Positions 1-64,000 of a stretch of DNA of 64,000 bases are shown in pieces. The DNA is taken from positions 1 to 64,000 of the forward strand of contig DAHVAL010000002.1 in assembly GCA_027314645.1 (NCBI GenBank), written 5' to 3'. A program made the position numbers and the translations under genes. Below the pieces are notes generated by a model that saw nothing but the letters and a program-made list of their open reading frames with translations, had not been told where the DNA came from and made no database searches. How positions within the stretch are numbered: the first letter of the stretch is position 1; every line of letters begins with the position of its first letter. Source of the stretch: Nitrospirota bacterium. GTDB taxonomy: Bacteria; Nitrospirota; Leptospirillia; Leptospirillales; Leptospirillaceae.

Positions 1-2770
1 GGGGTCCGGCCGGGACAGGCTCCTCCTCCGTCTTCTCCCATTCGCCCTCCATGGACCCCTCGTCGCTTTCCCGGAAATCCCGATCCCCTTCCCCCACCGA
101 TTCCAGGGAGCGCCGCAGCAGGGAGGAGAAGCTCTCCATGTGCCGGGCGGGCCGGATCACCGGGGACATGAGCGGCGGGGTAAGCGCGGGCTCTTTTGAC
201 CTCCGTTTTGCGGGGGGCAAGGGAGAGGGCCCCCCTTCCGGAAGGAGCCCCAGTAGATCGGGGTGATCGGAGGCAAGGTCGGCGAGACGGTTGCTGAACG
301 CTTCCACATGGCTCTTTCCGTAGGATTTCTTGAGGGCGAGACCCAAGAGGTGCCCCAAGGCCGGCTGGGGGAGTCTCAAGGAGGGGACGAGAAGAACGGT
401 GCGGTGTTTGGCCCGGGTCAGCGCCACGTAAAGAAGACGCATCTCCTCGGAGAGCTCCCCCTCCCGGTCTCCCTCGGACACCTCCTCTCCCGGACGGAGG
501 GTGTGAGGCAACCCGAACGGCAGGATGACCACCGGGAATTCGAGCCCTTTCGCCTTGTGAAGGGTGAGGATCCGGAGACGGCCGTCGAGGGCCTCAAGGC
601 GGGGGGCGTTCCGGTCGTCCCCCTCCCCCGTCGGCTCCCGCCGAGCGGCGAGGTAGCGGTCGATATGGAGGAGAAGGGGAGGACGGTCCCGCCCCAACTC
701 GTCGATGAGTTCGAAGAGATGCAGGAGATGGGCGACGCGTCTTTTGCCCCCGGGCCCATTTAAGAGCCTGGGAAAAATCTCCTGCTCGAGAAACAGCCCC
801 CGAAGCGTTCCCATCGCCCCCATGCGCCCCCATCGGGCGGCCGCCCGAAACAGGGGATCGACACGGCGGTTCCAGAGGTCCTGGGATTCCTCGAGCTCCA
901 TCAGGTCCCGGGCGGTGAGACCGAAGAACCGCGAGGCGAGAACAAGGCGGACCTGGCTCCGGTTTTCGGGAGCGGCCAGGGCCAGAAGAAGCATCTCCAG
1001 ATCGAAGGCGTCTTCCGTCTCGAAGACGCTCTGGGTCCCATAGGTGACCGACAGGATCCCCCGCTCCTCCAGCGCCTTATGGATCCGCGTTCCGTGGGAG
1101 TGCTGCCGGACCAGGACCGCGATATCATCGAGCCGCAGGGGTCGCCCGTCGATCGTCACGGCCCCTCCGACCAGGCGCTCGACCTCCCGTGCGCAACGGG
1201 AGGCGAAGCTATGAAGAGTCTCTTCCGCGTCCCCCGGGTGGAACAGGATGGGAATGGCCTCCCCGCCGTACTCCGCCTCCCGGTCCGAAAAGGAGCTCCG
1301 GCCCTCATGCCTGGCGCGGACCGGATCGTACCGGATGGATCCGTCGGTACGGAAGGGATCGGGCACAAGGGAGAAGAGAAGATTGACCGCCTCGACATAC
1401 CGGCGATCGGAGCGGAAGTTGACCGATAGAGGGACGATGGCCCCCGCGTCCGCGCCGACGGCCTGCTCCCGCGCTTCAAGATACGCGTCGATGTCGGCCC
1501 CGCGGAAACGATAGATCGACTGTTTGGGATCGCCGACCAGAAACACGGACGGGCGGCGACCGTCCTCCTCCGGCACGCCTTCCCGAAACCGGTAGATCCG
1601 GTCGAAGATCCTGAGTTGGGCGAGGTCCGTGTCCTGGAATTCGTCGACAAACGCCACCGGAAAGCGGGTCCGGATTCGTCGGGCAAGCTCTCCGGAAGAG
1701 TCCAGGAGCAGCCCTTCAAGGACGCGAAGAATCATGTCGCCGAAGGTTTCCACTTCCCGCTTTTCCCGCTCGACGAGGGCTTCGGTCCGAAGATACGTCA
1801 GGAGATCCCTTCGGAGGGAGGTGCGCACACTTGCGGACACGGCCTCCTTGGCCTCGAGAAGGCGAAGGACCGGAGAGAAGATCTCATGACTCCCGGAGGA
1901 GGACAGGGACAGCCCCTCCTGCAGATCCGCATCATGGAGCCCCCATCCCGGAAGAGCTCCCGGGACCCCCGTCACGATCGCCCGGAGCCTCAAAAGCAAC
2001 GGGAGCGGCAACGCCTCATCGGCCTTTGCCTTGCGCCGTCCCTTCCCCTTGGAGGAGGTGTCCGAGGACGCGATCCGGATGAGATCGTCCAACGACTCGG
2101 GGGACACCCGCCGGCATTCGGAAAGCAAACCGAGCCATTCGTCCTGTCGTTGCCGAAGGTCGTCCGCCTCCTCGGGCATTTTGAGGCATGCCCGTTCGCA
2201 CTCCCCGTACAGAAGGGCATCGGAGGACAGGGTTCCAAGGCTTTTCGGGCCTTCCGGGAAGATCGCGGCGGTCATCAGGGCAATCTCCGGAGCCTCCGGA
2301 TAGACCCGGCGGCGCCATATTTCGTTGGCCGCAAGGGCGTTGGCCCGCCGTCCGTCCGGATCGAGCTCCAGAGAAAAGGGGGAGCCGAATTCGAAGGCAT
2401 ATTCCCGGAGGAGACGGCGGCAGAACGCGTGGATGGTCGTCATCGTCGCACGGTCGAAGTCGAAGAGGGCCCGGGACAAGAGAGACGCATGCTCCGGGCG
2501 GACCCTTTCCAGGAAGGGGGCGAGCCGCCCCTCCACGGGGTCTCCCATGGCGCGCCTCCGCGCCGCGACAAGAAGATCGTGGGTTCTCCCCTTGACCTCC
2601 TCGGCGGCCGATTCGGTGAAGGTGACCACCAAAATTCGGTCGATCTCCGTCCCCTCCAGAATCGCGCGAAGGAAAAGGTTCGTCAGCGTCGTCGTTTTCC
2701 CGGTTCCGGCCGAGGCTTCGATCAAGTGAAGCCCGGGAAGGGGAAGATCGTGAAGGAAAGCCCCCTCCAT
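1..2770 (-). CDS. recB: RecB-like exonuclease V beta subunit / UvrD-type helicase, partial (C-terminus beyond left edge)
   Basis: Manual minus-strand translation from ATG at 2770 reads MEGAFLHDLPLPGLHLIEASAGTGKTTTLTNLFLR (Walker A) and later AFVDEFQDTDLAQLRI (Walker B). Start overlaps the recC stop (TGATG). Not in the ORF track because its stop lies outside the window. Confidence 0.9.
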   Translation of the reverse strand, partial: MEGAFLHDLPLPGLHLIEASAGTGKTTTLTNLFLRAILEGTEIDRILVVTFTESAAEEVKGRTHDLLVAARRRAMGDPVEGRLAPFLERVRPEHASLLSRALFDFDRATMTTIHAFCRRLLREYAFEFGSPFSLELDPDGRRANALAANEIWRRRVYPEAPEIALMTAAIFPEGPKSLGTLSSDALLYGECERACLKMPEEADDLRQRQDEWLGLLSECRRVSPESLDDLIRIASSDTSSKGKGRRKAKADEALPLPLLLRLRAIVTGVPGALPGWGLHDADLQEGLSLSSSGSHEIFSPVLRLLEAKEAVSASVRTSLRRDLLTYLRTEALVEREKREVETFGDMILRVLEGLLLDSSGELARRIRTRFPVAFVDEFQDTDLAQLRIFDRIYRFREGVPEEDGRRPSVFLVGDPKQSIYRFRGADIDAYLEAREQAVGADAGAIVPLSVNFRSDRRYVEAVNLLFSLVPDPFRTDGSIRYDPVRARHEGRSSFSDREAEYGGEAIPILFHPGDAEETLHSFASRCAREVERLVGGAVTIDGRPLRLDDIAVLVRQHSHGTRIHKALEERGILSVTYGTQSVFETEDAFDLEMLLLALAAPENRSQVRLVLASRFFGLTARDLMELEESQDLWNRRVDPLFRAAARWGRMGAMGTLRGLFLEQEIFPRLLNGPGGKRRVAHLLHLFELIDELGRDRPPLLLHIDRYLAARREPTGEGDDRNAPRLEALDGRLRILTLHKAKGLEFPVVILPFGLPHTLRPGEEVSEGDREGELSEEMRLLYVALTRAKHRTVLLVPSLRLPQPALGHLLGLALKKSYGKSHVEAFSNRLADLASDHPDLLGLLPEGGPSPLPPAKRRSKEPALTPPLMSPVIRPARHMESFSSLLRRSLESVGEGDRDFRESDEGSMEGEWEKTEEEPVPAGP

Positions 2771-5700
2771 CAGCCGACCCCCTCTTCCATCCCCCTTTTT
2801 TGGATCGGACCCCAGAGTCTTTCCGACCAGAGGGCGAATGTTCTCTCCGACGCAATGTCCCTCCCCTTGAAGGCCAGCCAGTTCCAGAAGGCGGATTTGA
2901 TTCTGGGGTCCATGGGTTGGTCGTTCTTGCGTGGGGAGGACGATTGGGGTCCGAGAAGGATGCGGCGCGCACGCTCCTCCGCCCGGGAACGCAGGGTCCC
3001 GGAGAGGGCGATCCCGGCACCTCCGGACTCCTTGAGGGCCACCACATAGGCCCGGGAGGCTTCCGGGTCGAAGGGGAGCGGAGAGGTCTCACCTAGGCGA
3101 TAGGCCCGAAGAAAACAGAGAAGCTCCCGGGACGCGTCGGAAGGGGCGGGGGGATTCCACCGGATGAGGCCGAGGGGAACCCGTTCCGGTCCCCCGGCCT
3201 TCTCCTTGTCCCCTCTGACCGTCAGGACACACCCTTCATAGCCGGTCACGAAGAGGCATCCCAAGAGATGGAGGAGGTAGGTCTCGAGATAATGGGAGGG
3301 CCACGCCTCCCCGGGCCACCGTTCGACCAAAAGCCTTCGGCCTCCGCTTTTCGTGGGATAGAGACCCTCGATGGGCCCTTGGATCCAACGATTCCGGAAT
3401 CGGACGTCCAGCACCGCCCTGGGCCGCTCCTTCAAATCCTCCGGAAAGAGAATGTCTGCCCGGGAGGACACGGCCCTCCGGTACTCCGCGATCTCCCAAA
3501 ACGCCCTCCGTTCGATGCATTCCCTGAGAGGGGGCCACGGGAGTTCGGCGCGGTCCGGAGCGGAAGTCTGAAGAATCCGGGTGAGGAGGAGATCTTCGCC
3601 GATCACGAAGGGTTCTTCCTCCCGGAGCCTCGAGATCCATTCCGAACGGGGAAAACCCATCCGCCGCGTCAGGAAATGGCGGACGGGATCCCGGGCGAAG
3701 GAGCGGAGGAGGTCGACCGGAATCCTGTTCTCGTCCCCCGAGACCCCCACCACCTCCGCCCGGCGGAAGGAGAGGTCGGGATCGAAGAACACCCGTTCCC
3801 GGGCCGGGACCGATCGCAAGGCCGCAAGGGCCGAATGCCAGGACCGGGAGTAGCTCCTGAGCCGCGGGTCCTTCTCCTCCGAATAATGGGACAAGGAAAG
3901 GGGGTCGATGGGAGCGTCCACCCAAATCTGTTCGGAAATGGGCCGGGACTCCCCTTCGAAGCCTTCCGTGAGGAGGTCCATCAGCTGGCGAACCAGAACC
4001 GACGGTTCCCGCGGGCTTCCGTCCCGGGGGTCGACCCCTGTGAAGCTGATCCAAAGACCGTCGCGGGCGGAAAGAATCGCCTCGAGAAACAGCGTCCGGT
4101 CGTCCTCCCGGAGGGACCGGTCTCCCGGCTGGGGATCCGCCGCGAGCCAGTCGAAGGAAGGCGGCCAGGAGGAGCGGGGAAAATCGGCGTCGTTCATCCC
4201 GATCAGGCACACCGCCCGAAACGGGATCGAGCGAAGAGGGACCATCCGGCCGAAGGTGACCCCCCCCGAAAAAAACCGGTCCCGTCCCTCCCCCCCTTTC
4301 GCTGACCGCTCGAGGTGGTGGGCAAGAATCTCTCCGGTGAGAAGGCCCTCGAAGGACGCCTCCGAAAATTCCCGTCCCAGCTGATCGGGAATCGCCCGGA
4401 GGGCCGCCCCCACCCCGTCGGAGGGATCGAGATCGAAGAAGTCGTCGAGGATGCGGGAGACCCGCCCGGGCCATCGGTCCGCAGGCCCGGGGACGGAGAG
4501 CGTGTCCGACAAGGCGTCGAGGGCCTCCAGAAGTTCGGAGAGGCCTCCGGCGACGTCGCCTTCCAGGTCATCGGAAAGGACCAGAGGGTCGGGACGGTCC
4601 GGGGCCGGAGGCAAGAATTCCTCCCCGCAGGCATACCCAAGGAGGAGCCGATCCACCGCCTCCTCCAGGGTGTGCTCCCGCCGTCCGGAATAAGGAGGAG
4701 GGCGGTCTCCCCCATGTCCTCCCCACCGGAACCCGGAGGCCTCAAGAATGTCCTGGAGGCGCGCGGGCCGAACCTGTCCCACGCCAAACCGTCGCGCAAT
4801 CTCCGGAACCGACAGGAGCCGGAACACAAAAGGCCCGGTGAGGGGGCCCTCCCGGATCCGGAGGAGCGACAGGAGCGCTCCGAAGAGGGGATCTTCGAGG
4901 AGTTCCCGCCGGTCCGAGATCACGAAGGGAATCTCCGGATCCCTCCCCCCCTTCTCCCCCTCCTCGCGTCCGGCGAACCCGAACACGGACCGGATGATCC
5001 CTTCATAGCGCCCGATATCAGGCGCCAGAACCACGACATCCTCCGGTGTCAGGTCGGGGATCTCGGCAAAAAGCCCCAGGATCCTGTCCTTGAGCATTTC
5101 GATCTCCCGCACCGGGCTTGGGCAGCGCACCACCTCGATCGAGCGATCAGAGGCCGGGATCGGTAGCCGGCGGAGCCGGCCCTGGCGGACCAGGGAACCC
5201 CGATCCACCAATGTCCGGATATCTTCCTGGATGCGGGCCAAAAGGGTGCCGGAGGCCTCCGGGAACACCCTGACCGACTGGGGCAGATCCGAAAGGGCCT
5301 GATGGATGACCCGGAATTGTTCCCCCCAGGATGCGAGAAGCGGGGACCCGGTGGACAGGTAGGACGCCCGTTCTTCGGGAGCCCGCTCCCTCGCCCGGAC
5401 GGAGACGATGTCCCCCCAATACTCTTCGCAGGGATTGAGAAAAAACAGGTGGAGATCGCACAGGCCTCCCTCTCCCAAGCTCCGGAAGAACAGGAGGTCC
5501 CGGGGAGGAATTCCTGTCAGGCCGAACAGGGTCATCCTCGGAGGGAGGTCCCCTCTGAGCTTTTCCCCTCCGTGATGGACGTAGCGCTCCATCAGGCGGG
5601 CGCGATGGAGAGGCCGTCCCTGCCCGGCGAGGCGTTGCCACAGGATCGCCGGCCAGAAAGCCCCCCCCTGGCCTTCCTCCCACGAAAGGAGAAGGTCGGG

Positions 5701-6135
5701 ACGGTAGATCATCGACCGATCATACAGATCGGCGACGAGAACGGACAGCTCATAACGCCTGAACTCCGAGCTGTCCCGGCCCAGGAACCCCCGGACCTTC
5801 TCAAAGGCCGGGTGAGTCGAAAGGGACGGGAGAAGATCGTAGATCCGCAGGACCAGCGCGCTTTTTTCGAAGTGCACCGGATGGCGCACGTCTCCAAAGG
5901 CCGGTTCGAGAAGATCCCGGATCAGCCGGCCGGCAAGGGGAAAGGAGACATCGGAGAAGATCCCGATCTCTTCGGACATTCGGACGGCAAGCCACTGTCC
6001 GATCACGGGATTCTGAGGAACGACCACCTCCGGGCGGAGCGGGTCGAGGAGGCCCTCCCGGGCCCAGGACGAAAAACGCGCGATGAAAAGATCCGCCAGG
6101 AATTCGAGCCGCTGGCTTTCATAGAGATAAAGCAC
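2770..6135 (-). CDS. recC: Exonuclease V gamma subunit RecC
   Basis: 1121 aa ORF with RecC-like N-terminus (LYLYESQRLEFLADLF...VVPQNPVIGQWLAVRMSE), directly upstream of recB. Confidence 0.9.
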   Translation of the reverse strand: MLYLYESQRLEFLADLFIARFSSWAREGLLDPLRPEVVVPQNPVIGQWLAVRMSEEIGIFSDVSFPLAGRLIRDLLEPAFGDVRHPVHFEKSALVLRIYDLLPSLSTHPAFEKVRGFLGRDSSEFRRYELSVLVADLYDRSMIYRPDLLLSWEEGQGGAFWPAILWQRLAGQGRPLHRARLMERYVHHGGEKLRGDLPPRMTLFGLTGIPPRDLLFFRSLGEGGLCDLHLFFLNPCEEYWGDIVSVRARERAPEERASYLSTGSPLLASWGEQFRVIHQALSDLPQSVRVFPEASGTLLARIQEDIRTLVDRGSLVRQGRLRRLPIPASDRSIEVVRCPSPVREIEMLKDRILGLFAEIPDLTPEDVVVLAPDIGRYEGIIRSVFGFAGREEGEKGGRDPEIPFVISDRRELLEDPLFGALLSLLRIREGPLTGPFVFRLLSVPEIARRFGVGQVRPARLQDILEASGFRWGGHGGDRPPPYSGRREHTLEEAVDRLLLGYACGEEFLPPAPDRPDPLVLSDDLEGDVAGGLSELLEALDALSDTLSVPGPADRWPGRVSRILDDFFDLDPSDGVGAALRAIPDQLGREFSEASFEGLLTGEILAHHLERSAKGGEGRDRFFSGGVTFGRMVPLRSIPFRAVCLIGMNDADFPRSSWPPSFDWLAADPQPGDRSLREDDRTLFLEAILSARDGLWISFTGVDPRDGSPREPSVLVRQLMDLLTEGFEGESRPISEQIWVDAPIDPLSLSHYSEEKDPRLRSYSRSWHSALAALRSVPARERVFFDPDLSFRRAEVVGVSGDENRIPVDLLRSFARDPVRHFLTRRMGFPRSEWISRLREEEPFVIGEDLLLTRILQTSAPDRAELPWPPLRECIERRAFWEIAEYRRAVSSRADILFPEDLKERPRAVLDVRFRNRWIQGPIEGLYPTKSGGRRLLVERWPGEAWPSHYLETYLLHLLGCLFVTGYEGCVLTVRGDKEKAGGPERVPLGLIRWNPPAPSDASRELLCFLRAYRLGETSPLPFDPEASRAYVVALKESGGAGIALSGTLRSRAEERARRILLGPQSSSPRKNDQPMDPRIKSAFWNWLAFKGRDIASERTFALWSERLWGPIQKRGMEEGVG

Positions 6136-6474
6136 GCATCCTCACTCCCGGACCGGTCATGGGTCCCCGGATTCGATATTTGGGGAAAGACGGCGAAGCT
6201 CCCGGACCTTCGAAAAGGGGCGAGAGGACTCTTTCATGGAGGAACGGGCCGAGCCCGCCTCCCTTTTCGGACTTTTCTACGGGCCTAAAAGCCTTTTCAT
6301 TATACCCGATCCCCCGGATTTTCTCCTTTGGACGGCCGTCCTTCCGGGGGCCTGAAATCACAAGGCCGCGCCAGTTTGAAGAGACGGATGTGCCTTCCCG
6401 CCCCCCCTTAAGAGTCCGCAAGGGGGAGCCGCCTGTCCCTTCCCGATAAGATCGTCAAGGGAGCGACGGGAAAA

Positions 6475-7497
6475 TCAGGCGTTCTTTTCCAGGTGTCCCC
6501 CGAAGGCATGGCGCATGGCGGAGAGGATCTTGTCGGCGTAATCGGCATGCCCCTGGGAGGCAAACCGCGAATACAGGGCGGTGGAAAGAACCGGCGCCGG
6601 GACCCCTTCATCGATGGCGGCCGCCACCGTCCAGCGGCCTTCCCCCGAATCGGAGACGCGGCCGTGGAAAGAGGCCAGGTCCGGATCCTTGGCAAGCTCC
6701 GAAGAAGACAGGTCGAGGAGCCAGGACGCGATCACGCTCCCCCGTCGCCAGAGCTCGGCGATGTCGGCGAGGTTCATGTCGTAGGAGTAATGCTCGGGAT
6801 TTCGCAATGGAGCGGTTTCCGCGTCGACATCATGGGACCTTTTTCCGATCCCCGCGTTCCTGAGAATGTTGAATCCTTCGGCATAGGCGGCCATCAGGCC
6901 ATATTCGATTCCGTTGTGGACCATCTTGACGAAATGGCCCGCTCCCGCAGGACCGCAATGGAGGTACCCGTCTTGGGCGGTCCCTCCCCTGCCCGCCTCC
7001 TGGCGCTCAGGCGTGGGAGGGGCGGAGGCCCGGCCGGGAGCCAGGGTGTGGAAGATCGGGTCGAGCATTTTCACCACGTCGGTTTCTCCGCCGATCATCT
7101 GGCAATAGCCCCGCTCAAGTCCCCAGACGCCTCCGCTTGTGCCCACATCCACATAATGAATCCCCCGGGACGAGAGTTCCTTCGCTCTCCGGATATCGTC
7201 ATGATAGAAAGAGTTCCCCCCATCGATCACGATGTCTCCTTTAGAGAGGAGGGGCACCGCCTGGACGATCTGGGCATCGGTGATGGCGGCCGGAATCATG
7301 AACCAGAGGATGCGGGGAGAAGAAAGCTTTCCCACCAGATCGGACAGCGAAGTGGCTCCGATGCAGGAAGTCTCCCGGGACAGGGCCTCCACCACGGCCG
7401 GAGTATGACTGTAGACCACCACTTCGTGGCCACCCTTCCGAAGACGGCGGACCATATTGGCCCCCATCCGTCCCAATCCGATCATTCCCAAGCGCAT
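6475..7497 (-). CDS. gnd: 6-phosphogluconate dehydrogenase (decarboxylating), short form
   Basis: MRLGMIGLGRMGANMVRRL Rossmann motif; FVKMVHNGIEYGLMAAYAEGF signature. Confidence 0.93.
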   Translation of the reverse strand: MRLGMIGLGRMGANMVRRLRKGGHEVVVYSHTPAVVEALSRETSCIGATSLSDLVGKLSSPRILWFMIPAAITDAQIVQAVPLLSKGDIVIDGGNSFYHDDIRRAKELSSRGIHYVDVGTSGGVWGLERGYCQMIGGETDVVKMLDPIFHTLAPGRASAPPTPERQEAGRGGTAQDGYLHCGPAGAGHFVKMVHNGIEYGLMAAYAEGFNILRNAGIGKRSHDVDAETAPLRNPEHYSYDMNLADIAELWRRGSVIASWLLDLSSSELAKDPDLASFHGRVSDSGEGRWTVAAAIDEGVPAPVLSTALYSRFASQGHADYADKILSAMRHAFGGHLEKNA

Positions 7498-7789
7498 CGG
7501 AACCCTCCTTCTTTGGTGGATCGTTGGTTTTTCCCTTCAGCCCACCCTAACAAACGGCGTCAAAAACAGCAACCGAACGGCGCCTTTCAATCGATGGACA
7601 CGGAGTTTTGGGCGGTTTGACGAGCATTGGCCACCAAATGACAGGATCTTCCGAAATTCTGTCATTCTTGCCATGAGCGGGTGGACATCCCTTTGCAAAA
7701 CCAGTAGATCTGATCAGAGGGAACATTCCATAGGCCACGCCTGCCCCTCGATCTCCCAAGACCTTCCCTTTCTTGATAGGAGCCCTTCC

Positions 7790-8860
7790 ATGACCACCCC
7801 TCCTTTTATCGACCAAACCTGGGACCATCCTCTCCTCCTGTTTCTGGCGTCGCTCGGGGCCGGGGGGATCGTCCATTCGATCTTCTTCTTTCTGATCAGC
7901 CGCAAAATGCCGGCTTCCCCGAACCAAGGGCCTGGACCGGCCATGAAGAATCTCAGGTGGCCCACATTCTTTCTCACCATGGAGCTCCTGACCCTCCTTC
8001 TTCATCCGGCCCTGCCGTTTCCCGGGGTGTTCGAGGGCATCCTATCGCGGACGCTGATTCTTCTGACGGTGCTGACGATCGCGTGGACGCTGACCGCGAT
8101 GACCCACCTTTTGACGCAGCACATGCTGAGTCGGCAGGGACCTTCCGGGGCCGACGACCTGACCTGCAGAAAGATCCGGACCAGGCTCATGCTCATGGAA
8201 AAAATTCTTGTCGTCGGGATCGCGATTTTAAGCGCCGGGGCCGCGCTGATGACGATTCCCGGTGTCAGCCGCGTGGGGGAAAGTCTTCTTGCATCGGCGG
8301 GGTTGGCCGGCCTGGTCCTTGGTCTCGCGGCCCGGCCCCTGTTGACCAACATCATCGCAGGAATCCAGATCGCTCTGACCCAACCCATCCGGATCGATGA
8401 CGTCGTGATCGCAAACAATGAATGGGGGTGGATCGAAGAGATCGGCATCGCCTATGTGGTGGTCCGGATCTGGGATTTGAGGCGTCTCGTGCTTCCGCTC
8501 TCCTACTTCATCGAGCAGCCGTTTCAAAACTGGACCTACCGGTCCTCGCAGCTCCTGGGCTATGTGCATGTCTATGCAGACTACACGGTCCATGTGGGAG
8601 ATTTGCGGGCCTACCTCAAGACTGTCCTCGAGTCGACCCCCTTGTGGGATCGGCACGTCTGGAACCTGCAGGTGACGGAGCTGGATGAAAAAGGCGTCCA
8701 GCTGCGCGCCCTGTTTTCGGCCAAGGATTCCGGGAGCCGGTGGGACTTGTCTGTCTATGTCCGGGAGGGACTGATCGCCTACTTCAACCGGACCCGGGCC
8801 TCAGAATATCCCCGCGTCCGGATCGAATTCGCCCCTCAAGGTTCGGACGGATCACAGTGA
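7790..8860 (+). CDS. MscS-family mechanosensitive ion channel
   Basis: MscS-type core: LLASAGLAGLVLGLAARPLLTNIIAGIQIALTQPIRIDDVV. Start set at internal ATG 7790. Confidence 0.85.
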   Translation: MTTPPFIDQTWDHPLLLFLASLGAGGIVHSIFFFLISRKMPASPNQGPGPAMKNLRWPTFFLTMELLTLLLHPALPFPGVFEGILSRTLILLTVLTIAWTLTAMTHLLTQHMLSRQGPSGADDLTCRKIRTRLMLMEKILVVGIAILSAGAALMTIPGVSRVGESLLASAGLAGLVLGLAARPLLTNIIAGIQIALTQPIRIDDVVIANNEWGWIEEIGIAYVVVRIWDLRRLVLPLSYFIEQPFQNWTYRSSQLLGYVHVYADYTVHVGDLRAYLKTVLESTPLWDRHVWNLQVTELDEKGVQLRALFSAKDSGSRWDLSVYVREGLIAYFNRTRASEYPRVRIEFAPQGSDGSQ

Positions 8861-10264
8861 CACCTCCCCGGACCCTTCTTCCTCCGGGCCGTCTTCCTTC
8901 CCCGTGTCCCCCGCCGAAGACACGGAGGCAAGCGTTTTTTGCGGGAGATAGAGGCGGACGGTCGTCCCGACCCCCTCCTCGCTCTTCACCTCAATCCGCC
9001 CATGGAGCAAGGTAAGCACATGGCGCACGATCGACAGCCCCAATCCGGTTCCGGACCCCGACGCGCTCCTGGACCTGTCCACGCGGTAGAATCGTTCGAA
9101 GATCCTCGGGATCTCGTCCCGGGGAATTCCATTTCCGTTATCGATGATGGATATCCTGATCCCGCCCTCTTCCCGGTCCGCCATGATCCGGACATCCCGT
9201 TTTGGAGGAGAATACTTGATCGCGTTGTCGAGAAGATTGGTCAGGACGAGGTCCATCATCGATTCATCGCTGACATAGGGGAACGGCCTTGGAAAATCCG
9301 CATGGAACTCCATCTCCTTTTCCTTCAGGCGACCCGAAAAAACCTCCCTCATCCGGTCGGCCTGGACAGAGAGGTCGATCGGCTCAAGCTTTAAGTTGAC
9401 GGTTCCGGATTCGAGCCGGGAAAGCTCGAGAAGATCGTCGATCATGCGGGAGAGGCGGTCGGCCTGTCCTGAAATGATCCCAAGAAACTTCCGGGAAAGA
9501 TCGGGGTCGGACACGGCTCCGTCGATCAGGGCCTCGGCATACCCCCGGATCGAGGTCAGCGGGGTCCGGATCTCATGGGAGACGTTGGCCACGAAGTCCT
9601 TCCGGATCCGTTCGAGACTTCGGATCGTGGTCACGTCGTAGAACAGGAAGATTCCATAGTTTTTGTTGGAGTCGTCCCTCGGCGCAGAGACCGTCGCCAC
9701 GACGTTGAGGGTTTTTTTCTTCCCCCCTTCGTTGTATTCGACCTCGCGAACCACCTTGGTGCCTGTCCGGAAAACCTCCTCGATCAACTGATGGATGGCG
9801 GCAACCCGGATGACCAGGCCCAGCCGGTTTCCGACCGCGGACCCGGCGGGAATTTCGAGAATTCCCTCGAAGGCGGTGTTGACGAGAAGAATCTGGGCGT
9901 TGGGAGAGGTCACCGCCACCCCCTCCACCATGTGATCGAGAACCCCCTCGAACCGGCTCGTCACCTCGGCGAGACGGGAGGAAAGATCGGATTTTTCCCG
10001 GAGAAGGAGGATCAGCCCCTTGAGCATCGGGTCGAACAGGTCGTCAAAAAGGCCTTGGGAATCGATATGAAGAGGGTTCTGAAGGGCGGTCCGGATTTGC
10101 CCCGTGACGAGTTTGCGGATGATCTGGGTGAATCCGAGCAGGGCGGCGGTAAAAACGGCCAGAAGAATGACACGTCCAAGCGGTTGGTCCCGAAGAGCGG
10201 CAAACAGCATCCCGCCCAGAAATCCGGAGCCTCCGGCCAAGATCGCGAAGGTTCGGAAACTCAC
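8852..10264 (-). CDS. phoR: PhoR-like sensor histidine kinase (PAS, HisKA, HATPase)
   Basis: FVANVSHEIRTPLTSIRGYAEAL H-box, DNAIKYSPPKR N-box, GTGLGLSIVRHV; paired with adjacent response regulator. Confidence 0.88.
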   Translation of the reverse strand: MSFRTFAILAGGSGFLGGMLFAALRDQPLGRVILLAVFTAALLGFTQIIRKLVTGQIRTALQNPLHIDSQGLFDDLFDPMLKGLILLLREKSDLSSRLAEVTSRFEGVLDHMVEGVAVTSPNAQILLVNTAFEGILEIPAGSAVGNRLGLVIRVAAIHQLIEEVFRTGTKVVREVEYNEGGKKKTLNVVATVSAPRDDSNKNYGIFLFYDVTTIRSLERIRKDFVANVSHEIRTPLTSIRGYAEALIDGAVSDPDLSRKFLGIISGQADRLSRMIDDLLELSRLESGTVNLKLEPIDLSVQADRMREVFSGRLKEKEMEFHADFPRPFPYVSDESMMDLVLTNLLDNAIKYSPPKRDVRIMADREEGGIRISIIDNGNGIPRDEIPRIFERFYRVDRSRSASGSGTGLGLSIVRHVLTLLHGRIEVKSEEGVGTTVRLYLPQKTLASVSSAGDTGKEDGPEEEGSGEVSL

Positions 10265-10273
10265 CCAGGAACC

Positions 10274-10960
10274 CTAGCTCTCTTCACGAAACCGGTACCC
10301 GATTTGCTTGACCGTTTCAAGCCAGGTGGCCGTATGGCCCATTTTTTTCCTGAGGCGGCGGATGTGGACGTCGACGGTTCTGTCCGTTCCCTCATAGTCC
10401 CCGCCCCAGACAGCATCAAGAAGGGCGTTGCGATCCATCACGCGTCCGGCTTGGCGCATGAGGGCGAAAAGGAGGTCGAACTCTTTCGCCGTCAATGCCA
10501 CCGGGGTCCCTTCAAAGGTGGCTTCGTGGCGTGCTGCGTCGATCGACACCGGTCCGATAGACAGCCTGTCCGTGGGCGTGGACAGGGTTTCGCGTCTTCG
10601 GAGGACCGCCTTGACCCGGGCGACCAATTCTTTGGGATGAAAGGGCTTGACGATATAGTCGTCGGCGCCCATTTCGAGGCCGACCACACGGTCGGTTTCC
10701 TCCCCCTTGGCCGTCACGATCACCACGGGAATGCCGGAGATTTTCGGATCCTGCTTGATCAGGCGGTTGACCGCCAATCCGTCAAGGCCGGGGAGCATGA
10801 GATCAAGAAGCACCAGGTCGGGGCGCATTCTTCGAGCCGCCGCAAGGCCGGCGCTTCCGTCGGACACGTGCTCGACGTCGTAATGCTCCGCTTTCAGGTA
10901 GTGCAGGATAAGGCCGGCGATATCGGGATCATCCTCGATCAGAAGTATCTTCTTGGCCAT
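10274..10960 (-). CDS. phoB: PhoB/OmpR-family response regulator
   Basis: Receiver domain (LLIEDDPDIAGLI...LLDLMLPGLDG...VTAKGEE) plus winged helix (DRTVDVHIRRLRKKMG). Confidence 0.88.
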   Translation of the reverse strand: MAKKILLIEDDPDIAGLILHYLKAEHYDVEHVSDGSAGLAAARRMRPDLVLLDLMLPGLDGLAVNRLIKQDPKISGIPVVIVTAKGEETDRVVGLEMGADDYIVKPFHPKELVARVKAVLRRRETLSTPTDRLSIGPVSIDAARHEATFEGTPVALTAKEFDLLFALMRQAGRVMDRNALLDAVWGGDYEGTDRTVDVHIRRLRKKMGHTATWLETVKQIGYRFREES

Positions 10961-11072
10961 GAATCCTCCATCCCCAAAAAATTATTGCCATCTCTTTTCA
11001 AAAAAAGGATATTCCAGCGGCCGTCCCGCGTCAATCAAGATCCCGGACACCACCCCGGCTCTCCGGTCGGGA

Positions 11073-11507
11073 CTAGGGAACAAGAGTCAGGGCCGCTTCG
11101 GACACCCGGCCATCGACCATGGTAAAACAGCGCAATTTGGGAGGATCGGTGGAAAGGCCGACGATAAGATAATAGCATTCGGGATAGTAGGCAAGACGGA
11201 TATCGGTGGGTGACGGAGACGGCTCCGAATGGGGATGGGAATGAAAGATGCCCCACAGGGACCACCCTTCGCGGCGGATCCGCTTCATGGCATCGAATTG
11301 CTCCCGGGTGTCCATCTGGTAGCGGACGGGAGAATGGAGGGCGTTTGCGATGGGAATAACGGCGACCGGACGCCCGGACGCGTCGGCGGCCACAAGTCCG
11401 CACCCCTCCTCTGGACGCACCGCCCGGCAATGGGCAAGGATCTCCTCCCCGAGAACGGCCGGAAGGGTTACCTCCTCGTTCACGGAGCGGGGATCTGGCA
11501 AACCCAT
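11073..11507 (-). CDS. M67/JAMM-family metallopeptidase (Mec+/QbsD/HcyD-like)
   Basis: Canonical JAMM motif GIFHSHPHSEPSPSPTD and EEGCGLV. ATG 11507 lies inside the 3' end of the upstream moeB gene. Confidence 0.88.
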   Translation of the reverse strand: MGLPDPRSVNEEVTLPAVLGEEILAHCRAVRPEEGCGLVAADASGRPVAVIPIANALHSPVRYQMDTREQFDAMKRIRREGWSLWGIFHSHPHSEPSPSPTDIRLAYYPECYYLIVGLSTDPPKLRCFTMVDGRVSEAALTLVP

Positions 11508-12292
11508 TCGGAGGATCCGGAGACGGACGTAATGGTGGGAGCCGGTCCGCAAAGCGGACAGGACGGATTTTTGGGAACCCGAAGCTTCCGGAAGGACATG
11601 GCCAGGGCATCGTAGAGAAGCAACTGCCCTGTGAGCAAATGGCCGATTCCCAAGATCTTCTTCACGACCTCGGCCGCTTGGAGCGTCCCGATCGTCCCTG
11701 CCAGGACCCCCAGGACTCCCGCCTCCGAACAAGACGGCACCAAGCCCGGTGGAGGGGCCTCCGGATAAAGACACCGGTAACAGGGGGCATCGGTGTGGCC
11801 CTCGAGGACGGTCACCTGGCCCTCAAACCGGAGGATGGACCCCGAGACGAGGGTCTTTTGAAGAAAGAAAGCGGCGTCGTTGACGATATAGCGAGTCCCG
11901 AAATTGTCGGAGCCGTCGACGATGACATCGTAATCGGAGAACATGTCCATGGCGTTCTCCGCCGTCAGTCGATCCTGAATCGGGATCACCCGGACGTCCG
12001 GATTCATCCGTTCGAGCGTCCGGGCGCCGGAAAGGACTTTCGGCATTCCGATCGTCTTCTCAGAATGCATGATCTGGCGCTGGAGATTGGAGACGTCCAC
12101 CACATCCATGTCGACGAGGCCGATGGTCCCGACGCCCGCGGCGGCGAGATACATGGCCACCGGGCTTCCCAGGCCGCCCGCCCCGATCACCAGGACCTTG
12201 GCGCCGAGAAGTTTTTCCTGGCCTCGTCCGCCGACCTCTTTTAAGATAATGTGTCGGCTGTACCGGGAGATCTGGTCTTCACGAAATGGCAT
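11480..12292 (-). CDS. moeB: MoeB/ThiF-family E1-like adenylyltransferase (paralogue 1)
   Basis: VIGAGGLGSPVAMYLAAAGVGTIGLVD, PSCSEAGVLG, CYRC...CPLC zinc motifs. Start set at ATG 12292. Confidence 0.92.
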   Translation of the reverse strand: MPFREDQISRYSRHIILKEVGGRGQEKLLGAKVLVIGAGGLGSPVAMYLAAAGVGTIGLVDMDVVDVSNLQRQIMHSEKTIGMPKVLSGARTLERMNPDVRVIPIQDRLTAENAMDMFSDYDVIVDGSDNFGTRYIVNDAAFFLQKTLVSGSILRFEGQVTVLEGHTDAPCYRCLYPEAPPPGLVPSCSEAGVLGVLAGTIGTLQAAEVVKKILGIGHLLTGQLLLYDALAMSFRKLRVPKNPSCPLCGPAPTITSVSGSSEWVCQIPAP

Positions 12293-12302
12293 CGGATTCC
12301 TC

Positions 12303-12545
12303 CTACCCTTCGAGGATGCTTTTCTCGAGAGGGTCCACATGAACGCCCCGTTCCCTCAGATAGGACACGGTCCGGTCGATGTCCGCGAGCTCCCCGTCCA
12401 TCTCGAGCTCGACCCATCCGCTGTCAAGGGAAATGTCCGCCCGCCGTATGTTGATCACCACGGGAAATTTCCGGCAGATCTCATAGATGATCGGGTCCCT
12501 CACCCGCTCCTCCGGAAAGGTCAGGTGCAGTCGCATCTGCGTCAT
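12303..12545 (-). CDS. Stand-alone NIL-domain protein
   Basis: 80 aa MRLHLTFPEERVRDPIIYEICRKFPVVINIRRADIS...GELADIDRTVSYLRERGV, NIL-like; overlaps upstream gene by ATGA. Confidence 0.8.
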   Translation of the reverse strand: MTQMRLHLTFPEERVRDPIIYEICRKFPVVINIRRADISLDSGWVELEMDGELADIDRTVSYLRERGVHVDPLEKSILEG

Positions 12546-12823
12546 TCCGCCCCTCCGGCGATCGCGGGGATGATGGAGACCTCGTCTCCGAGCTTGATCT
12601 TCGTATCCAGTCCATCCTGGAAGCGGATGTCCTCCTCATTCACATAGATATTGATAAAGCGACGCAACTCCCCGCTCTCGTCCGTCAACCTTTCTCCGAT
12701 CCCCGGGTAATGGACCTCGAGATTTTTGAGGACCTCCCGAATCGTCCCTCCCTCCTCCCGGATCTCGCTCTGGTTTCCGGTCAGTTTGCGGAGAGGTGTA
12801 GGAATTCGTACGGTGACGGCCAT
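12542..12823 (-). CDS. MoaD/ThiS/CysO-family sulfur-carrier protein with C-terminal -GGAE
   Basis: 93 aa ubiquitin-like fold sequence ending SIIPAIAGGAE*; adjacent to E1-like, NIL and JAMM genes. Confidence 0.88.
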   Translation of the reverse strand: MAVTVRIPTPLRKLTGNQSEIREEGGTIREVLKNLEVHYPGIGERLTDESGELRRFINIYVNEEDIRFQDGLDTKIKLGDEVSIIPAIAGGAE

Positions 12824-12844
12824 GGATGTCCTTTCTTTCGAATG

Positions 12845-14155
12845 TCAGTTCGAGGGGTTGACGGTTTTTCTGAAGGAGGCCAGCGTCGGATCGATCGAGA
12901 TGGGTTCCGAAAGCGCTCCCGCAAGAGCTTCCATCGTTTTGAGGCCATTTCCCGTAATATAGGCGACGGTCAGGTCCTTCCGGCCGATCCGGCCTTCTTC
13001 GCACAGTTTTTTGAGCGAGGCGACGGTCACCCCTCCCGCCGTTTCGGCAAAAACCCCTTCCGTCTCGGCAAGAAGCTTCATTCCCTCGACAATTTCAGGA
13101 TCGGTGGCCGCCGCGATCGCTCCCTTGGACTTGAAGACCACCTCCAGGGCGTAGAATCCGTCGGCCGGATTCCCGATCGCCAGGGATTTTGCGATCGTCT
13201 GGGGCTTGACCGGGATCAGATGGTTTTTTCCAGAAACAAACGCCCGGTACACGGGAGAGCATCCTTCCGCCTGGGCCCCATTGACCGTGAGCCGATCGTT
13301 CGGGGCGACAAGCCCGAGCTTTTCGAACTCCTGGAACCCCTTGCGAATCTTGGTCAACAGGGACCCTGAGGCGATGGGCACAACCACCTGGTCGGGGATC
13401 CGCCATCCCAGTTGCTCCGCCGTTTCGAAGGCCAGGGATTTCGAGCCTTCGGCATAATACGGCCGGATATTGATGTTGACGAAGGCCCAGGGATATTCTC
13501 CCCCGATCTCGCTGCAAAGACGGTTGACATCATCATAATTTCCGCGGACGGCCACGACCGTCGGGTTATAGATCAAGTTCCCCAGAACCTTCCCCGCCTC
13601 AAGGTCGTGGGGGATGAACACGAAGCACTTCATTCCGGAACTGGCCGCATGGGCCGAGACGGAGTTGGCGAGATTCCCGGTGGACGCGCAGGCCACGGTG
13701 TCGAATCCCAGCTCGCGGGCCCGTGTCATCGCGACGGCCACGACCCGGTCCTTAAAGGAAAGGGTCGGATGGTTGACCGTATCGTTCTTGATGTAGAGAT
13801 TGTCCAAGCCCAGATACTTTCCAAGGCGCTTGGCATGAATCAGCGGGGTCATGCCCGCATGGAGACCGACGGTCGGCTCCCCGGTGACCGGGAGCAACTC
13901 ATGATAGCGCCACAGGGACTTGGGACCCCCTTCGATCGAGCTGCGGCTGATCCGCCGGCCGATCGCGGCATAGTCGTAATCCACCTCCAACGGTCCAAAA
14001 CAGAATTCACAGATATGGATCGCCACGGCCGGATAGAGGCGTCCGCACTCGCGGCACTTCAGTCCCTTTATCTTCGACTCCTTCGAGGAAGGGGCGTTTC
14101 CGCCTTCCGCGCGGGTTCGTTCAGATTCCTGGTGTGGTGCAGACGGGCTGTTCAT
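12845..14155 (-). CDS. thrC: Threonine synthase with N-terminal zinc ribbon
   Basis: CxxC zinc ribbon (LKCRECG...CEFCFG), PLP Lys motif NHPTLSFKDRVVAVAM, CASTGNLANSVSAHA. Confidence 0.9.
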   Translation of the reverse strand: MNSPSAPHQESERTRAEGGNAPSSKESKIKGLKCRECGRLYPAVAIHICEFCFGPLEVDYDYAAIGRRISRSSIEGGPKSLWRYHELLPVTGEPTVGLHAGMTPLIHAKRLGKYLGLDNLYIKNDTVNHPTLSFKDRVVAVAMTRARELGFDTVACASTGNLANSVSAHAASSGMKCFVFIPHDLEAGKVLGNLIYNPTVVAVRGNYDDVNRLCSEIGGEYPWAFVNINIRPYYAEGSKSLAFETAEQLGWRIPDQVVVPIASGSLLTKIRKGFQEFEKLGLVAPNDRLTVNGAQAEGCSPVYRAFVSGKNHLIPVKPQTIAKSLAIGNPADGFYALEVVFKSKGAIAAATDPEIVEGMKLLAETEGVFAETAGGVTVASLKKLCEEGRIGRKDLTVAYITGNGLKTMEALAGALSEPISIDPTLASFRKTVNPSN

Positions 14156-14930
14156 AATCGATTAACTCCGTGATCGTAGGATGATCCCCGCAAACGGGGC
14201 ACTTCGGACTTCGGCGAACCGAAACGGGCCGGAAGGTCGTGGTCAACGCATCGTAGGTCATGAGGCGGTTGGTGAGGAGGTGCCCTTTTTCGAGAAGAAT
14301 CTTGATCGCCTCTGTCGCCTGGATGGTGCCGATGACGCCTGCGATGACGCCGAGAACCCCCGCTTCGGAACAGGTGGGGACGGCTCCGGCGGGCGGAGGC
14401 TCCCTGAAAAGGCACCGGTAGCACGCCGATTCTCCCGGCAGCACCGTCAGAACCTGCCCCACAAACCGCAGGATTCCTCCATGGACGAGCGGCTTCCGGG
14501 TCATGACCGCGAGATCGTTGATGAGGAATTTGGCCGGAAAATTATCCGTCCCGTCGAGGATCACATCGTAGCCGGCCACGATCTCGCGGGCATTGGCCGC
14601 TGTCAGGGCAAACGGATAGGTCGTCACCGTCACGTCCGGATTGAGCCCCGCGATCTTTTCCCGGGCCGATTCAACCTTCGGACGATCCAGGTCCTCGGTT
14701 GTGTGGATGATCTGCCGCTGAAGGTTGGAAAGATCCACCACGTCCATATCCACGATTCCGATGGTCCCGACGCCAGCCGCCGCCAGGTACAATGCGGCGG
14801 GGCTCCCAAGCCCCCCGGCTCCGATGATGAGAATGCGGGAAGAAAGAAGCCGTTTTTGCCCTTTTCCCCCGACCTCCGGCAAAAGGATATGCCGGGAATA
14901 TCGCTCGATTTGGTCTTCGCTCAGTTCCAT
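14121..14930 (-). CDS. moeB: MoeB/ThiF-family E1-like adenylyltransferase (paralogue 2)
   Basis: IIGAGGLGSPAALYLAAAGVGTIGIVDMDVVDLSNLQRQIIH; PTCSEAGVLG; CYRC...CPVC. Confidence 0.92.
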   Translation of the reverse strand: MELSEDQIERYSRHILLPEVGGKGQKRLLSSRILIIGAGGLGSPAALYLAAAGVGTIGIVDMDVVDLSNLQRQIIHTTEDLDRPKVESAREKIAGLNPDVTVTTYPFALTAANAREIVAGYDVILDGTDNFPAKFLINDLAVMTRKPLVHGGILRFVGQVLTVLPGESACYRCLFREPPPAGAVPTCSEAGVLGVIAGVIGTIQATEAIKILLEKGHLLTNRLMTYDALTTTFRPVSVRRSPKCPVCGDHPTITELIDYEQPVCTTPGI

Positions 14931-14942
14931 GGAAGGGTCCCC

Positions 14943-15887
14943 TCAGAGAGAAAGATATTTTTCGATCGAAAAATATCGCTCATATCCGTCACACACCACC
15001 GTCACCACCTTGGAGCCCTCGGGAAGCGTTCTGGCCAGGGCGATCGCCCCAAACACATTGGCTCCCGAGGAGATGCCAGCCATGATCCCCTCCTCCCGGG
15101 CGAGACGGTGGGCCATATCAATCGCTTGCCGATCGGTGACGGTCAACACCTTGGTGATTACCGACCTGTCAAAATTTTTCGGGACAAACCCTGCCCCGAT
15201 CCCCTGAATCCTGTGGGGGCCCGGACTGCTTCCCGACAGAACGGCGGAGCCCGCCGGCTCCAAGGCCCACACTGGAATGTCCGGCGTCATTTTCTTCAAG
15301 AATCGCCCGGTTCCGGAAATGGTTCCTCCGGTTCCGACCCCCGCGACAAACCCGTCCGGAGGGCCCCCGAGAGCCTCCACGATCTCCGGCCCCGTCGTCT
15401 TGAAATGGGACTCCGGATTGGCGGGATTGTCAAACTGCCTGGGCATGAAGGAGCCCGGCTCCTCTTTCATGATTGCCTCGGCCCGGTCGATGGCGGCCTG
15501 CATTCCTCCGGCAGACGGCGTCAATTCGACGACCGCGCCGAGGGCGCGAAGATGGGAGACACGCTCCTGACTCATTCCTTCCGGCATGACGATCGTCACG
15601 GGGTGCCGGTAGAGGACGGCGATTTGCGCGAGCCCTATCCCCATATTACCACTCGTCGCTTCGACGATGCGGGCCCGGGGCTTCAGAAGACCTTGCCTGC
15701 GCGCATCCTCGATCATAAACAGGGCCGGTCGGTCCTTGACGCTTCCCCCAAGGCTCCGGGATTCCAGTTTGACCAGAATTGTCCGGCCGATTTCGAGGCT
15801 GATCCCCGAGAGGGAAACAAGCGGGGTGCGCCCAATCAGCTCAAGAAGGGGAGAGGCAGGGGCCCCTCCCTTATGTGGGGACGCCAC
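14943..15887 (-). CDS. cysK: Cysteine synthase (CysK/CysM family, PLP)
   Basis: LGGSVKDRPALFMIEDA, ATSGNMGIGLA, GVGTGGTISGTGRFL. Confidence 0.9.
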   Translation of the reverse strand: MASPHKGGAPASPLLELIGRTPLVSLSGISLEIGRTILVKLESRSLGGSVKDRPALFMIEDARRQGLLKPRARIVEATSGNMGIGLAQIAVLYRHPVTIVMPEGMSQERVSHLRALGAVVELTPSAGGMQAAIDRAEAIMKEEPGSFMPRQFDNPANPESHFKTTGPEIVEALGGPPDGFVAGVGTGGTISGTGRFLKKMTPDIPVWALEPAGSAVLSGSSPGPHRIQGIGAGFVPKNFDRSVITKVLTVTDRQAIDMAHRLAREEGIMAGISSGANVFGAIALARTLPEGSKVVTVVCDGYERYFSIEKYLSL

Positions 15888-15932
15888 GCTGACAGGTCCC
15901 GTTCAGTAAGGAAAAATGTCGACCCTCTGCGG

Positions 15933-16139
15933 TCAATTCCTTCCCCCTCCCATGAAAAAAAGAATTTCCAGTTCATCTCCCTCGGCCAAAACTGCCCCGC
16001 CGAGGTCTGATTTTTCCAGGATCTTCCCGTTATGCTCCACCGACACGAGAGCGGGGTCCAGGTCTTTTGCATCGAGGACCGATTTGACCGTGCTTCCCCC
16101 CTCCACAGCTTCGGATTTGCCGTTTACCAAAATGTTCAT
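15933..16139 (-). CDS. thiS: ThiS-family sulfur-carrier protein with C-terminal -GGGRN
   Basis: MNILVNGKSEAVEGGSTVKSVLDAK...LAEGDELEILFFMGGGRN*; ThiS fold with residues after the diglycine. Confidence 0.85.
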   Translation of the reverse strand: MNILVNGKSEAVEGGSTVKSVLDAKDLDPALVSVEHNGKILEKSDLGGAVLAEGDELEILFFMGGGRN

Positions 16140-16147
16140 GCGCGCTC

Positions 16148-17404
16148 CTAGGTTCCCTGCTCCCATGACGCCAGATACCTCTCCTGCTCGGGGGTCAGGG
16201 TATCGATCCCGATCCCCAGAGCGGCGAGTTTTCTCCGGGCGATTTCCCGGTCGACCTCTTTCGGGATGGTCAACACATCCTTGGGAAGGGTCTTGGCGTG
16301 CTGAACGATATATTCGGCACCCAGGGCCTGGTTCGCAAAACTCATGTCCATCACCTGTGCAGGATGGCCTTCGGCAGAGGCGAGATTGATCAGACGGCCC
16401 TCTCCGAGAAGCATGATCCGGCGCCCGTCCTTCATGACGTACTCTTCCACGAAGTCCCTGAGGGGGTTCTTCTTGACGGAAAGCTTTTCCAAGGCGGGGA
16501 TATCGATCTCGGCGTTAAAGTGGCCGGAGTTGCAAACGATCGCTCCATCCTTCATGGACTTGAAGGCGTCTTTGGCGATGACGTTGATGTCGCCGGTGAC
16601 GGTAATGAAAAAGTCGCCGACCTTGGCCGCCTCCCGGATGGGCATCACCCCAAACCCGTCCATCGCCGCTTCCAGCCCCTTGATCGGATCGACCTCGGTG
16701 ACGATGACTTTGGCGCCCATTCCCGAAGCGCGGCGGGCGATTCCCCGTCCGCACCACCCGTAGCCGCAGACCACCACCGTGGAACCGGCGAAGAGACGGT
16801 TTGTCGCCCTCATGATGCCGTCGAGGGTCGACTGGCCAGTCCCGTAGCGGTTGTCGAAAAGATGCTTGGTTTCGGAGTCGTTGACCGCGACAATCGGATA
16901 CCCCAACACCTTGTTTTTGGCCATGGCCTTGAGCCGGATCACCCCCGTTGTCGTCTCTTCCGTCCCGCCGATGACATAGGGAAGAAGCGCCTTGAGATCG
17001 GAGTGGAGCATGGACACGAGATCCGCCCCGTCGTCCATCGTGATCTGGGGCTTCACTTCAAGGACCGCCCTGATATGGCTGTAATAGGTATCATGATCCT
17101 CCCCCTTGATGGCAAAAACCGGGATGCCATCGTTGACCACCAGGGAGGCGGCGACATCGTCCTGCGTCGACAGTGGATTGGAGGCACACAGCATGACATC
17201 GGCTCCACCCGCCTTGAGAGTTTTCATCAGATTGGCGGTCTCGCTGGTCACATGAAGGCAGGCGGCCACCTTGACGCCCTTGAGAGGCCTGGTCTTGGCA
17301 AAGTCTTTGGCAATTTTGGCCAGGACAGGCATGTCCCGGCTGGCCCATTCGATCCGGCTCGCGCCTATGGCCGCCAGCTTTTTATCCTTGATGTCACACT
17401 TCAT
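16148..17404 (-). CDS. ahcY: Adenosylhomocysteinase
   Basis: 418 aa; [37 protein letters not shown], full-length SAH hydrolase features. Confidence 0.96.
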
Positions 17405-17446
17405 TCATTGGCTCCCGTCTGTTCTAAAGAGTGGTTTCAGTGAAAG

Positions 17447-18604
17447 TCAGGCCAGTCTTTCCGCTTCACGTCGGAGACTTTCGGCCATGTCAAGCTTTTC
17501 CCAGGTAAAGTCCTCTTCGTTCCGCCCAAAGTGCCCGTATGAGGCCGTCTTTCGGTAAATCGGCCGTCGGAGCTTCAAATGCTCGATGATCCCCTTGGGA
17601 GTCAAGGGGAACAGTTCGCGGACAACCCCCTCGATCAGTCGGTCGGAGACGGGTGAGGTCTGGAAGGTATTGACGTGAACGGAGACAGGGTCTGCAACAC
17701 CAATGGCATAGGCGATCTGAACCTCGCATCGCTTGGCGAGCCCAGCGCCAACGATGTTTTTTGCAACATACCGTGCCATGTAGCAGGCGGACCGGTCGAC
17801 CTTGGTGGGATCCTTCCCGGAAAAGGCCCCTCCCCCATGACGTCCAGCGCCGCCATAGGTATCGACGATGATTTTCCTCCCTGTCAGGCCGGCGTCCCCA
17901 TGCGGCCCGCCCGTCACGAACCGGCCGGTGGGATTGATATGGAACGTCACCGGCCTTTGTCCCAGAAGATGCTCGGGAAGGACCGGCCGGATGATCTTCT
18001 CGATCACATCGCTGTAAATTTCTTCCTGCGTCACTTCAGGAGCATGCTGCGTGGAAACGACGACGGTGTCGACCGCAACCGGAGTGGCGCCATCGTATTC
18101 AAGGGTCACCTGGGCCTTTCCGTCCGGGCGGAGATAGGGAATGACCCCCGATTTTCTGAGATTTGAAAGCTGGCGTGTCAGGCGATGCGCCAGAAGAATC
18201 GGCATCGGCATCAACTCCTCGGTCTCGTCGGTGGCCATCCCAAACATGAGTCCCTGGTCGCCCGCTCCCCCGGTATCCACCCCCATCGATATATCGGGAG
18301 ATTGCGAGTGGATCGTGGTCACAACGGCACAGGTCTTGTAGTCAAACCCAGAGGATGAATCCGTATATCCGATATCCTTAACGACTTCGCGGGCCACTTC
18401 GTCAAAGAGAACATTGTGTCGGGCGGTGATCTCACCCGCCAAAACGATGAGACCGGTGGTCGTCAGAGTCTCGCACGCCACACGCGCCATCGGATCGTGG
18501 GAAAGGATCGCATCAAGAACGCCGTCTGAAATTTGGTCGCACATCTTGTCCGGATGCCCTTCAGTCACGGACTCCGATGTAAACAGATAGTGGCTCTTGG
18601 CCAT
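17447..18604 (-). CDS. metK: S-adenosylmethionine synthetase
   Basis: [61 protein letters not shown] precedes ATG 18604. Confidence 0.97.
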
Positions 18605-18627
18605 CAAATCCTCCATGGATTGAAGAC

Positions 18628-18661
18628 AAAAAAAAACCCAGTGCTAATCAGCACAGGGTTT
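18628..18661 (-). terminator. Intrinsic terminator / riboswitch expression platform in the metK leader
   Basis: Minus-strand RNA AAACCC-U-GUGCU-GAUU-AGCAC-U-GGGUUU followed by a U-tract; lies between the aptamer and the metK SD. Confidence 0.88.
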
Positions 18662-18681
18662 ACCGAGATCATCGAGTATCC

Positions 18682-18737
18682 TGGACTTTTAGCACTTTTT
18701 TTTAAGGTGGTTGCAATAGTCTCAAATCACTCCACCA
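18682..18737 (-). ncRNA. SAM-II-like riboswitch aptamer upstream of metK
   Basis: Minus-strand RNA GGUGGAGUGAUUUGAGACUAUUGCAACCACCUUAAAAAAAAGUGCUAAAAGUCCAG. P1 is GGUGG/CCACC and the pseudoknot is GACU/AGUC. UGAUUU, UAUUGCAA and GCUAAAA match the SAM-II core as I recall it. Confidence 0.82.
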
Positions 18738-18753
18738 AGTTGTATTGAATCAA

Positions 18754-18782
18754 ATACTAACGCGTGTTCCGGGTGGTGTCAA
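18754..18782 (-). promoter_or_regulatory. Putative sigma70 promoter of the metK operon
   Basis: Minus strand TTGACA - 17 nt - TAGTAT, placed so transcription would begin about 10 nt before the aptamer. Confidence 0.72.
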
Positions 18783-18877
18783 TGTTTTTTTTCAAACATT
18801 CCTTCTCCCGACTCCCTTGAATCGATCCACCGGTTTTGATAGGATGGCTCAGTCGATGTTCATCGATGTCCAAGAGA

Positions 18878-18953
18878 GGGGCTGTGGCGCAGTTGGGAGC
18901 GCGCAAGACTGGCAGTCTTGAGGTCACGGGTTCGACCCCCGTCAGCTCCACCA
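18878..18953 (+). tRNA. tRNA-Ala (anticodon GGC), CCA encoded
   Basis: Cloverleaf: acceptor GGGGCTG/CAGCTCC, anticodon stem-loop CAAGA-CTGGCAG-TCTTG, T-loop TTCGACC, 3' ACCA. Confidence 0.95.
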
Positions 18954-18986
18954 TATCTTTCCATCACGTCCTCAAATCGTTCCCTT

Positions 18987-19235
18987 TTATAGATGACGCC
19001 CAAACCAGCGCTTCGCTTGTTGGATCCTCTTGAGAACCCTGAAGGTTTTCGGATCGGCAAAGAGCGTCTTCTCCTCTATCGTCCGCTCAATGGTGGAATC
19101 AATCTTTATCAGATACCCTCGTAACACTTTCTTTGCTTCTCTCGTTTCTTTCAGGGCGAAATTGAACCCCTTTTGGAGGAGGGCTCGCTCCTTGTTTCCT
19201 CCGTCCACTTCCTGGAATTTTTTGGTTTTCATCAC
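18987..19235 (-). CDS. Hypothetical small basic protein
   Basis: 82 aa ORF preceded by a strong purine-rich SD (AGGAGGAGAAAAGGAGG). Confidence 0.55.
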   Translation of the reverse strand: MMKTKKFQEVDGGNKERALLQKGFNFALKETREAKKVLRGYLIKIDSTIERTIEEKTLFADPKTFRVLKRIQQAKRWFGRHL

Positions 19236-19507
19236 TCCCTCCTTTTCTCCTCCTCATTTTGGATCTCTCACTTTGAACATCGTATCAGGTTTTAAGGTGG
19301 CAACCTTCGAGACGGCTTCCAATCGCATCCGGAGATCCGGAGATGACATATCTTCTGGGACCAGGGGGCCTGGTATAACCTCATCCATTCCTCCCCGTAC
19401 AGCCAGGGATGAGAGGATGCCGGGTACGGTCAGGACCGATCGGGGCCCCACACGGGACTCCTCCCTCTCTCTTTGCACATCCTCCCTACACCACAAGGAT
19501 ATGGATC

Positions 19508-19615
19508 ATGAGATCGATTTCTCGCCCCACGTGGATCCTCGGAAGCCTCCTTCTCGCGTTTCTGAGTCTGTCCGCCTGCCATGGGATGAATAACGGGGGC
19601 GGTTCCGGTTATTAG
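19508..19615 (+). CDS. Small putative lipoprotein (35 aa)
   Basis: MRSISRPTWILGSLLLAFLSLSACHGMNNGGGSGY; signal peptide with LSAC lipobox. Confidence 0.55.
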   Translation: MRSISRPTWILGSLLLAFLSLSACHGMNNGGGSGY

Positions 19616-19688
19616 GAATCGGGAAGGGGTGAGCGGGATCGACCCCGGATGCCCCCATGCGGCGGGGGACCACACCCCCGTTTGCGGC

Positions 19689-21344
19689 TCATTTGGCCCC
19701 GGCTCGTGCCTTTTCTTCGGATTCCTCCGGCATCGTGAAGGTCTTCAGGACCCCGTTCAAATTGTTCACCGCGGTTTCAAGCGAGACGATGCTCTTTTGC
19801 CCTGTGGCCACCATGTCAAAGGTCCGGGCCACGGAAACATCCACATTTTCAACCAGACCCGACATGTGTTTCTCCGATTGAAGGAGGGCGGTCAGGGTGC
19901 GTTCGGCGTTGGAGACGCTCTCTTCGACGGTGTTCATTCCGTTCATGATCGACATGAAGGCCTTCTTCGTCTCTTTCCCTTTGGCCACCACCTGTCCCAT
20001 CGACCCCTGGACCCGCTCCATGGAGGACACCGCCTGCCCTGTGAATTCATTCACCAGCCGAATCGTCTCTTCGATCTCCTTCGTCTGTTGCTGGGTTCGA
20101 AGGGAGAGTTTCCGGACCTCGTCGGCGACGACGGCAAACCCTTTCCCGTGCATGCCGGCCCGGGAGGCTTCGATGGCCGCATTCAGGGAGAGCATGTTCG
20201 TCTGGTCCGTGATTTCCTGAATCGCTTGGGTCACGTGGGCGATCCGGCTCGTGGCTTCCTGAAGGTTCTGGAGATTCTTGCAGGCCTCCGAGACTTCCTG
20301 TCCGGTCGTGTCCGTGAGCGTGGTGGTTTCTTCCCCCGTCCGTGTTCCATTCAACACCTCTTTCGCCGTGACCTTCACCATGTCGGAAATTCTTCCGAGG
20401 TTCCGGGCGACTTCCGAGACATTTTCCCGAAAATTCATGAGCCCTTCCCGGGAGGCCTGGGACTCCTCCTGGTTCTTCCGGGAGGTTTGGACGAGTTCCG
20501 AGAAAATCCCGGTCACACTCTGTCCCGTTTCATCGACATTCCTGGCCTCCGCCCTCACATTCCGAAGCGTCAGAATCAGCGTGTTCAGCATCCGCTTCAT
20601 GGCCTCCCCGAGACGACCCGTTTCATCGTTGCCAAAGGACCCGAGGGTTCCCGTCAAATTTCTCTGCGCCATCCTCTGTGCCGCCAGGAGCAATGGATCA
20701 AAGGCTTTGGTAACCCGCGTCAGAACTCTCGACTGGTAGAAAAATCCGATCACGAGACCCGCAAAAATAAATAGGAGACTCGATCGCATTGTGGAGACGT
20801 AAAGGGACTGCATCGCTTCCCTCTCTGAACGGACGGACTCAGCAGCCCTCCCGATCAGCTGGAGAATGATCTTTCTGATCGGCCTCCATTGATCCGTGAC
20901 CTTGAGCGCCTTCTTTACGGCCTCCGCTTCGGAAACGCCCGTCCCGTTCCATTCGATGAGCGGCCGTTTCAAGGCCGTCAACAGGTTCCAGCGGGAAAGA
21001 ATATCGGAAAGCTTCGCCTTTTCCTCGGGGGAGATCCCCGGAGATCTCCTCAGACCGGTGACAGTATTGATGAACTGGGCGTCCGTTTTCCTGAAGACGC
21101 TTGGAGGTATGGGATCATTCGGATCGAAAATGTGATTGCGGATCGAAAGTTCGTTCTGGAGCCCGATACGAAGAAGATCAACCTCTGCAACATAGGAAGG
21201 CTCCTGAGAATTGATAAAGAACAGGATTCTCCCGGTCATGCGATAAAACCCGAAAAGCGCGGTCCCGACCGCAAAGGAAATGATCAAGGCCGACAAGCTG
21301 GAGGCGAGAAGAATCTTCCCGCGTATGGACGATATTGCGAACAT
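19689..21344 (-). CDS. Methyl-accepting chemotaxis protein
   Basis: Conserved hairpin [41 protein letters not shown]-like region; N-terminal TM. Confidence 0.93.
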
Positions 21345-21741
21345 AGACAGTCCTTAAATTTGAAGGTGGACCACGATCTCCTTGGATTCCTGGGACTCCA
21401 AAGAACCCTATCGGAATCATCAAAAGCTCTCTAAAGGTGACACCTTCTTCCTGAATAGGCTAATTAATATTTTTTATTTTTTTTATTAATGTAATGGGAG
21501 GGTCCATGTTTAGAGGCTATGATAGGGATTCTCCGCACCCTTTATGGGGAAGCAATCCTAGAAAGCGCGGGAAGGGAAGATCTGGAAGAACTGGGAGGCG
21601 CCAAAGGATTAAGCGGAAGCCGGGGGCCGACGCTCGATGCCTCACGCGGAAAAGATGCCCAATAGATGGATCAGACTCCGAATGCGGCCATTTTCTGGCG
21701 GGACCGGGAGGAAGATTCCTCCGACGAACGGGGTCTCCGTC

Positions 21742-22332
21742 CTACTCCGTGAATCGCCGACCCCCAAGGACCCGCTCGATCCGCCGGTCGGGAATCAGCC
21801 AGATCAGGGCCACCAAGGTATACAGGAAATACCCCGCCCACTGGGAAATCAAAGACATCCCGATGGCGATCATATAAAGGACCGGAGAAAGCTTTCCCTT
21901 CCAGTCCGATCCGATCGCCTGCCTCAAGAGAGAGTTCGGACCTTGGGATTTGATGATCCTCCATTGAAGGATCCAATACCCGATGGCCGCCATCAGGAGA
22001 ACGATTCCGTAAAAGGCGGTCGGAACCGGATCGAACGGGTTCAGGTTCACCCAGTGCGTCACGAAGGGAATCAGGGAGAGCCAGAACAGTAGATGCAGAT
22101 TGGCCCACAGCATCCCTCCCGTCACCTTCTCGACGGTATGCAGCATGTGGTGGTGGTTGTTCCAGTAAATGCCGAGGTAAAGGAAGCTCAGCACATAGCT
22201 CAGGAAGTCCGGAAGGACCGGGATAAGGGCCTTGAGCGACCCGCCTGCGGGCACTTTCATCTCAAGAACCATGATCGTGATGATGATGGCAATGACTCCA
22301 TCGCTGAATGCCTCGATCCGTCCTTTTCCCAT
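21742..22332 (-). CDS. TMEM175-family (DUF1211) membrane protein, putative K+ channel
   Basis: RIEAFSDGVIAIIITIMVLEMKVP, the FSDG motif of bacterial TMEM175 proteins; multiple TM helices. Confidence 0.85.
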   Translation of the reverse strand: MGKGRIEAFSDGVIAIIITIMVLEMKVPAGGSLKALIPVLPDFLSYVLSFLYLGIYWNNHHHMLHTVEKVTGGMLWANLHLLFWLSLIPFVTHWVNLNPFDPVPTAFYGIVLLMAAIGYWILQWRIIKSQGPNSLLRQAIGSDWKGKLSPVLYMIAIGMSLISQWAGYFLYTLVALIWLIPDRRIERVLGGRRFTE

Positions 22333-22572
22333 GCCTCCCCCCTCTCTCCGGCCTCTTTAAAGACCCGAGAACACGCCATTGATCCATCTCCCACGTGCGT
22401 AAAACTCCGAGCGCGGAAAGAAACCTCTCCAACGTACCATCCCTTTTTTTCCGTCCCCGCCATCCCCCAGAATCTTTCGTTCATTTTGGGGATCATGGTA
22501 GAATACTTGTATTTCTTGAACCATTCCGTTCCCGGCTCCGGTCGTCATGGCTACCGGAAAGGAGTTTCAGGA

Positions 22573-24738
22573 TTGGATAAGGAGAGTTTTCGGGAAATAT
22601 CCGGGCCGATGATCAGCATCAATCGTCTGATCGCCTCTCTCCCCGACGAGGACACCCTCTTCGACGGAATCTGCAGGATTCTGGTCGAGGAATGCGGCCT
22701 CACCCATGCCCTGATCGGCCTGCCCGATGAGGAGGGGTGGGTGGATGTCCGGGCCTCCCATGGAAAGATGCGGAACCGGCTCAGGAAGGTCCGGATTTCA
22801 GTCGACCAGGGACGCCCCGAAGGGCTCGGATTGTTCGGAAGAGCCTACAGAACCGCCACTCCCATCATTGAAAATCAGCTCCTCGACCTCCCGGAAATGC
22901 AGATATGGCGCCCTTTCCTAGCCGAGATGGCGACCGGCTCGGTCGCCGTTTTTCCCTTTTACCGGGCAGGAAATGTTTACGGGTGCCTGGCCGCCCATTC
23001 GAAGGACCAGGAATTCTTCGATGCCAACATCAAGGAAATTTTGAAGGGTGTCGCCCTCTCCCTCTCCTTCGGCATCGACAACGACGAGCGGCGCATACAA
23101 CAGACGCTCCAGGACCAAGCCTCGCTGACGCTCAAGAACTACTACCGGGCCCTCTCCGAAATCAACCGTTTTCTCGTTCACATTCCGACGCCTCAGGCCC
23201 TGCTCCAGAAGGTATGCGACATTCTCTACGCCCGCGGAGATCCCAAAGGGGCGGTGATCGGGATTGTCGACCCCCGGACCGATTCGCTGGTCTGGATCGC
23301 CTATGCCGGCCTGCCCATGGAATGGGTGTATTCCATCCGCTTGAAGGTCCCCGCCAATATGACGGAAGGGTCGTCAGTGATCGGTCAGGTCATCGGCTCC
23401 GGAGCACCGGTGGTCCTGAACGATTTTTACAACTCCTCGATCGGACAGGCCCTCCGCATGAAATTCGAAGAACAGGGGATCAGGTCCGCGGCCGTGTACC
23501 CGATCCGCCGCGGGGACTCCCCGATCGGCGTTCTCATCGCCTTTTCCCTTTTTACGGACTTTTTCGGAAGGGAAATGGATCAGCTCCTCACCGAAATGAC
23601 GCAGAGCCTCTCCTTTGCCCTGGACAACCTGGAGAGACTCCGCGATCAACAGCGGAATGAACGGAAGATCTTGACCCTCAAAAACTACTACCAGGCCCTT
23701 TCAGAGATCAACGAACTGGTCGCCCACATTCCGACCCCCGAAGGACTCCTCGAAAAGACCTGCCCCATCCTCCATCGGAGCGAGGAAACCAGCATCGTCG
23801 CCATCGGGATCATCGACACGGCCACAGGTCTTCTCACCTGGAGAAATCATCTCGGACCTGACTCCGACTGGCTCCCTGCACTCCGCATCCAGATCCGCGG
23901 GGACAGTCAGGATTCTGATGCTCCCCGGACCATCTCCCAGCGCGTCTTCAAGCACGGGAAGTCCCAGATCGTCAACGACTACATGCGGGATCTCCCCGAC
24001 AACGACCTCAAGCCGATTTTAAGAGAACACGGAATCCGATCCGCCGCCATGTTCCCCTTATTTCGGAATAAAAAGGTCTATGGGGTGCTCGCGGTCATCT
24101 CACGGGAAACGGGGTTCTTCAGTCTGGAGCTTTCAAGCCTTCTGGACGGCGTCTCACGGAGTCTCTCCTTCGCCCTCGCCAACAGAGACCGGGAAGACGC
24201 CAGAACCAAACAGGCCGAACAGTCCCACTTCCTCTCCCTCCATGATCCGCTGACGGGCCTTCCGAACCGGAGGCTGTTTTTCGACAGGCTTGAACACGCG
24301 CGCCGGATCGCGATTCGGCATAAATCAACCTTTGCCGTGGCCGTGCTGGACTTGGACGGGTTCAAGAATGTCAACGACACGATGGGACACCAGACGGGGG
24401 ACTGCCTCCTTGTCACCGTCGCCGGCACCCTCAAGTCCCTGCTCAGGGACTCGGACACCGTCGCCCGTCTGGGCGGGGATGAATTTGCCCTCATTCTTCC
24501 CGGCATGACCAGGTCCCTGGTCGACGGGACCTTCTCCCGGATCCTCAACATGATCCGGGGGATCCGGAATGTCGACGGCCACACGGTCGACATTTCCGGA
24601 TGCCTTGGAATCACCGTCTTTCCCGATGATTCGTCGGAGGCCGAGAGTCTGCTCTTTCACGCCGACCAGGCCATGTATGACGTAAAGCGCGGGGGAAAGA
24701 ACGGATGGAAAATCCATGAGACGCCCCCCCTCCCCTAG
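22573..24738 (+). CDS. Triple-GAF GGDEF diguanylate cyclase
   Basis: Three GAF-like units, then HDPLTGLPNRRLFFDRL and RLGGDEFALIL (intact GGDEF). TTG start with AAAGGAG SD proposed. Confidence 0.87.
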   Translation: MDKESFREISGPMISINRLIASLPDEDTLFDGICRILVEECGLTHALIGLPDEEGWVDVRASHGKMRNRLRKVRISVDQGRPEGLGLFGRAYRTATPIIENQLLDLPEMQIWRPFLAEMATGSVAVFPFYRAGNVYGCLAAHSKDQEFFDANIKEILKGVALSLSFGIDNDERRIQQTLQDQASLTLKNYYRALSEINRFLVHIPTPQALLQKVCDILYARGDPKGAVIGIVDPRTDSLVWIAYAGLPMEWVYSIRLKVPANMTEGSSVIGQVIGSGAPVVLNDFYNSSIGQALRMKFEEQGIRSAAVYPIRRGDSPIGVLIAFSLFTDFFGREMDQLLTEMTQSLSFALDNLERLRDQQRNERKILTLKNYYQALSEINELVAHIPTPEGLLEKTCPILHRSEETSIVAIGIIDTATGLLTWRNHLGPDSDWLPALRIQIRGDSQDSDAPRTISQRVFKHGKSQIVNDYMRDLPDNDLKPILREHGIRSAAMFPLFRNKKVYGVLAVISRETGFFSLELSSLLDGVSRSLSFALANRDREDARTKQAEQSHFLSLHDPLTGLPNRRLFFDRLEHARRIAIRHKSTFAVAVLDLDGFKNVNDTMGHQTGDCLLVTVAGTLKSLLRDSDTVARLGGDEFALILPGMTRSLVDGTFSRILNMIRGIRNVDGHTVDISGCLGITVFPDDSSEAESLLFHADQAMYDVKRGGKNGWKIHETPPLP

Positions 24739-24846
24739 CCCCTTCAAAGGGAAATCTTCCATTGATGTCAATCTCCAAAAATGTCTCGTTGTGTGCTAGG
24801 ATGGCCACGATCGCCTCACAATCCAACCTTTAAAGATGAGGGGCCT

Positions 24847-25389
24847 ATGACGACCAGATCCAGCCGTTTCCGCACACTTTATAAACCGATCCTTTTGACC
24901 CTGTTGGTTGGGGGAATCCTTGGGACATTCGATCTCTCGGCGACCCGTGCGGACGAAGTGACCGCGATATTCCGTGTCACCCGGGCAGTCGGCGACTTCG
25001 ACTCCCGCATTTCCCGTGCTTCGAGCCGATACCATTCGGCGCTAGGCGAGGCCCGGAAAAAATTCGACGCTGCAAAAAGAGGGGCCGACGCGGCCTACGA
25101 CAAAGCCACTGAGCACGCCAACCAGGAAGTGACGCTCAAGATCAATACCGTGAAGGAAGAAGTCGCCCAAAGCCCAAGATTCGATGCGCACGTGAAGGAC
25201 AAGATCAAGGGAGCCGCCCGGGACTTCGCCATCGCGATCGCCCGCGCCCGCGCCGTCCGTCAAGGCGCGATGGCGGACGCTCTTCGTAAATATACAGAAG
25301 CGCTCAAAAAGGTCACGGCCGAGTACGCAGAGGCGGTCCAAAAAGCCGAAGCCTCCTATCGCACCGCCGCGAAGGGCTGGATTCAATGA
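24847..25389 (+). CDS. Hypothetical secreted coiled-coil protein
   Basis: Signal-peptide-like N-terminus, Ala/Lys-rich helical remainder. Confidence 0.6.
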   Translation: MTTRSSRFRTLYKPILLTLLVGGILGTFDLSATRADEVTAIFRVTRAVGDFDSRISRASSRYHSALGEARKKFDAAKRGADAAYDKATEHANQEVTLKINTVKEEVAQSPRFDAHVKDKIKGAARDFAIAIARARAVRQGAMADALRKYTEALKKVTAEYAEAVQKAEASYRTAAKGWIQ

Positions 25390-25466
25390 TCGCAACACCC
25401 TGCGTTAGAGTCTAATCCATTCGGGCCCGGGCGATCTCCCGGGCCCATTTTTTTCCGGAGACCGAC

Positions 25467-26369
25467 GTGCGTCTGTTTTTCGCCATCCTCGGACATCCTG
25501 TATCCCATTCCTTATCTCCGCGGTTCCAGCAGGCCGCCTTTGACGCCCTCGGGATCGATGCCTCCTACCTGCCCTTCGACCTCCCTCCCGAACGGCTCCA
25601 AAAAGGCCTTGAAGCACTCCGAACCCTGAACGTCTCGGGATTCAACATCACCCTTCCCCACAAGGAAGCCATGTTGGGGTGCGTGGACACCGCGACGCAA
25701 ACCGCATCGGAAATCGGGGCGGTCAACACCGTCATCTCCACCGAGGGCCGGTGGCTTGGAGAAAATACTGATGGCCCGGGATTTCTCCTGGCACTGGAGC
25801 GGTTTCTCGAAGAGAACCGCCTCCCCTTTCCCACCCATGCCCTTCTTTTCGGGGCCGGAGGGTCGGCCCGTTCCGTCCTGTGGGCTCTTTCCAAACGTCC
25901 GGTCACCCACCTTCTCATGGTCAACCGGACCCTTTCCCGGGGAAAAGAGCTTCTTAAACTTCCCTTCCTGTCGACTATCCGCACCCGGATGGCCGCCGAC
26001 CTTACGGACCCGGCCCTCGGAAATTGGCTGTCGGACTCTCCTGGAGCCCTTCTCATCAACACCCTTTCGCTCCATGCCTTCCAGGGCCGCTCAGTCCCCT
26101 TCCCTCCCCTGGAGGGGCTTCCCCTTTCCGGGCATCTCCTGTTCGACCTGTCCTATGCATCGAAAGAGAGCGGAACAGCAGGCGGACTGACTCCCTTTCT
26201 TCACATGGGAACCCCTTATCGGACTCCACGGCAGAACGGGCTCGGAATGCTCCTTTTCCAGGGGGCCCTGGCCTTTGAGAAATGGACCGGGCGCAAGGCT
26301 CCGGTGGAGAAAATGGAGTCCGTCCTCCGCGACGCCACCGGGCAGGACAGTCTCTGGAGAAGCGTGTGA
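25467..26369 (+). CDS. aroE: Shikimate dehydrogenase
   Basis: FAILGHPVSHSLSPRFQQAAF, FNITLPHKEAM, NTDGPGF. Confidence 0.95.
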   Translation: MRLFFAILGHPVSHSLSPRFQQAAFDALGIDASYLPFDLPPERLQKGLEALRTLNVSGFNITLPHKEAMLGCVDTATQTASEIGAVNTVISTEGRWLGENTDGPGFLLALERFLEENRLPFPTHALLFGAGGSARSVLWALSKRPVTHLLMVNRTLSRGKELLKLPFLSTIRTRMAADLTDPALGNWLSDSPGALLINTLSLHAFQGRSVPFPPLEGLPLSGHLLFDLSYASKESGTAGGLTPFLHMGTPYRTPRQNGLGMLLFQGALAFEKWTGRKAPVEKMESVLRDATGQDSLWRSV

Positions 26370-26408
26370 TCGGATCCTGCAGGGGGAATCGCCCCCTGAA
26401 GGATCCGA
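26370..26408. terminator. Strong hairpin between convergent aroE and hemN
   Basis: TCGGATCCTGCAGGGGG-AATCG-CCCCCTGAAGGATCCGA: 17-bp stem with one mismatch, 5-nt loop. Confidence 0.65.
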
Positions 26409-26417
26409 GAGCAGGGA

Positions 26418-27800
26418 TCAGAGCGTTCGGGAAAAAAGAGGGCCCTTGGGGGCTTCCTTAAGGTAGGCGTCAAACACCATGGCAATGTTTCGGAGAAAAA
26501 TCCGGCCGAGGCTGGTGATCCGGATCTTTTCCGGCGAAATTTCGATCAGCCCGTCCGCCACAAATCCTTCCAAAACGGTCACTTCTTTGGCGAAATAGGA
26601 GTCGAACGATTCACCAAACCGGGAAAGAACGGTTTTGCGGTCGATTTCAAGATCGCACATGACCTTCGAAATAAGCTCCCGCCGAATTTGGTCGTCCTTC
26701 GAAAGACGGAACCCCCGAAAGGCGCCGATCCTTCCGGAAAGGGTTCGGGAGGCATAGTCCGGAAGCGCCTTGACATTCTGCCAATAGGCGTTCTTCAGCA
26801 TGCTGATGGCGGTCACGCCCAAACCGATCAGATCGGCATTTTTCTTGGTCGTGTACCCCTGGAAGTTCCGATACAGGGTCTTGTTCACCTGGGCCAGGAA
26901 GAGCTCGTCGTCCGGTTTCGCGAAATGGTCCATTCCGATGAACCGGTACCCCGCCTTTTCCAGTTTTTCCCCGATCAGGCTGATGAGCGCAAACTTCACG
27001 TCCGGGGAAGGAAGGGTGGACTCGCGGATCAGAACCATATGTTTCTTGAGCCAGGGAACATGGGCATAGTTGAACACCGCGATCCTGTCGGGCGAAAGGG
27101 CCACGATCCGGTCCAGCGTTTCCGAAAAGCTCTCCGCCGTCTGAAAGGGAAGTCCATAGATAAGGTCGATGTTGATGCTGTGGAAGGAGAGCTCCCGGCA
27201 TTTTCGAAAGACGCGTTCGGTCATGTCGACAGGCTGGATCCGGTGGACGGCTTTCTGGACCTCGGGAGCGAAGTCCTGAACCCCCATGCTGATCCGGTTG
27301 ACTCCGACCTCCTTCAAGATTTCCAGGTATTCATTGGAGGATTCCCGGGGATCGATTTCGACTGAAATTTCTCCCCCCTTGTAGTCCACCGAAAAATGGC
27401 TGTCTATATTGGAGAACAGGCGCCGTGTCTGGGCCGGCGTCAGGCTCGACGGCGTCCCTCCCCCGAGGTGGAGCTGGACCACCTTGCGGTTTCTATCCAA
27501 GAGGGGGCTGATCACTCCCATCTCACGGGCCAGAAAATCATTGTATTCTTCCGCCTTGGCCTTATCTCTGGTGATGATGGTGCTGCACCCGCAAAAATAG
27601 CAGAGCGATTCGCAGAAGGGAATGTGAAAATAGAGGGAAAGATCCCGGGACGGAAGTTCCTTGTTGGATCGAAGGAGTTCCTCCTTGGCCTCTTTTTCGC
27701 CGAAGTCCTCCGTCCATACGGGCGCGGTCGGGTAACTGGTGTACCGCGGTCCAGCCTTGTCATATTTTTTGAGAAGTTCGATCGTCACAGGGCTCATCAT
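26418..27800 (-). CDS. hemN: Oxygen-independent coproporphyrinogen III oxidase
   Basis: YFHIPFCESLCYFCGC radical SAM CxxxCxxC; HLGGGTPSSL. Confidence 0.94.
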   Translation of the reverse strand: MMSPVTIELLKKYDKAGPRYTSYPTAPVWTEDFGEKEAKEELLRSNKELPSRDLSLYFHIPFCESLCYFCGCSTIITRDKAKAEEYNDFLAREMGVISPLLDRNRKVVQLHLGGGTPSSLTPAQTRRLFSNIDSHFSVDYKGGEISVEIDPRESSNEYLEILKEVGVNRISMGVQDFAPEVQKAVHRIQPVDMTERVFRKCRELSFHSINIDLIYGLPFQTAESFSETLDRIVALSPDRIAVFNYAHVPWLKKHMVLIRESTLPSPDVKFALISLIGEKLEKAGYRFIGMDHFAKPDDELFLAQVNKTLYRNFQGYTTKKNADLIGLGVTAISMLKNAYWQNVKALPDYASRTLSGRIGAFRGFRLSKDDQIRRELISKVMCDLEIDRKTVLSRFGESFDSYFAKEVTVLEGFVADGLIEISPEKIRITSLGRIFLRNIAMVFDAYLKEAPKGPLFSRTL

Positions 27801-27827
27801 GGCTGAAAACGACTCCTTGTTTCGGTC

Positions 27828-28871
27828 CTAGAGACCGTTCTTGACTATCTTGACGAGGTGACGGGCCATTTCCATCGGTGTGTCAGGGAGAATTCCGTGC
27901 CCCAAGTTGAAAATATGCCCGGGACGCGTCCCGACAGCCTTCAAAACCCGCCTTGCCTCGGATTCGAGAGTGTCTTTTGTGGAAAGAAGGACCACCGGAT
28001 CCAGGTTCCCCTGGAGCACTTTCTCCGGGGGCACCCGTGGAATCGCCCGATCCATGGGAAGGCGCCAGTCGATGGACAGGACATCGGTGCCGGCCCGGTT
28101 CATGTCCTCAAGCAGCGCACAGGTCCCATTGACATACAGGATCGACGGGATCCCGTGGCGGGAGAGGGCCCGAACAATCTCCTGTGTATAGGGGAGGGCA
28201 TATTCGCGGTAGTGATCGGCAGAGAGGGAGCCGGCCCATGTGTCGAAGAGCTGGTAGGCATGAATGCCCGCCTCAATCTGCATCTCGAGGTATCCGATCA
28301 CCGTTTCGGTGATCTTTTCCATCAGGGCCCGGTACCCTTTGGGATTTCCAAACATCAGCCGTTTGACCCGCGTGAACTCCTTGGAGGTCTCTCCCTCGAC
28401 CATGTAGGTGGCCAGCGTAAAGGGAGACCCGGAAAATCCGAGAAGGGGGACGCGACCGGCCAGCCGCTGATTGATCAAACGAATCGCCTCGGCCACGAAT
28501 CCGGTGGTTTTGCGCGCATCGGGAACCGTGAGCCGGTCGATGTCCGCATCGCTCCGAACCGGTTCGGGAAATCGCGGCCCCTTGTGTTCGGTGAACTCAA
28601 GAGCCAAGCCCATCGCTTCGAGGGGAATCAGGATGTCGGAGAAAAGGATCGCCGCATCCAGACCCAGGAGGTCGATCGGAAGCAGCGTGGCCTGGGTCGC
28701 AAGTTCCGGCGTCTTGCATAATCCAAGGAAGGTCGTCTTTTTCCGGATTTCCTGATATTCCGGCATATAGCGTCCCGCCTGGCGCATGATCCAGATCGGT
28801 GGGCGGTCGAGCTTTTCTCGGCGACAGGCCCGGAGGAAAAGATCATTGGAAAGGGCTCTAGAACCCATCAA
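27828..28871 (-). CDS. hemE: Uroporphyrinogen decarboxylase
   Basis: PPIWIMRQAGRYMPEYQ, GFSGSPFTLATYMVEG. Confidence 0.96.
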   Translation of the reverse strand: MMGSRALSNDLFLRACRREKLDRPPIWIMRQAGRYMPEYQEIRKKTTFLGLCKTPELATQATLLPIDLLGLDAAILFSDILIPLEAMGLALEFTEHKGPRFPEPVRSDADIDRLTVPDARKTTGFVAEAIRLINQRLAGRVPLLGFSGSPFTLATYMVEGETSKEFTRVKRLMFGNPKGYRALMEKITETVIGYLEMQIEAGIHAYQLFDTWAGSLSADHYREYALPYTQEIVRALSRHGIPSILYVNGTCALLEDMNRAGTDVLSIDWRLPMDRAIPRVPPEKVLQGNLDPVVLLSTKDTLESEARRVLKAVGTRPGHIFNLGHGILPDTPMEMARHLVKIVKNGL

Positions 28872-28882
28872 CGGCCTTCCGG

Positions 28883-29716
28883 TTAAAGAGTGGCAGATGC
28901 CGGAGGATCAAGAGAGAGCCACCGGGGCATGACGGTCTGCCGGTTTCGCACAAGGCGGACAAGCCTCCCGGCAATGGCATCGAGCAATACAGGGTGATCG
29001 CCGAATGGGGGCGTGACAAGGCCTCCGTGCGGGATCGGGCACCGGACTAAAAAGTCCTCCAATCCCTTCCTGATGCGATCCATCAGGACCCCTTCGAACA
29101 GGAAATAGGGCACGACGAGAAGTCGATCGAATCCCTGGGGATCAAGGGTCTCCAACAGGAGCTTATACCTAGGTTCGGTCACTCCGATGAAGGAGTAAAG
29201 GAACTCCGGCCCCCGGCGACGTTCCCAAAGCCGGCGTCCCTGGTAGTAGAGCGAGGCATTGGCCCCCGGGTCGAGACTTCCCCGTCCGACGATCACGACT
29301 TGATCCCGGATCTCAGGGTCGGGAGGGGGAAGCAGATCCGAAAGGACGGCGATGGGCGCGTGGTCGATTCCGATCGCCCATTCCCGAACGACCGAGACGC
29401 CGGGAAAGTCCCGGGCCAGGTCCGACATGAATCCCCAGACATCCCCTTTGGAGTGTCCGGCGTCGAAGAGGAGAAACGGAAACAAATGGATCGCCGCGTC
29501 CTCTTTGGCCAGCGACCGCAAAACGCTCCGGACCTCCGGCTCGGCATGTTCAAGAAACGCCTCGCGGACGATCCAGTCCTTGGGAAGACGCGGGGAAAGA
29601 AGCCGGACCGTTTCCCTGAAATGCCGGTTCCCTTCTTCCATCGGACTTCCGTGACCGATCAGCACGACCGCGGTGGGACCCCGATCCTTCCGAATACCTT
29701 CCTGATCCTGTTCCAT
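28883..29716 (-). CDS. Sirohydrochlorin chelatase (CbiX-like)
   Basis: VVLIGHGSPMEEGNRHF; HLFPFLLFDAGHSKGDV; next to hemE and hemN. Confidence 0.8.
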   Translation of the reverse strand: MEQDQEGIRKDRGPTAVVLIGHGSPMEEGNRHFRETVRLLSPRLPKDWIVREAFLEHAEPEVRSVLRSLAKEDAAIHLFPFLLFDAGHSKGDVWGFMSDLARDFPGVSVVREWAIGIDHAPIAVLSDLLPPPDPEIRDQVVIVGRGSLDPGANASLYYQGRRLWERRRGPEFLYSFIGVTEPRYKLLLETLDPQGFDRLLVVPYFLFEGVLMDRIRKGLEDFLVRCPIPHGGLVTPPFGDHPVLLDAIAGRLVRLVRNRQTVMPRWLSLDPPASATL

Positions 29717-29836
29717 GTCCTGATTATACGGTGGGGGGCGGGAAGGGTCAATGAAATGGCAGGGTTTTCACCGTGATCGTCCCGTGATAACAGGGGCTGC
29801 CCGGGCGCGAATTTTCCGACCCGCCCTTGAAAGGAA

Positions 29837-30589
29837 TCACGCGGACTTGGTTTCCCGAGGCCGAACATACGCCGCGACACCGATGAGGGCCCCCAGAAGG
29901 AGGTCCGCTCCCGCAATCCCCCATTCCTGAAGAGCCAGGGCCACGAAAAAGTTGAAGAGGAAGACGGTCCCGTACAGAAAGGCGGGAAGGAATCGGTCAA
30001 GGCGGTTCGCGCCATCTCCGGACACTTTCATCGGAAGGATCTTCCAAAGGGTCATGATGAAGAAGCCCGTCACGCCCCATCCAAGAAAATTCGAAATGGT
30101 GACCCCAAAATAGGAGCCTCCCCCCGGATATTCGTAGATCTGACCAAGGAACCACCGGTTTCCACGGAGCGCCACCGGGTCGATCACCATGTCGATCAGC
30201 ATGAAAAGAAGGACCCCTCCCGCCAACACCTTCCAAAAGCTTCTCCATGGGAGGACCAGCGCCTGCGCAAGCGATCTCCCCCCTAAGAGGGCGGCGACCC
30301 CGAGAGAGGCCACGGCCAGAAAGGCAAAGGAAAGAGAGTCCATCAGAGGAAGAATGCCGATCCAGATTTCACGCGCGGTGGTGGTCGGAAGGTAGCGGTA
30401 GTGGCCGAAAGGGAACCATCCTCCCGGACGGGCCGAAGACCATTCACACCCGTAGGCCACCCCATAGGCCAGGAGAAATCGAAGCAGGGCCCAGGGAAAG
30501 CCGACAAGCCTTGCCAGGGCGAAGAGTCCCACTCCCCAAAAAAAGAACACATACCATCGGAACCAGAGCGTGGAGAGGAGTAAATGCAT
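29837..30589 (-). CDS. CruF/DUF422-like carotenoid biosynthesis membrane protein
   Basis: WFPFGHYRYLPTT..., FMLIDMVIDPVA, YFGVTISNFLGWGVTGF; multi-TM. Confidence 0.75.
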   Translation of the reverse strand: MHLLLSTLWFRWYVFFFWGVGLFALARLVGFPWALLRFLLAYGVAYGCEWSSARPGGWFPFGHYRYLPTTTAREIWIGILPLMDSLSFAFLAVASLGVAALLGGRSLAQALVLPWRSFWKVLAGGVLLFMLIDMVIDPVALRGNRWFLGQIYEYPGGGSYFGVTISNFLGWGVTGFFIMTLWKILPMKVSGDGANRLDRFLPAFLYGTVFLFNFFVALALQEWGIAGADLLLGALIGVAAYVRPRETKSA

Positions 30590-30592
30590 CCC

Positions 30593-30961
30593 TCATCCTC
30601 CGGAATGTGCGATCAGGGCCACGCCGATTGTAATGAGGGAGATCCCCCCCCACCGCAAGAGGGGAATCGTTTCCCGGAGAAACAAACGGGCCAGAAGGGC
30701 AATCAACACATACCCGAATCCGGTCATGGGAACGACAAGACTTACCGGAAGCTCCCGAAGAAGTCCCAGAAGAAGGATGTAGTACAGCGCCTGGAGGAAG
30801 ACCCCCAGCAGCACCTCCGGATGGCGCAAGATTGCCCGAATCCGCCCGGCGCCCACATCCATTCTTGTGGCCTTCATTCCCCGGGAGAGGATGAGGAATC
30901 CGATATCTTCCACCAGAAGGGAGAGGAAGAAAAGACTCAGAAGCCCCGCATAGGAGAACAT
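30593..30961 (-). CDS. Half-size EamA/ArnE-like 4-TM transporter
   Basis: 122 aa MFSYAGLLSLFFLSLLVEDIGF...VPMTGFGYVLIALLARLFLRETIPLLRWGGI; start overlaps hpnI stop (TGATG). Confidence 0.75.
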   Translation of the reverse strand: MFSYAGLLSLFFLSLLVEDIGFLILSRGMKATRMDVGAGRIRAILRHPEVLLGVFLQALYYILLLGLLRELPVSLVVPMTGFGYVLIALLARLFLRETIPLLRWGGISLITIGVALIAHSGG

Positions 30962-32175
30962 CAGGTCCGGTGGGTCTTGGGGAGAGTGTTTCCTGGCGAA
31001 GAGACGGGATCGAGAGGCATGAGTGCCCCTCCCGGAAGAATCCGGTATCGATGGCCCCGCCAGAAGACCCGTCGTCCAAAGCTCCCGAAATAGGAGATGA
31101 TCGAGACCAGTTCCCGCATCAACCAAACCCCTCCGTCCCGGTGGGTCATCGGTCGGTCGAGAAACTGCCCGGTCAAGTAGGACACCAGGGCCAGATGGAG
31201 GACATAGAGGCCAGCCGCCCCCACGGAAATGGCCGGATTCCCGGAAGCGACTCCCAAAATCAGGGAAAGAACGGCAAAGAGAAACGGACGGACAAAAAAG
31301 GACAGGCTGTATCCCCAGGGGCGGAGACTCGAATAGGTCCGGGCCCATCGGATTTCGTGGGCAACGATCGACGAAAGCGGTTCGTCCCGAATGTGGGCGT
31401 CGATCAAGGTCGGCGACAGGACGATCCGGAATCCCTTTTCATGAATCAGACGTCCAAGATGGTAGTCATCGGCCAAATAATCCTTCATGACGTCGAACCC
31501 TCCAATGGCCCGGATCGCTTCCCCACGAAAGAGCATTGTTGGGCCATAGAGATAGGTGAGCGGCATCAGGAGGTAGGCGACCAAGGCCTGGGGGATCATT
31601 TCGCTGTTTAACAGCATGGCCGAAAGACGGGAGGAGAACCCCCCTTCAGGGGTTCCGCGCTGGAGGCAGGTGACGGCGCCCACGGTCGTGTCCGAAAGGA
31701 TCGGGGCAACGATTTCCCGAAGGTAGTTCGGGCCGACCCTGATGTCGCTGTCGTTTAAAAGAATGTAGGGATCGTTTCTGTCCCTGGCCACCGAGGCCAC
31801 CTTGTTCATCTTCTTGTTCGCCCCCGAGCGTTCGGAGACGATCGCAAGCGAGACCTTGTCCGGATAGAGGGCTTCAAGCTCGCGGATCACGCCGATGGAA
31901 GCGTCATCCGGAGAGTCGACGGTAAAGACGATGCTGAATCGGGGATAATTTTGCTCGATAAAGGACAGATAATTTTCCCGGGCCCCATGATCCAATCCCC
32001 TGACAGGCTTGATCATCAGGACTGGCGGAAGAACGCCGTCGGGGATCCAGGTTTCCTTGCGGCTTCTGAGCAGCCGGTCGGCCCCGTAAAGGGCCAGTCC
32101 GTCGAACGTGACACCGAGGGCGGTGATGGAAATCGAGCAATCACCGGTCAACGTGAGAATATCGGCCAGGGTCAT
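30961..32175 (-). CDS. hpnI: Hopanoid biosynthesis glycosyltransferase HpnI
   Basis: GT2 ceramide-glucosyltransferase-like (PVLMIKPVRGLDHG, ILLNDSDIRV); adjacent to hpnJ. Start set at ATG 32175. Confidence 0.88.
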   Translation of the reverse strand: MTLADILTLTGDCSISITALGVTFDGLALYGADRLLRSRKETWIPDGVLPPVLMIKPVRGLDHGARENYLSFIEQNYPRFSIVFTVDSPDDASIGVIRELEALYPDKVSLAIVSERSGANKKMNKVASVARDRNDPYILLNDSDIRVGPNYLREIVAPILSDTTVGAVTCLQRGTPEGGFSSRLSAMLLNSEMIPQALVAYLLMPLTYLYGPTMLFRGEAIRAIGGFDVMKDYLADDYHLGRLIHEKGFRIVLSPTLIDAHIRDEPLSSIVAHEIRWARTYSSLRPWGYSLSFFVRPFLFAVLSLILGVASGNPAISVGAAGLYVLHLALVSYLTGQFLDRPMTHRDGGVWLMRELVSIISYFGSFGRRVFWRGHRYRILPGGALMPLDPVSSPGNTLPKTHRT

Positions 32176-32191
32176 TGCAAAGTGCCAAACT

Positions 32192-33634
32192 TCATGTGGT
32201 CTGATGGACCTTTTCCGATTCCCGCCTCTTCGCCATAAAGCGGAAGAATTCCCGGGCTTCACGCACGATTTTTTTGAATTCGCTGAAACTGAACATGGCT
32301 CTCCGCAACACCTTCAAGACATAGCGGGGACGGAAGTAGTATTCCCGGTAAAACTTCGGAACGGCCATGAAGATTTCACGAGACGAAATCTCCGGATAGG
32401 CCACGTTCACCGCCTGGAATCCATCGTCCGACACCATTTCCGCATCCACGAGGTACCCGTTTTCCTTCGCATAATTGTAGAAGTGCGTCCCCGGATAGGG
32501 AGAGGCGAGCGACACCTGAAGGGTTTCGATGTTCAAGCGGCTGGCAAAGGAAATCGTCTCGTCGATCGTCTGGGAGGTCTCGCCGGGCAACCCGACGATA
32601 AAGGTTCCATGGATCGTCATTCCCAGTTGGTGGGAATCTCGCGTGAACTGCTCGGCCTGATCCACCCGGATCCCCTTCTTGACGTTATTGAGGATCTGCT
32701 GGTTCCCCGATTCGTATCCGACGACCATGACCCGGCACCCGGACTCCCGCATGATCCGAAGGGTCTCGTAATCGACATTGGCCTTGGAGTTGCAGCCCCA
32801 GGAAAGGTTGAAGGACTTGAGTCCCTGGGCAAGCTCCCTGGTCCGGTCCCGATACTCGGTGAGGGTGTCGTCGTCGAAAAAGAGTTCCTTGATCCCGGGA
32901 AAGGCCTTCTTGATATAGGCCACTTCTTCCAGGACGTTCTCGACCGAGCGGACACGATAGACGTTCCCCGAAAAGGTTTGCGGCCACAGGCAGAAGGTGC
33001 ACTTGCTTCCGCACCCTCTCCCCGTATAGATGGAAATGTAGGGGAATTTCATCCAGGGGATTTCATAATCGCTGATCTTGAGATCCCGCGCATACACTTT
33101 GGATGCAAAGGGAAGAATGTCGAGATTCTCGATCACCGGACGGTCCGGGTTTCCGATGATCGCCCCGTCCTTGCGAAAGTGGATGCCCGCCACGTCTTCC
33201 AGTCGTGCCCCATTGGCGATCTCGGGAATGACGTAATCGAACTCCTCCCGAACGACAAAGTCGATGACAGGATCGGCTTTGAGGGTCAGTTCAGGAAGAA
33301 CGGACGGGTGGGGTCCGACAAATCCGACGAGCATCGACGGGTTGCGCTCCTTGAGCCCTTGCGCCGTTGCGATGTCGTTCTTGAGGGACGGAGTGCTGGT
33401 GTAAAGGACCACCATATCGAAGGAAGAGGCCAGTCTGAGAGTCTCATCGCGCCCCAAATTCTGTGCGGGAGCGTCCACTACGAGGGAATTTTCGATCATC
33501 CCAGCCGGATATGTCAGCCAAGTGGGATACCAGAAGGAGCGCACCTCACGCGTTGCCTGGTAGCGCGCCCCCGCGCCTCCGTCAAAATCATCGAATGAAG
33601 GCGGGTTCAGAAATAACGTCCGCATTGTCGCCAT
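32192..33634 (-). CDS. hpnJ: Hopanoid biosynthesis radical SAM protein HpnJ
   Basis: TRTLFLNPPSFDDFDGGAGARYQATREVRSFWYPTWL; GRGCGSKCTFCLWP radical SAM motif. Confidence 0.92.
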   Translation of the reverse strand: MATMRTLFLNPPSFDDFDGGAGARYQATREVRSFWYPTWLTYPAGMIENSLVVDAPAQNLGRDETLRLASSFDMVVLYTSTPSLKNDIATAQGLKERNPSMLVGFVGPHPSVLPELTLKADPVIDFVVREEFDYVIPEIANGARLEDVAGIHFRKDGAIIGNPDRPVIENLDILPFASKVYARDLKISDYEIPWMKFPYISIYTGRGCGSKCTFCLWPQTFSGNVYRVRSVENVLEEVAYIKKAFPGIKELFFDDDTLTEYRDRTRELAQGLKSFNLSWGCNSKANVDYETLRIMRESGCRVMVVGYESGNQQILNNVKKGIRVDQAEQFTRDSHQLGMTIHGTFIVGLPGETSQTIDETISFASRLNIETLQVSLASPYPGTHFYNYAKENGYLVDAEMVSDDGFQAVNVAYPEISSREIFMAVPKFYREYYFRPRYVLKVLRRAMFSFSEFKKIVREAREFFRFMAKRRESEKVHQTT

Positions 33635-33717
33635 GACATCCTTTCAATCAAGTGGCCGGCGACAGACTGTCCGCCCGGCATTATCCGCTTCGATCAGGAT
33701 CAACATCGCCATAAGAA

Positions 33718-34626
33718 TCAATGGACTTCGATAAACTCCTCTTCGGAGGATTCATTCCGGATCACCGATGGCGCGACGCCTTTTTCGACGGAGATCTCCA
33801 TCAGCTTTTCGATCACGCCTTCGATCAGATAATCCGGAGTCGATGCCCCCGCCGTCACGCCGACGCGCTCGCCCCCGGTGAACCATTCGGCCCGGATGTC
33901 GGCGGCCGTGTCCACCAGATAGGAATCCTTGCAAAGACCTCCCGATACCTCCTGAAGGCGCCTGGAGTTCGCCGAACTCATCGACCCGACGGTGATCATC
34001 ACATCCATATTCCCGGCAATTTCGAGAGCCGAGGTCTGGCGCTTCTCGGTCGCGTCGCAGATGGTATTGTGGACCTCGAGCTGCGGGTAGCGTTCCTTGA
34101 GAAGGGTGAGGATTTCGTCGAAATATTTGATCGACTGGGTCGTCTGGGACACGAGGGCCACAGGACCGTCGGTCAAAGGAAGCCCGTGGATCTCTTCCTT
34201 GCGGTGAAAAATATGGATATTGTCCTTCGCATGGCCCTGAACCCCCATCACCTCGTCATGGCTTTTTTCCCCAAGAAGGAGGATCGTGTAGCTCTTGTCG
34301 GACAATGCCTTGACGATGCGGTGAATCTTGGAAACCAGGGGGCATGTGGTGTCGACCACGTCGAGATTCCGCGATTTCGCTTCGGAGATGACACTGGGGG
34401 AGACGCCATGGGCACTGATGATCAATGTCCCCGTCGTCACCTCCGACACATCGTCGACCGATTGGACGCCACGGTTGGCCAGATCATTGACCACATGATT
34501 ATTATGGACAATTTCGTGCAGAACGAAGATGGGACCGTCTGAGTCCTCCGTCGTACGATGGGCCATCTTGATGGCGCGTTTCACTCCGACACAGACGCCG
34601 GCATATTCTGTCAGAAAGATCTCCAT
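33718..34626 (-). CDS. ispH: 4-hydroxy-3-methylbut-2-enyl diphosphate reductase
   Basis: GVCVGVKRAI, FVLHEIVHNNHVV, DTTCPLVSKIH, GSMSSANSRRL. Confidence 0.95.
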   Translation of the reverse strand: MEIFLTEYAGVCVGVKRAIKMAHRTTEDSDGPIFVLHEIVHNNHVVNDLANRGVQSVDDVSEVTTGTLIISAHGVSPSVISEAKSRNLDVVDTTCPLVSKIHRIVKALSDKSYTILLLGEKSHDEVMGVQGHAKDNIHIFHRKEEIHGLPLTDGPVALVSQTTQSIKYFDEILTLLKERYPQLEVHNTICDATEKRQTSALEIAGNMDVMITVGSMSSANSRRLQEVSGGLCKDSYLVDTAADIRAEWFTGGERVGVTAGASTPDYLIEGVIEKLMEISVEKGVAPSVIRNESSEEEFIEVH

Positions 34627-34708
34627 TCACTCCTCCATATTTTTATTTGCAAGAGCGCACTTAGAATTCGAAAATATTACCATCATGCCGGAAAGAAGCA
34701 TCCCGCCT

Positions 34709-35767
34709 TCAGGATGGATGACTCGCAAGACGGTCCAGCAGACGACCGGAAAGAACGGGAGCAAGATACCCGGATGAGGCGAAATAGCGCACTGCATCCT
34801 GGAACGCCTCCTCCACCGGAGTGAGGGAGAGTCCCAATTCCCGAACAGCCCGTGTTCCATTATAATACATGAGTTTTTTCGCCATGCGAACCCCCTCCAG
34901 CGGAATCATCGGTTCGCGGCCGGTGATGCGGGCAATTCCCTCTGACACGTAGGCCAAAGGAAGCACGACCCCGCGGGGAACGGTCAGGGTCGGCGCGGGG
35001 ATCCCCGTCACCTTCTCGAGGGTCTGGAAAACCTCACATAGCGTCATGTTCTGTCCCGCAAGAATATATTTCTCCCCCACTTTTCCATGGAGGGCGGCCC
35101 GGAGATGGCCCTCGGCCACATCCCGGACGTGAACCACATTCAGGCCCGTATGGATCGCGGCCTTCATGCGCCCCTTGAGAAAGTCGAGCACGATCCTCCC
35201 TGTGGGCGTGGGCTTGATGTCCCTCCCCCCGATCGGAGCGGAAGGATTCACGACCACAAGCGACAGGCGGCCGGCATAGGAAAGGGCCACCTGCTCGGCC
35301 TCATACTTAGAAAGTTTATACTCTCCCACAAGCGATTGTCTATCCACAGGCATAAATTCGTCGATGGGAACCCCGTCCGTCCTGGCACCCAACGCCGCCA
35401 CACTGCTGCAGTAGACCACTCTCTTCACCCCTGCGCGAAGCGCCGCGTCAAGGATGTTTCGGGTTCCTGCAACATTCGCATGAAGGATCTCCCCCTTTCG
35501 GGGAGACCAAAGACGATAATCGGCCGCAACGTGATAAAGGGTGTCGACTCCTTCCATGGCGCGATCGAGGGAGGAGACGTCCAGAAGGTCCCCTTCTGTC
35601 CACTCCACCAAGGCCCCCCGGGGGGGGAGATTTTTTGTGGAGGAGCTCGGACGGTGAAGGCAACGTATCCGGTCGCCTCGCTCATGGAGAAGAGAGGCCA
35701 CCCAAGAGCCGACAAATCCGGTTGCCCCTGTCACGAGGGAAAGGGGGGACAAAGAGGCAGATTCCAT
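34709..35767 (-). CDS. hpnA: Hopanoid-associated NAD-dependent sugar epimerase HpnA
   Basis: SLVTGATGFVGSWVASLLHERGDRIRCLHRPSS; SDR epimerase with hopanoid neighbours. Confidence 0.9.
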   Translation of the reverse strand: MESASLSPLSLVTGATGFVGSWVASLLHERGDRIRCLHRPSSSTKNLPPRGALVEWTEGDLLDVSSLDRAMEGVDTLYHVAADYRLWSPRKGEILHANVAGTRNILDAALRAGVKRVVYCSSVAALGARTDGVPIDEFMPVDRQSLVGEYKLSKYEAEQVALSYAGRLSLVVVNPSAPIGGRDIKPTPTGRIVLDFLKGRMKAAIHTGLNVVHVRDVAEGHLRAALHGKVGEKYILAGQNMTLCEVFQTLEKVTGIPAPTLTVPRGVVLPLAYVSEGIARITGREPMIPLEGVRMAKKLMYYNGTRAVRELGLSLTPVEEAFQDAVRYFASSGYLAPVLSGRLLDRLASHPS

Positions 35768-35946
35768 GGCTTCATGATGCCATGAAGCGGAAAGGGTTGT
35801 CCATCGGGTCGCGTTCGGCGATTGACAGGAGCCGATACCGATGGCAGGATGTCCTCAGCACCGATCCGAAATCTGTAGAGCCGACCCTTTCACCTCTCTT
35901 CCAAGGACTCCCGACCATTGCACAGACCATGGACAGGACCGGTTCC

Positions 35947-36621
35947 ATGACAGCCTCCCGGATTCGAAAAGTTTCCCGGGCAAGCGGGTCTCTTCTTCTT
36001 ATCGGCATGGCTGCCTTCCTGCTGGCCTCCTGCGAAACCGCGCCGGTTCCCCTCTCCGACCAGGAAGTGCTCGATCGTACCAACATTCACCTGCCGGACA
36101 CCTACCCCCCAGGATCTCCGGAGCACCCCCGCATGGTTCAGGCTCTCCAGTCGATGGGATTCGCGTGGAACGATCCCCGGTTTACAATGGGACGCCATTT
36201 GATGCGGAAAAACGAAGTCGCCTGGTTTGATTCCGGAGGCACCCTTCATGTCACGCGGTACACCGGCATTTTCAAGGAAACCGGCTATCAGATCCGCCGG
36301 TATGTTCCCAGTCCCTCTGGAGATCTTGAGCACAGAGGCCAGCACGTCCGCCCCGGCCTAATGCTCTGCATGTTCGACCGGCCGGCCAATGCGATTCACT
36401 GGCACAAAGAAATAAGCGCGGTCGATCTTTTGGCCGAGATGGCGATCGGTGCCCCCATCGACCTCCTCGTCACTCCTTTTTCCTTCCCCCTTTGCCTGTT
36501 TTCCGACCGGATGCCCTCCACCTACCTTCGCGCCGTCGGAGAATCCGACGAGGGGGCTGTCAAAGACGCCTTGCGGCGGTACAAGGAACGACTTCAGAAA
36601 GGGAAACCGATCCCGACATAG
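35947..36621 (+). CDS. Hypothetical lipoprotein
   Basis: Signal peptide with lipobox FLLASC; divergent from hpnA, convergent with OMP gene. Confidence 0.65.
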   Translation: MTASRIRKVSRASGSLLLIGMAAFLLASCETAPVPLSDQEVLDRTNIHLPDTYPPGSPEHPRMVQALQSMGFAWNDPRFTMGRHLMRKNEVAWFDSGGTLHVTRYTGIFKETGYQIRRYVPSPSGDLEHRGQHVRPGLMLCMFDRPANAIHWHKEISAVDLLAEMAIGAPIDLLVTPFSFPLCLFSDRMPSTYLRAVGESDEGAVKDALRRYKERLQKGKPIPT

Positions 36622-37937
36622 GTCACCGCTCCCGCCTCGGTCGAATACCCGATATCGAAACGTCCCACAACATTGGGCTTGACCTGAACCCGAAACCCCA
36701 CTCCTGGATTGATGGCATAATCGGCCCATTGCGTGACCTGATACGCATCCCTGAAGACTTCTCCCACGCCCAGGAACGGGGCGATCTGCCACTGTGACTC
36801 GATATTGAACAGAGTCAGGTTAAACGCCGCGATCCGTTCCTCGATATTCAGGAGCGAGGCATCATAATCGTAAAATCGGCCAAAGCCGAATCCCTCGAGA
36901 GTATAGGGCCCTCCCAAGGTGCTCATCGCAAAAAACGGGATGTTGGGGCCATTCATCAGATTGACGAACGCCCGGATTGCCAAGATGTCCTGATCATCGT
37001 CCCCATGGGCGAGCCAGAATTTGTATTCGGCATTGAACCGGTCGAACACACTCGATTGGCCAGGGCTCATGTTGTTGTCGAGTTCCCCAAAAATATGCGC
37101 ATAGGTGCCTGAACTGGGAATCAGATGATTATCCCGCGTGTCGTAGGTGGCATTGACCCGAGAGGTCAGGATCTGGGCTCCGGTCGAAAATCCCGGGGCG
37201 GTCGGGAAAAGGGTCCCCGTATAGGGCAAAGCGGAAACCTGCCCTGGAGAGGCGCCATACGACCGATACCGTTCCATGAACCAGACCCGGACTTTACTAT
37301 CGAACATATTGGCCCCGAAGGTGCCATGGACCGAGGTGGTGGACAACGTGAAGTTCGACTGGTCGGAAAAGGTGGAGTTCGGTCCGATGCCGAAGAATTG
37401 CCAGGTCGGGTCCTTGAAATCCTTGACCCGGATATCCATGATGTATTTTCCCTGATCCATCGCCAGATCGCGATAATGGAACTCGTAAAAATTCATGATG
37501 GAACTCGACTGGATGGCGACCACATGCCACCGTCTCAGGTTGTTCTTGTAGAACCGGTAATACCGGACTCCCGCCTCGAGTCCCATATAGGAGTTGTACA
37601 TGACGGACGGAGCAAGGATGGAGGTGATCCGTCCGGAGGGTTTTGTGTAAAGGATCGGAACGATTGTCCCATATGTCACTCCGGAGTTGTAATCATCCCC
37701 GATTGCGGGAAGCGGAACTACAATAGTATTGTCAAAGGGAGTGCTGTAGGTAAACGGGGGCGGGCTTCCGATCGGAAGTTGGGGAAAGGTCAACCCCTGG
37801 GGTCCCATGCTCGTGGGAACAGGACCCGGAGGCGGGCCTGGACGCATCATCGGCCCTTCCGCCCAGGAGCGCGGTCCCCACCCCAGGGTCACAGTCACGA
37901 AAAAAATTATCCACCCGGCAAGGATCGGGAGGGACAT
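36594..37937 (-). CDS. Omp85/BamA-like outer-membrane beta-barrel protein without POTRA domains
   Basis: Signal peptide; TYDTRDNHLIPSSGTY; GGPYTLEGFGFGRFYDYD; C-terminal aromatic beta-signal (...YVGIGFPF). Confidence 0.78.
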   Translation of the reverse strand: MSLPILAGWIIFFVTVTLGWGPRSWAEGPMMRPGPPPGPVPTSMGPQGLTFPQLPIGSPPPFTYSTPFDNTIVVPLPAIGDDYNSGVTYGTIVPILYTKPSGRITSILAPSVMYNSYMGLEAGVRYYRFYKNNLRRWHVVAIQSSSIMNFYEFHYRDLAMDQGKYIMDIRVKDFKDPTWQFFGIGPNSTFSDQSNFTLSTTSVHGTFGANMFDSKVRVWFMERYRSYGASPGQVSALPYTGTLFPTAPGFSTGAQILTSRVNATYDTRDNHLIPSSGTYAHIFGELDNNMSPGQSSVFDRFNAEYKFWLAHGDDDQDILAIRAFVNLMNGPNIPFFAMSTLGGPYTLEGFGFGRFYDYDASLLNIEERIAAFNLTLFNIESQWQIAPFLGVGEVFRDAYQVTQWADYAINPGVGFRVQVKPNVVGRFDIGYSTEAGAVTYVGIGFPF

Positions 37938-37966
37938 CGACCGTCTCGGCCGAGGGACCTTCCCCG

Positions 37967-38791
37967 TCACGATCGTTCCTCCAGGCTCCCAGGGCGATCG
38001 ATGGTAACGGCCACGGTTTGGCCCAATTCTCTGAGCGCGGCATGGGCGGCCCGAAGTCCCTTTTGCAAGGACAGGAGCGGGACCCAAAAAGACGGTCCTT
38101 CCATCAACGCGCTCAACATTCCCCGGATTGAATTTTCACCTTTTTCATCGATGCATTGGAGCAGCGCGGGGGGGAGGGATTCGTTGAACGCGTCGGAAAC
38201 GATACGGACAAACCAAGCCGTCATATCGTGAGATTTCGCCGATTCAAACCACCCGGCACTTTCCATATCCACCAAATCACCACCGGTCTCTGAATAGAGG
38301 AGTTCCTTGTCTTTTGGAGAAGAGATCATGCGGTCCACCGGGACGATGGACCCGGTCCTGTACCGGGAGATCAGAAACTCAGGGAGCCCGAGGGGCTCAG
38401 GAGACCTTCCGGGGACGAGGAGCCGAGAGCCGAGGACAATGTCTCCGGACACCAAGGAGGGAGAGAGCCCCCCTGCGAACCCGCAAAACAGGATGGTCCG
38501 GAATCTTCCCCCAGAGAGGAACCTGTCGAGCGCGGAAATACCTGCGTGGCCTGGACCGGTGTAGACGACCGGAACTTTTTTTTCTTGTTCCGGAAAATTC
38601 TTGGAGAATGCGATGCAGGCCTGAGAGAGCCCTACCGGGAAAAAAGCCTTGCCAGCCCCACGGCAGAAGGTCACCGCTTCGTCCTTGAGGGCCGTCACGA
38701 CAAGCAAAGAAAGGGGGGGGCCAGGCCTCTTCTCAGGCACTTTTACGGATTGGGTCGAAGGGGGAGTTTTTCCAGGGGGCCACGCGCTCAT
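37967..38791 (-). CDS. hpnG: HpnG-like hopanoid-associated nucleoside phosphorylase
   Basis: Nucleosidase fold (LLVVTALKDEA, VVYTGPGHAGI, CGFAGGLSPSLVSGDIVLG, DMESAGWFE), next to shc. Confidence 0.88.
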   Translation of the reverse strand: MSAWPPGKTPPSTQSVKVPEKRPGPPLSLLVVTALKDEAVTFCRGAGKAFFPVGLSQACIAFSKNFPEQEKKVPVVYTGPGHAGISALDRFLSGGRFRTILFCGFAGGLSPSLVSGDIVLGSRLLVPGRSPEPLGLPEFLISRYRTGSIVPVDRMISSPKDKELLYSETGGDLVDMESAGWFESAKSHDMTAWFVRIVSDAFNESLPPALLQCIDEKGENSIRGMLSALMEGPSFWVPLLSLQKGLRAAHAALRELGQTVAVTIDRPGSLEERS

Positions 38792-40859
38792 GGCCCAAAG
38801 CCCTCCCGCGCATCTTCAAATTTCGGTAGAGCGCCAACGCCCAAAGAGGAAAGTAATGCCGATACATATGATAACGAAGATAGAACACTCTCGGGAACCC
38901 TGTACCAGTAAAGAGCGCTTCCTCCCACGTTCCGTCGCTTCCCATGCGAGAGACCAGATATCCGATTCCTTTTTCAACGGATGGATGGTCACGATATCCG
39001 CCGTGGAGAAGAGCGATCAGTGCCCATGCCGTCTGAGAGGGGGTCGACTCCCCCGTCCCTGAATAATCCGAGCGCGCGTAAGAGAGGCAATCTTCTCCCC
39101 AGCCTCCGTCCTGATTCTGGCGTTCGAGAAGGTAGGTCATGGCACGCACGATCCATGGAGCGTTCATATCGACGCCCATACTCTTGAGCCCGGCGATCGC
39201 AGACCAGGTCCCGTAGATATAGTTAACACCCCACCGTCCAAACCATGATCCGTCCTTTTCCTGTTCACGCTTAAGAAACCTGATTCCCCTGGCGGCTGGC
39301 GGAAAGTCTGGGCCGTACCCGAGCGCGCCCAAAAGCTCCAGGACTCTGCCGGTGAGATCCGCCGTACTCGGATCGAGGAGAGCTCCGTGATCCGCAAAGG
39401 GAATCTGGTTCAATATGAGCGTGTCATTGTCCTTATCGAACGCCCCCCATCCGCCATCGGTTCCCTGCATGGCCATCACCCATCGGCACGCGCGCCGGAA
39501 GACGGACTCCATTTTTTTTTCCAGATCAGGCCGCCAGGGGAAGATCTTTGCCATTCCCATCAGGACCATCGCCGTATCGTCTACATCCGGATAATACTCA
39601 TTCTCGAACTGGAACGCCCACCCCCCCGGTTCACAGTTTGGAGCGCGGACGGCCCAATCCCCCTTCACGCGGACCTCGCGCGAGCGAAACCATTCCATGG
39701 CCTTATCGATGGAGGGGGAATCCAATGCAAGACCGGCTTCGATCAAGGCACCCAGAGCCAGGGCGGTATCCCAGATCGGAGAAACACACGGCTGGACAAG
39801 GACTTTTTCACCCTGGACAAGAATGAGGTCGTCGATGGACTCCAACACGCGCTCCATCAGGGGATGGGAGAGCGTGTATCCCGACAGGTGGAGGGCCACC
39901 GCGCTATTGGCCATAGCCGGATAAATGGCCCCGAGCCCCCCTTCTCCAGCCAGGCGGGGCATCATCCACTCCATGGCCTTTGAAAGAGCCAGCTTTCTCA
40001 ATGGTTTGAGGGGGTTCCGATTCCAGAACCTCAGCATGGTATCGAGACGCAAAAACAAGGTTCTGTAGGAAAAGAAATTCCTTGAAGGCGAGAATCGTTC
40101 CCCATCCGGATGGGCAGGATCAAAGAGTTCCGAAATCCCGCGGTCGGGGGACACGCTCACCAAGGGGCGGTGATGAAAAATAAAAAGGAGGGGAACGATC
40201 ACCGTTCGCGACCAATAGGACACGGAGTAGATCGAAAATGGAAACCATGAAGGGAGCAAAATGATTTCAGGAGGCAGAGCCGGGATTTTTTCCCAGTCGT
40301 ACTGGCCGAAAACCGCAAGGGCGATCCGGGTGAACACATTGACCCGGCCGGCTCCTCCATGCGAACGGATCCATTGCCTGGCCCGTACCAGGGAAGGATC
40401 GTCGGCGGAAAACCCCGAGAGCTTGAGGGCAAAATAAGCCTTGACTGTCGCGCTGATGTCCGGATCTCCGTCCTTGAACAGGGGCCACGCCCCGTCTTTT
40501 CCTTGGACGGACAGGATCGAGTCCACGATTTTTTTCCGGAGTTCCGGAGAAACCGGACGGTCTAGGATTTCCTGCAGAAAAAGATATTCGGAAGGGATTG
40601 TGGCATCGGCTTCGAGGGGGGCCACCCAGTATCCGTTCTCGTTCTGGGCCGCCACCAGCCATGAAATGGCGCGGGAAATTGTTTTGTCCAATAGGGCCGT
40701 TTGCTGGTCGGAGCTGGCCATGAGATCCGCCACGGTCAGGAGAGCGTCCCGTTCCTTTAGGCGCGCCTCCCCCCGTCCCACCGTGTCCGGTCCCGCCTGT
40801 CCGTTTTCCCTCATATCCATAAGAAAGCCCGTCTTCCTTATAATTTTGGTCCTGATCAC
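38733..40859 (-). CDS. shc: Squalene-hopene cyclase
   Basis: DVDDTAMVLMG catalytic motif; multiple QW repeats (QGTDGGWGAF, QEKDGSWFGRWG, QNQDGGWGED). Confidence 0.96.
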   Translation of the reverse strand: MIRTKIIRKTGFLMDMRENGQAGPDTVGRGEARLKERDALLTVADLMASSDQQTALLDKTISRAISWLVAAQNENGYWVAPLEADATIPSEYLFLQEILDRPVSPELRKKIVDSILSVQGKDGAWPLFKDGDPDISATVKAYFALKLSGFSADDPSLVRARQWIRSHGGAGRVNVFTRIALAVFGQYDWEKIPALPPEIILLPSWFPFSIYSVSYWSRTVIVPLLFIFHHRPLVSVSPDRGISELFDPAHPDGERFSPSRNFFSYRTLFLRLDTMLRFWNRNPLKPLRKLALSKAMEWMMPRLAGEGGLGAIYPAMANSAVALHLSGYTLSHPLMERVLESIDDLILVQGEKVLVQPCVSPIWDTALALGALIEAGLALDSPSIDKAMEWFRSREVRVKGDWAVRAPNCEPGGWAFQFENEYYPDVDDTAMVLMGMAKIFPWRPDLEKKMESVFRRACRWVMAMQGTDGGWGAFDKDNDTLILNQIPFADHGALLDPSTADLTGRVLELLGALGYGPDFPPAARGIRFLKREQEKDGSWFGRWGVNYIYGTWSAIAGLKSMGVDMNAPWIVRAMTYLLERQNQDGGWGEDCLSYARSDYSGTGESTPSQTAWALIALLHGGYRDHPSVEKGIGYLVSRMGSDGTWEEALFTGTGFPRVFYLRYHMYRHYFPLWALALYRNLKMRGRALGHERVAPWKNSPFDPIRKSA

Positions 40860-41098
40860 AATCTTCTTCTCTTAACAAATACCTCCCAAAAGGTCAAGCG
40901 ATACAAGCACAAATTATCTTCATATATGTGATTTTACAAAAGGCTGACAGAATTTTCCCTTGATTTTCGTGGGAAAATCAGCAATAGTACCCTCAGAGAA
41001 CATCCCAGGATACTTGCAACCAATAGCCGCTTCAATCGGTCCTGCTCCGACTTGTCGGCTCCGACATAACACCTTTATGGATCCTAAGGAGATTTTCA

Positions 41099-43153
41099 AT
41101 GGTGAAGCGCTCCCAGGCTCTTTCCAAGGAGTTGGAAACAAAGGCCATCAATACCATCCGGATGCTTGCCGTCGATATGGTCCAGAAAGCCAATTCGGGT
41201 CATCCGGGAACTCCGATGGGATTCGCTCCCCCCGCGTTTGTTCTCTGGAGGGACTATCTGCGGGCGAACCCCCGAAATCCGAACTGGCCAGGGCGCGACC
41301 GGTTTGTTCTTTCAGGCGGCCATGCGTCAGCCCTCCTCTACTCCCTTCTTTATCTGTCGGGCTATGGCCTCACCCTGGACGACCTGAAGTCGTTCCGGCA
41401 ATGGGGGAGCCGCACTCCCGGGCATCCGGAATACCACCATACCCCCGGAGTCGAAACCACGACCGGTCCACTCGGTCAGGGGTTCGGGAACGCGGTCGGG
41501 CTGGCCCTTGCGCTTCGGTATCTGGGACAACGATTCAACCGGCCTGGAATGACCGTACTTTCCCCCCGGGTCTTTGTGACGGCAGGGGACGGCGACATGA
41601 TGGAAGGCGTCTCGAACGAATCGGCCTCCTTCGCCGGACATCAGGGCCTTTCAAACCTGATCTGCCTTTACGACCAGAACCACATCTCCATCGATGGATC
41701 CACCGATCTCGCCTTTACCGAAGACACGCCCGCCCGCTTCAGGGCCTTGGGTTGGTCGGTTCGGGAAGTGCCGGACGGCAACGATACCCAGGCCATCCGC
41801 CAGGCACTCGATTGGGCCACCGATCCGTCGCTCCAGCTCACTACGGAAAAAGATACGCCGAAGATGATCGCGATTCGAACGCATATCGGATTCGGGAGCC
41901 CGACCTATCAGGATACGGCCCATGTGCATGGAACCGCCCTCGGGGCGGATGAGGTCAAGAAGACGAAGGAACACCTGGGCTGGCCTCTCTCCCCCGACTT
42001 TTTCGTCCCGGAGGATGTCCAGTCCCTCTTTTCGGAACTCACGGAGCGCGGGAATGCGCTTGAGAAGGAGTGGCAAGAGATTTTCACCCGCTATCAATCC
42101 TCTCATCCCGAGGACGCGGCCCTTTTTGCATCCTCCATGAAGGGAGACCACGCTTCCGGCCTGATCAAGCGCCTCTCTCCATTTCCGCCGACGGAAAAGC
42201 CCATGGCCACCCGTCAGGCCTTCGGAACGCTCCTTCAGGAAGCCGTCAAAATGCAACCCCTCCTTTGGGGAGGCTCGGCCGACCTTGCCCCATCGAACAA
42301 CACCCTCATAAAAGGCGAACAGGATTGCCAGCTCAGAAATCCTGGAGGCAAGAATCTGCATTTCGGGGTGCGAGAGCATGCCATGGGTGCCATTATGAAC
42401 GGGATGGCCCTTACCAGGGCCATCCGTCCCTATGGTGGCACATTCCTTGTCTTTTCGGATTACATGAAAGGCTCCATGCGTCTGTCCGCCTTGATGGGGC
42501 TACCGGTCACATACATCTTGACCCATGACAGCATCGGCCTGGGGGAGGACGGTCCGACCCACCAGCCTGTCGAACATCTGAACGCCCTCAGGGCCCTTCC
42601 AGGAATGGCCGTCATTCGTCCCTGCGATGCGAATGAGACCTTCGCGGCCATGGACTGGATCACCGCACAAAACGACATGCCGGTCTCCTTCGTCCTGTCG
42701 CGCCAGGCTCTTCCCATCCTCGACGTCCGGTTTGAAACGATCCGGGCGGGATTTCCGAGGGGAGGATATATTCTTCGGGAATCCTCCGGACCTTTACGGG
42801 TCACCCTGATCGGAACCGGATCCGAAGTCTCGCTCCTTTGGAAGGTTCAGGACGAGCTTGAGAAAAAGGGGATTGCTGCCCGTCTCGTCAGCATGCCCTC
42901 CACTACCTTGTTCGACCGTCAGCCCGAAGACTATCGGAAAACCGTTCTGGGGACGAGTCCCCTGCGGCTGATGGCCGAAGCCGGAAGCACCCTCGGATCC
43001 TGGAAATACATTGGAGAACAAGGAATCGCCGTCGGCTTGGATCATTTCGGGGCCTCGGCCCCTTACACCCGGGTGATGGAGGAATTCGGGTTCTCCGTCG
43101 AAAAGATCCTGGACCGAATCCGGAAAGAATGGCCTCAGCTAGGAATCGCGTGA
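41099..43153 (+). CDS. tkt: Transketolase
   Basis: GHPGTPMGFAP, GDGDMMEGVSNE, IGLGEDGPTHQPVEHL. Confidence 0.96.
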   Translation: MVKRSQALSKELETKAINTIRMLAVDMVQKANSGHPGTPMGFAPPAFVLWRDYLRANPRNPNWPGRDRFVLSGGHASALLYSLLYLSGYGLTLDDLKSFRQWGSRTPGHPEYHHTPGVETTTGPLGQGFGNAVGLALALRYLGQRFNRPGMTVLSPRVFVTAGDGDMMEGVSNESASFAGHQGLSNLICLYDQNHISIDGSTDLAFTEDTPARFRALGWSVREVPDGNDTQAIRQALDWATDPSLQLTTEKDTPKMIAIRTHIGFGSPTYQDTAHVHGTALGADEVKKTKEHLGWPLSPDFFVPEDVQSLFSELTERGNALEKEWQEIFTRYQSSHPEDAALFASSMKGDHASGLIKRLSPFPPTEKPMATRQAFGTLLQEAVKMQPLLWGGSADLAPSNNTLIKGEQDCQLRNPGGKNLHFGVREHAMGAIMNGMALTRAIRPYGGTFLVFSDYMKGSMRLSALMGLPVTYILTHDSIGLGEDGPTHQPVEHLNALRALPGMAVIRPCDANETFAAMDWITAQNDMPVSFVLSRQALPILDVRFETIRAGFPRGGYILRESSGPLRVTLIGTGSEVSLLWKVQDELEKKGIAARLVSMPSTTLFDRQPEDYRKTVLGTSPLRLMAEAGSTLGSWKYIGEQGIAVGLDHFGASAPYTRVMEEFGFSVEKILDRIRKEWPQLGIA

Positions 43154-43190
43154 TCTCCCAATAATCTTCGTCTTGAACAAGGAGTCTAAG

Positions 43191-44369
43191 ATGAATGCAG
43201 GACACCTTCCCCCCATCGCCCCCAAAGGCCCTGTGGCCGATCTTCTGAAAGAAGGCCAGAGCATTTGGCTCGATACCATCAGCCGGCACCTCATGAATTC
43301 GGGAGAGCTGACCGAATTGATCACCGCGGTCGGCGTCCGGGGAATCACCTCCAATCCCACCATCTTCGAAAAAGCCATCAATGGCTCCTCGGATTATGAT
43401 GGGGAAATCCTTCAACTCGCCAAGGAAGATCAGTCTCCCACGGATATTATCCGCAGGCTGATGGTCGAAGACGTCAAGAAGGCATGCGATTTTTTCCGCC
43501 CGGTCTATGACAGCTCGGACTTCGGAGACGGATTTGTCTCGATCGAGGTCAATCCCTTGCTGGCGCACAATACGGACGAGTCCGTCGAAGAGGCCCGGCG
43601 CCTTCACAGGATGGTGGATCGCCCCAATCTGCTCGTCAAGATCCCCGGGACCCCCGAGGGAATCCCCGCCATCCGGACCCTGATTTCGGAAGGCATCTCC
43701 ATCAATGTCACTCTCCTCTTCTCCCCCGATGCCTACCGCGACGCGGCAATGGCGTACATCGACGGACTCAGGGAGGCGCTCTCCCGCGGCCACAATCCGG
43801 CCCGGCTCCATAGCGTGGCCAGCCTATTCATCAGCCGGTTGGATACCCTGATCGATCGGCAACTGGGAGAAATCGCGGCTCAATCGACCGATAAGGCGGT
43901 CATCAATCACGCGACGGCCTTGCTCGGAAAGGCCGGGATCGCCAATACCCAGATCGTTTACGAACACTTCGGCGATCTATTCGAAAAAGGGCCGTTCAGG
44001 GAGCTTACCCGCAAAGGGGCGCGCGTCCAGCGGCCACTCTGGGCCTCGACGGGAACAAAAAATCCCAAGTACTCGGACATTCTGTATGTTCAGGAACTGA
44101 TCGGACCGAATACCGTCAATACTGTTCCGTCAGAGACCCTCCGAGCTTTTGCCGATCATGGGAAGGCGACGCGAACGATTGATCGGTACAAATCCGACAA
44201 ATCATTTTCCAATCCGCACGACGTCCTCGAAAGCTTGCAAAATATCGGCCTTTCCCTGGAAGCCGCCTACGCACAGTTGATCAGGGAGGGGGTGGGAGCG
44301 TTCAACAAGTCCTTCGAAACCCTTCGGGAGAGTACGGAAAAGAAGATCGCCGCCGTGAAGAAGGCCTGA
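43191..44369 (+). CDS. tal: Transaldolase
   Basis: GVRGITSNPTIFEKAI, LLVKIPGTPEGIPAI, ASLFISRLDTLID. ATG 43191 with AAGGAG SD. Confidence 0.93.
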   Translation: MNAGHLPPIAPKGPVADLLKEGQSIWLDTISRHLMNSGELTELITAVGVRGITSNPTIFEKAINGSSDYDGEILQLAKEDQSPTDIIRRLMVEDVKKACDFFRPVYDSSDFGDGFVSIEVNPLLAHNTDESVEEARRLHRMVDRPNLLVKIPGTPEGIPAIRTLISEGISINVTLLFSPDAYRDAAMAYIDGLREALSRGHNPARLHSVASLFISRLDTLIDRQLGEIAAQSTDKAVINHATALLGKAGIANTQIVYEHFGDLFEKGPFRELTRKGARVQRPLWASTGTKNPKYSDILYVQELIGPNTVNTVPSETLRAFADHGKATRTIDRYKSDKSFSNPHDVLESLQNIGLSLEAAYAQLIREGVGAFNKSFETLRESTEKKIAAVKKA

Positions 44370-44387
44370 AAATCCCATTTTCAGGCC
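44363..44387 (+). terminator. Perfect hairpin overlapping the tal stop codon
   Basis: GGCCTGAAAAT-CCC-ATTTTCAGGCC, 11-bp perfect stem, 3-nt loop; no clear T-tract. Confidence 0.5.
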
Positions 44388-44450
44388 ATTGAGACACAAT
44401 AGCAGTGCATCCACGACCACGACCGACCTTCAATAACGAAAGGATGCCCC

Positions 44451-46004
44451 TTGAGCAGCAGCATCCCGTCAATGTTCCAAACCCCCGGACCGGGCGATTT
44501 GGCAAACTCCGACTATCCCCAGCCGACCCCGCCTTTGACGATTATCATTTTCGGCGCTTCCGGGGACTTGACCAGAAGAAAGCTCATTCCTGCCCTTTAC
44601 GACCTGAAGGTGGACGGACTGCTCCATCCGGAAACAAGGATTCTCGGGGTGGCGCGGAGCCCAAAGACCCACGAGGAGTTTCGGGGGGAACTCCGTTCGG
44701 CCGTCCAAACCTTTTCCAGAAGCCCTGACCATATAGACCTTTTTGCGGAGTTCGAAAAGGGGATTTTCTATCATTCCATGACCTTCGACGACCCGAACGG
44801 GTATACCGCCATCCGCACCACCCTTCTGTCGGATGAATTCCGCAAGCCGACCGAAGGGAATGTCCTGTTCTACCTCGCCACCCAGCCCAGTTTTTTCGTC
44901 CCCATCATCCGGAACCTGAAGAACTTTAGCCTTTCAAACATCAACGAGGAACCCGAAGAGACCCCGCATCCCTTCACCCGGATCATCATCGAAAAGCCCT
45001 TCGGAAGGGATCTCGCGACAGCCCGCGACTTGAACCGGGAGGTTCTTCAGGTCTTTTCCGAAAATCAGGTCTATCGGATCGACCATTATCTCGGGAAGGA
45101 AACCGTTCAGAATATCTTGGTCTTCCGTCTCTCAAATCCGGTGTTCAGCTCCCTTTGGACCAACACCTTCGTTAAGAGCGTCCATATCTCGGTCTTTGAA
45201 ACGGTGGGTGTCGAAGGGAGAGGCGGGTACTTCGAGGAGGCGGGAATCCTCCGGGACATGGTTCAGAGCCACCTCTTCCAGCTCCTGACCCTCACGGCCA
45301 TGGAGCCTCCCGTCGCCTTTGAAGCCGGATCGATCCGGGACGAGAAGGTGAAGGTCATCCGCTCGCTCAAACCCGTTCGGACCGAAGACATTCCACGATC
45401 CATCGTGCGCGGCCAATATACCGTGGGAGAGGTTGATGGGGTTCCCGTGGCAGGCTATCGGAACGAACCGAAGATTCCTCCGGTTTCCGACACGCCCACC
45501 TTCGCCAAGTTGCGGGTTGAAATCCAGAATTGGCGATGGGCGGGAGTCCCCTTCTTTCTGACGGCCGGGAAACGCATGTCCCGACGGGAAACCCTCGTGC
45601 ATCTCATCTTCAAAGAGTTTCCCTTTGCGCTCTTCCGTCTGGCGGGTTCACCGGACACCATTCCAAACGAGCTGACCATACGCATCCAGCCCAACGAAGG
45701 AATCTCCCTCCGCTTCGGACTCAAACACCCGGGGGGAACCTTCGTGATCGATCCTGTCGATATGGACTTTTCCTATCAGCAGGCCTACCGCACACAATCT
45801 CCGGAAGCCTACGAGCGTCTGCTCCACGACGCTATTGTCGGAGACTCGACCCTCTTTGCGCGAAACGATGAGGTCGAAAATTCCTGGAGCTTCATGGCCC
45901 CCTTTCTCGGAGACCTCACGAAGCTCTCCCCTCTGCGGTTCTATACAGCCGGAACGGACGGTCCAGAAGAGCAGGACCGGCTCTCCAATTCCATCTCCCA
46001 CTGA
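44451..46004 (+). CDS. zwf: Glucose-6-phosphate 1-dehydrogenase
   Basis: IIFGASGDLTRRKLIPALYDL, RIDHYLGKETVQN. Confidence 0.96.
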   Translation: MSSSIPSMFQTPGPGDLANSDYPQPTPPLTIIIFGASGDLTRRKLIPALYDLKVDGLLHPETRILGVARSPKTHEEFRGELRSAVQTFSRSPDHIDLFAEFEKGIFYHSMTFDDPNGYTAIRTTLLSDEFRKPTEGNVLFYLATQPSFFVPIIRNLKNFSLSNINEEPEETPHPFTRIIIEKPFGRDLATARDLNREVLQVFSENQVYRIDHYLGKETVQNILVFRLSNPVFSSLWTNTFVKSVHISVFETVGVEGRGGYFEEAGILRDMVQSHLFQLLTLTAMEPPVAFEAGSIRDEKVKVIRSLKPVRTEDIPRSIVRGQYTVGEVDGVPVAGYRNEPKIPPVSDTPTFAKLRVEIQNWRWAGVPFFLTAGKRMSRRETLVHLIFKEFPFALFRLAGSPDTIPNELTIRIQPNEGISLRFGLKHPGGTFVIDPVDMDFSYQQAYRTQSPEAYERLLHDAIVGDSTLFARNDEVENSWSFMAPFLGDLTKLSPLRFYTAGTDGPEEQDRLSNSISH

Positions 46005-46016
46005 GACCGCCTCCCA

Positions 46017-47663
46017 TTGGACAAATGTCCCTTATTCGGTCTTCTGGCGAGGAGAATGCTCCTTGCGATCCTCCTCCCAATGCTCTCTTCCTGCATTTTT
46101 TTCCCCCGCTTCACCTCGCCCTTGCCGGACCTTCTCATCTCCCAGGATCCCGTCTCCAAGCCTCTGTTCGTGGAGCATCCTCCCCATCACACGGGTTCCA
46201 GACTATGGTTTGTGGGGCATGCCAGCAAAAAAGGCTCGGAAAGGACCGCCAAAAAAGCGGCCTTGGACGATGCCTTCAAAAAACTTTCGGCGTATTTGTC
46301 CTCCAAGGGATACACGCTTTCGGAAAAAGAGCGCTCCCAGTGGCTTAAGGTTGGCCCGAAGGACTCCGACCCCCACGTGGAGGACCGATGGACTCGCGTG
46401 TACAAAGAGAGTTCGGATAAACCCTTCCTTCACCTGACGTCGATCTACCTTCTCCTCCGCGTCCCCCGAGCCTATGTCCAGAATCTTCTCGGAACCCTCG
46501 CGCACCAGGATGTTCACACCGCACACATGATGAGGGAAAAATATCACGCGGCCGAAAGCGCGTTGAAGGCGAATCAAGGATCTTCCTATCTCGCCGATCT
46601 CAGAGGGGCGCTTTTGGAGGACCGGAAGATCCATTCCGAAGCTTCCTTCCCCAAAGGAGATCGGGAAATCCTGGACCGGGACAAGACCCTTCTGGAATCG
46701 TCCTGGCGCCAAGCCCTCCGGGCTCTCACCCTTTCGTTGATACCGCCCAGCAACCCGCTTGCACTCGGAGAGTCCCCGAATCCCCCGATCGTCATCAAGG
46801 AAGGCGCCCATATCCGGATCTCCTCACATTCCGTGGGTCTTTCAGGCCTTCTTTTCCGGCCCACGCTCCATCCCTTTGAAGCCCCGGAACATCTTGTCTT
46901 TCATGGAATGATTTGGGCCGCCCTGACCTCCCGTCCCATTCTCTCCCCGGACACGATCAAATGGGAAACCCACCTCTTGAGGCAGCCCCCGTATCATGTT
47001 CCTCACCCTCTGACCATGTCCTGTTCTCCTACCGGAGAAGAGGGATCCGGCCAATGTCTTCTGTCCCGGATCCATGTCCCGCATCACCACGGAACCATTG
47101 ATGGGCATTACGAACCCGTCCCATCCTCCCCGCTCGACCGGCCGTTTTTTCGAAAGTTTCTGCAGGAAACCATTCTCGATTTCCATGTTCGCTTCTATCA
47201 CCGGCGCACCCTCAAGCCGATCATCCTTTCTCTGGGCGGATTGCCTCCCACCTGGCAACCGATTGTGTCAACGGCCTTCATCGCCCACGCGCACAAAGAA
47301 GATCTGACCTTCTGCCTTCGTGAAAAAGGCACATTCCATTGTCCCGGCGGACCTCCCGAGTCCTTGCTGGATCTTCGGGATCACACCGTGGTCCGGGTGA
47401 CCCTTCTTTCGGAAAAGAAGGACACCCAGGCCCGCGCCGACTTCTCGATCTCCTCGGACCGTCTCCGTATCGACGAGGTCCTCTCCGACACCGGGGGAAT
47501 ATTCTGGAAAAAAGAGGTCACCGTCACAGGCCGGGGATTCTCCCCGGATGAATCCACCCAGGCGGCGTGGAAGGAATGTGCCCGGATTCTTGCGAAAGAT
47601 CTCTCCCTGGTCTACCATCCTCCTTCCCACCCCCATCCTGGCGAGGAATTCTATGACCGCTGA
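46017..47663 (+). CDS. Hypothetical lipoprotein (start could be 46056)
   Basis: N-terminal MLLAILLPMLSSC lipobox; SERTAKKAALDDAFKKLSAYL LPP20-like segment. Confidence 0.65.
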   Translation: MDKCPLFGLLARRMLLAILLPMLSSCIFFPRFTSPLPDLLISQDPVSKPLFVEHPPHHTGSRLWFVGHASKKGSERTAKKAALDDAFKKLSAYLSSKGYTLSEKERSQWLKVGPKDSDPHVEDRWTRVYKESSDKPFLHLTSIYLLLRVPRAYVQNLLGTLAHQDVHTAHMMREKYHAAESALKANQGSSYLADLRGALLEDRKIHSEASFPKGDREILDRDKTLLESSWRQALRALTLSLIPPSNPLALGESPNPPIVIKEGAHIRISSHSVGLSGLLFRPTLHPFEAPEHLVFHGMIWAALTSRPILSPDTIKWETHLLRQPPYHVPHPLTMSCSPTGEEGSGQCLLSRIHVPHHHGTIDGHYEPVPSSPLDRPFFRKFLQETILDFHVRFYHRRTLKPIILSLGGLPPTWQPIVSTAFIAHAHKEDLTFCLREKGTFHCPGGPPESLLDLRDHTVVRVTLLSEKKDTQARADFSISSDRLRIDEVLSDTGGIFWKKEVTVTGRGFSPDESTQAAWKECARILAKDLSLVYHPPSHPHPGEEFYDR

Positions 47664-48942
47664 GACACGGATCGAAGCCTTCGACATCGTCATTTCAGGG
47701 GCCGGCATCGGGGCCTTGACCTTAGCCAACTATTTGGCTCCCTTGGGTTTTCGCATTTTGATTCTCGACCGGAGGCCGGGGTTTGATCCCGTGTACAGAG
47801 GGGAACTGGTTCAACCGCTTGGACTCTCGATCCTCGAAGAGCTCTCCCTTCTCGATGAATTGCTGGCCTGCCCCCATACTCTCTATCGAAGCTTTGATTT
47901 TCTCGACGAACGCGGGCGCCTACTCATGCGGTCCTCGTATGAGCGGGGAGAGGCTCCGTTTCCTTATGCCCTCGCCATTGAGCCCCATCAGATGGACCAG
48001 ATCCTTGCCAAAAATCTTTCTTCCTTTCCCCATGTCGTTCTTCGGCACGAGTCGGACTTCACGGGGTACACGGTCGATAGAGGGGGGGCCATTGCGACCT
48101 ACGAGCGGGGGGGAGAAACCCGCCAAGTGCTGGCCAGGGTCATCATTGGAGACGACGGCCGGCATTCCCGGATTCGCGAACTCTCAAAATTGACGGGAAC
48201 CGTCGCCCCCTACCAGGACTCGTATTTAGGCGCTTCCCTCCTTCTCCCGGAAGACGCGTCACGCCTTCCCGAACCGGTCAGGGACACTGCAGGCCGATAC
48301 TTTATCGGACCGCGTTCGATATTCTTCTTTTTCTCCGTGTCGGAGAGGCGGCGATTCTTTTTGCTCCTTCTTCCCGACAGGAACCAGGAGACATTCTTCG
48401 CGGGCGGAATAGACAAAGTCTTGGCCATGCTCGATAGGCAGGTGCCGGGTTTTGCCGACCTGGCCCGCCTGAACGGAGTCGATTCTCCGGAGACTCTTGT
48501 GGAGCTTCCCGTTTGGAAGGTCGATTTGGACCAATGGTGCACGGATGGAGTCATCCTCATCGGCGATGCGGCCCATGCCATGAACCCCCATGTGGCCCAG
48601 GGCAGAAACCAGGCCATGGAGGATGCCAGAGTCCTGGCCCCGATTCTTTCGAAAGCGCTTCTCTCCGGATCCCTTGTCCTCCGGGACTCCATGGTCGAAT
48701 ATGAAAAAAAACGCCTCCCAGTCACCCGCGCTCTTCATCGGCTTGCCGACGAAATGACCCTGGTCTGGAATACGGGAAATCCTTTCATCGTCAAGGTCAG
48801 GGAAGCGACCTTCCGGGGCATCGGACGCATCCCCGCCCTCGAACGAAAGATCGTGACGACGATCAGCGGAATGAAGGTCACGCCCCTCACATCCCTCGAC
48901 AAACTGCGCGCACTTGGAACCGGACTCATCTCCAGGTCGTAA
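47653..48942 (+). CDS. FAD-dependent monooxygenase (PHBH/UbiH-like)
   Basis: DIVISGAGIGALTLANYLAPLGFRILILDRR, GDDGRHSRIRE, LIGDAAHAMNPHVAQG. Confidence 0.88.
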   Translation: MTAETRIEAFDIVISGAGIGALTLANYLAPLGFRILILDRRPGFDPVYRGELVQPLGLSILEELSLLDELLACPHTLYRSFDFLDERGRLLMRSSYERGEAPFPYALAIEPHQMDQILAKNLSSFPHVVLRHESDFTGYTVDRGGAIATYERGGETRQVLARVIIGDDGRHSRIRELSKLTGTVAPYQDSYLGASLLLPEDASRLPEPVRDTAGRYFIGPRSIFFFFSVSERRRFFLLLLPDRNQETFFAGGIDKVLAMLDRQVPGFADLARLNGVDSPETLVELPVWKVDLDQWCTDGVILIGDAAHAMNPHVAQGRNQAMEDARVLAPILSKALLSGSLVLRDSMVEYEKKRLPVTRALHRLADEMTLVWNTGNPFIVKVREATFRGIGRIPALERKIVTTISGMKVTPLTSLDKLRALGTGLISRS

Positions 48943-49239
48943 ATCTTGCACGCGATCCGCGGCCCGGATCCAGGGAGAATGGGCCTCATTTTGTTCCGTC
49001 GAGTCTTTTGGCGATTCCTGGGCGGCAGAAATTTCTGATAATCCCGGCGTGTGAGTGTTTGAGCTCCTCCCCGCATCAACCCGGAAGGCCGCGGAAGGGT
49101 CCCCATCGGCCTCGGGCACACATAATAACGCTCCGGTGGGCTGGGGGACCGTTGTTCCGCGATCGTGTCTCATTCCGAGAATCTCTCTTAATCACTATTT
49201 TTTTTGCAATTTTTTTTCATTTGACGGTATTCTTGTCAT

Positions 49240-51024
49240 ATGGATGCCAGTGCCGACCCGCCGGACTCCCCCGGCCCCGATCGCCCTCCCATCGGACGGA
49301 CGACTCCCGTTCAGATTAGACGCCGAATCAAGCTCCAAACCCGATTAATTCTCGGGACCATCGGGCGTCTCAACATTTTTTGGCGCACAATTTTCTTTTC
49401 CATTCTGATCGGATCGGTCACCGGGCTTTTGGTGTACCTGATCGAACGGGTCGTTTACCGCCTTCTTTTTCTGACTCTCTACAATACCGCCTTCAAAAAT
49501 CACCTCATCGTCATCCTGATCCCGATGGTGGGCGTGCTTGTCGCGCGTTTCATTCTTGTCTCCGGACGGGTGGACAATGCGGGCGGCACAGAGGAAATCA
49601 TCAAAAGCTACCATGAGTTCCGGGGAAAGCTCCCCCTCCGGAACGCCCTCTACAAAATCCCCGCGTATATCGCCACATTAGGGCTCGGAGGCTCGGCCGG
49701 GCTCGAAGGCGCCTCGACCTATATGGGCGGAGTCGTGAGTTCTCTCGTCGACAAGACGTTCGGCTGGCTCAGGATGCCTTACGAAGAACAACGGGTCATG
49801 CTTTTGGCCGGCGCTGCGGCGGGGTTGTCGGCCATGTTCAAAGCGCCCTTTACAGGGGCCATATTCGTTCTGCAGGTCCCCTACCGCTCCGACATCGCCC
49901 CGAACGCGCTCGTCCCTACCCTGATCTCCAGTGTCAGTTCCTACATCGTCATGGTGAGCCTTGCGGGAACGGCGCCGCTTTTCACGCTGCCCGCCAAGGC
50001 CCAGTTCCATTTCAAGGACTTTCTCTCCGTCCTTGTCATCGGACTGGTGTGCGGCGTCCTGACCACTCTGTTCATCCGGATCTACCGGATGACCAAGAAA
50101 TGGTTTTCCCAAGGATCGGGCCGCCTGGGCCCCCGACCGGTGATCGGCGCCCTGATGCTCGGGTTGACGGGATACATCGCCACATTGGCCTATGGCGAAG
50201 CTCTTCCGCTGGGACCAGGATACATCTTTATCCAGCACCTTCTGACGGGAAACATTCCGATCGACATGGCCATCATTCTCTTCTTCCTCAAAGCCCTCGC
50301 CGTCATCTTCACCTTTTCGTCCGGGGGGATCGGGGGCTCCTTTTTCCCCCTCCTCTGCCTCGGAGCGGCAACGGGAAGTGTCGTGGCCCAAGTGGCGGGT
50401 CTCGAGCCCTACGACTTCGGTGTGGTGATGGGAATGTCCGCCTTTCTCTCCGCAGGATACAAAACGCCTCTGGCGGCGGTGGTCTTTATCGCCGAAGCCA
50501 CGCACAGTTCGGGATATCTCATTCCGGGCCTGATCGGAACGGTGGTCAGCTATGTCGTCAGCGGCAATACCTCCATCTCGACGCACCAGCGGGACCGGGA
50601 GGATATCCATCTTTCAAATCGTTTTCATCTCCCTGTCCGAGCCGCGATGATCCGGAACGTGGTCAGCGTCCCACCCGACATGTCTCTCTCCGAGTTTCGA
50701 GAACATTTCATCTTTCGCCATCTTCACAGGATCTATCCCGTTGTTTCGGAAAACGGCTCCGGACCCCGGCTGGTCGGCATTTTTTCTTTGTACGACCTGG
50801 ACCGCTATCCCCCCGAGACGTGGGAGAAGACCACCGTCGGGGAGGCGATGATCAATCACGTGGTCACGGTCAGGGCCGATGATCCCATATTCGGCGCCAT
50901 TGCCAAGATGAACGAGAGTGACCTTGAGTTCCTGCCGGTCATCGACGACGAGCTTCATCACCGTCTGGTCGGGGGCATCACCCGGACGGACGTCTTCCAG
51001 GGGGAATGGGCGAATCTTGTATGA
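49240..51024 (+). CDS. ClC-family chloride channel/transporter with C-terminal CBS domains
   Basis: GLGGSAGLEGASTYMGG, SSGGIGGSFFPLLCLGA; C-terminal CBS-like region. Confidence 0.88.
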   Translation: MDASADPPDSPGPDRPPIGRTTPVQIRRRIKLQTRLILGTIGRLNIFWRTIFFSILIGSVTGLLVYLIERVVYRLLFLTLYNTAFKNHLIVILIPMVGVLVARFILVSGRVDNAGGTEEIIKSYHEFRGKLPLRNALYKIPAYIATLGLGGSAGLEGASTYMGGVVSSLVDKTFGWLRMPYEEQRVMLLAGAAAGLSAMFKAPFTGAIFVLQVPYRSDIAPNALVPTLISSVSSYIVMVSLAGTAPLFTLPAKAQFHFKDFLSVLVIGLVCGVLTTLFIRIYRMTKKWFSQGSGRLGPRPVIGALMLGLTGYIATLAYGEALPLGPGYIFIQHLLTGNIPIDMAIILFFLKALAVIFTFSSGGIGGSFFPLLCLGAATGSVVAQVAGLEPYDFGVVMGMSAFLSAGYKTPLAAVVFIAEATHSSGYLIPGLIGTVVSYVVSGNTSISTHQRDREDIHLSNRFHLPVRAAMIRNVVSVPPDMSLSEFREHFIFRHLHRIYPVVSENGSGPRLVGIFSLYDLDRYPPETWEKTTVGEAMINHVVTVRADDPIFGAIAKMNESDLEFLPVIDDELHHRLVGGITRTDVFQGEWANLV

Positions 51025-52286
51025 AGATCACTGACCTGCTCCCTCCTCTCTTCCTGACCTTTATCCTGACGGTCCTTTTCAGCTTCGTGATCGGTCTGGA
51101 GCTTCACAGCTATCGTCGAAGCAACGAGGAGGATCTGGGATTCGGGACCACCCGGACGCTCACTCTGTCGGGAATTGCCGGGTTCATCTTCTCGGTCCTC
51201 GATCCCTCGAACACTCTTTTTGTGGCGGGGTTTCTCGCCCTTTCCGCGTTTCTCCTGATCAACTACTGGCAGCGGCAGGAAAAAAATCCTTCCCTGATTC
51301 CCCCGATCATGACGACCCTCACGTACGCCATGGGTCCGATTGCCATCAGGGAACCGCTCTGGTTCATCATGGTGTATGTGGTGGTCATCCTCCTGATTCT
51401 GGGGGAAAGTCATGGGATCAGAAAATTTTCCGACGCCATCACCGCCACCGAAGTCGTCACCCTGGCGAAATTTCTCATCATGGTCGGGGTCATTCTGCCA
51501 TTTCTTCCGGAACGCCCGATCGCCCCGGTCATTCCGGTCACCTATACCCAAGTCTGGCTCGCCGTCGTCATGGTTTCGGGCTTCTCCTATGTGTCCTACC
51601 TCGCCAGGACCTATTTCTTTCCCCAAAGCGGGACGCTCCTGACGGGCACCCTGGGAGGACTGTATTCAAGCACGGTGGCCACGATCGTTCTGGCCCGGAA
51701 GGAGCGGGCCCAGCACGATCCGCTCACCTCCACGGCCATCATCTTGGCCTCGACCATGTTGTACCTGCGCATGATGGTCCTCATTCTCGTCCTTGGCCCG
51801 AAGTCCATTTCTCTTCCGCTGCTTCTCCCGTTTTCCGCCTTCCTGGTCCTGTCCCTTGGAGCCGCCTGGGGATTCCACCACTTCATCCGGGTCGAAAAAA
51901 AACCCCCAGGGGAGTCCTCCCACGAGACCCATCCTCCCCATCCCCTCGAAGTCCGCACGGCGGTGATCTTCGCCGCCGCCTTTCTCCTCTTCGCCGCGCT
52001 CACCCATATGATCTTCGGTGAATTCGGGGCCGGCGGTCTTCATGCCCTCTCTTTCGCCGCCGGATTCACCGATATCACGCCGTACATCCTGTCCCTTCTT
52101 GCCGGTAACTTTTCGATTTCCAAAAGCGCCCTCGAAGGGGCGATCATCCTGGCCACCGGCTCCAACAACTTCGTCAATGGATTGTACGCCTTGATCATTA
52201 CCCGAGAGCGAACGGTCCTTCCCGCCCTTCTCTGGCTCTCCACCGCCTTTCTTTTCTCACTGGTCTACGCTTTGCTCATTCGTTAG
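51021..52286 (+). CDS. MgtC/DUF4010-family membrane protein
   Basis: FSFVIGLELHSYRRSNEEDLGFGTTRTLTLSGIAGF; multi-TM; ATGA overlap with ClC gene. Confidence 0.8.
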   Translation: MKITDLLPPLFLTFILTVLFSFVIGLELHSYRRSNEEDLGFGTTRTLTLSGIAGFIFSVLDPSNTLFVAGFLALSAFLLINYWQRQEKNPSLIPPIMTTLTYAMGPIAIREPLWFIMVYVVVILLILGESHGIRKFSDAITATEVVTLAKFLIMVGVILPFLPERPIAPVIPVTYTQVWLAVVMVSGFSYVSYLARTYFFPQSGTLLTGTLGGLYSSTVATIVLARKERAQHDPLTSTAIILASTMLYLRMMVLILVLGPKSISLPLLLPFSAFLVLSLGAAWGFHHFIRVEKKPPGESSHETHPPHPLEVRTAVIFAAAFLLFAALTHMIFGEFGAGGLHALSFAAGFTDITPYILSLLAGNFSISKSALEGAIILATGSNNFVNGLYALIITRERTVLPALLWLSTAFLFSLVYALLIR

Positions 52287-52425
52287 ACCACGGGGGCCAA
52301 AATTTCAAGGCGATTCACACCGAAGAGGGACTCCAGGGTCCGGGAAGGAAAACAACAGGAAATGAGCGTCTGACTTTCGAAGAGGAAGGGGGGTCGGCCC
52401 CGAAGACGTCCGGCCCCCCGGGGCA

Positions 52426-53088
52426 TCAGGCGACGAAAGAGGCAGGGAGATCCGGCTCAAGGCCGATTTGATGGAGGATCTTCCGGGTACGATCTCGGAC
52501 CGTTTCCCATAGATCGTCCTTTTCAAGTCCAAGGTCATTCCAGTACTGCTCGAACGGGACCGGAAGGGCCTCCTCGGTCATAAGATAAATTCGCTCGAAT
52601 ATATTGAGGAGCCCTTCTCTCTGCTTGGCCTTTTCCTGAGTATTTAAACGGGAGAGCAGCCCCCTCCATTCGAGAACTCCGAAAGAGGCCTGGCGCCGTT
52701 CATCTGAGATCGGGATTCTGAGGGACTCCTGAAAAATCGGTCCGGCGGCGGTGGCCACTTTCTCCACCACAGAAATCCCGATTCCTTCGATCCCGAGTTG
52801 GAGCCCCCCAAGAAATTCATACCAGTCGAGGTGGGAGAACCACATCTTGATCACGTTTCGTTTGTCCAGAGCCAGGGTCGGCGTAAAAGGCATCCCGATG
52901 GTTTCGAGCGTCCGTTCCTGGATGGAGAAATGGACAACCTCCTCTTCGATCTGCGTCATGAGTGCGCGGCGCGCTTCGGCGGAGGGTGCGAAGGGAAGCC
53001 GGTCGCTGCAAAGCTCGAGCGCCAGAAGGTCGATATCGGCATATACCTGCAGAAGCGTTCCAGCCGCGATTCTGATCCTATCTTCCAT
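52426..53088 (-). CDS. Putative ferritin-like superfamily protein
   Basis: Helical protein with EEEVVHF and SDERRQASFG segments resembling di-iron EExxH/DEARH motifs. Confidence 0.5.
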   Translation of the reverse strand: MEDRIRIAAGTLLQVYADIDLLALELCSDRLPFAPSAEARRALMTQIEEEVVHFSIQERTLETIGMPFTPTLALDKRNVIKMWFSHLDWYEFLGGLQLGIEGIGISVVEKVATAAGPIFQESLRIPISDERRQASFGVLEWRGLLSRLNTQEKAKQREGLLNIFERIYLMTEEALPVPFEQYWNDLGLEKDDLWETVRDRTRKILHQIGLEPDLPASFVA

Positions 53089-53178
53089 GAAAGGGCTCCT
53101 TTCACATGGGGTTGAATGTCCGAATACGATCGAATGGTTCAGTCTGATGAACGGCGACCCAAAGGATCCGGCGGACGG

Positions 53179-54645
53179 TTACCGGTCGCGATAAACCCGG
53201 TCTTTCAAGACTCCGTAGCGGAGGAGATGCCACAGAGGCCTTTTGTATCCCAGAAAGCGGATGATCTTCTGTGTGACAGGGCGAAGGGGAGGAACAACCC
53301 CCGGGAGAATCCAGTTTCCGCGGGAAGAGGCATACCGCTCAAGGTAGGATAGCAGAAAGGACCGGACGGCGGGATCAAGATAAAACTGAGGCCTCAAAAA
53401 ATCCTTCGCCTCCTTCACAAGCCCATTTTCCATGGCCCAGTCCCCCAAGGGGGTGCCGGGATAGAGGCGGACCCCGGCCATCGCCACCACGGCCATCGGA
53501 CGGGTTTGATCGATGGTCCGGCAGGTATTTTCCACCGTGTCGGGGGTCTCCCCCGGCCCTCCGAAGACGAGGCTGTGGCATAGCGGAATCCCGACCGAAT
53601 GGCAATCCTCCGCGGCCTCAAGGATCCGGTCCCGGGAAAACCCCTTCCCCAGCGCCAAAAGGGTAGCTCCATCCGCCGAATCCGTTCCGACTTCAAGACC
53701 GTCGCATCCGGCGGCCGCCATTTTCTCAAGCAGGCTCCGGGTGAGGCCGGCGGGCGACGCGTAGGCCGACCACCGGATGCGAACATTCCTTCGGATCAAG
53801 GCGTCGGCCACGCCTTCCGCATGGGAGGCCGGGAGGTTGAAGACGCTGTCCACGAAAAAAAATGACCGGATCCCGTACCGTTCGACGATTTCCTCCACCT
53901 CGTCCGCCACGGATGCGGGATCCCTGAGCCGATGGTCCGATCCTTCGAGAACGGGATAGGTACAATATCGGCACCGGAACGCGCATCCCCTCTTGGTCTG
54001 AAGGTTCAGCATTCCGCCCCACCGCGCATAGCGTCTTGGCTCGAAGAGATCGCGGGCCGGACGCACCGATGTCCAGCTCCCCCCGGGTTTGAATGGCCTG
54101 AAAGAAGCTGTCGGGACCCCCGGCTCCCCCTGGATGGGAAAGAGCCGGGGAACAGGACCCAGGCATCGCCCCACCACCCCCGGGATGGCGTGGGGGGATT
54201 CTCCTCCCTCCAGACAGTCAAGGAGGGCGGGAAAGGCCTCCTCCGACTCGCCCGAGACCCCGTAATCGGCCTCCAGGTCCTCCAACATTTCTCCGGGCAT
54301 CAGGCTGAAGGCCGAGCCCCCTACCACGATCGGAACTTTGCCCTCCGAGGCCGCCCGGGCCCTCCGGACCAACGACCGGTAGTCCGGAAGATACCAGCGG
54401 GTCAGCGGATAGGCGGCGTTATCAAGATTGCGGAAGGAAAAGGCGATCACCGAAGGCGCACTTCGCCGCACCTTTTCCGTGAGGGCCTGCTCGGAGTCGG
54501 AGACGAAGGCAAGGTCCAGAACCTCCACCGAATGGCCCGCCTTGAGGGCGGCACCCGCTGCGTAGGCCGGCCCCAAGGGAAAAACAGGGTCCGGAAAATG
54601 TTCGCGGTTCGCAGAAATCAGGAGAAGGTTCACAAAGGCCTCCAA
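53179..54645 (-). CDS. B12-binding domain radical SAM protein
   Basis: N-terminal B12-binding-like region, then TKRGCAFRCRYCTYP (CxxxCxxC). Confidence 0.85.
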   Translation of the reverse strand: MEAFVNLLLISANREHFPDPVFPLGPAYAAGAALKAGHSVEVLDLAFVSDSEQALTEKVRRSAPSVIAFSFRNLDNAAYPLTRWYLPDYRSLVRRARAASEGKVPIVVGGSAFSLMPGEMLEDLEADYGVSGESEEAFPALLDCLEGGESPHAIPGVVGRCLGPVPRLFPIQGEPGVPTASFRPFKPGGSWTSVRPARDLFEPRRYARWGGMLNLQTKRGCAFRCRYCTYPVLEGSDHRLRDPASVADEVEEIVERYGIRSFFFVDSVFNLPASHAEGVADALIRRNVRIRWSAYASPAGLTRSLLEKMAAAGCDGLEVGTDSADGATLLALGKGFSRDRILEAAEDCHSVGIPLCHSLVFGGPGETPDTVENTCRTIDQTRPMAVVAMAGVRLYPGTPLGDWAMENGLVKEAKDFLRPQFYLDPAVRSFLLSYLERYASSRGNWILPGVVPPLRPVTQKIIRFLGYKRPLWHLLRYGVLKDRVYRDR

Positions 54646-55218
54646 GAAGGTTCCGGGGATAATTCAGCTTACACTTTCATTCCCATCCGTCAAGGTTTTC
54701 CTCATGACCTTCCTTGACAGAACATTGGGAGCGGGATATCGTTTAGTGAAATTTTAAAGATTTTTGAATGTCGACGATTTTCTGGAATCCTTTTTCTGAG
54801 GTCCCCTTGGCCCTTTCGCCCGGTCGGTCGTTAAGGGAATTCCCATTGGTTCTCCACGAGATGATTCCCACTGCGCCTTTCCCTTCCCTCACGATTCGAT
54901 GGTCTCTGCGCCCAATCGACACCGCCGTGACCCCTACGCGGACCACGCGGCCCCCTCAGGGTTTTCTGCAGGACTCCTTCAACCTAGCGGTCTTGACCCG
55001 GGCTGTTCGGGAAGGGACCCTCAGGATTGTTGCGTCCAAGAATGGGGATGTCTTTCCGTTTATTGAAGGGTTCGGAATCTGGTTCCACGCCGTTTTCCCG
55101 GGTTTTTTGGCCAGCCGTCCTCTTGCTCTGAAGGCTTCCGAACCCCGGCCGAACCCCCGGTTTCTCCATAGAGGGGGGAGGCTTCCCTCCCCCCGGACCT
55201 CCGACTGAAGGACCGTTC

Positions 55219-55980
55219 ATGGAATATCGCGCCCGCCTCCTCAAAAGTACATTGGTTGCCACAGGAACCCTCTCCTTCGACCTTGAGATCGAGACCAAGG
55301 GGTTTTCCTTCAAGCCCGGTCAGGCGACCACCCTCTCCTTTGCTCCGGAAGATCCATTAACCGACAATTCCCGTATCTTTTCGATGTGCACCGCCCCCGC
55401 CGAACTTCCTTTCGTCTCTTTCGCCACCCGGCTGACTCCCGGGTCGGCGTTCAAGCAGGCCTTAACCACCGCACAACCGGGACGATCCTTCATTCTTGGG
55501 GACCCTTTTGGGGATTTCACCCTCCCGGAGGAGGGTGACATGCGGACCTTGGTCTTCCTGGCGGGAGGGATCGGAATCACCCCGTTCAGGAGCATGATTC
55601 GCCATCTCCATCGGTCAAAGGATTCCTCCCCCAAAATCGTTCTCATGACCGTCAACCGGACACGGGAAGAGACCCCATTTTTTTTCGAATATGCCGAATG
55701 GATGAAATCCGGACGGGTATTCTGGGTTCCCGTCCTGACCCAAAACGGAAACCCCTCCCCGGAATCACGCCAGGAAAAAATCGGGGAAACCATGCTCCGG
55801 ATCCAGGAAAAGACCGGTGAGAGCGCACAGTATTACCTGGCCGGCCCCCCGGCGATGGTCGACAATTTCCATCAGATGCTTCTCGGACAATTTCTGGTGT
55901 CGGAGACCCAAATTCTGGAGGACATGTTCTTCGGGTACCTTCCCCATAGCGACCAACCCAGGCCAAACGATCATTCCTGA
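55219..55980 (+). CDS. FNR-like FAD/NAD(P) oxidoreductase
   Basis: FKPGQATTLSF, NSRIFSMCTAP, LAGGIGITPFRSMIRHL, YYLAGPPAMVD. Confidence 0.85.
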   Translation: MEYRARLLKSTLVATGTLSFDLEIETKGFSFKPGQATTLSFAPEDPLTDNSRIFSMCTAPAELPFVSFATRLTPGSAFKQALTTAQPGRSFILGDPFGDFTLPEEGDMRTLVFLAGGIGITPFRSMIRHLHRSKDSSPKIVLMTVNRTREETPFFFEYAEWMKSGRVFWVPVLTQNGNPSPESRQEKIGETMLRIQEKTGESAQYYLAGPPAMVDNFHQMLLGQFLVSETQILEDMFFGYLPHSDQPRPNDHS

Positions 55981-56160
55981 ACACCCCAAGGACCAATCGG
56001 GCCCTGCAGATATGAACACTCCTCCTGCCGGACAAGGGGGTCCATCGTTCCCCCCATGGAGGAGGCGAGAACACCCATTCAGGAACTCTCTTTTCGGTCC
56101 GGTCTTGACAAGATGAAAAGGGAGGAGTCACGGAGGGCTTTCCTCACGGGAGTGGACCGG

Positions 56161-56820
56161 TCATCCGGATGAGTCGGCCCGCAAATGCCCCGTCTTGACA
56201 AAAATAAGGCACCCTTCTTTTGAATACGGAGAGTGCCGGCTCATATGAGGCGAGCGGATCCAACTCCCCGACGGGTAGGCCCCGTGTTCATCCTCAAAGG
56301 TGCCGGACAGCACTAAAATTTCCTCGCCGCCAAAATGGCTGTGCGGCTGAAAGACCGTCCCTGGCTCCCACCGGACAAGCGCTGTGTTGGCTGTCCCTCC
56401 CGAATACAGCGGGAGAACGGAGAGCCCTTCGACCAGCCCCGGGGACCACGATCCTTGGGCGGTGTCGATTCCTCTGCTTTCACTGTCCTTCTCCGGAAAT
56501 TGGCCGGTCTTGGCGAAGAGAAGCGCCCCGTCCTCACCGGCGGCAAGGGAGATCTCCATGGCCCCGGAAAGTCGAAGATAAGCGCCTTTCCCCCACCGTC
56601 TGCCACCTGCGTCCACACCCCCTTCAAGTATCAGGATCTCCCGGTCAGAAGGCCAGTCCGCCAGTCCCAATGTCTCTCCGGGGGAAAGCCGCATGAATTT
56701 GGACTCCATGATTCCGGGAAGAGACTCAAGAGCGGCGATTTTGCCGTTTTGAGCCGCGACCCACCGGCGATCGTCCGGCTTCATGACGACACGGAGAGTG
56801 CGGTTGTCATTTAAGCCCAT
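56161..56820 (-). CDS. ChrR-like cupin-domain protein
   Basis: VRWEPGTVFQPHSHFGGEEILVLSGTFEDEHGAYPSGSWIRSPHMSRHSPYS. Confidence 0.82.
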   Translation of the reverse strand: MGLNDNRTLRVVMKPDDRRWVAAQNGKIAALESLPGIMESKFMRLSPGETLGLADWPSDREILILEGGVDAGGRRWGKGAYLRLSGAMEISLAAGEDGALLFAKTGQFPEKDSESRGIDTAQGSWSPGLVEGLSVLPLYSGGTANTALVRWEPGTVFQPHSHFGGEEILVLSGTFEDEHGAYPSGSWIRSPHMSRHSPYSKEGCLIFVKTGHLRADSSG

Positions 56821-56933
56821 TGGCCCCTCCTTCTTATTCGATCAACACATGAATGTCCCTCACATGTTCGAAGGATGTCCTCCTCCCTCAAAGATATTGA
56901 CGCGTCCATTCCGTTAAAAGGCAAAAATTCTCG

Positions 56934-56957
56934 GGACGCCAGAAATTTCTGACGTCC
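56934..56957. terminator. Near-perfect palindromic hairpin downstream of EamA gene
   Basis: GGACGCCAGAAATTTCTGACGTCC with TTTTT on plus and AATTTTTGCC downstream on minus; one mismatch pair. Confidence 0.6.
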
Positions 56958-57025
56958 TTTTTCCATCAAAGAAGCGTGTCCCATCGAGTCTTGGCCCGAC
57001 TTTCTCCAAAATGTCAGGGGAGCGA

Positions 57026-57925
57026 CTATTCGGGAGCCGCAGAAAATGATGTTTCGTCCTTATTTCGTAGATGCTCCCAGGAAACGAGAAGCATGGCGAA
57101 AAAGAGGACGAACATCCCCAGTCCTTCGAAAGGACCGGGACGCTCCCCCAACTGGAGCCACGCCGAAAGGATGCCGACAGCTGGAGCCAAAAGGGTTCCC
57201 ATCCCCGCCACCCCGGAGGGGAGATGGTGGAGAGAGTAACTCCAAAGAAGCCAGGCCAAGGCATTGCCCGGAACGGCATTGTAAAAAAGGGCCCACCCAA
57301 GGCCTACTGTAAAATTGACATGCATGGGTTCGATACACAAGGCCAGTCCCGAGAGTACAACGCCGCCGAACAGCATTTGCCACGCGGTGGCGTCAAGCAG
57401 ATCCAGGCCGGGAGGCGCCCGCTTTTTGTGCCAGATGGCAGAGGCGGCCCAGAAAAACCCTGAAAAGAGAGCCAGAATGACCCCCTTGCCGCCGTGAATC
57501 CGCCATGGCTCAAGGATGAAAACAATCCCCAAAGCGGCCAGGCCCAGAGCTGCCCAATGAATGTTCGGGATCCTTTCCCCAAGACATAGCCAAGCAAGAA
57601 GAATCAGCCAGAGAGGCATCATGTACACCAGGATCGCCGTTTTTCCGGCCCCGCCATACTCAAGCGCCCAAAGAGTGCATCCGACAAATCCGGTGGACTG
57701 CAGAAGACCGAGAGGAAGAATGAATCCTAACGGAGGACGTCTCAGGGAGCGGTTCATTCCCTTCAGAAGGAGAAACAGAATCGCCGTTCCGCCCAGCACA
57801 CGCATGGAGGCGAAAAGAAGAGGAGGGCAATCCTTCAGCGCGGATTTCATCACAACCCAATTGTATCCCCAGATCAGGGAAAGCGCTCCGAGGCTGACAA
57901 CGGGCCAAAGAGAGGTGAAACGCAT
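57026..57925 (-). CDS. EamA-family (DMT) transporter
   Basis: Ten-TM DMT protein: ALSLIWGYNWVVMKSAL, GVAGMGTLLAPAVGILSAWLQLGERPGPFEGLGM. Confidence 0.9.
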   Translation of the reverse strand: MRFTSLWPVVSLGALSLIWGYNWVVMKSALKDCPPLLFASMRVLGGTAILFLLLKGMNRSLRRPPLGFILPLGLLQSTGFVGCTLWALEYGGAGKTAILVYMMPLWLILLAWLCLGERIPNIHWAALGLAALGIVFILEPWRIHGGKGVILALFSGFFWAASAIWHKKRAPPGLDLLDATAWQMLFGGVVLSGLALCIEPMHVNFTVGLGWALFYNAVPGNALAWLLWSYSLHHLPSGVAGMGTLLAPAVGILSAWLQLGERPGPFEGLGMFVLFFAMLLVSWEHLRNKDETSFSAAPE

Positions 57926-58227
57926 ATACTCCTTTGGATTCTGTCTCCGAAATCAGAGGAAGAGACCGACCGGACGGATCAAGGTCTAAACGGAATAAAG
58001 AGACGTATTCCGACATTCATTTTGACAGGGTGGATTTTTCACTTCAACCGATTCCAGCGATGACGATCCTCTTTCCATTCCTTAGATGGCCGGGTTCAAG
58101 GCCGAATCTCGCACCTTTTGGAGGTTGTCCCCGGATGGCTCGGGGAGCGGGGAGGCCCCGGAAAAGACCCGGCCTTGGCGCTGGCCTCGCGTGATCCCGC
58201 ACATGCCTGGCCAATCCTTCTGAAGGG

Positions 58228-58911
58228 CTATAACGCCCTTACGCGGAGCATGGCGTTCCCCCCTCTCTGAAACTCATAGGGGACCGGAATGATCTCTGCG
58301 TCGTATCCCGCTTCAGACAGGGTGTGGAGGACGGGAGCAAGGTGTCTGGATTTTTGGGTTCCGAGTTCAAGAAGCGGAAAAATGCGGACGTCCTTTGCGA
58401 CCCGACACAACTCCCGGATTGAAGCGACATGAAATTCTTCCAAAAGCAGTGCGCTGTAAAGAAACAGAAAATGGGAACATAGTGCAAGGTCGAAGGTCTC
58501 ATCGGAAAAGGGAAGTTCCGGCAAAGAACCATCCATGTATCGGTCCTTTGACGACCCGGTTGAATAATCATCGAGAAACGCGTTCATGGCCGAAAGACGA
58601 ATTGTTTCAAGATCCTCCACCGAAGGGATGCTGTCCCACACGAACTCGCGGGTATTTTTCCTTATTTGCTCCATCACCACGGGGACAACGGCTTCGATTC
58701 GACGACGGATATCCACGGCAGAGAAGCGATAGAGCGGATCGACGGAAATGCAACCCCTTGACCTCCGGGTGAGACATGCATTGAAAGAGGAGGGACCGCC
58801 TGCACAATCGAGCACGGATTTTAAAAGCTCGTCGGGCGTGAGGGCAAACATGGAGACATATTCATCAAAGCTTCTTCCCCACGGAACAACATTGCCCAAT
58901 GTGAACCCCAT
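58228..58911 (-). CDS. SAM-dependent methyltransferase-like protein
   Basis: SVLDCAGGPSSFNACL, LPELPFSDETFDLALCSHFLFLY. Confidence 0.78.
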   Translation of the reverse strand: MGFTLGNVVPWGRSFDEYVSMFALTPDELLKSVLDCAGGPSSFNACLTRRSRGCISVDPLYRFSAVDIRRRIEAVVPVVMEQIRKNTREFVWDSIPSVEDLETIRLSAMNAFLDDYSTGSSKDRYMDGSLPELPFSDETFDLALCSHFLFLYSALLLEEFHVASIRELCRVAKDVRIFPLLELGTQKSRHLAPVLHTLSEAGYDAEIIPVPYEFQRGGNAMLRVRAL

Positions 58912-59122
58912 CCGCCCTCATTCCTTTCTTGATTTTCACAGCACCTTGGCCATATTCTCCTCGTCCATTCGAGGGTACCCTCGAACATCAAGGGTCTTGT
59001 GTCAGGGAACAGGGGCCACGTGTTTTGGATCGAAGCGCTTTCCACCGAAGAGCGAGAGAGATTCGGCCTGGAGATCGGGGCAGGAAACATGCTTTGAACG
59101 AGGAACAATTTTCTTGAGGGAG

Positions 59123-59200
59123 TGGCGCGCCTGGAGAGATTTGAACTCCCGACACTCGGAACCGGAATCCGATGCTCTATCCGGACTGAGCTACAGGCGC
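59123..59200 (-). tRNA. tRNA-Arg (anticodon CCG), CCA encoded
   Basis: Minus strand GCGCCTG...TCGGA-TTCCGGT-TCCGA...CAGGCGCGCCA folds as a cloverleaf. Confidence 0.95.
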
Positions 59201-59246
59201 ATGGGGAAAACACGAGAAAAAAGAATAGACCAACCCTCTCGTTGGG

Positions 59247-59705
59247 TCAAGAGGGTCCTGATGCTTCTGGCCTCCTTACGCGGAGGTGGCCGGACACCGT
59301 TTTTTTTTGCCGGTCCGAAAGGGACACCATCGTCACGCCAAGACAGACGAGCAGAATGCCGATCCAGCGCACGGGCGGAATCCCTTCCCCCAGAAACAGA
59401 AGGGCGGAGAGGGGCGTCAGAATATACCCGATGGATGTGAGGGGGATGATGTAAGACAAATCCGAAACGGAAAGAAGCTCCATCAACACCCCGAAATGAA
59501 GCGCTTCGAACGCCGTACCAATCAATACCTGGGGAGACTTCAATATCGCTCCGATGAACACCAGGGAGGTAAGCGATTGGGAGGAAAAGGGAGGGGTACT
59601 CTGAAGACCGCGCTTGATCAGAATAAACCCGACCGCTTCAGAAAGAAGACCGATCAGAAGAAGAATCCAGACTTTCCGTTTGGAGAAGGTCATGCCTCGT
59701 TCCAA
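59247..59705 (-). CDS. Half-size EamA/ArnE-like transporter
   Basis: GLLSEAVGFILIKRGLQ; IIPLTSIGYILTPLSALLFLGEGIPPVRWIGILLVCLGV. Confidence 0.78.
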   Translation of the reverse strand: MERGMTFSKRKVWILLLIGLLSEAVGFILIKRGLQSTPPFSSQSLTSLVFIGAILKSPQVLIGTAFEALHFGVLMELLSVSDLSYIIPLTSIGYILTPLSALLFLGEGIPPVRWIGILLVCLGVTMVSLSDRQKKTVSGHLRVRRPEASGPS

Positions 59706-59738
59706 TATCGCAGGTTGGCGATATTTTCGGAGTATGAA

Positions 59739-59927
59739 TTACTTCTTGTGTTCAATCTTCTCCTCGGTGTCCGACGCGTCGGTCCCGTCCTTCAGGGAAC
59801 GCTTGAAGTTCGAGATCGCTTTTCCCATTCCAGCGCCGATTTCCGGTAATTTCTTCGCCCCGAACAAAAGCATGACGATCAAAAGAAGGACAATCAGGTG
59901 AACCGGCTCAAAGAGTCCTGTCAGCAT
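59739..59927 (-). CDS. tatA: Twin-arginine translocase TatA/E
   Basis: PVHLIVLLLIVMLLFGAKKLPEIGAGMGKAISNFKR. Confidence 0.92.
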   Translation of the reverse strand: MLTGLFEPVHLIVLLLIVMLLFGAKKLPEIGAGMGKAISNFKRSLKDGTDASDTEEKIEHKK

Positions 59928-60005
59928 TTCTCATTCCTCCAGAAAATTTTACTCTCTAGCCAGTATACACCATTTATGACAGGGTTTATCCGCCCCCTTT
60001 GGAGG

Positions 60006-61460
60006 TCAAGGGACAAGAATGGCGAGCGAGGTTTCGATGTAGTGGACAAAGGGAAGAGGAAAAATCCCCATCACGACCGTCATGGCGGCCGTCAGGAAGA
60101 GAGCGAACTTTTCCATCCGATTCGGCATAAATTCCACCACTTCTTCAGGTTCCTTCATATACATCGTCATGACGATCTGAATGTAATAGTACGCCCCGAC
60201 CGCGCTCAACAGGACTCCGACGACGGCAAGCCAGGTAAAGCCGGCATGAACCGCCGCCATAAAGATGTAAAACTTTGCGAGGAATCCTCCGAACGGCGGA
60301 ATCCCCGCCAATGAAAACATGAAAATGAGCATGAGGAATGCGGCCATCGGATTTTTCTTGTTCAGACCCACGAAGTCCTGAATCTCCTCCCCTTCAACAC
60401 CCTTACGCCGAAGGATAAGGACGATCCCGAAGGCTCCCAGGGTCATAAACAAATAAACAAACAGATAGAACATGAGGGCAAACAGACTCTCCCGGCTGGG
60501 ATTGAGAAGGCCGATGACGGCGAAGCCGGCATGCCCGATGGAAGAATAGGCCAGCATCCGCTTGATGTTTTTCTGCACGAGGGCGACGATGTTTCCGATC
60601 AGCATCGAAAGGATCGCGATCATGATGATAAGCCACGTCCAGTGATCCTTGTTCGCGGAAAACGCCACCCAGAACACCCTCAGAAAAACGCCAAAGGCGG
60701 CCACCTTACCGACAGAGGCCATGAACCCGGTCACCACCGTAGGAGCCCCTTCATACACGTCAGGCGTCCACATATGGAAGGGCGCCGCAGAAACCTTAAA
60801 GGCAAAGCCGACCATCGTCAGAATCATTCCCGCGATGATCATGGGTTTGAGAGCCCCAGGATTTTGCACAAAGGCCGCAAGCCCGCTGATCGATTCCGTT
60901 CCGGAGGCCCCGTAAAGGAGAGAAATCCCGTAGAGAAAAATCGCGGCGGCAAAGGCGCCCAAAAGAAAATATTTGAAGGAGGCCTCGACAGACCTGTGAA
61001 TGGACCGCTTGAGACCGACAAGCACATAAAGGCAAAGGGACATCAGTTCGATACCGAGGAACAAGGTGATCAGGTCTCCCGCCGAAACCATAATCATCAT
61101 TCCCACGGCCGCAAAGATGAGAAAGCCGTAATATTCTCCGACATGAATGTCCTCTTTTTCCAAATACGGAAGAGAAAAGAGGATCGTGATGATCGTCCCT
61201 GTATAGATCACCATCTTAAAGAAATTGGAGAAGGGGTCGACGATATAGAGCCCTTGATAAAGGGGAAGCCCCTTGCCATTCAGGCCGAACGTGGCAATCA
61301 TCGCAAAAATCAAGGATGCAATGGCGAACAGCCCGAGCCAGGAACGCTTCTCTTTGGGAACGAATGGTTCCATAAGAAGAAGAATGCTCCCCAGAACGGT
61401 CAGGTAGATCTCCGGCATGGTTCCCATAATGTTTACAGGGGAAAAATTCATCAACAACAC
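60006..61460 (-). CDS. nuoN: NADH-quinone oxidoreductase subunit N
   Basis: 484 aa multi-TM; YSSIGHAGFAVIGLL; FSLAGIPPFGGFLAKFYIF. Confidence 0.95.
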   Translation of the reverse strand: MLLMNFSPVNIMGTMPEIYLTVLGSILLLMEPFVPKEKRSWLGLFAIASLIFAMIATFGLNGKGLPLYQGLYIVDPFSNFFKMVIYTGTIITILFSLPYLEKEDIHVGEYYGFLIFAAVGMMIMVSAGDLITLFLGIELMSLCLYVLVGLKRSIHRSVEASFKYFLLGAFAAAIFLYGISLLYGASGTESISGLAAFVQNPGALKPMIIAGMILTMVGFAFKVSAAPFHMWTPDVYEGAPTVVTGFMASVGKVAAFGVFLRVFWVAFSANKDHWTWLIIMIAILSMLIGNIVALVQKNIKRMLAYSSIGHAGFAVIGLLNPSRESLFALMFYLFVYLFMTLGAFGIVLILRRKGVEGEEIQDFVGLNKKNPMAAFLMLIFMFSLAGIPPFGGFLAKFYIFMAAVHAGFTWLAVVGVLLSAVGAYYYIQIVMTMYMKEPEEVVEFMPNRMEKFALFLTAAMTVVMGIFPLPFVHYIETSLAILVP

Positions 61461-61516
61461 TCCTTCAGGAACTTACATTCGTTGCTTATTGGATCCTCCC
61501 GCGACCCCGTTCGCCT

Positions 61517-63016
61517 CTAATGGAGCGACGCGAGGGGAACGGGCTGAAGCTGTCCGACAAGGTGTGCCACACTTTGATGAAAGACTGACAACACGGGGTT
61601 CGGCACAAGGCCGATCATGATGACAAGAACCACGAGAGGCAGCAAAGCGCCCCATTCATAGGCCTTCAGGTCCGGCATCGCATAAGTTTTGGGAGTATAG
61701 ACTCCCCAAACAACCCGGGAAAGCATATACAAAAGATACATGGCAGACAGGATGACGCCCGTTGTGGCAATGGAAGAGGCGATGGCGTGATTTTTGAAAG
61801 ACCCGATCAGAACCAGAAATTCTCCAACGAAGGAATTTGTTCCGGGAAGCGCCAGCGAGGAGAGGGCAAAGATGACAAGCATTGTCGAATATACCGGCAT
61901 CTGCTTTGCCAATCCGCCATACTCCGAAAGGAGGCGCGAATGGGATCTGTCATAAACGACTCCAATGCAAAGAAAGAGCGCCCCCGTCGTAATCCCGTGG
62001 TTCAGCATCTGCATCAACGCCCCTTCAATCCCTTGGGTATTGAAGACAAAGATTCCAAGTGTCACCACCCCCATATGGCTTACCGAGGAATAGGCGATCA
62101 GCTTTTTCATGTCTTCCTGGGCAAGAGCCATAAAGGCCCCCCAGATGATTGCGATGATCGAAAGAGCCAGCATAAACGGGGTAAAAAAGTGGGAGGCACC
62201 GGGAAACATCGGAAGGGAAAAGCGCAAGAACCCGTAGGCTCCCATTTTAAGCATGATGGAAGCGAGGATGACCGAACCAGCCGTCGGCGCTTCGACGTGG
62301 GCGTCCGGCAGCCATGTATGGAATGGGAACATCGGAATTTTCACCGCAAAAGCGGCAAACATCGCCAGAAAACCCAAAATCTGGAATGTCATCCCGTAGT
62401 GCTGTCCCGTCAGCCGACCAATGTCGAAGGTATGTCCGCCCGCGAAGTAAAGGGCGATGATGGTGACAAGGAGAAGAAGCGAACCCGCGAGGGTGTAGAG
62501 AAAGAACTTGATGGCCGCATAGATCCTATTTGGGCCGCCCCACACCCCGATGATCAAGTACATCGGGATGAGCATGGCCTCCCAGAACACATAGAAAAGG
62601 ACAAAGTCGGTTGCGCAAAAAACTCCGATCATCGCCCCCTCGAGTACCAGGAGATTGACCATGAAAAGAGGAACCTGCTTCGAGATCCCGGACCAAGAAG
62701 TCAAAACGGTCATCGGCAGGAGAAGGGTGGTCAACAGAATGAGAACGAGGCTGATCCCATCGATTCCCAGGGAATAGTGGATATTCGCAAACGGAATCCA
62801 GAGATGATTTTCGACAAATTGCATCTGGTAAAGATGGGGATCTTGCCCGACAAGGAGAGAGAGCGAAACCACAAACTCAACGAGGGTGACTCCTAATGCC
62901 ACCCATTTGACGATACCCTCCGAGTCATGCCTCCGATAAAAAGGGAGAAGAAGAAGGGAGGACACCACCGGGAAGAAGATAAGAAAGGTCAGGATCGGTA
63001 TCGATAAAAAAGTCAT
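61517..63016 (-). CDS. nuoM: NADH-quinone oxidoreductase subunit M
   Basis: LIAYSSVSHMGVVTLG; WLPDAHVEAPTAGSVILASIMLKMG. Confidence 0.96.
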   Translation of the reverse strand: MTFLSIPILTFLIFFPVVSSLLLLPFYRRHDSEGIVKWVALGVTLVEFVVSLSLLVGQDPHLYQMQFVENHLWIPFANIHYSLGIDGISLVLILLTTLLLPMTVLTSWSGISKQVPLFMVNLLVLEGAMIGVFCATDFVLFYVFWEAMLIPMYLIIGVWGGPNRIYAAIKFFLYTLAGSLLLLVTIIALYFAGGHTFDIGRLTGQHYGMTFQILGFLAMFAAFAVKIPMFPFHTWLPDAHVEAPTAGSVILASIMLKMGAYGFLRFSLPMFPGASHFFTPFMLALSIIAIIWGAFMALAQEDMKKLIAYSSVSHMGVVTLGIFVFNTQGIEGALMQMLNHGITTGALFLCIGVVYDRSHSRLLSEYGGLAKQMPVYSTMLVIFALSSLALPGTNSFVGEFLVLIGSFKNHAIASSIATTGVILSAMYLLYMLSRVVWGVYTPKTYAMPDLKAYEWGALLPLVVLVIMIGLVPNPVLSVFHQSVAHLVGQLQPVPLASLH

Positions 63017-63123
63017 TCTTATTTACCCTCGCAAGATATGATTAATCGTCTCCGAGCGGCTGGGAGCCATGAAGGGAGACGAAGGTTGCAAGTAAACCCA
63101 TTTCCGGCATTCTCCGCCGTTAA

Positions 63124-64000
63124 TCACATTCTGTTAAACACAAGGTAGAAGGCGACCAGGCCGAACACTCCAATGGCCATGACCATGGCGTAATTTTGCA
63201 GTTGGCCCGTTTGATACCGGCGGAGCCCCAATCCAGAATTTCTGAAAAAGGCGGCCACCCCGTTCACGGTTTCATCGATCACGCCCTTGTCCAGTTCCTG
63301 CCAGAATAAGCGTCCAATGAGGAATGACGAGCGAACGAACACCAAATCGTAAAGCTCATCAAAGTACCATTTATAAAGCGACAGCTTATAGAAGAATGAT
63401 AACCCCTTGGCGAGGGAGCCTGGAATAGAGGATTCCCTTCCATAAAACGCCCATGCCACAAAAATTCCCAGAACCCCCACTCCGACGGAAAGCCCCTTCA
63501 GGGCACTATCCGACATGCCTCCGGCCACGGGATCTTGGTGCGGGATCGGGAGTTCCTGGGCCAGATACTCCAAGACTCCGTAATGTTCCCCTGCCCATCC
63601 GGCAACCACCGCCGCAATCGATAAGAGCACCAGCGGGACAGTCATCGTCCATGGGCTTTCATGGGGATGAATTCCATGGCCCCCATGGCCCGCTTGATCC
63701 GAATGGAAACGCTCCTTTCCGCCAAACACCAGGAACATCAGACGGAAGCTATAAAACGCCGTAAGGACCGCCGTTAATACCCCGATCATCCAGAGGATTT
63801 GGCCCAGGGGGCCTTGCTGATAGGCCGTAACAAGGATAAGATCCTTGCTATAGTAGCCTGCAAAGGGAGGAATCCCAGAAAGGGCCAAGGACCCGATAAG
63901 CATTGTGACGAATGTCAGGCCGATATATTTGCGCAACCCCCCCATCCTGAAGACATCCTGTTCACCGGAGAGGGAGTGGATGACCGACCCCGCCCCAAGG
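63124..64000 (-). CDS. nuoL: NADH-quinone oxidoreductase subunit L, partial (N-terminus beyond right edge)
   Basis: MGGLRKYIGLTFVTMLIGSLALSGIPPFAGYYSKDLIL; upstream of nuoM. The listed ORF Met at 63945 is internal. Confidence 0.93.
   Translation of the reverse strand, partial: LGAGSVIHSLSGEQDVFRMGGLRKYIGLTFVTMLIGSLALSGIPPFAGYYSKDLILVTAYQQGPLGQILWMIGVLTAVLTAFYSFRLMFLVFGGKERFHSDQAGHGGHGIHPHESPWTMTVPLVLLSIAAVVAGWAGEHYGVLEYLAQELPIPHQDPVAGGMSDSALKGLSVGVGVLGIFVAWAFYGRESSIPGSLAKGLSFFYKLSLYKWYFDELYDLVFVRSSFLIGRLFWQELDKGVIDETVNGVAAFFRNSGLGLRRYQTGQLQNYAMVMAIGVFGLVAFYLVFNRM

Follow-up and report, generated by a model that had tools for sequence, protein, structure and literature searches.

Riboswitches of the SAM-II class have been described from alpha- and gamma-Proteobacteria and from Bacteroidetes (Barrick and Breaker 2007, PMC2258182). 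A long-loop form is listed for Bacteroidetes and marine sequences (Weinberg et al. 2010, PMC2864571), and SAM-II termination in Sinorhizobium was treated in a 2022 study (PMC9373788). The initial annotation of the locus considered here assumed that the class mostly acts on translation; on the contrary, in alpha- and beta-Proteobacteria SAM-II elements are mostly tied to terminators, which are the commonest platform there (PMC2258182). It also expected a non-proteobacterial host to extend the known range. The host is indeed non-proteobacterial, a member of Nitrospirota, but Bacteroidetes had already been included in 2007 (PMC2258182) and 2010 (PMC2864571).

We analysed a window of 64,000 nucleotides, the whole stretch of DNA under study, in which metK is preceded by an element of this class. 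We are confident that a cis-acting long-loop SAM-II riboswitch represses metK, and probably the downstream sulfur amino-acid genes, via transcription attenuation; that SAM is the ligand, that it represses and how far the operon extends are all inferred.

The element most resembles Rfam family RF01726 (PMC2864571). It matches model positions 1-60 and shares P1, UGAUUU, AUUGCAACC, an A-rich stretch and GCUAAA, and several of its relatives exceed the gathering score of the family. In contrast, its host belongs to Nitrospirota, whereas Bacteroidetes and marine sequences stand in the paper's table; its pseudoknot strand is AGUC rather than the CAG of the model consensus; and a terminator and a predicted antiterminator directly follow the aptamer. 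The alpha-proteobacterial family RF00521 (SAM_alpha) shares the conserved core and is built on the H-type pseudoknot plan predicted for the window element; alpha-proteobacterial members, too, often have a terminator platform (PMC2258182). However, RF00521 differs from the window element in a shorter P1 loop and pseudoknot, and its studied targets are metA, metZ and metX, not metK. The SAM-II riboswitch of Sinorhizobium meliloti metZ (PMC9373788) is similar in its predicted SAM-triggered premature termination, which leaves a short riboswitch RNA. It differs in gene, phylum and platform sequence, and has in vivo data, whereas the window element is known from sequence.

SAM-II aptamer upstream of metK

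The aptamer occupies positions 18741-18679 of the minus strand. In a permissive cmscan of the leader (E-values computed over 301 nt and 4227 families), RF01726 was the best match by far, with 43.2 bits (E 3.1e-7) over the full length of the model (1-60 of 60). RF00521 scored 30.2 bits (E 3.3e-5). The gathering scores, 44 bits for RF01726 and 36 bits for RF00521, are curation thresholds and not structural features; the window element falls 0.8 bit short of the former. As it lies just below both, the Rfam scan of the window at default cut-offs missed it and returned two tRNAs only. Judged by the RF01726 match, the element is a genuine SAM-II riboswitch, of a known class. The identity proposed in the initial annotation thus stands, and the covariance-model match is significant, though its score remains below the gathering score.

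A search of the complete 2.04-Mb genome with RF01726 gave this match alone at E<=0.01 (E 4.9e-7). Apart from this element, the whole-genome search with RF00521 gave matches at chance level, which were set aside; at E<=10 this model also matches in 14 of 14 control genomes. The leader matches of PyrR, Thr_leader and other families (E 0.8 or worse) were likewise ascribed to chance. At thresholds up to E 10 the leader matched none of the covariance models of SAM-V, SAM/SAH, SAM-I, SAM-III, SAM-IV and SAM-VI, and no SAM-I riboswitch was observed in the 21 Leptospirillum-family genomes.

On the minus strand, the P1 strands GGUGG (18736-18732) and CCACC (18710-18706) pair with each other. The predicted pseudoknot (P2b) would join GACU (18721-18718) and AGUC (18687-18684), with which the 5' strand of the predicted antiterminator also begins; the two are perfectly complementary in the window. 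The conserved core GCUAAAA, recognised by the covariance-model match and the alignment, lies at 18693-18687, and UGAUUU and UAUUGCAA are present as well. All these parts, the pseudoknot strands included, are found where the initial annotation had placed them.

The core motifs UGAUUU, UUGCAA and GCUAA are invariant in an alignment of 23 Nitrospirota leaders, recovered by the covariance model and not by pattern. This argues against the RNA being a relative of SAM-II that binds a different molecule, such as SAH or a polyamine, as does the position upstream of metK, the expected SAM-repressed target. Such a reading could appeal to ahcY, the next gene after metK, and to a close variant of a SAM aptamer that is reported to bind spermidine (PMC10853860); we regard it as highly improbable.

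The P1 helix was assessed on 105 distinct aptamers from several phyla, gathered with a search pattern that left the fourth and fifth pairs of P1 free. The fourth pair is standard in all 105 (88 GC, 17 CG; the standard fraction in shuffles has a mean of 0.73 and a maximum of 0.81), and the fifth in 70% (shuffles: mean 39%, maximum 52%). The outer pairs of P1 covary across these aptamers. The pseudoknot is short and variable outside the window, shorter still in several relatives, and some keep only GG/CC with scattered pairs. With all phyla pooled, the duplexes between own partners (-3.23 kcal/mol) were not clearly better than those between swapped ones, which averaged -2.85 kcal/mol and reached -3.42 kcal/mol in the best of 300 swaps, and pseudoknot covariation was set aside as support. 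Of the pairings whose conservation the initial annotation had made decisive, P1 is supported, but the pseudoknot is kept less well.

The metK leader and downstream genes

The order of signals on the minus strand is promoter, SAM-II aptamer, intrinsic terminator, GGAGG and metK. The candidate promoter, already noted in the initial annotation, consists of a -35 hexamer TTGACA (18782-18777) and, after a 17-nt spacer, a -10 hexamer TAGTAT (18759-18754). Sites like TTGACA-17-TAGTAT are expected 0.4 times per shuffled region, and 23 of 24 related leaders keep TTGAC ahead of the aptamer. A divergent tRNA-Ala gene (GGC; 18878-18953, plus strand) lies upstream of the leader. The Shine-Dalgarno box GGAGG is found at 18614-18610, followed by metK as previously reported. 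The metK reading frame is open from 18616, and an ATG at 18604 stands five bases past GGAGG. This codon is the likely start on sequence grounds, rather than the first ATG at 18616, since the latter overlaps the Shine-Dalgarno box and is missing in several relatives.

All downstream genes considered are on the minus strand. The metK gene (methionine adenosyltransferase, 17447-18604; TIGR01034, 578 bits) is followed by ahcY (adenosylhomocysteinase, 16148-17404; TIGR00936, 624 bits), likely in the same operon. The former is responsible for SAM synthesis and the latter for SAH recycling, hence both are expected targets of a SAM riboswitch. Further on are a small ThiS-like ORF of 68 aa (15933-16139, identified by eye only), a cysK/cysM cysteine synthase gene that is possibly in the same operon (14943-15887; TIGR01139, PF00291), and genes for a ThiF/MoeB-type adenylyltransferase (14121-14930; PF00899), a threonine-synthase-like PLP enzyme (12845-14155; TIGR00260), a ThiS/MoaD-type sulfur carrier (12542-12823; PF02597) and a NIL-domain protein (12303-12545; PF09383). 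A second ThiF and a JAB-domain protein come next, and the sulfur-transfer run as a whole spans 11073-16139. Its gene content is suggestive of a pathway present in other bacteria, in which sulfide enters cysteine or homocysteine by way of protein thiocarboxylates. The genes behind metK-ahcY are perhaps on one transcript with them, and would then be under the metK riboswitch. The initial annotation had recognised metK as the downstream gene but missed this probable sulfur amino-acid operon behind it.

Conservation in Nitrospirota

The element was found upstream of metK, as anticipated for relatives, in 18 of the 21 genomes of the family, with 10 of the 18 above the RF01726 gathering score of 44. 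The remaining three do not contradict this distribution, because in two of them metK starts at a contig edge and is cut, and in the third no metK was found. The relative G019, a single contig of 2.56 Mb, exceeds the gathering score with 44.6, and so Rfam may already list such members.

Two further families carry the element in a sample of 150 Nitrospirota genomes. A match in one more genome (L028; RF01726 26 bits, E 0.007) was rejected, the core pattern being absent. In family f7 the SAM-II RNA precedes a gene with JAB-like sequence, and in L058 a cysK-like gene is next, as judged by eye, a setting that echoes the sulfur genes behind metK in the window. In two genomes of the same genus as the window, L029 and L030 (= L118, L098), SAM-II occurs a second time, accompanied by a terminator of its own; this copy precedes a small ORF and not metK.

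Terminator and candidate antiterminator

The intrinsic terminator at 18661-18628 (minus strand, -14.7 kcal/mol) has the stem AAACCC-U-GUGCU / AGCAC-U-GGGUUU, followed by T's. A hairpin with a T run occurs 3' of the aptamer in 23 of 23 distinct Nitrospirota leaders. The terminator platform before metK had thus been correctly noticed, but an antiterminator linking the pseudoknot to the terminator had been overlooked.

One alternative is that the SAM-II aptamer hides the ribosome-binding site and controls translation, the terminator being incidental. The metX SAM-II riboswitch has been described as occluding this site directly (PMC10907184), and many Bacteroidota leaders show no terminator-like hairpin in a simple scan. 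However, in the window an intrinsic terminator sits between aptamer and Shine-Dalgarno box, and GGAGG is about 70 nt past the pseudoknot strand, outside both predicted folds; in all related leaders, moreover, the aptamer has a hairpin with a T run behind it. We rank this alternative low because the Shine-Dalgarno box is so far outside the aptamer, and consider it quite improbable. Most likely, control is exerted at the terminator, and transcription of the methionine/cysteine operon is stopped when SAM is plentiful.

The candidate antiterminator emerges when the leader is folded only up to the terminator 5' strand. The minimum-energy structure then consists of P1 and a second hairpin, in which AGUCCAGG (18687-18680) is paired with CCUGUGCU (18657-18650), a segment of the terminator 5' strand, around an inner hairpin UAC(u)CGA / UCGGUA (18678-18661). 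By eye, AGUCCAGG and CCUGUGCU form seven pairs with one C-U mismatch; the fold program renders the lower part as GUC/GGU-type pairs, with unchanged partners. When the full leader is folded, the minimum-energy structure (-32.6 kcal/mol; z -3.1 relative to shuffles) keeps this hairpin and lengthens it by an outer helix between AGUGCUAA of the aptamer (18696-18689) and UUAGCACU, which belongs to the terminator loop and 3' strand (18647-18640). All these strands are on the minus strand. The antiterminator is predicted to exclude both the pseudoknot and the terminator, so that the structures would be mutually exclusive.

This suggests the following model. Transcription would start a few bases 5' of P1. 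When SAM is scarce, the aptamer would remain a P1 hairpin, and as polymerase advances the pseudoknot-closing strand and its tail, AGUCCAGG, would pair with CCUGUGCU, aided by the inner hairpin. AGUGCUAA would then be able to zip onto UUAGCACU, the terminator would be absent, and metK would be read. When SAM is abundant, the pseudoknot would be locked by GACU/AGUC and the GCUAA core; with the AGUC strand occupied, the terminator would fold and transcription would halt.

The fold predictor does not handle pseudoknots, and the SAM-bound state was imitated by masking the GCUAAAAGUC strand. Under this treatment the probability of the terminator pairs in the window rises from 0.04 in the free RNA to 0.99. 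In the relatives it ranges from 0.00 to 1.00 in the free RNA and is at least 0.99 after masking in 23 of 23 leaders. In all but one of the 23 leaders (22 of 23, L030 being the exception) the pre-terminator minimum-energy fold couples the aptamer tail with the terminator 5' strand.

Another possibility is a SAM-sensing aptamer followed by a constitutive terminator that does not respond to SAM and serves to trim basal metK expression or to free a short RNA. Indeed, a terminator follows the SAM-II riboswitch of Sinorhizobium metA, where no antiterminator could be predicted by the authors (PMC9373788), and the terminator is already favoured in the full-leader equilibrium fold of 14 of 23 leaders (probability 0.63 to 1.00). 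A switch in these 14 would therefore need to be kinetic. On the other hand, the free RNA of the window disfavours the terminator, and the 22 predicted antiterminators use the pseudoknot strand. A constitutive terminator is in our opinion improbable.

Attenuation through the antiterminator gains some support from comparisons among the leaders. The antiterminator is stabler than the mean of linker-shuffled sequences in 23 of 23 leaders (z -0.5 to -3.5), a test that is modest for each leader taken singly: in the window 5.6% of shuffles are equally stable. The sequence of the inner hairpin varies by subgroup with its pairing mostly retained (UUUAC/GUAAA in L007, CGAGA/UCUCG in L006). Most leaders have A-U at one pair of the antiterminator where L029/L030 have G-U and L025-L027 have G-C. 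Among the metK leaders of the Leptospirillum family, 17 of them distinct, the U of this A-U pair is the one that the terminator leaves without a partner (opposite U or C), as selection for the antiterminator would lead one to expect. Covariation is thin, because the strands are nearly invariant inside the family. The pairs were read in each sequence and not by the column counter, as the tails of L017, L029 and L030 are wrongly placed in the MAFFT alignment (A1).

SAM-II elements in other phyla

A pattern scan with 24 fixed bases over one genome per species yielded at least 118 stretches; assuming equal base use, the estimated number of chance matches is well below one. Among the matches listed are Bacteroidota, Acidobacteriota, Gemmatimonadota, Tectomicrobia/Entotheonella, Nitrospirota, Fermentibacterota (Hyd24-12, Sabulitectum, Aegiribacteria) and one Spirochaetes MAG. 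Most of the records are MAGs, and single odd taxa should be held lightly. By a motif check of the matches listed, metK lies behind at least 70 and a metH-like gene behind at least 21; among the remaining 27 of those listed, several are metK spelt TEGHPDK, outside the motif. The matches in L127 (Acidobacteria MAG) and L128 (Bacterium UASB14) precede genes with no evident methionine link, and may be either real targets or chance matches.

A distinct pairing was observed in leaders of metH-like genes in Acidobacteriota and Gemmatimonadota (L032, L036, L039, L046, L099, L103 and similar). Here the 5' strand of the pseudoknot, GGGGCC or a variant of it, has its complement further downstream, often in the terminator 5' strand. 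Over 22 metH-like leaders the own pairings average -17.5 kcal/mol, better than 300 of 300 partner swaps (best -17.4).

In metK leaders of Fermentibacterota (L035, L047, L070, L082, L095, L119), the loop UUGAGGU/C is complementary to ACCUCAA/GCCUCAA or similar just 5' of a terminator-like hairpin. Some changes match on the two sides; the swap test is not significant.

Discussion

What is new about the element is chiefly that it occurs in the Leptospirillum family of Nitrospirota, the class itself being already known. A search of the freely accessible literature found no mention of SAM-II riboswitches with Nitrospirota. The range comprising Nitrospirota together with the records from Acidobacteriota, Fermentibacterota, Gemmatimonadota and Tectomicrobia seems to be unreported. 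We lean slightly towards the view that long-loop SAM-II riboswitches extend well beyond Proteobacteria and Bacteroidota and that different lineage-specific antiterminators evolved on a shared aptamer, the terminator 5' strand being captured by the 3' pseudoknot strand in Nitrospirota and by the 5' strand in Acidobacteriota (metH-like genes).

These observations suggest that SAM-II is more widespread than its published range allows, and that the Rfam cut-off loses nearly half of these members. The locus also provides a compact natural case of a riboswitch pseudoknot strand doubling as a predicted antiterminator strand. Members of the Leptospirillum family are acidophilic iron oxidisers used in biomining, and the family gains a testable candidate SAM switch on its metK operon.

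Follow-up and report, generated by a model that had tools for sequence, protein, structure and literature searches.

A probable SAM-II transcription attenuator upstream of metK in a Leptospirillum-like family of Nitrospirota

Results

A SAM-II leader upstream of metK

In the window (the whole 64,000-nucleotide stretch of contig DAHVAL010000002.1 that was analysed) we find a leader that is, with a probability of about 0.84, a SAM-II riboswitch controlling metK, and probably the downstream genes too, via transcription attenuation. The basis for this reading is an aptamer match, a terminator, the gene context, conservation among related leaders and a fold switch in a thermodynamic model. Since the aptamer strand required for SAM binding is also required for the antiterminator, SAM should favour termination.

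Reading the sequence of the 64-kb window along the minus strand, on which all coordinates below lie unless stated otherwise, a promoter-like site is followed by the SAM-II aptamer, a terminator and metK. The site resembles a σ70 promoter (TTGACA-17-TAGTAT, 18754..18782); as about 0.9 sites of such quality are expected by chance in the scan, its support is the comparison with homologous leaders, which are preceded by similar −35/−10 boxes. It ends at 18754, and the transcript therefore probably begins just ahead of the aptamer. Divergent from the leader is a tRNA-Ala(GGC) at 18878-18953 of the plus strand. Downstream of the terminator, a Shine-Dalgarno sequence (GGAGG, 18610..18614) lies 5 nt before the ATG at 18604. 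The open reading frame list starts metK at ATG 18616, whereas homologues point to ATG 18604, where the relatives begin. The genes 3′ of the terminator are, in order, metK (methionine adenosyltransferase, 17447..18604; TIGR01034, 578 bits), ahcY (adenosylhomocysteinase, 16148..17404; TIGR00936, 624 bits), cysK (cysteine synthase, 14943..15887; TIGR01139, 369 bits), a ThiF/MoeB-family adenylyltransferase gene (14121..14930; PF00899) and thrC (threonine synthase, 12845..14155; TIGR00260, 296 bits).

The segment 18679..18741 matches RF01726 with 43.2 bits (E 2e-7) and RF00521 with 30.2 bits. By these matches it looks like an aptamer of the SAM-II class and a predicted SAM binder, in agreement with the earlier note on this DNA, which had proposed a SAM aptamer from the letters. 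With metK and ahcY downstream, it is placed before SAM and methionine genes. Its RF01726 score is 0.8 bits under the gathering score of 44, which is why a whole-window scan at gathering scores returns only two tRNAs; ten orthologous leaders exceed that score, with 44.6-48.2 bits. The consensus stretches AUUGCAACC, AAAAAA and UGCUAAA agree with RF01726 in the alignment, and the P1 helix is present (GGUGG:CCACC, 18736-18732:18710-18706). The 5′ side of P2 consists of GACU (18721-18718) and UUGC (18716-18713) and its 3′ strand lies at 18693-18684, with GACU:AGUC and UUGC:GC-UAA able to pair. The P2b 5′ strand of other genera has a different sequence (GGUAU, GGUCU) that is, by eye, a weaker match to the invariant AGUC.

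The intrinsic terminator (18628..18661), which the earlier note had also proposed, lies between aptamer and metK. From its 5′ end it has a lower helix AAACCC:GGGUUU, a U-U mismatch and an upper helix GUGCU:AGCAC closed by a GAUU loop, the stem spanning 18661-18634 and the tract of nine U ending at 18628. Across 24 distinct SAM-II leaders of the phylum, 97% of the cells of its main helix are paired. The mismatch, U-U or U-C (18640/18655), is kept in all leaders of the family to which the source genome belongs. U18655 has no partner in the terminator of any leader of this family (U or C stands opposite), yet it is invariant. In the antiterminator it pairs with A18682, and the invariance is as expected if the U is retained for that fold.

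The terminator could in principle be constitutive, the aptamer acting otherwise (on RNA stability, or as part of a small RNA) and the fold switch described below being incidental. There is a precedent in the Sinorhizobium meliloti metA terminator, which follows a SAM-II aptamer and was not predicted to be riboswitch-controlled (PMC9373788). We consider this improbable for the metK leader, as the terminator stands directly 3′ of the aptamer and competes for an aptamer strand, the Shine-Dalgarno sequence lies outside both elements, and conservation of the antiterminator extends over different genes and families.

Competing folds of the leader

Folding was modelled thermodynamically and free of pseudoknots, with neither kinetics nor ligand; locking the aptamer 3′ strand served as a stand-in for SAM. 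The minimum-energy fold of the source leader is the antiterminator, and locking flips it to the terminator. With structures enforced, the antiterminator has −32.6 kcal/mol, the terminator −30.1 kcal/mol and the antiterminator deprived of its lower helix −22.3 kcal/mol; with the strand locked, the terminator (−27.6 kcal/mol) is favoured over the antiterminator (−20.3 kcal/mol). In the folding models it is the lower helix, worth about 10 kcal/mol, that tips the source leader toward antitermination. A clean minimum-energy flip from antiterminator to terminator upon locking is seen in 8 of the 12 leaders of the genus. In the other genera (g2-g5) the terminator is the more stable fold by 1.7-3.5 kcal/mol, and in family f7 and more distant leaders the model favours it even without SAM, so that kinetic control or weaker antitermination is predicted there.

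The strand over which the folds compete is AGUGCUAAAAGUC (18684..18696), which pairs either in aptamer P2 or in the antiterminator. In the latter, the minimum-energy fold has a lower helix, AGUGCUAA:UUAGCACU (18696-18689:18647-18640), and above it pairs that are absent from the earlier note, namely AGU:GCU, CAGG:CCUG, UAC:GUA and CGA:UCG.

A conserved hairpin predicted to capture the terminator 5′ arm

The upper part of the antiterminator is a hairpin (18650..18687) in which the aptamer P2b strand and the following CAGG (AGU-C-CAGG) capture the terminator 5′ arm (CCUG-U-GCU), through AGU 18687-18685:GCU 18652-18650 and CAGG 18683-18680:CCUG 18657-18654. When the terminator 3′ arm is left out, as in transcription, all 24 distinct leaders fold the P2b strand onto the 5′ arm, in an identical register (AGU:GCU as p1-p3, an unpaired U, CAGG:CCUG as p4-p7). 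The pairs were tabulated in this anchored register, since in several rows of the MAFFT alignment the P2b strand is off by one base. Position p1 is A-U in 21 leaders, G-U in one and unpaired in two; p3 is U-G in 21 and C-G in three; p5 is A-U in 19, G-U in three and G-C in two; p7 is absent in three leaders and p4 in one. The changes thus appear mostly consistent or compensatory, retaining the pairs. Within the source family AGUCCAGG is invariant bar one A to G and the apical part of the hairpin varies freely; the antiterminator strands are near-invariant there, and true double changes are few, with one clear case (A-U to G-C). The stability of the hairpin in a single leader is not exceptional when set against shuffles of the linker (z about −1 for the source leader). 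As judged from these comparisons, the putative 5′-arm-capturing hairpin is the conserved competitor of the terminator, across genes and families.

The lower helix is an extension within the genus

The earlier note had taken the antiterminator to be just an 8-nt helix between the aptamer and the terminator 3′ arm. The complement itself stands: AGUGCUAA and UUAGCACU match perfectly and in the place claimed, with about −10.3 kcal/mol, and the helix is present exactly in the minimum-energy fold of the leader (leader z = −2.94). A run of at least 8 nt between the 16-nt aptamer segment and all downstream sequence arose at a frequency of 1e-4 in 20,000 dinucleotide shuffles of the downstream part, and at 0.4% with the GCAC of the terminator 3′ arm taken as given. 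As the sole conserved antiterminator the helix was nevertheless rejected, because complementarity on the terminator side is lost outside the genus and the conserved part holds the 5′ arm.

All 8 pairs are perfect in the source leader only. Seven to eight contiguous pairs, G-U allowed, are kept in 10 of the 12 leaders of its genus; other genera of the family have 5-6 with G-U and 4 without, and the remaining lineages 5-7 with G-U counted. The GUGC:GCAC core, or G-U variants of it, is kept in all 24 leaders, the outer A-U in 7 of the 24 and the inner U-A/U-G in 14. The complementarity among homologues that the earlier note had proposed as a check therefore holds for this core, occasional wobbles included, and fails for the terminator side beyond the genus. 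No covariation of the lower helix is demonstrable among the homologous leaders, as its aptamer side never varies. In a permutation between seven lineages, matches of the aptamer to the 3′ arm were no longer in own than in swapped combinations (3.6 versus 3.4 nt), leaving unsupported a general SAM-II rule whereby the aptamer strand mimics the terminator 5′ arm. From the distribution of pairs, the predicted lower helix is a genus-level extension of the longer hairpin, not its conserved core.

These data bear on how many arms are captured. We put at about even odds that the pseudoknot strand that binds SAM serves twice, extending the 5′-arm hairpin and, in this genus, mimicking GUGCU to take the 3′ arm as well. 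A less probable but serious alternative is that the riboswitch is real and the 5′-arm hairpin is the entire antiterminator, the 8-nt match being a by-product of the resemblance of the GUGC arm and of U-rich loops. This would accord with the universal occurrence of the 5′-arm hairpin among the leaders, with the restriction of the perfect match to the source genome and with the lack of any general excess of aptamer/3′-arm complementarity in the lineage permutation. Capture of both arms is favoured by the 8-10 kcal/mol that the lower helix contributes, deciding the fold in the source leader and most of the genus, by the retention of its 7-8 pairs in 10 of the 12 leaders of that genus, and by U18640, which complements aptamer A18696 and not the terminator's own U18655. 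If true, a nested two-arm antiterminator would result for SAM-II. A few point changes should suffice to tell 5′-arm from 3′-arm capture.

Distribution of related leaders

The order of promoter, SAM-II aptamer, terminator and metK recurs in all five genera of the source family. A SAM-II match was not found in three genomes of this family, two of which also gave no metK match, the third having its metK cut at a contig end. In another family, f7 (L020, L021 and L022, match 1501-1563), a SAM-II leader with terminator precedes not metK but a JAB/desampylase-like gene, as read in L020. An in-frame TGA in metK of three f7 genomes was discarded as a candidate, being the normal stop at the end in the two that were read. 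Second SAM-II leaders with their own terminators, and not before metK, occur in two related genomes, at L024:1450-1566 (minus strand) and L025:752-866 (plus strand); the open frame that follows encodes a 75-aa protein for which no Pfam or NCBIfam match was found, and these leaders are possibly orphan switches or small RNAs. Four more SAM-II leaders were found in Nitrospirota (L103, L175-L177).

Loci L056-L135 show SAM-II leaders to be widespread among Bacteroidota, where most precede metK and an evident terminator is often lacking; they are widespread also in Acidobacteriota, where they have terminators, and in Fermentibacterota. Three Fermentibacterota-type MAGs (L105, L106 and L107) have metK SAM-II leaders in which an aptamer tail GCCGUC complements GACGGC in the terminator 3′ arm over 6 nt, an arrangement similar to that of the source leader but in other letters.

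Discussion

On this model, the metK leader would bind SAM and terminate transcription in the following sequence of steps. When SAM is scarce, the pseudoknot 3′ strand AGUGCUAAAAGUC would be free, and its AGU together with the following CAGG would pair with the terminator 5′ arm once that arm is transcribed. As the 3′ arm emerges, UUAGCACU would join AGUGCUAA and close the long antiterminator, allowing RNA polymerase to proceed into metK. With SAM bound, AGUGCUAAAAGUC would be locked in P2, the antiterminator would lose its lower helix and AGU:GCU, and the terminator would form, stopping transcription and turning metK off. The competition between aptamer strand and terminator that the earlier note had envisaged is borne out by the fold model and the comparison of leaders; its direction, with the terminator formed when SAM is bound and the antiterminator when SAM is absent, is what we infer as well. 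A switch of the opposite sense, with the ligand favouring read-through, is a formal possibility for which we found no support and which we hold to be very improbable: in the model, P2 formation takes away the antiterminator strand, feedback repression of metK by SAM is expected, and known SAM-II terminator arrangements read as OFF switches. Terminators accompany many SAM-II RNAs, which were put forward as OFF switches (PMC1273637).

RF01726 comprises the 'SAM-II long loops' of Weinberg et al. 2010, listed for Bacteroidetes and marine sequences, a range that is exceeded in the genomes analysed here (PMC2864571). The metK leader shares with RF01726 and RF00521 the P1 helix, a long L1, GAUUUGA, AUUGCAACC, AAAAAA and UGCUAAA, as well as its place before a SAM-pathway gene. 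It differs from the RF01726 RNAs of that report in belonging to a Leptospirillum-like Nitrospirota family, in standing on metK and in having a terminator attached. From the S. meliloti metZ SAM-II RNA, a terminated product of about 100 nt arises, and its level is raised when SAM is high (PMC9373788). The two leaders have in common a SAM-II aptamer with an intrinsic terminator behind it, SAM being predicted to terminate; they differ in gene and phylum, and are likened by layout rather than by the pairings of their platforms. In the literature that we searched, mostly outside subscription journals and Rfam member lists, we found no description of a SAM-II metK switch in Leptospirillum.

The metK leader would thus be a conventional OFF switch for SAM, from an established class, and the two-arm antiterminator a modest new detail; the general picture of SAM riboswitches is unchanged. 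Within the SAM-II class a translational example has received the closest study, and to our knowledge little work has gone into the expression platform of the class. What the leader may add is a specific SAM-II expression platform, located before metK in bacteria that are probably acidophilic iron oxidisers. In SAM-I (S-box) attenuators an aptamer strand and a terminator arm compete through an antiterminator and SAM turns expression off; the metK leader has the same kind of competition. Its aptamer is, however, unrelated, its competing element is a pseudoknot strand whereas that of the S-box is the P1 3′ strand, and in its own genus the leader is predicted to capture the terminator 3′ arm as well.
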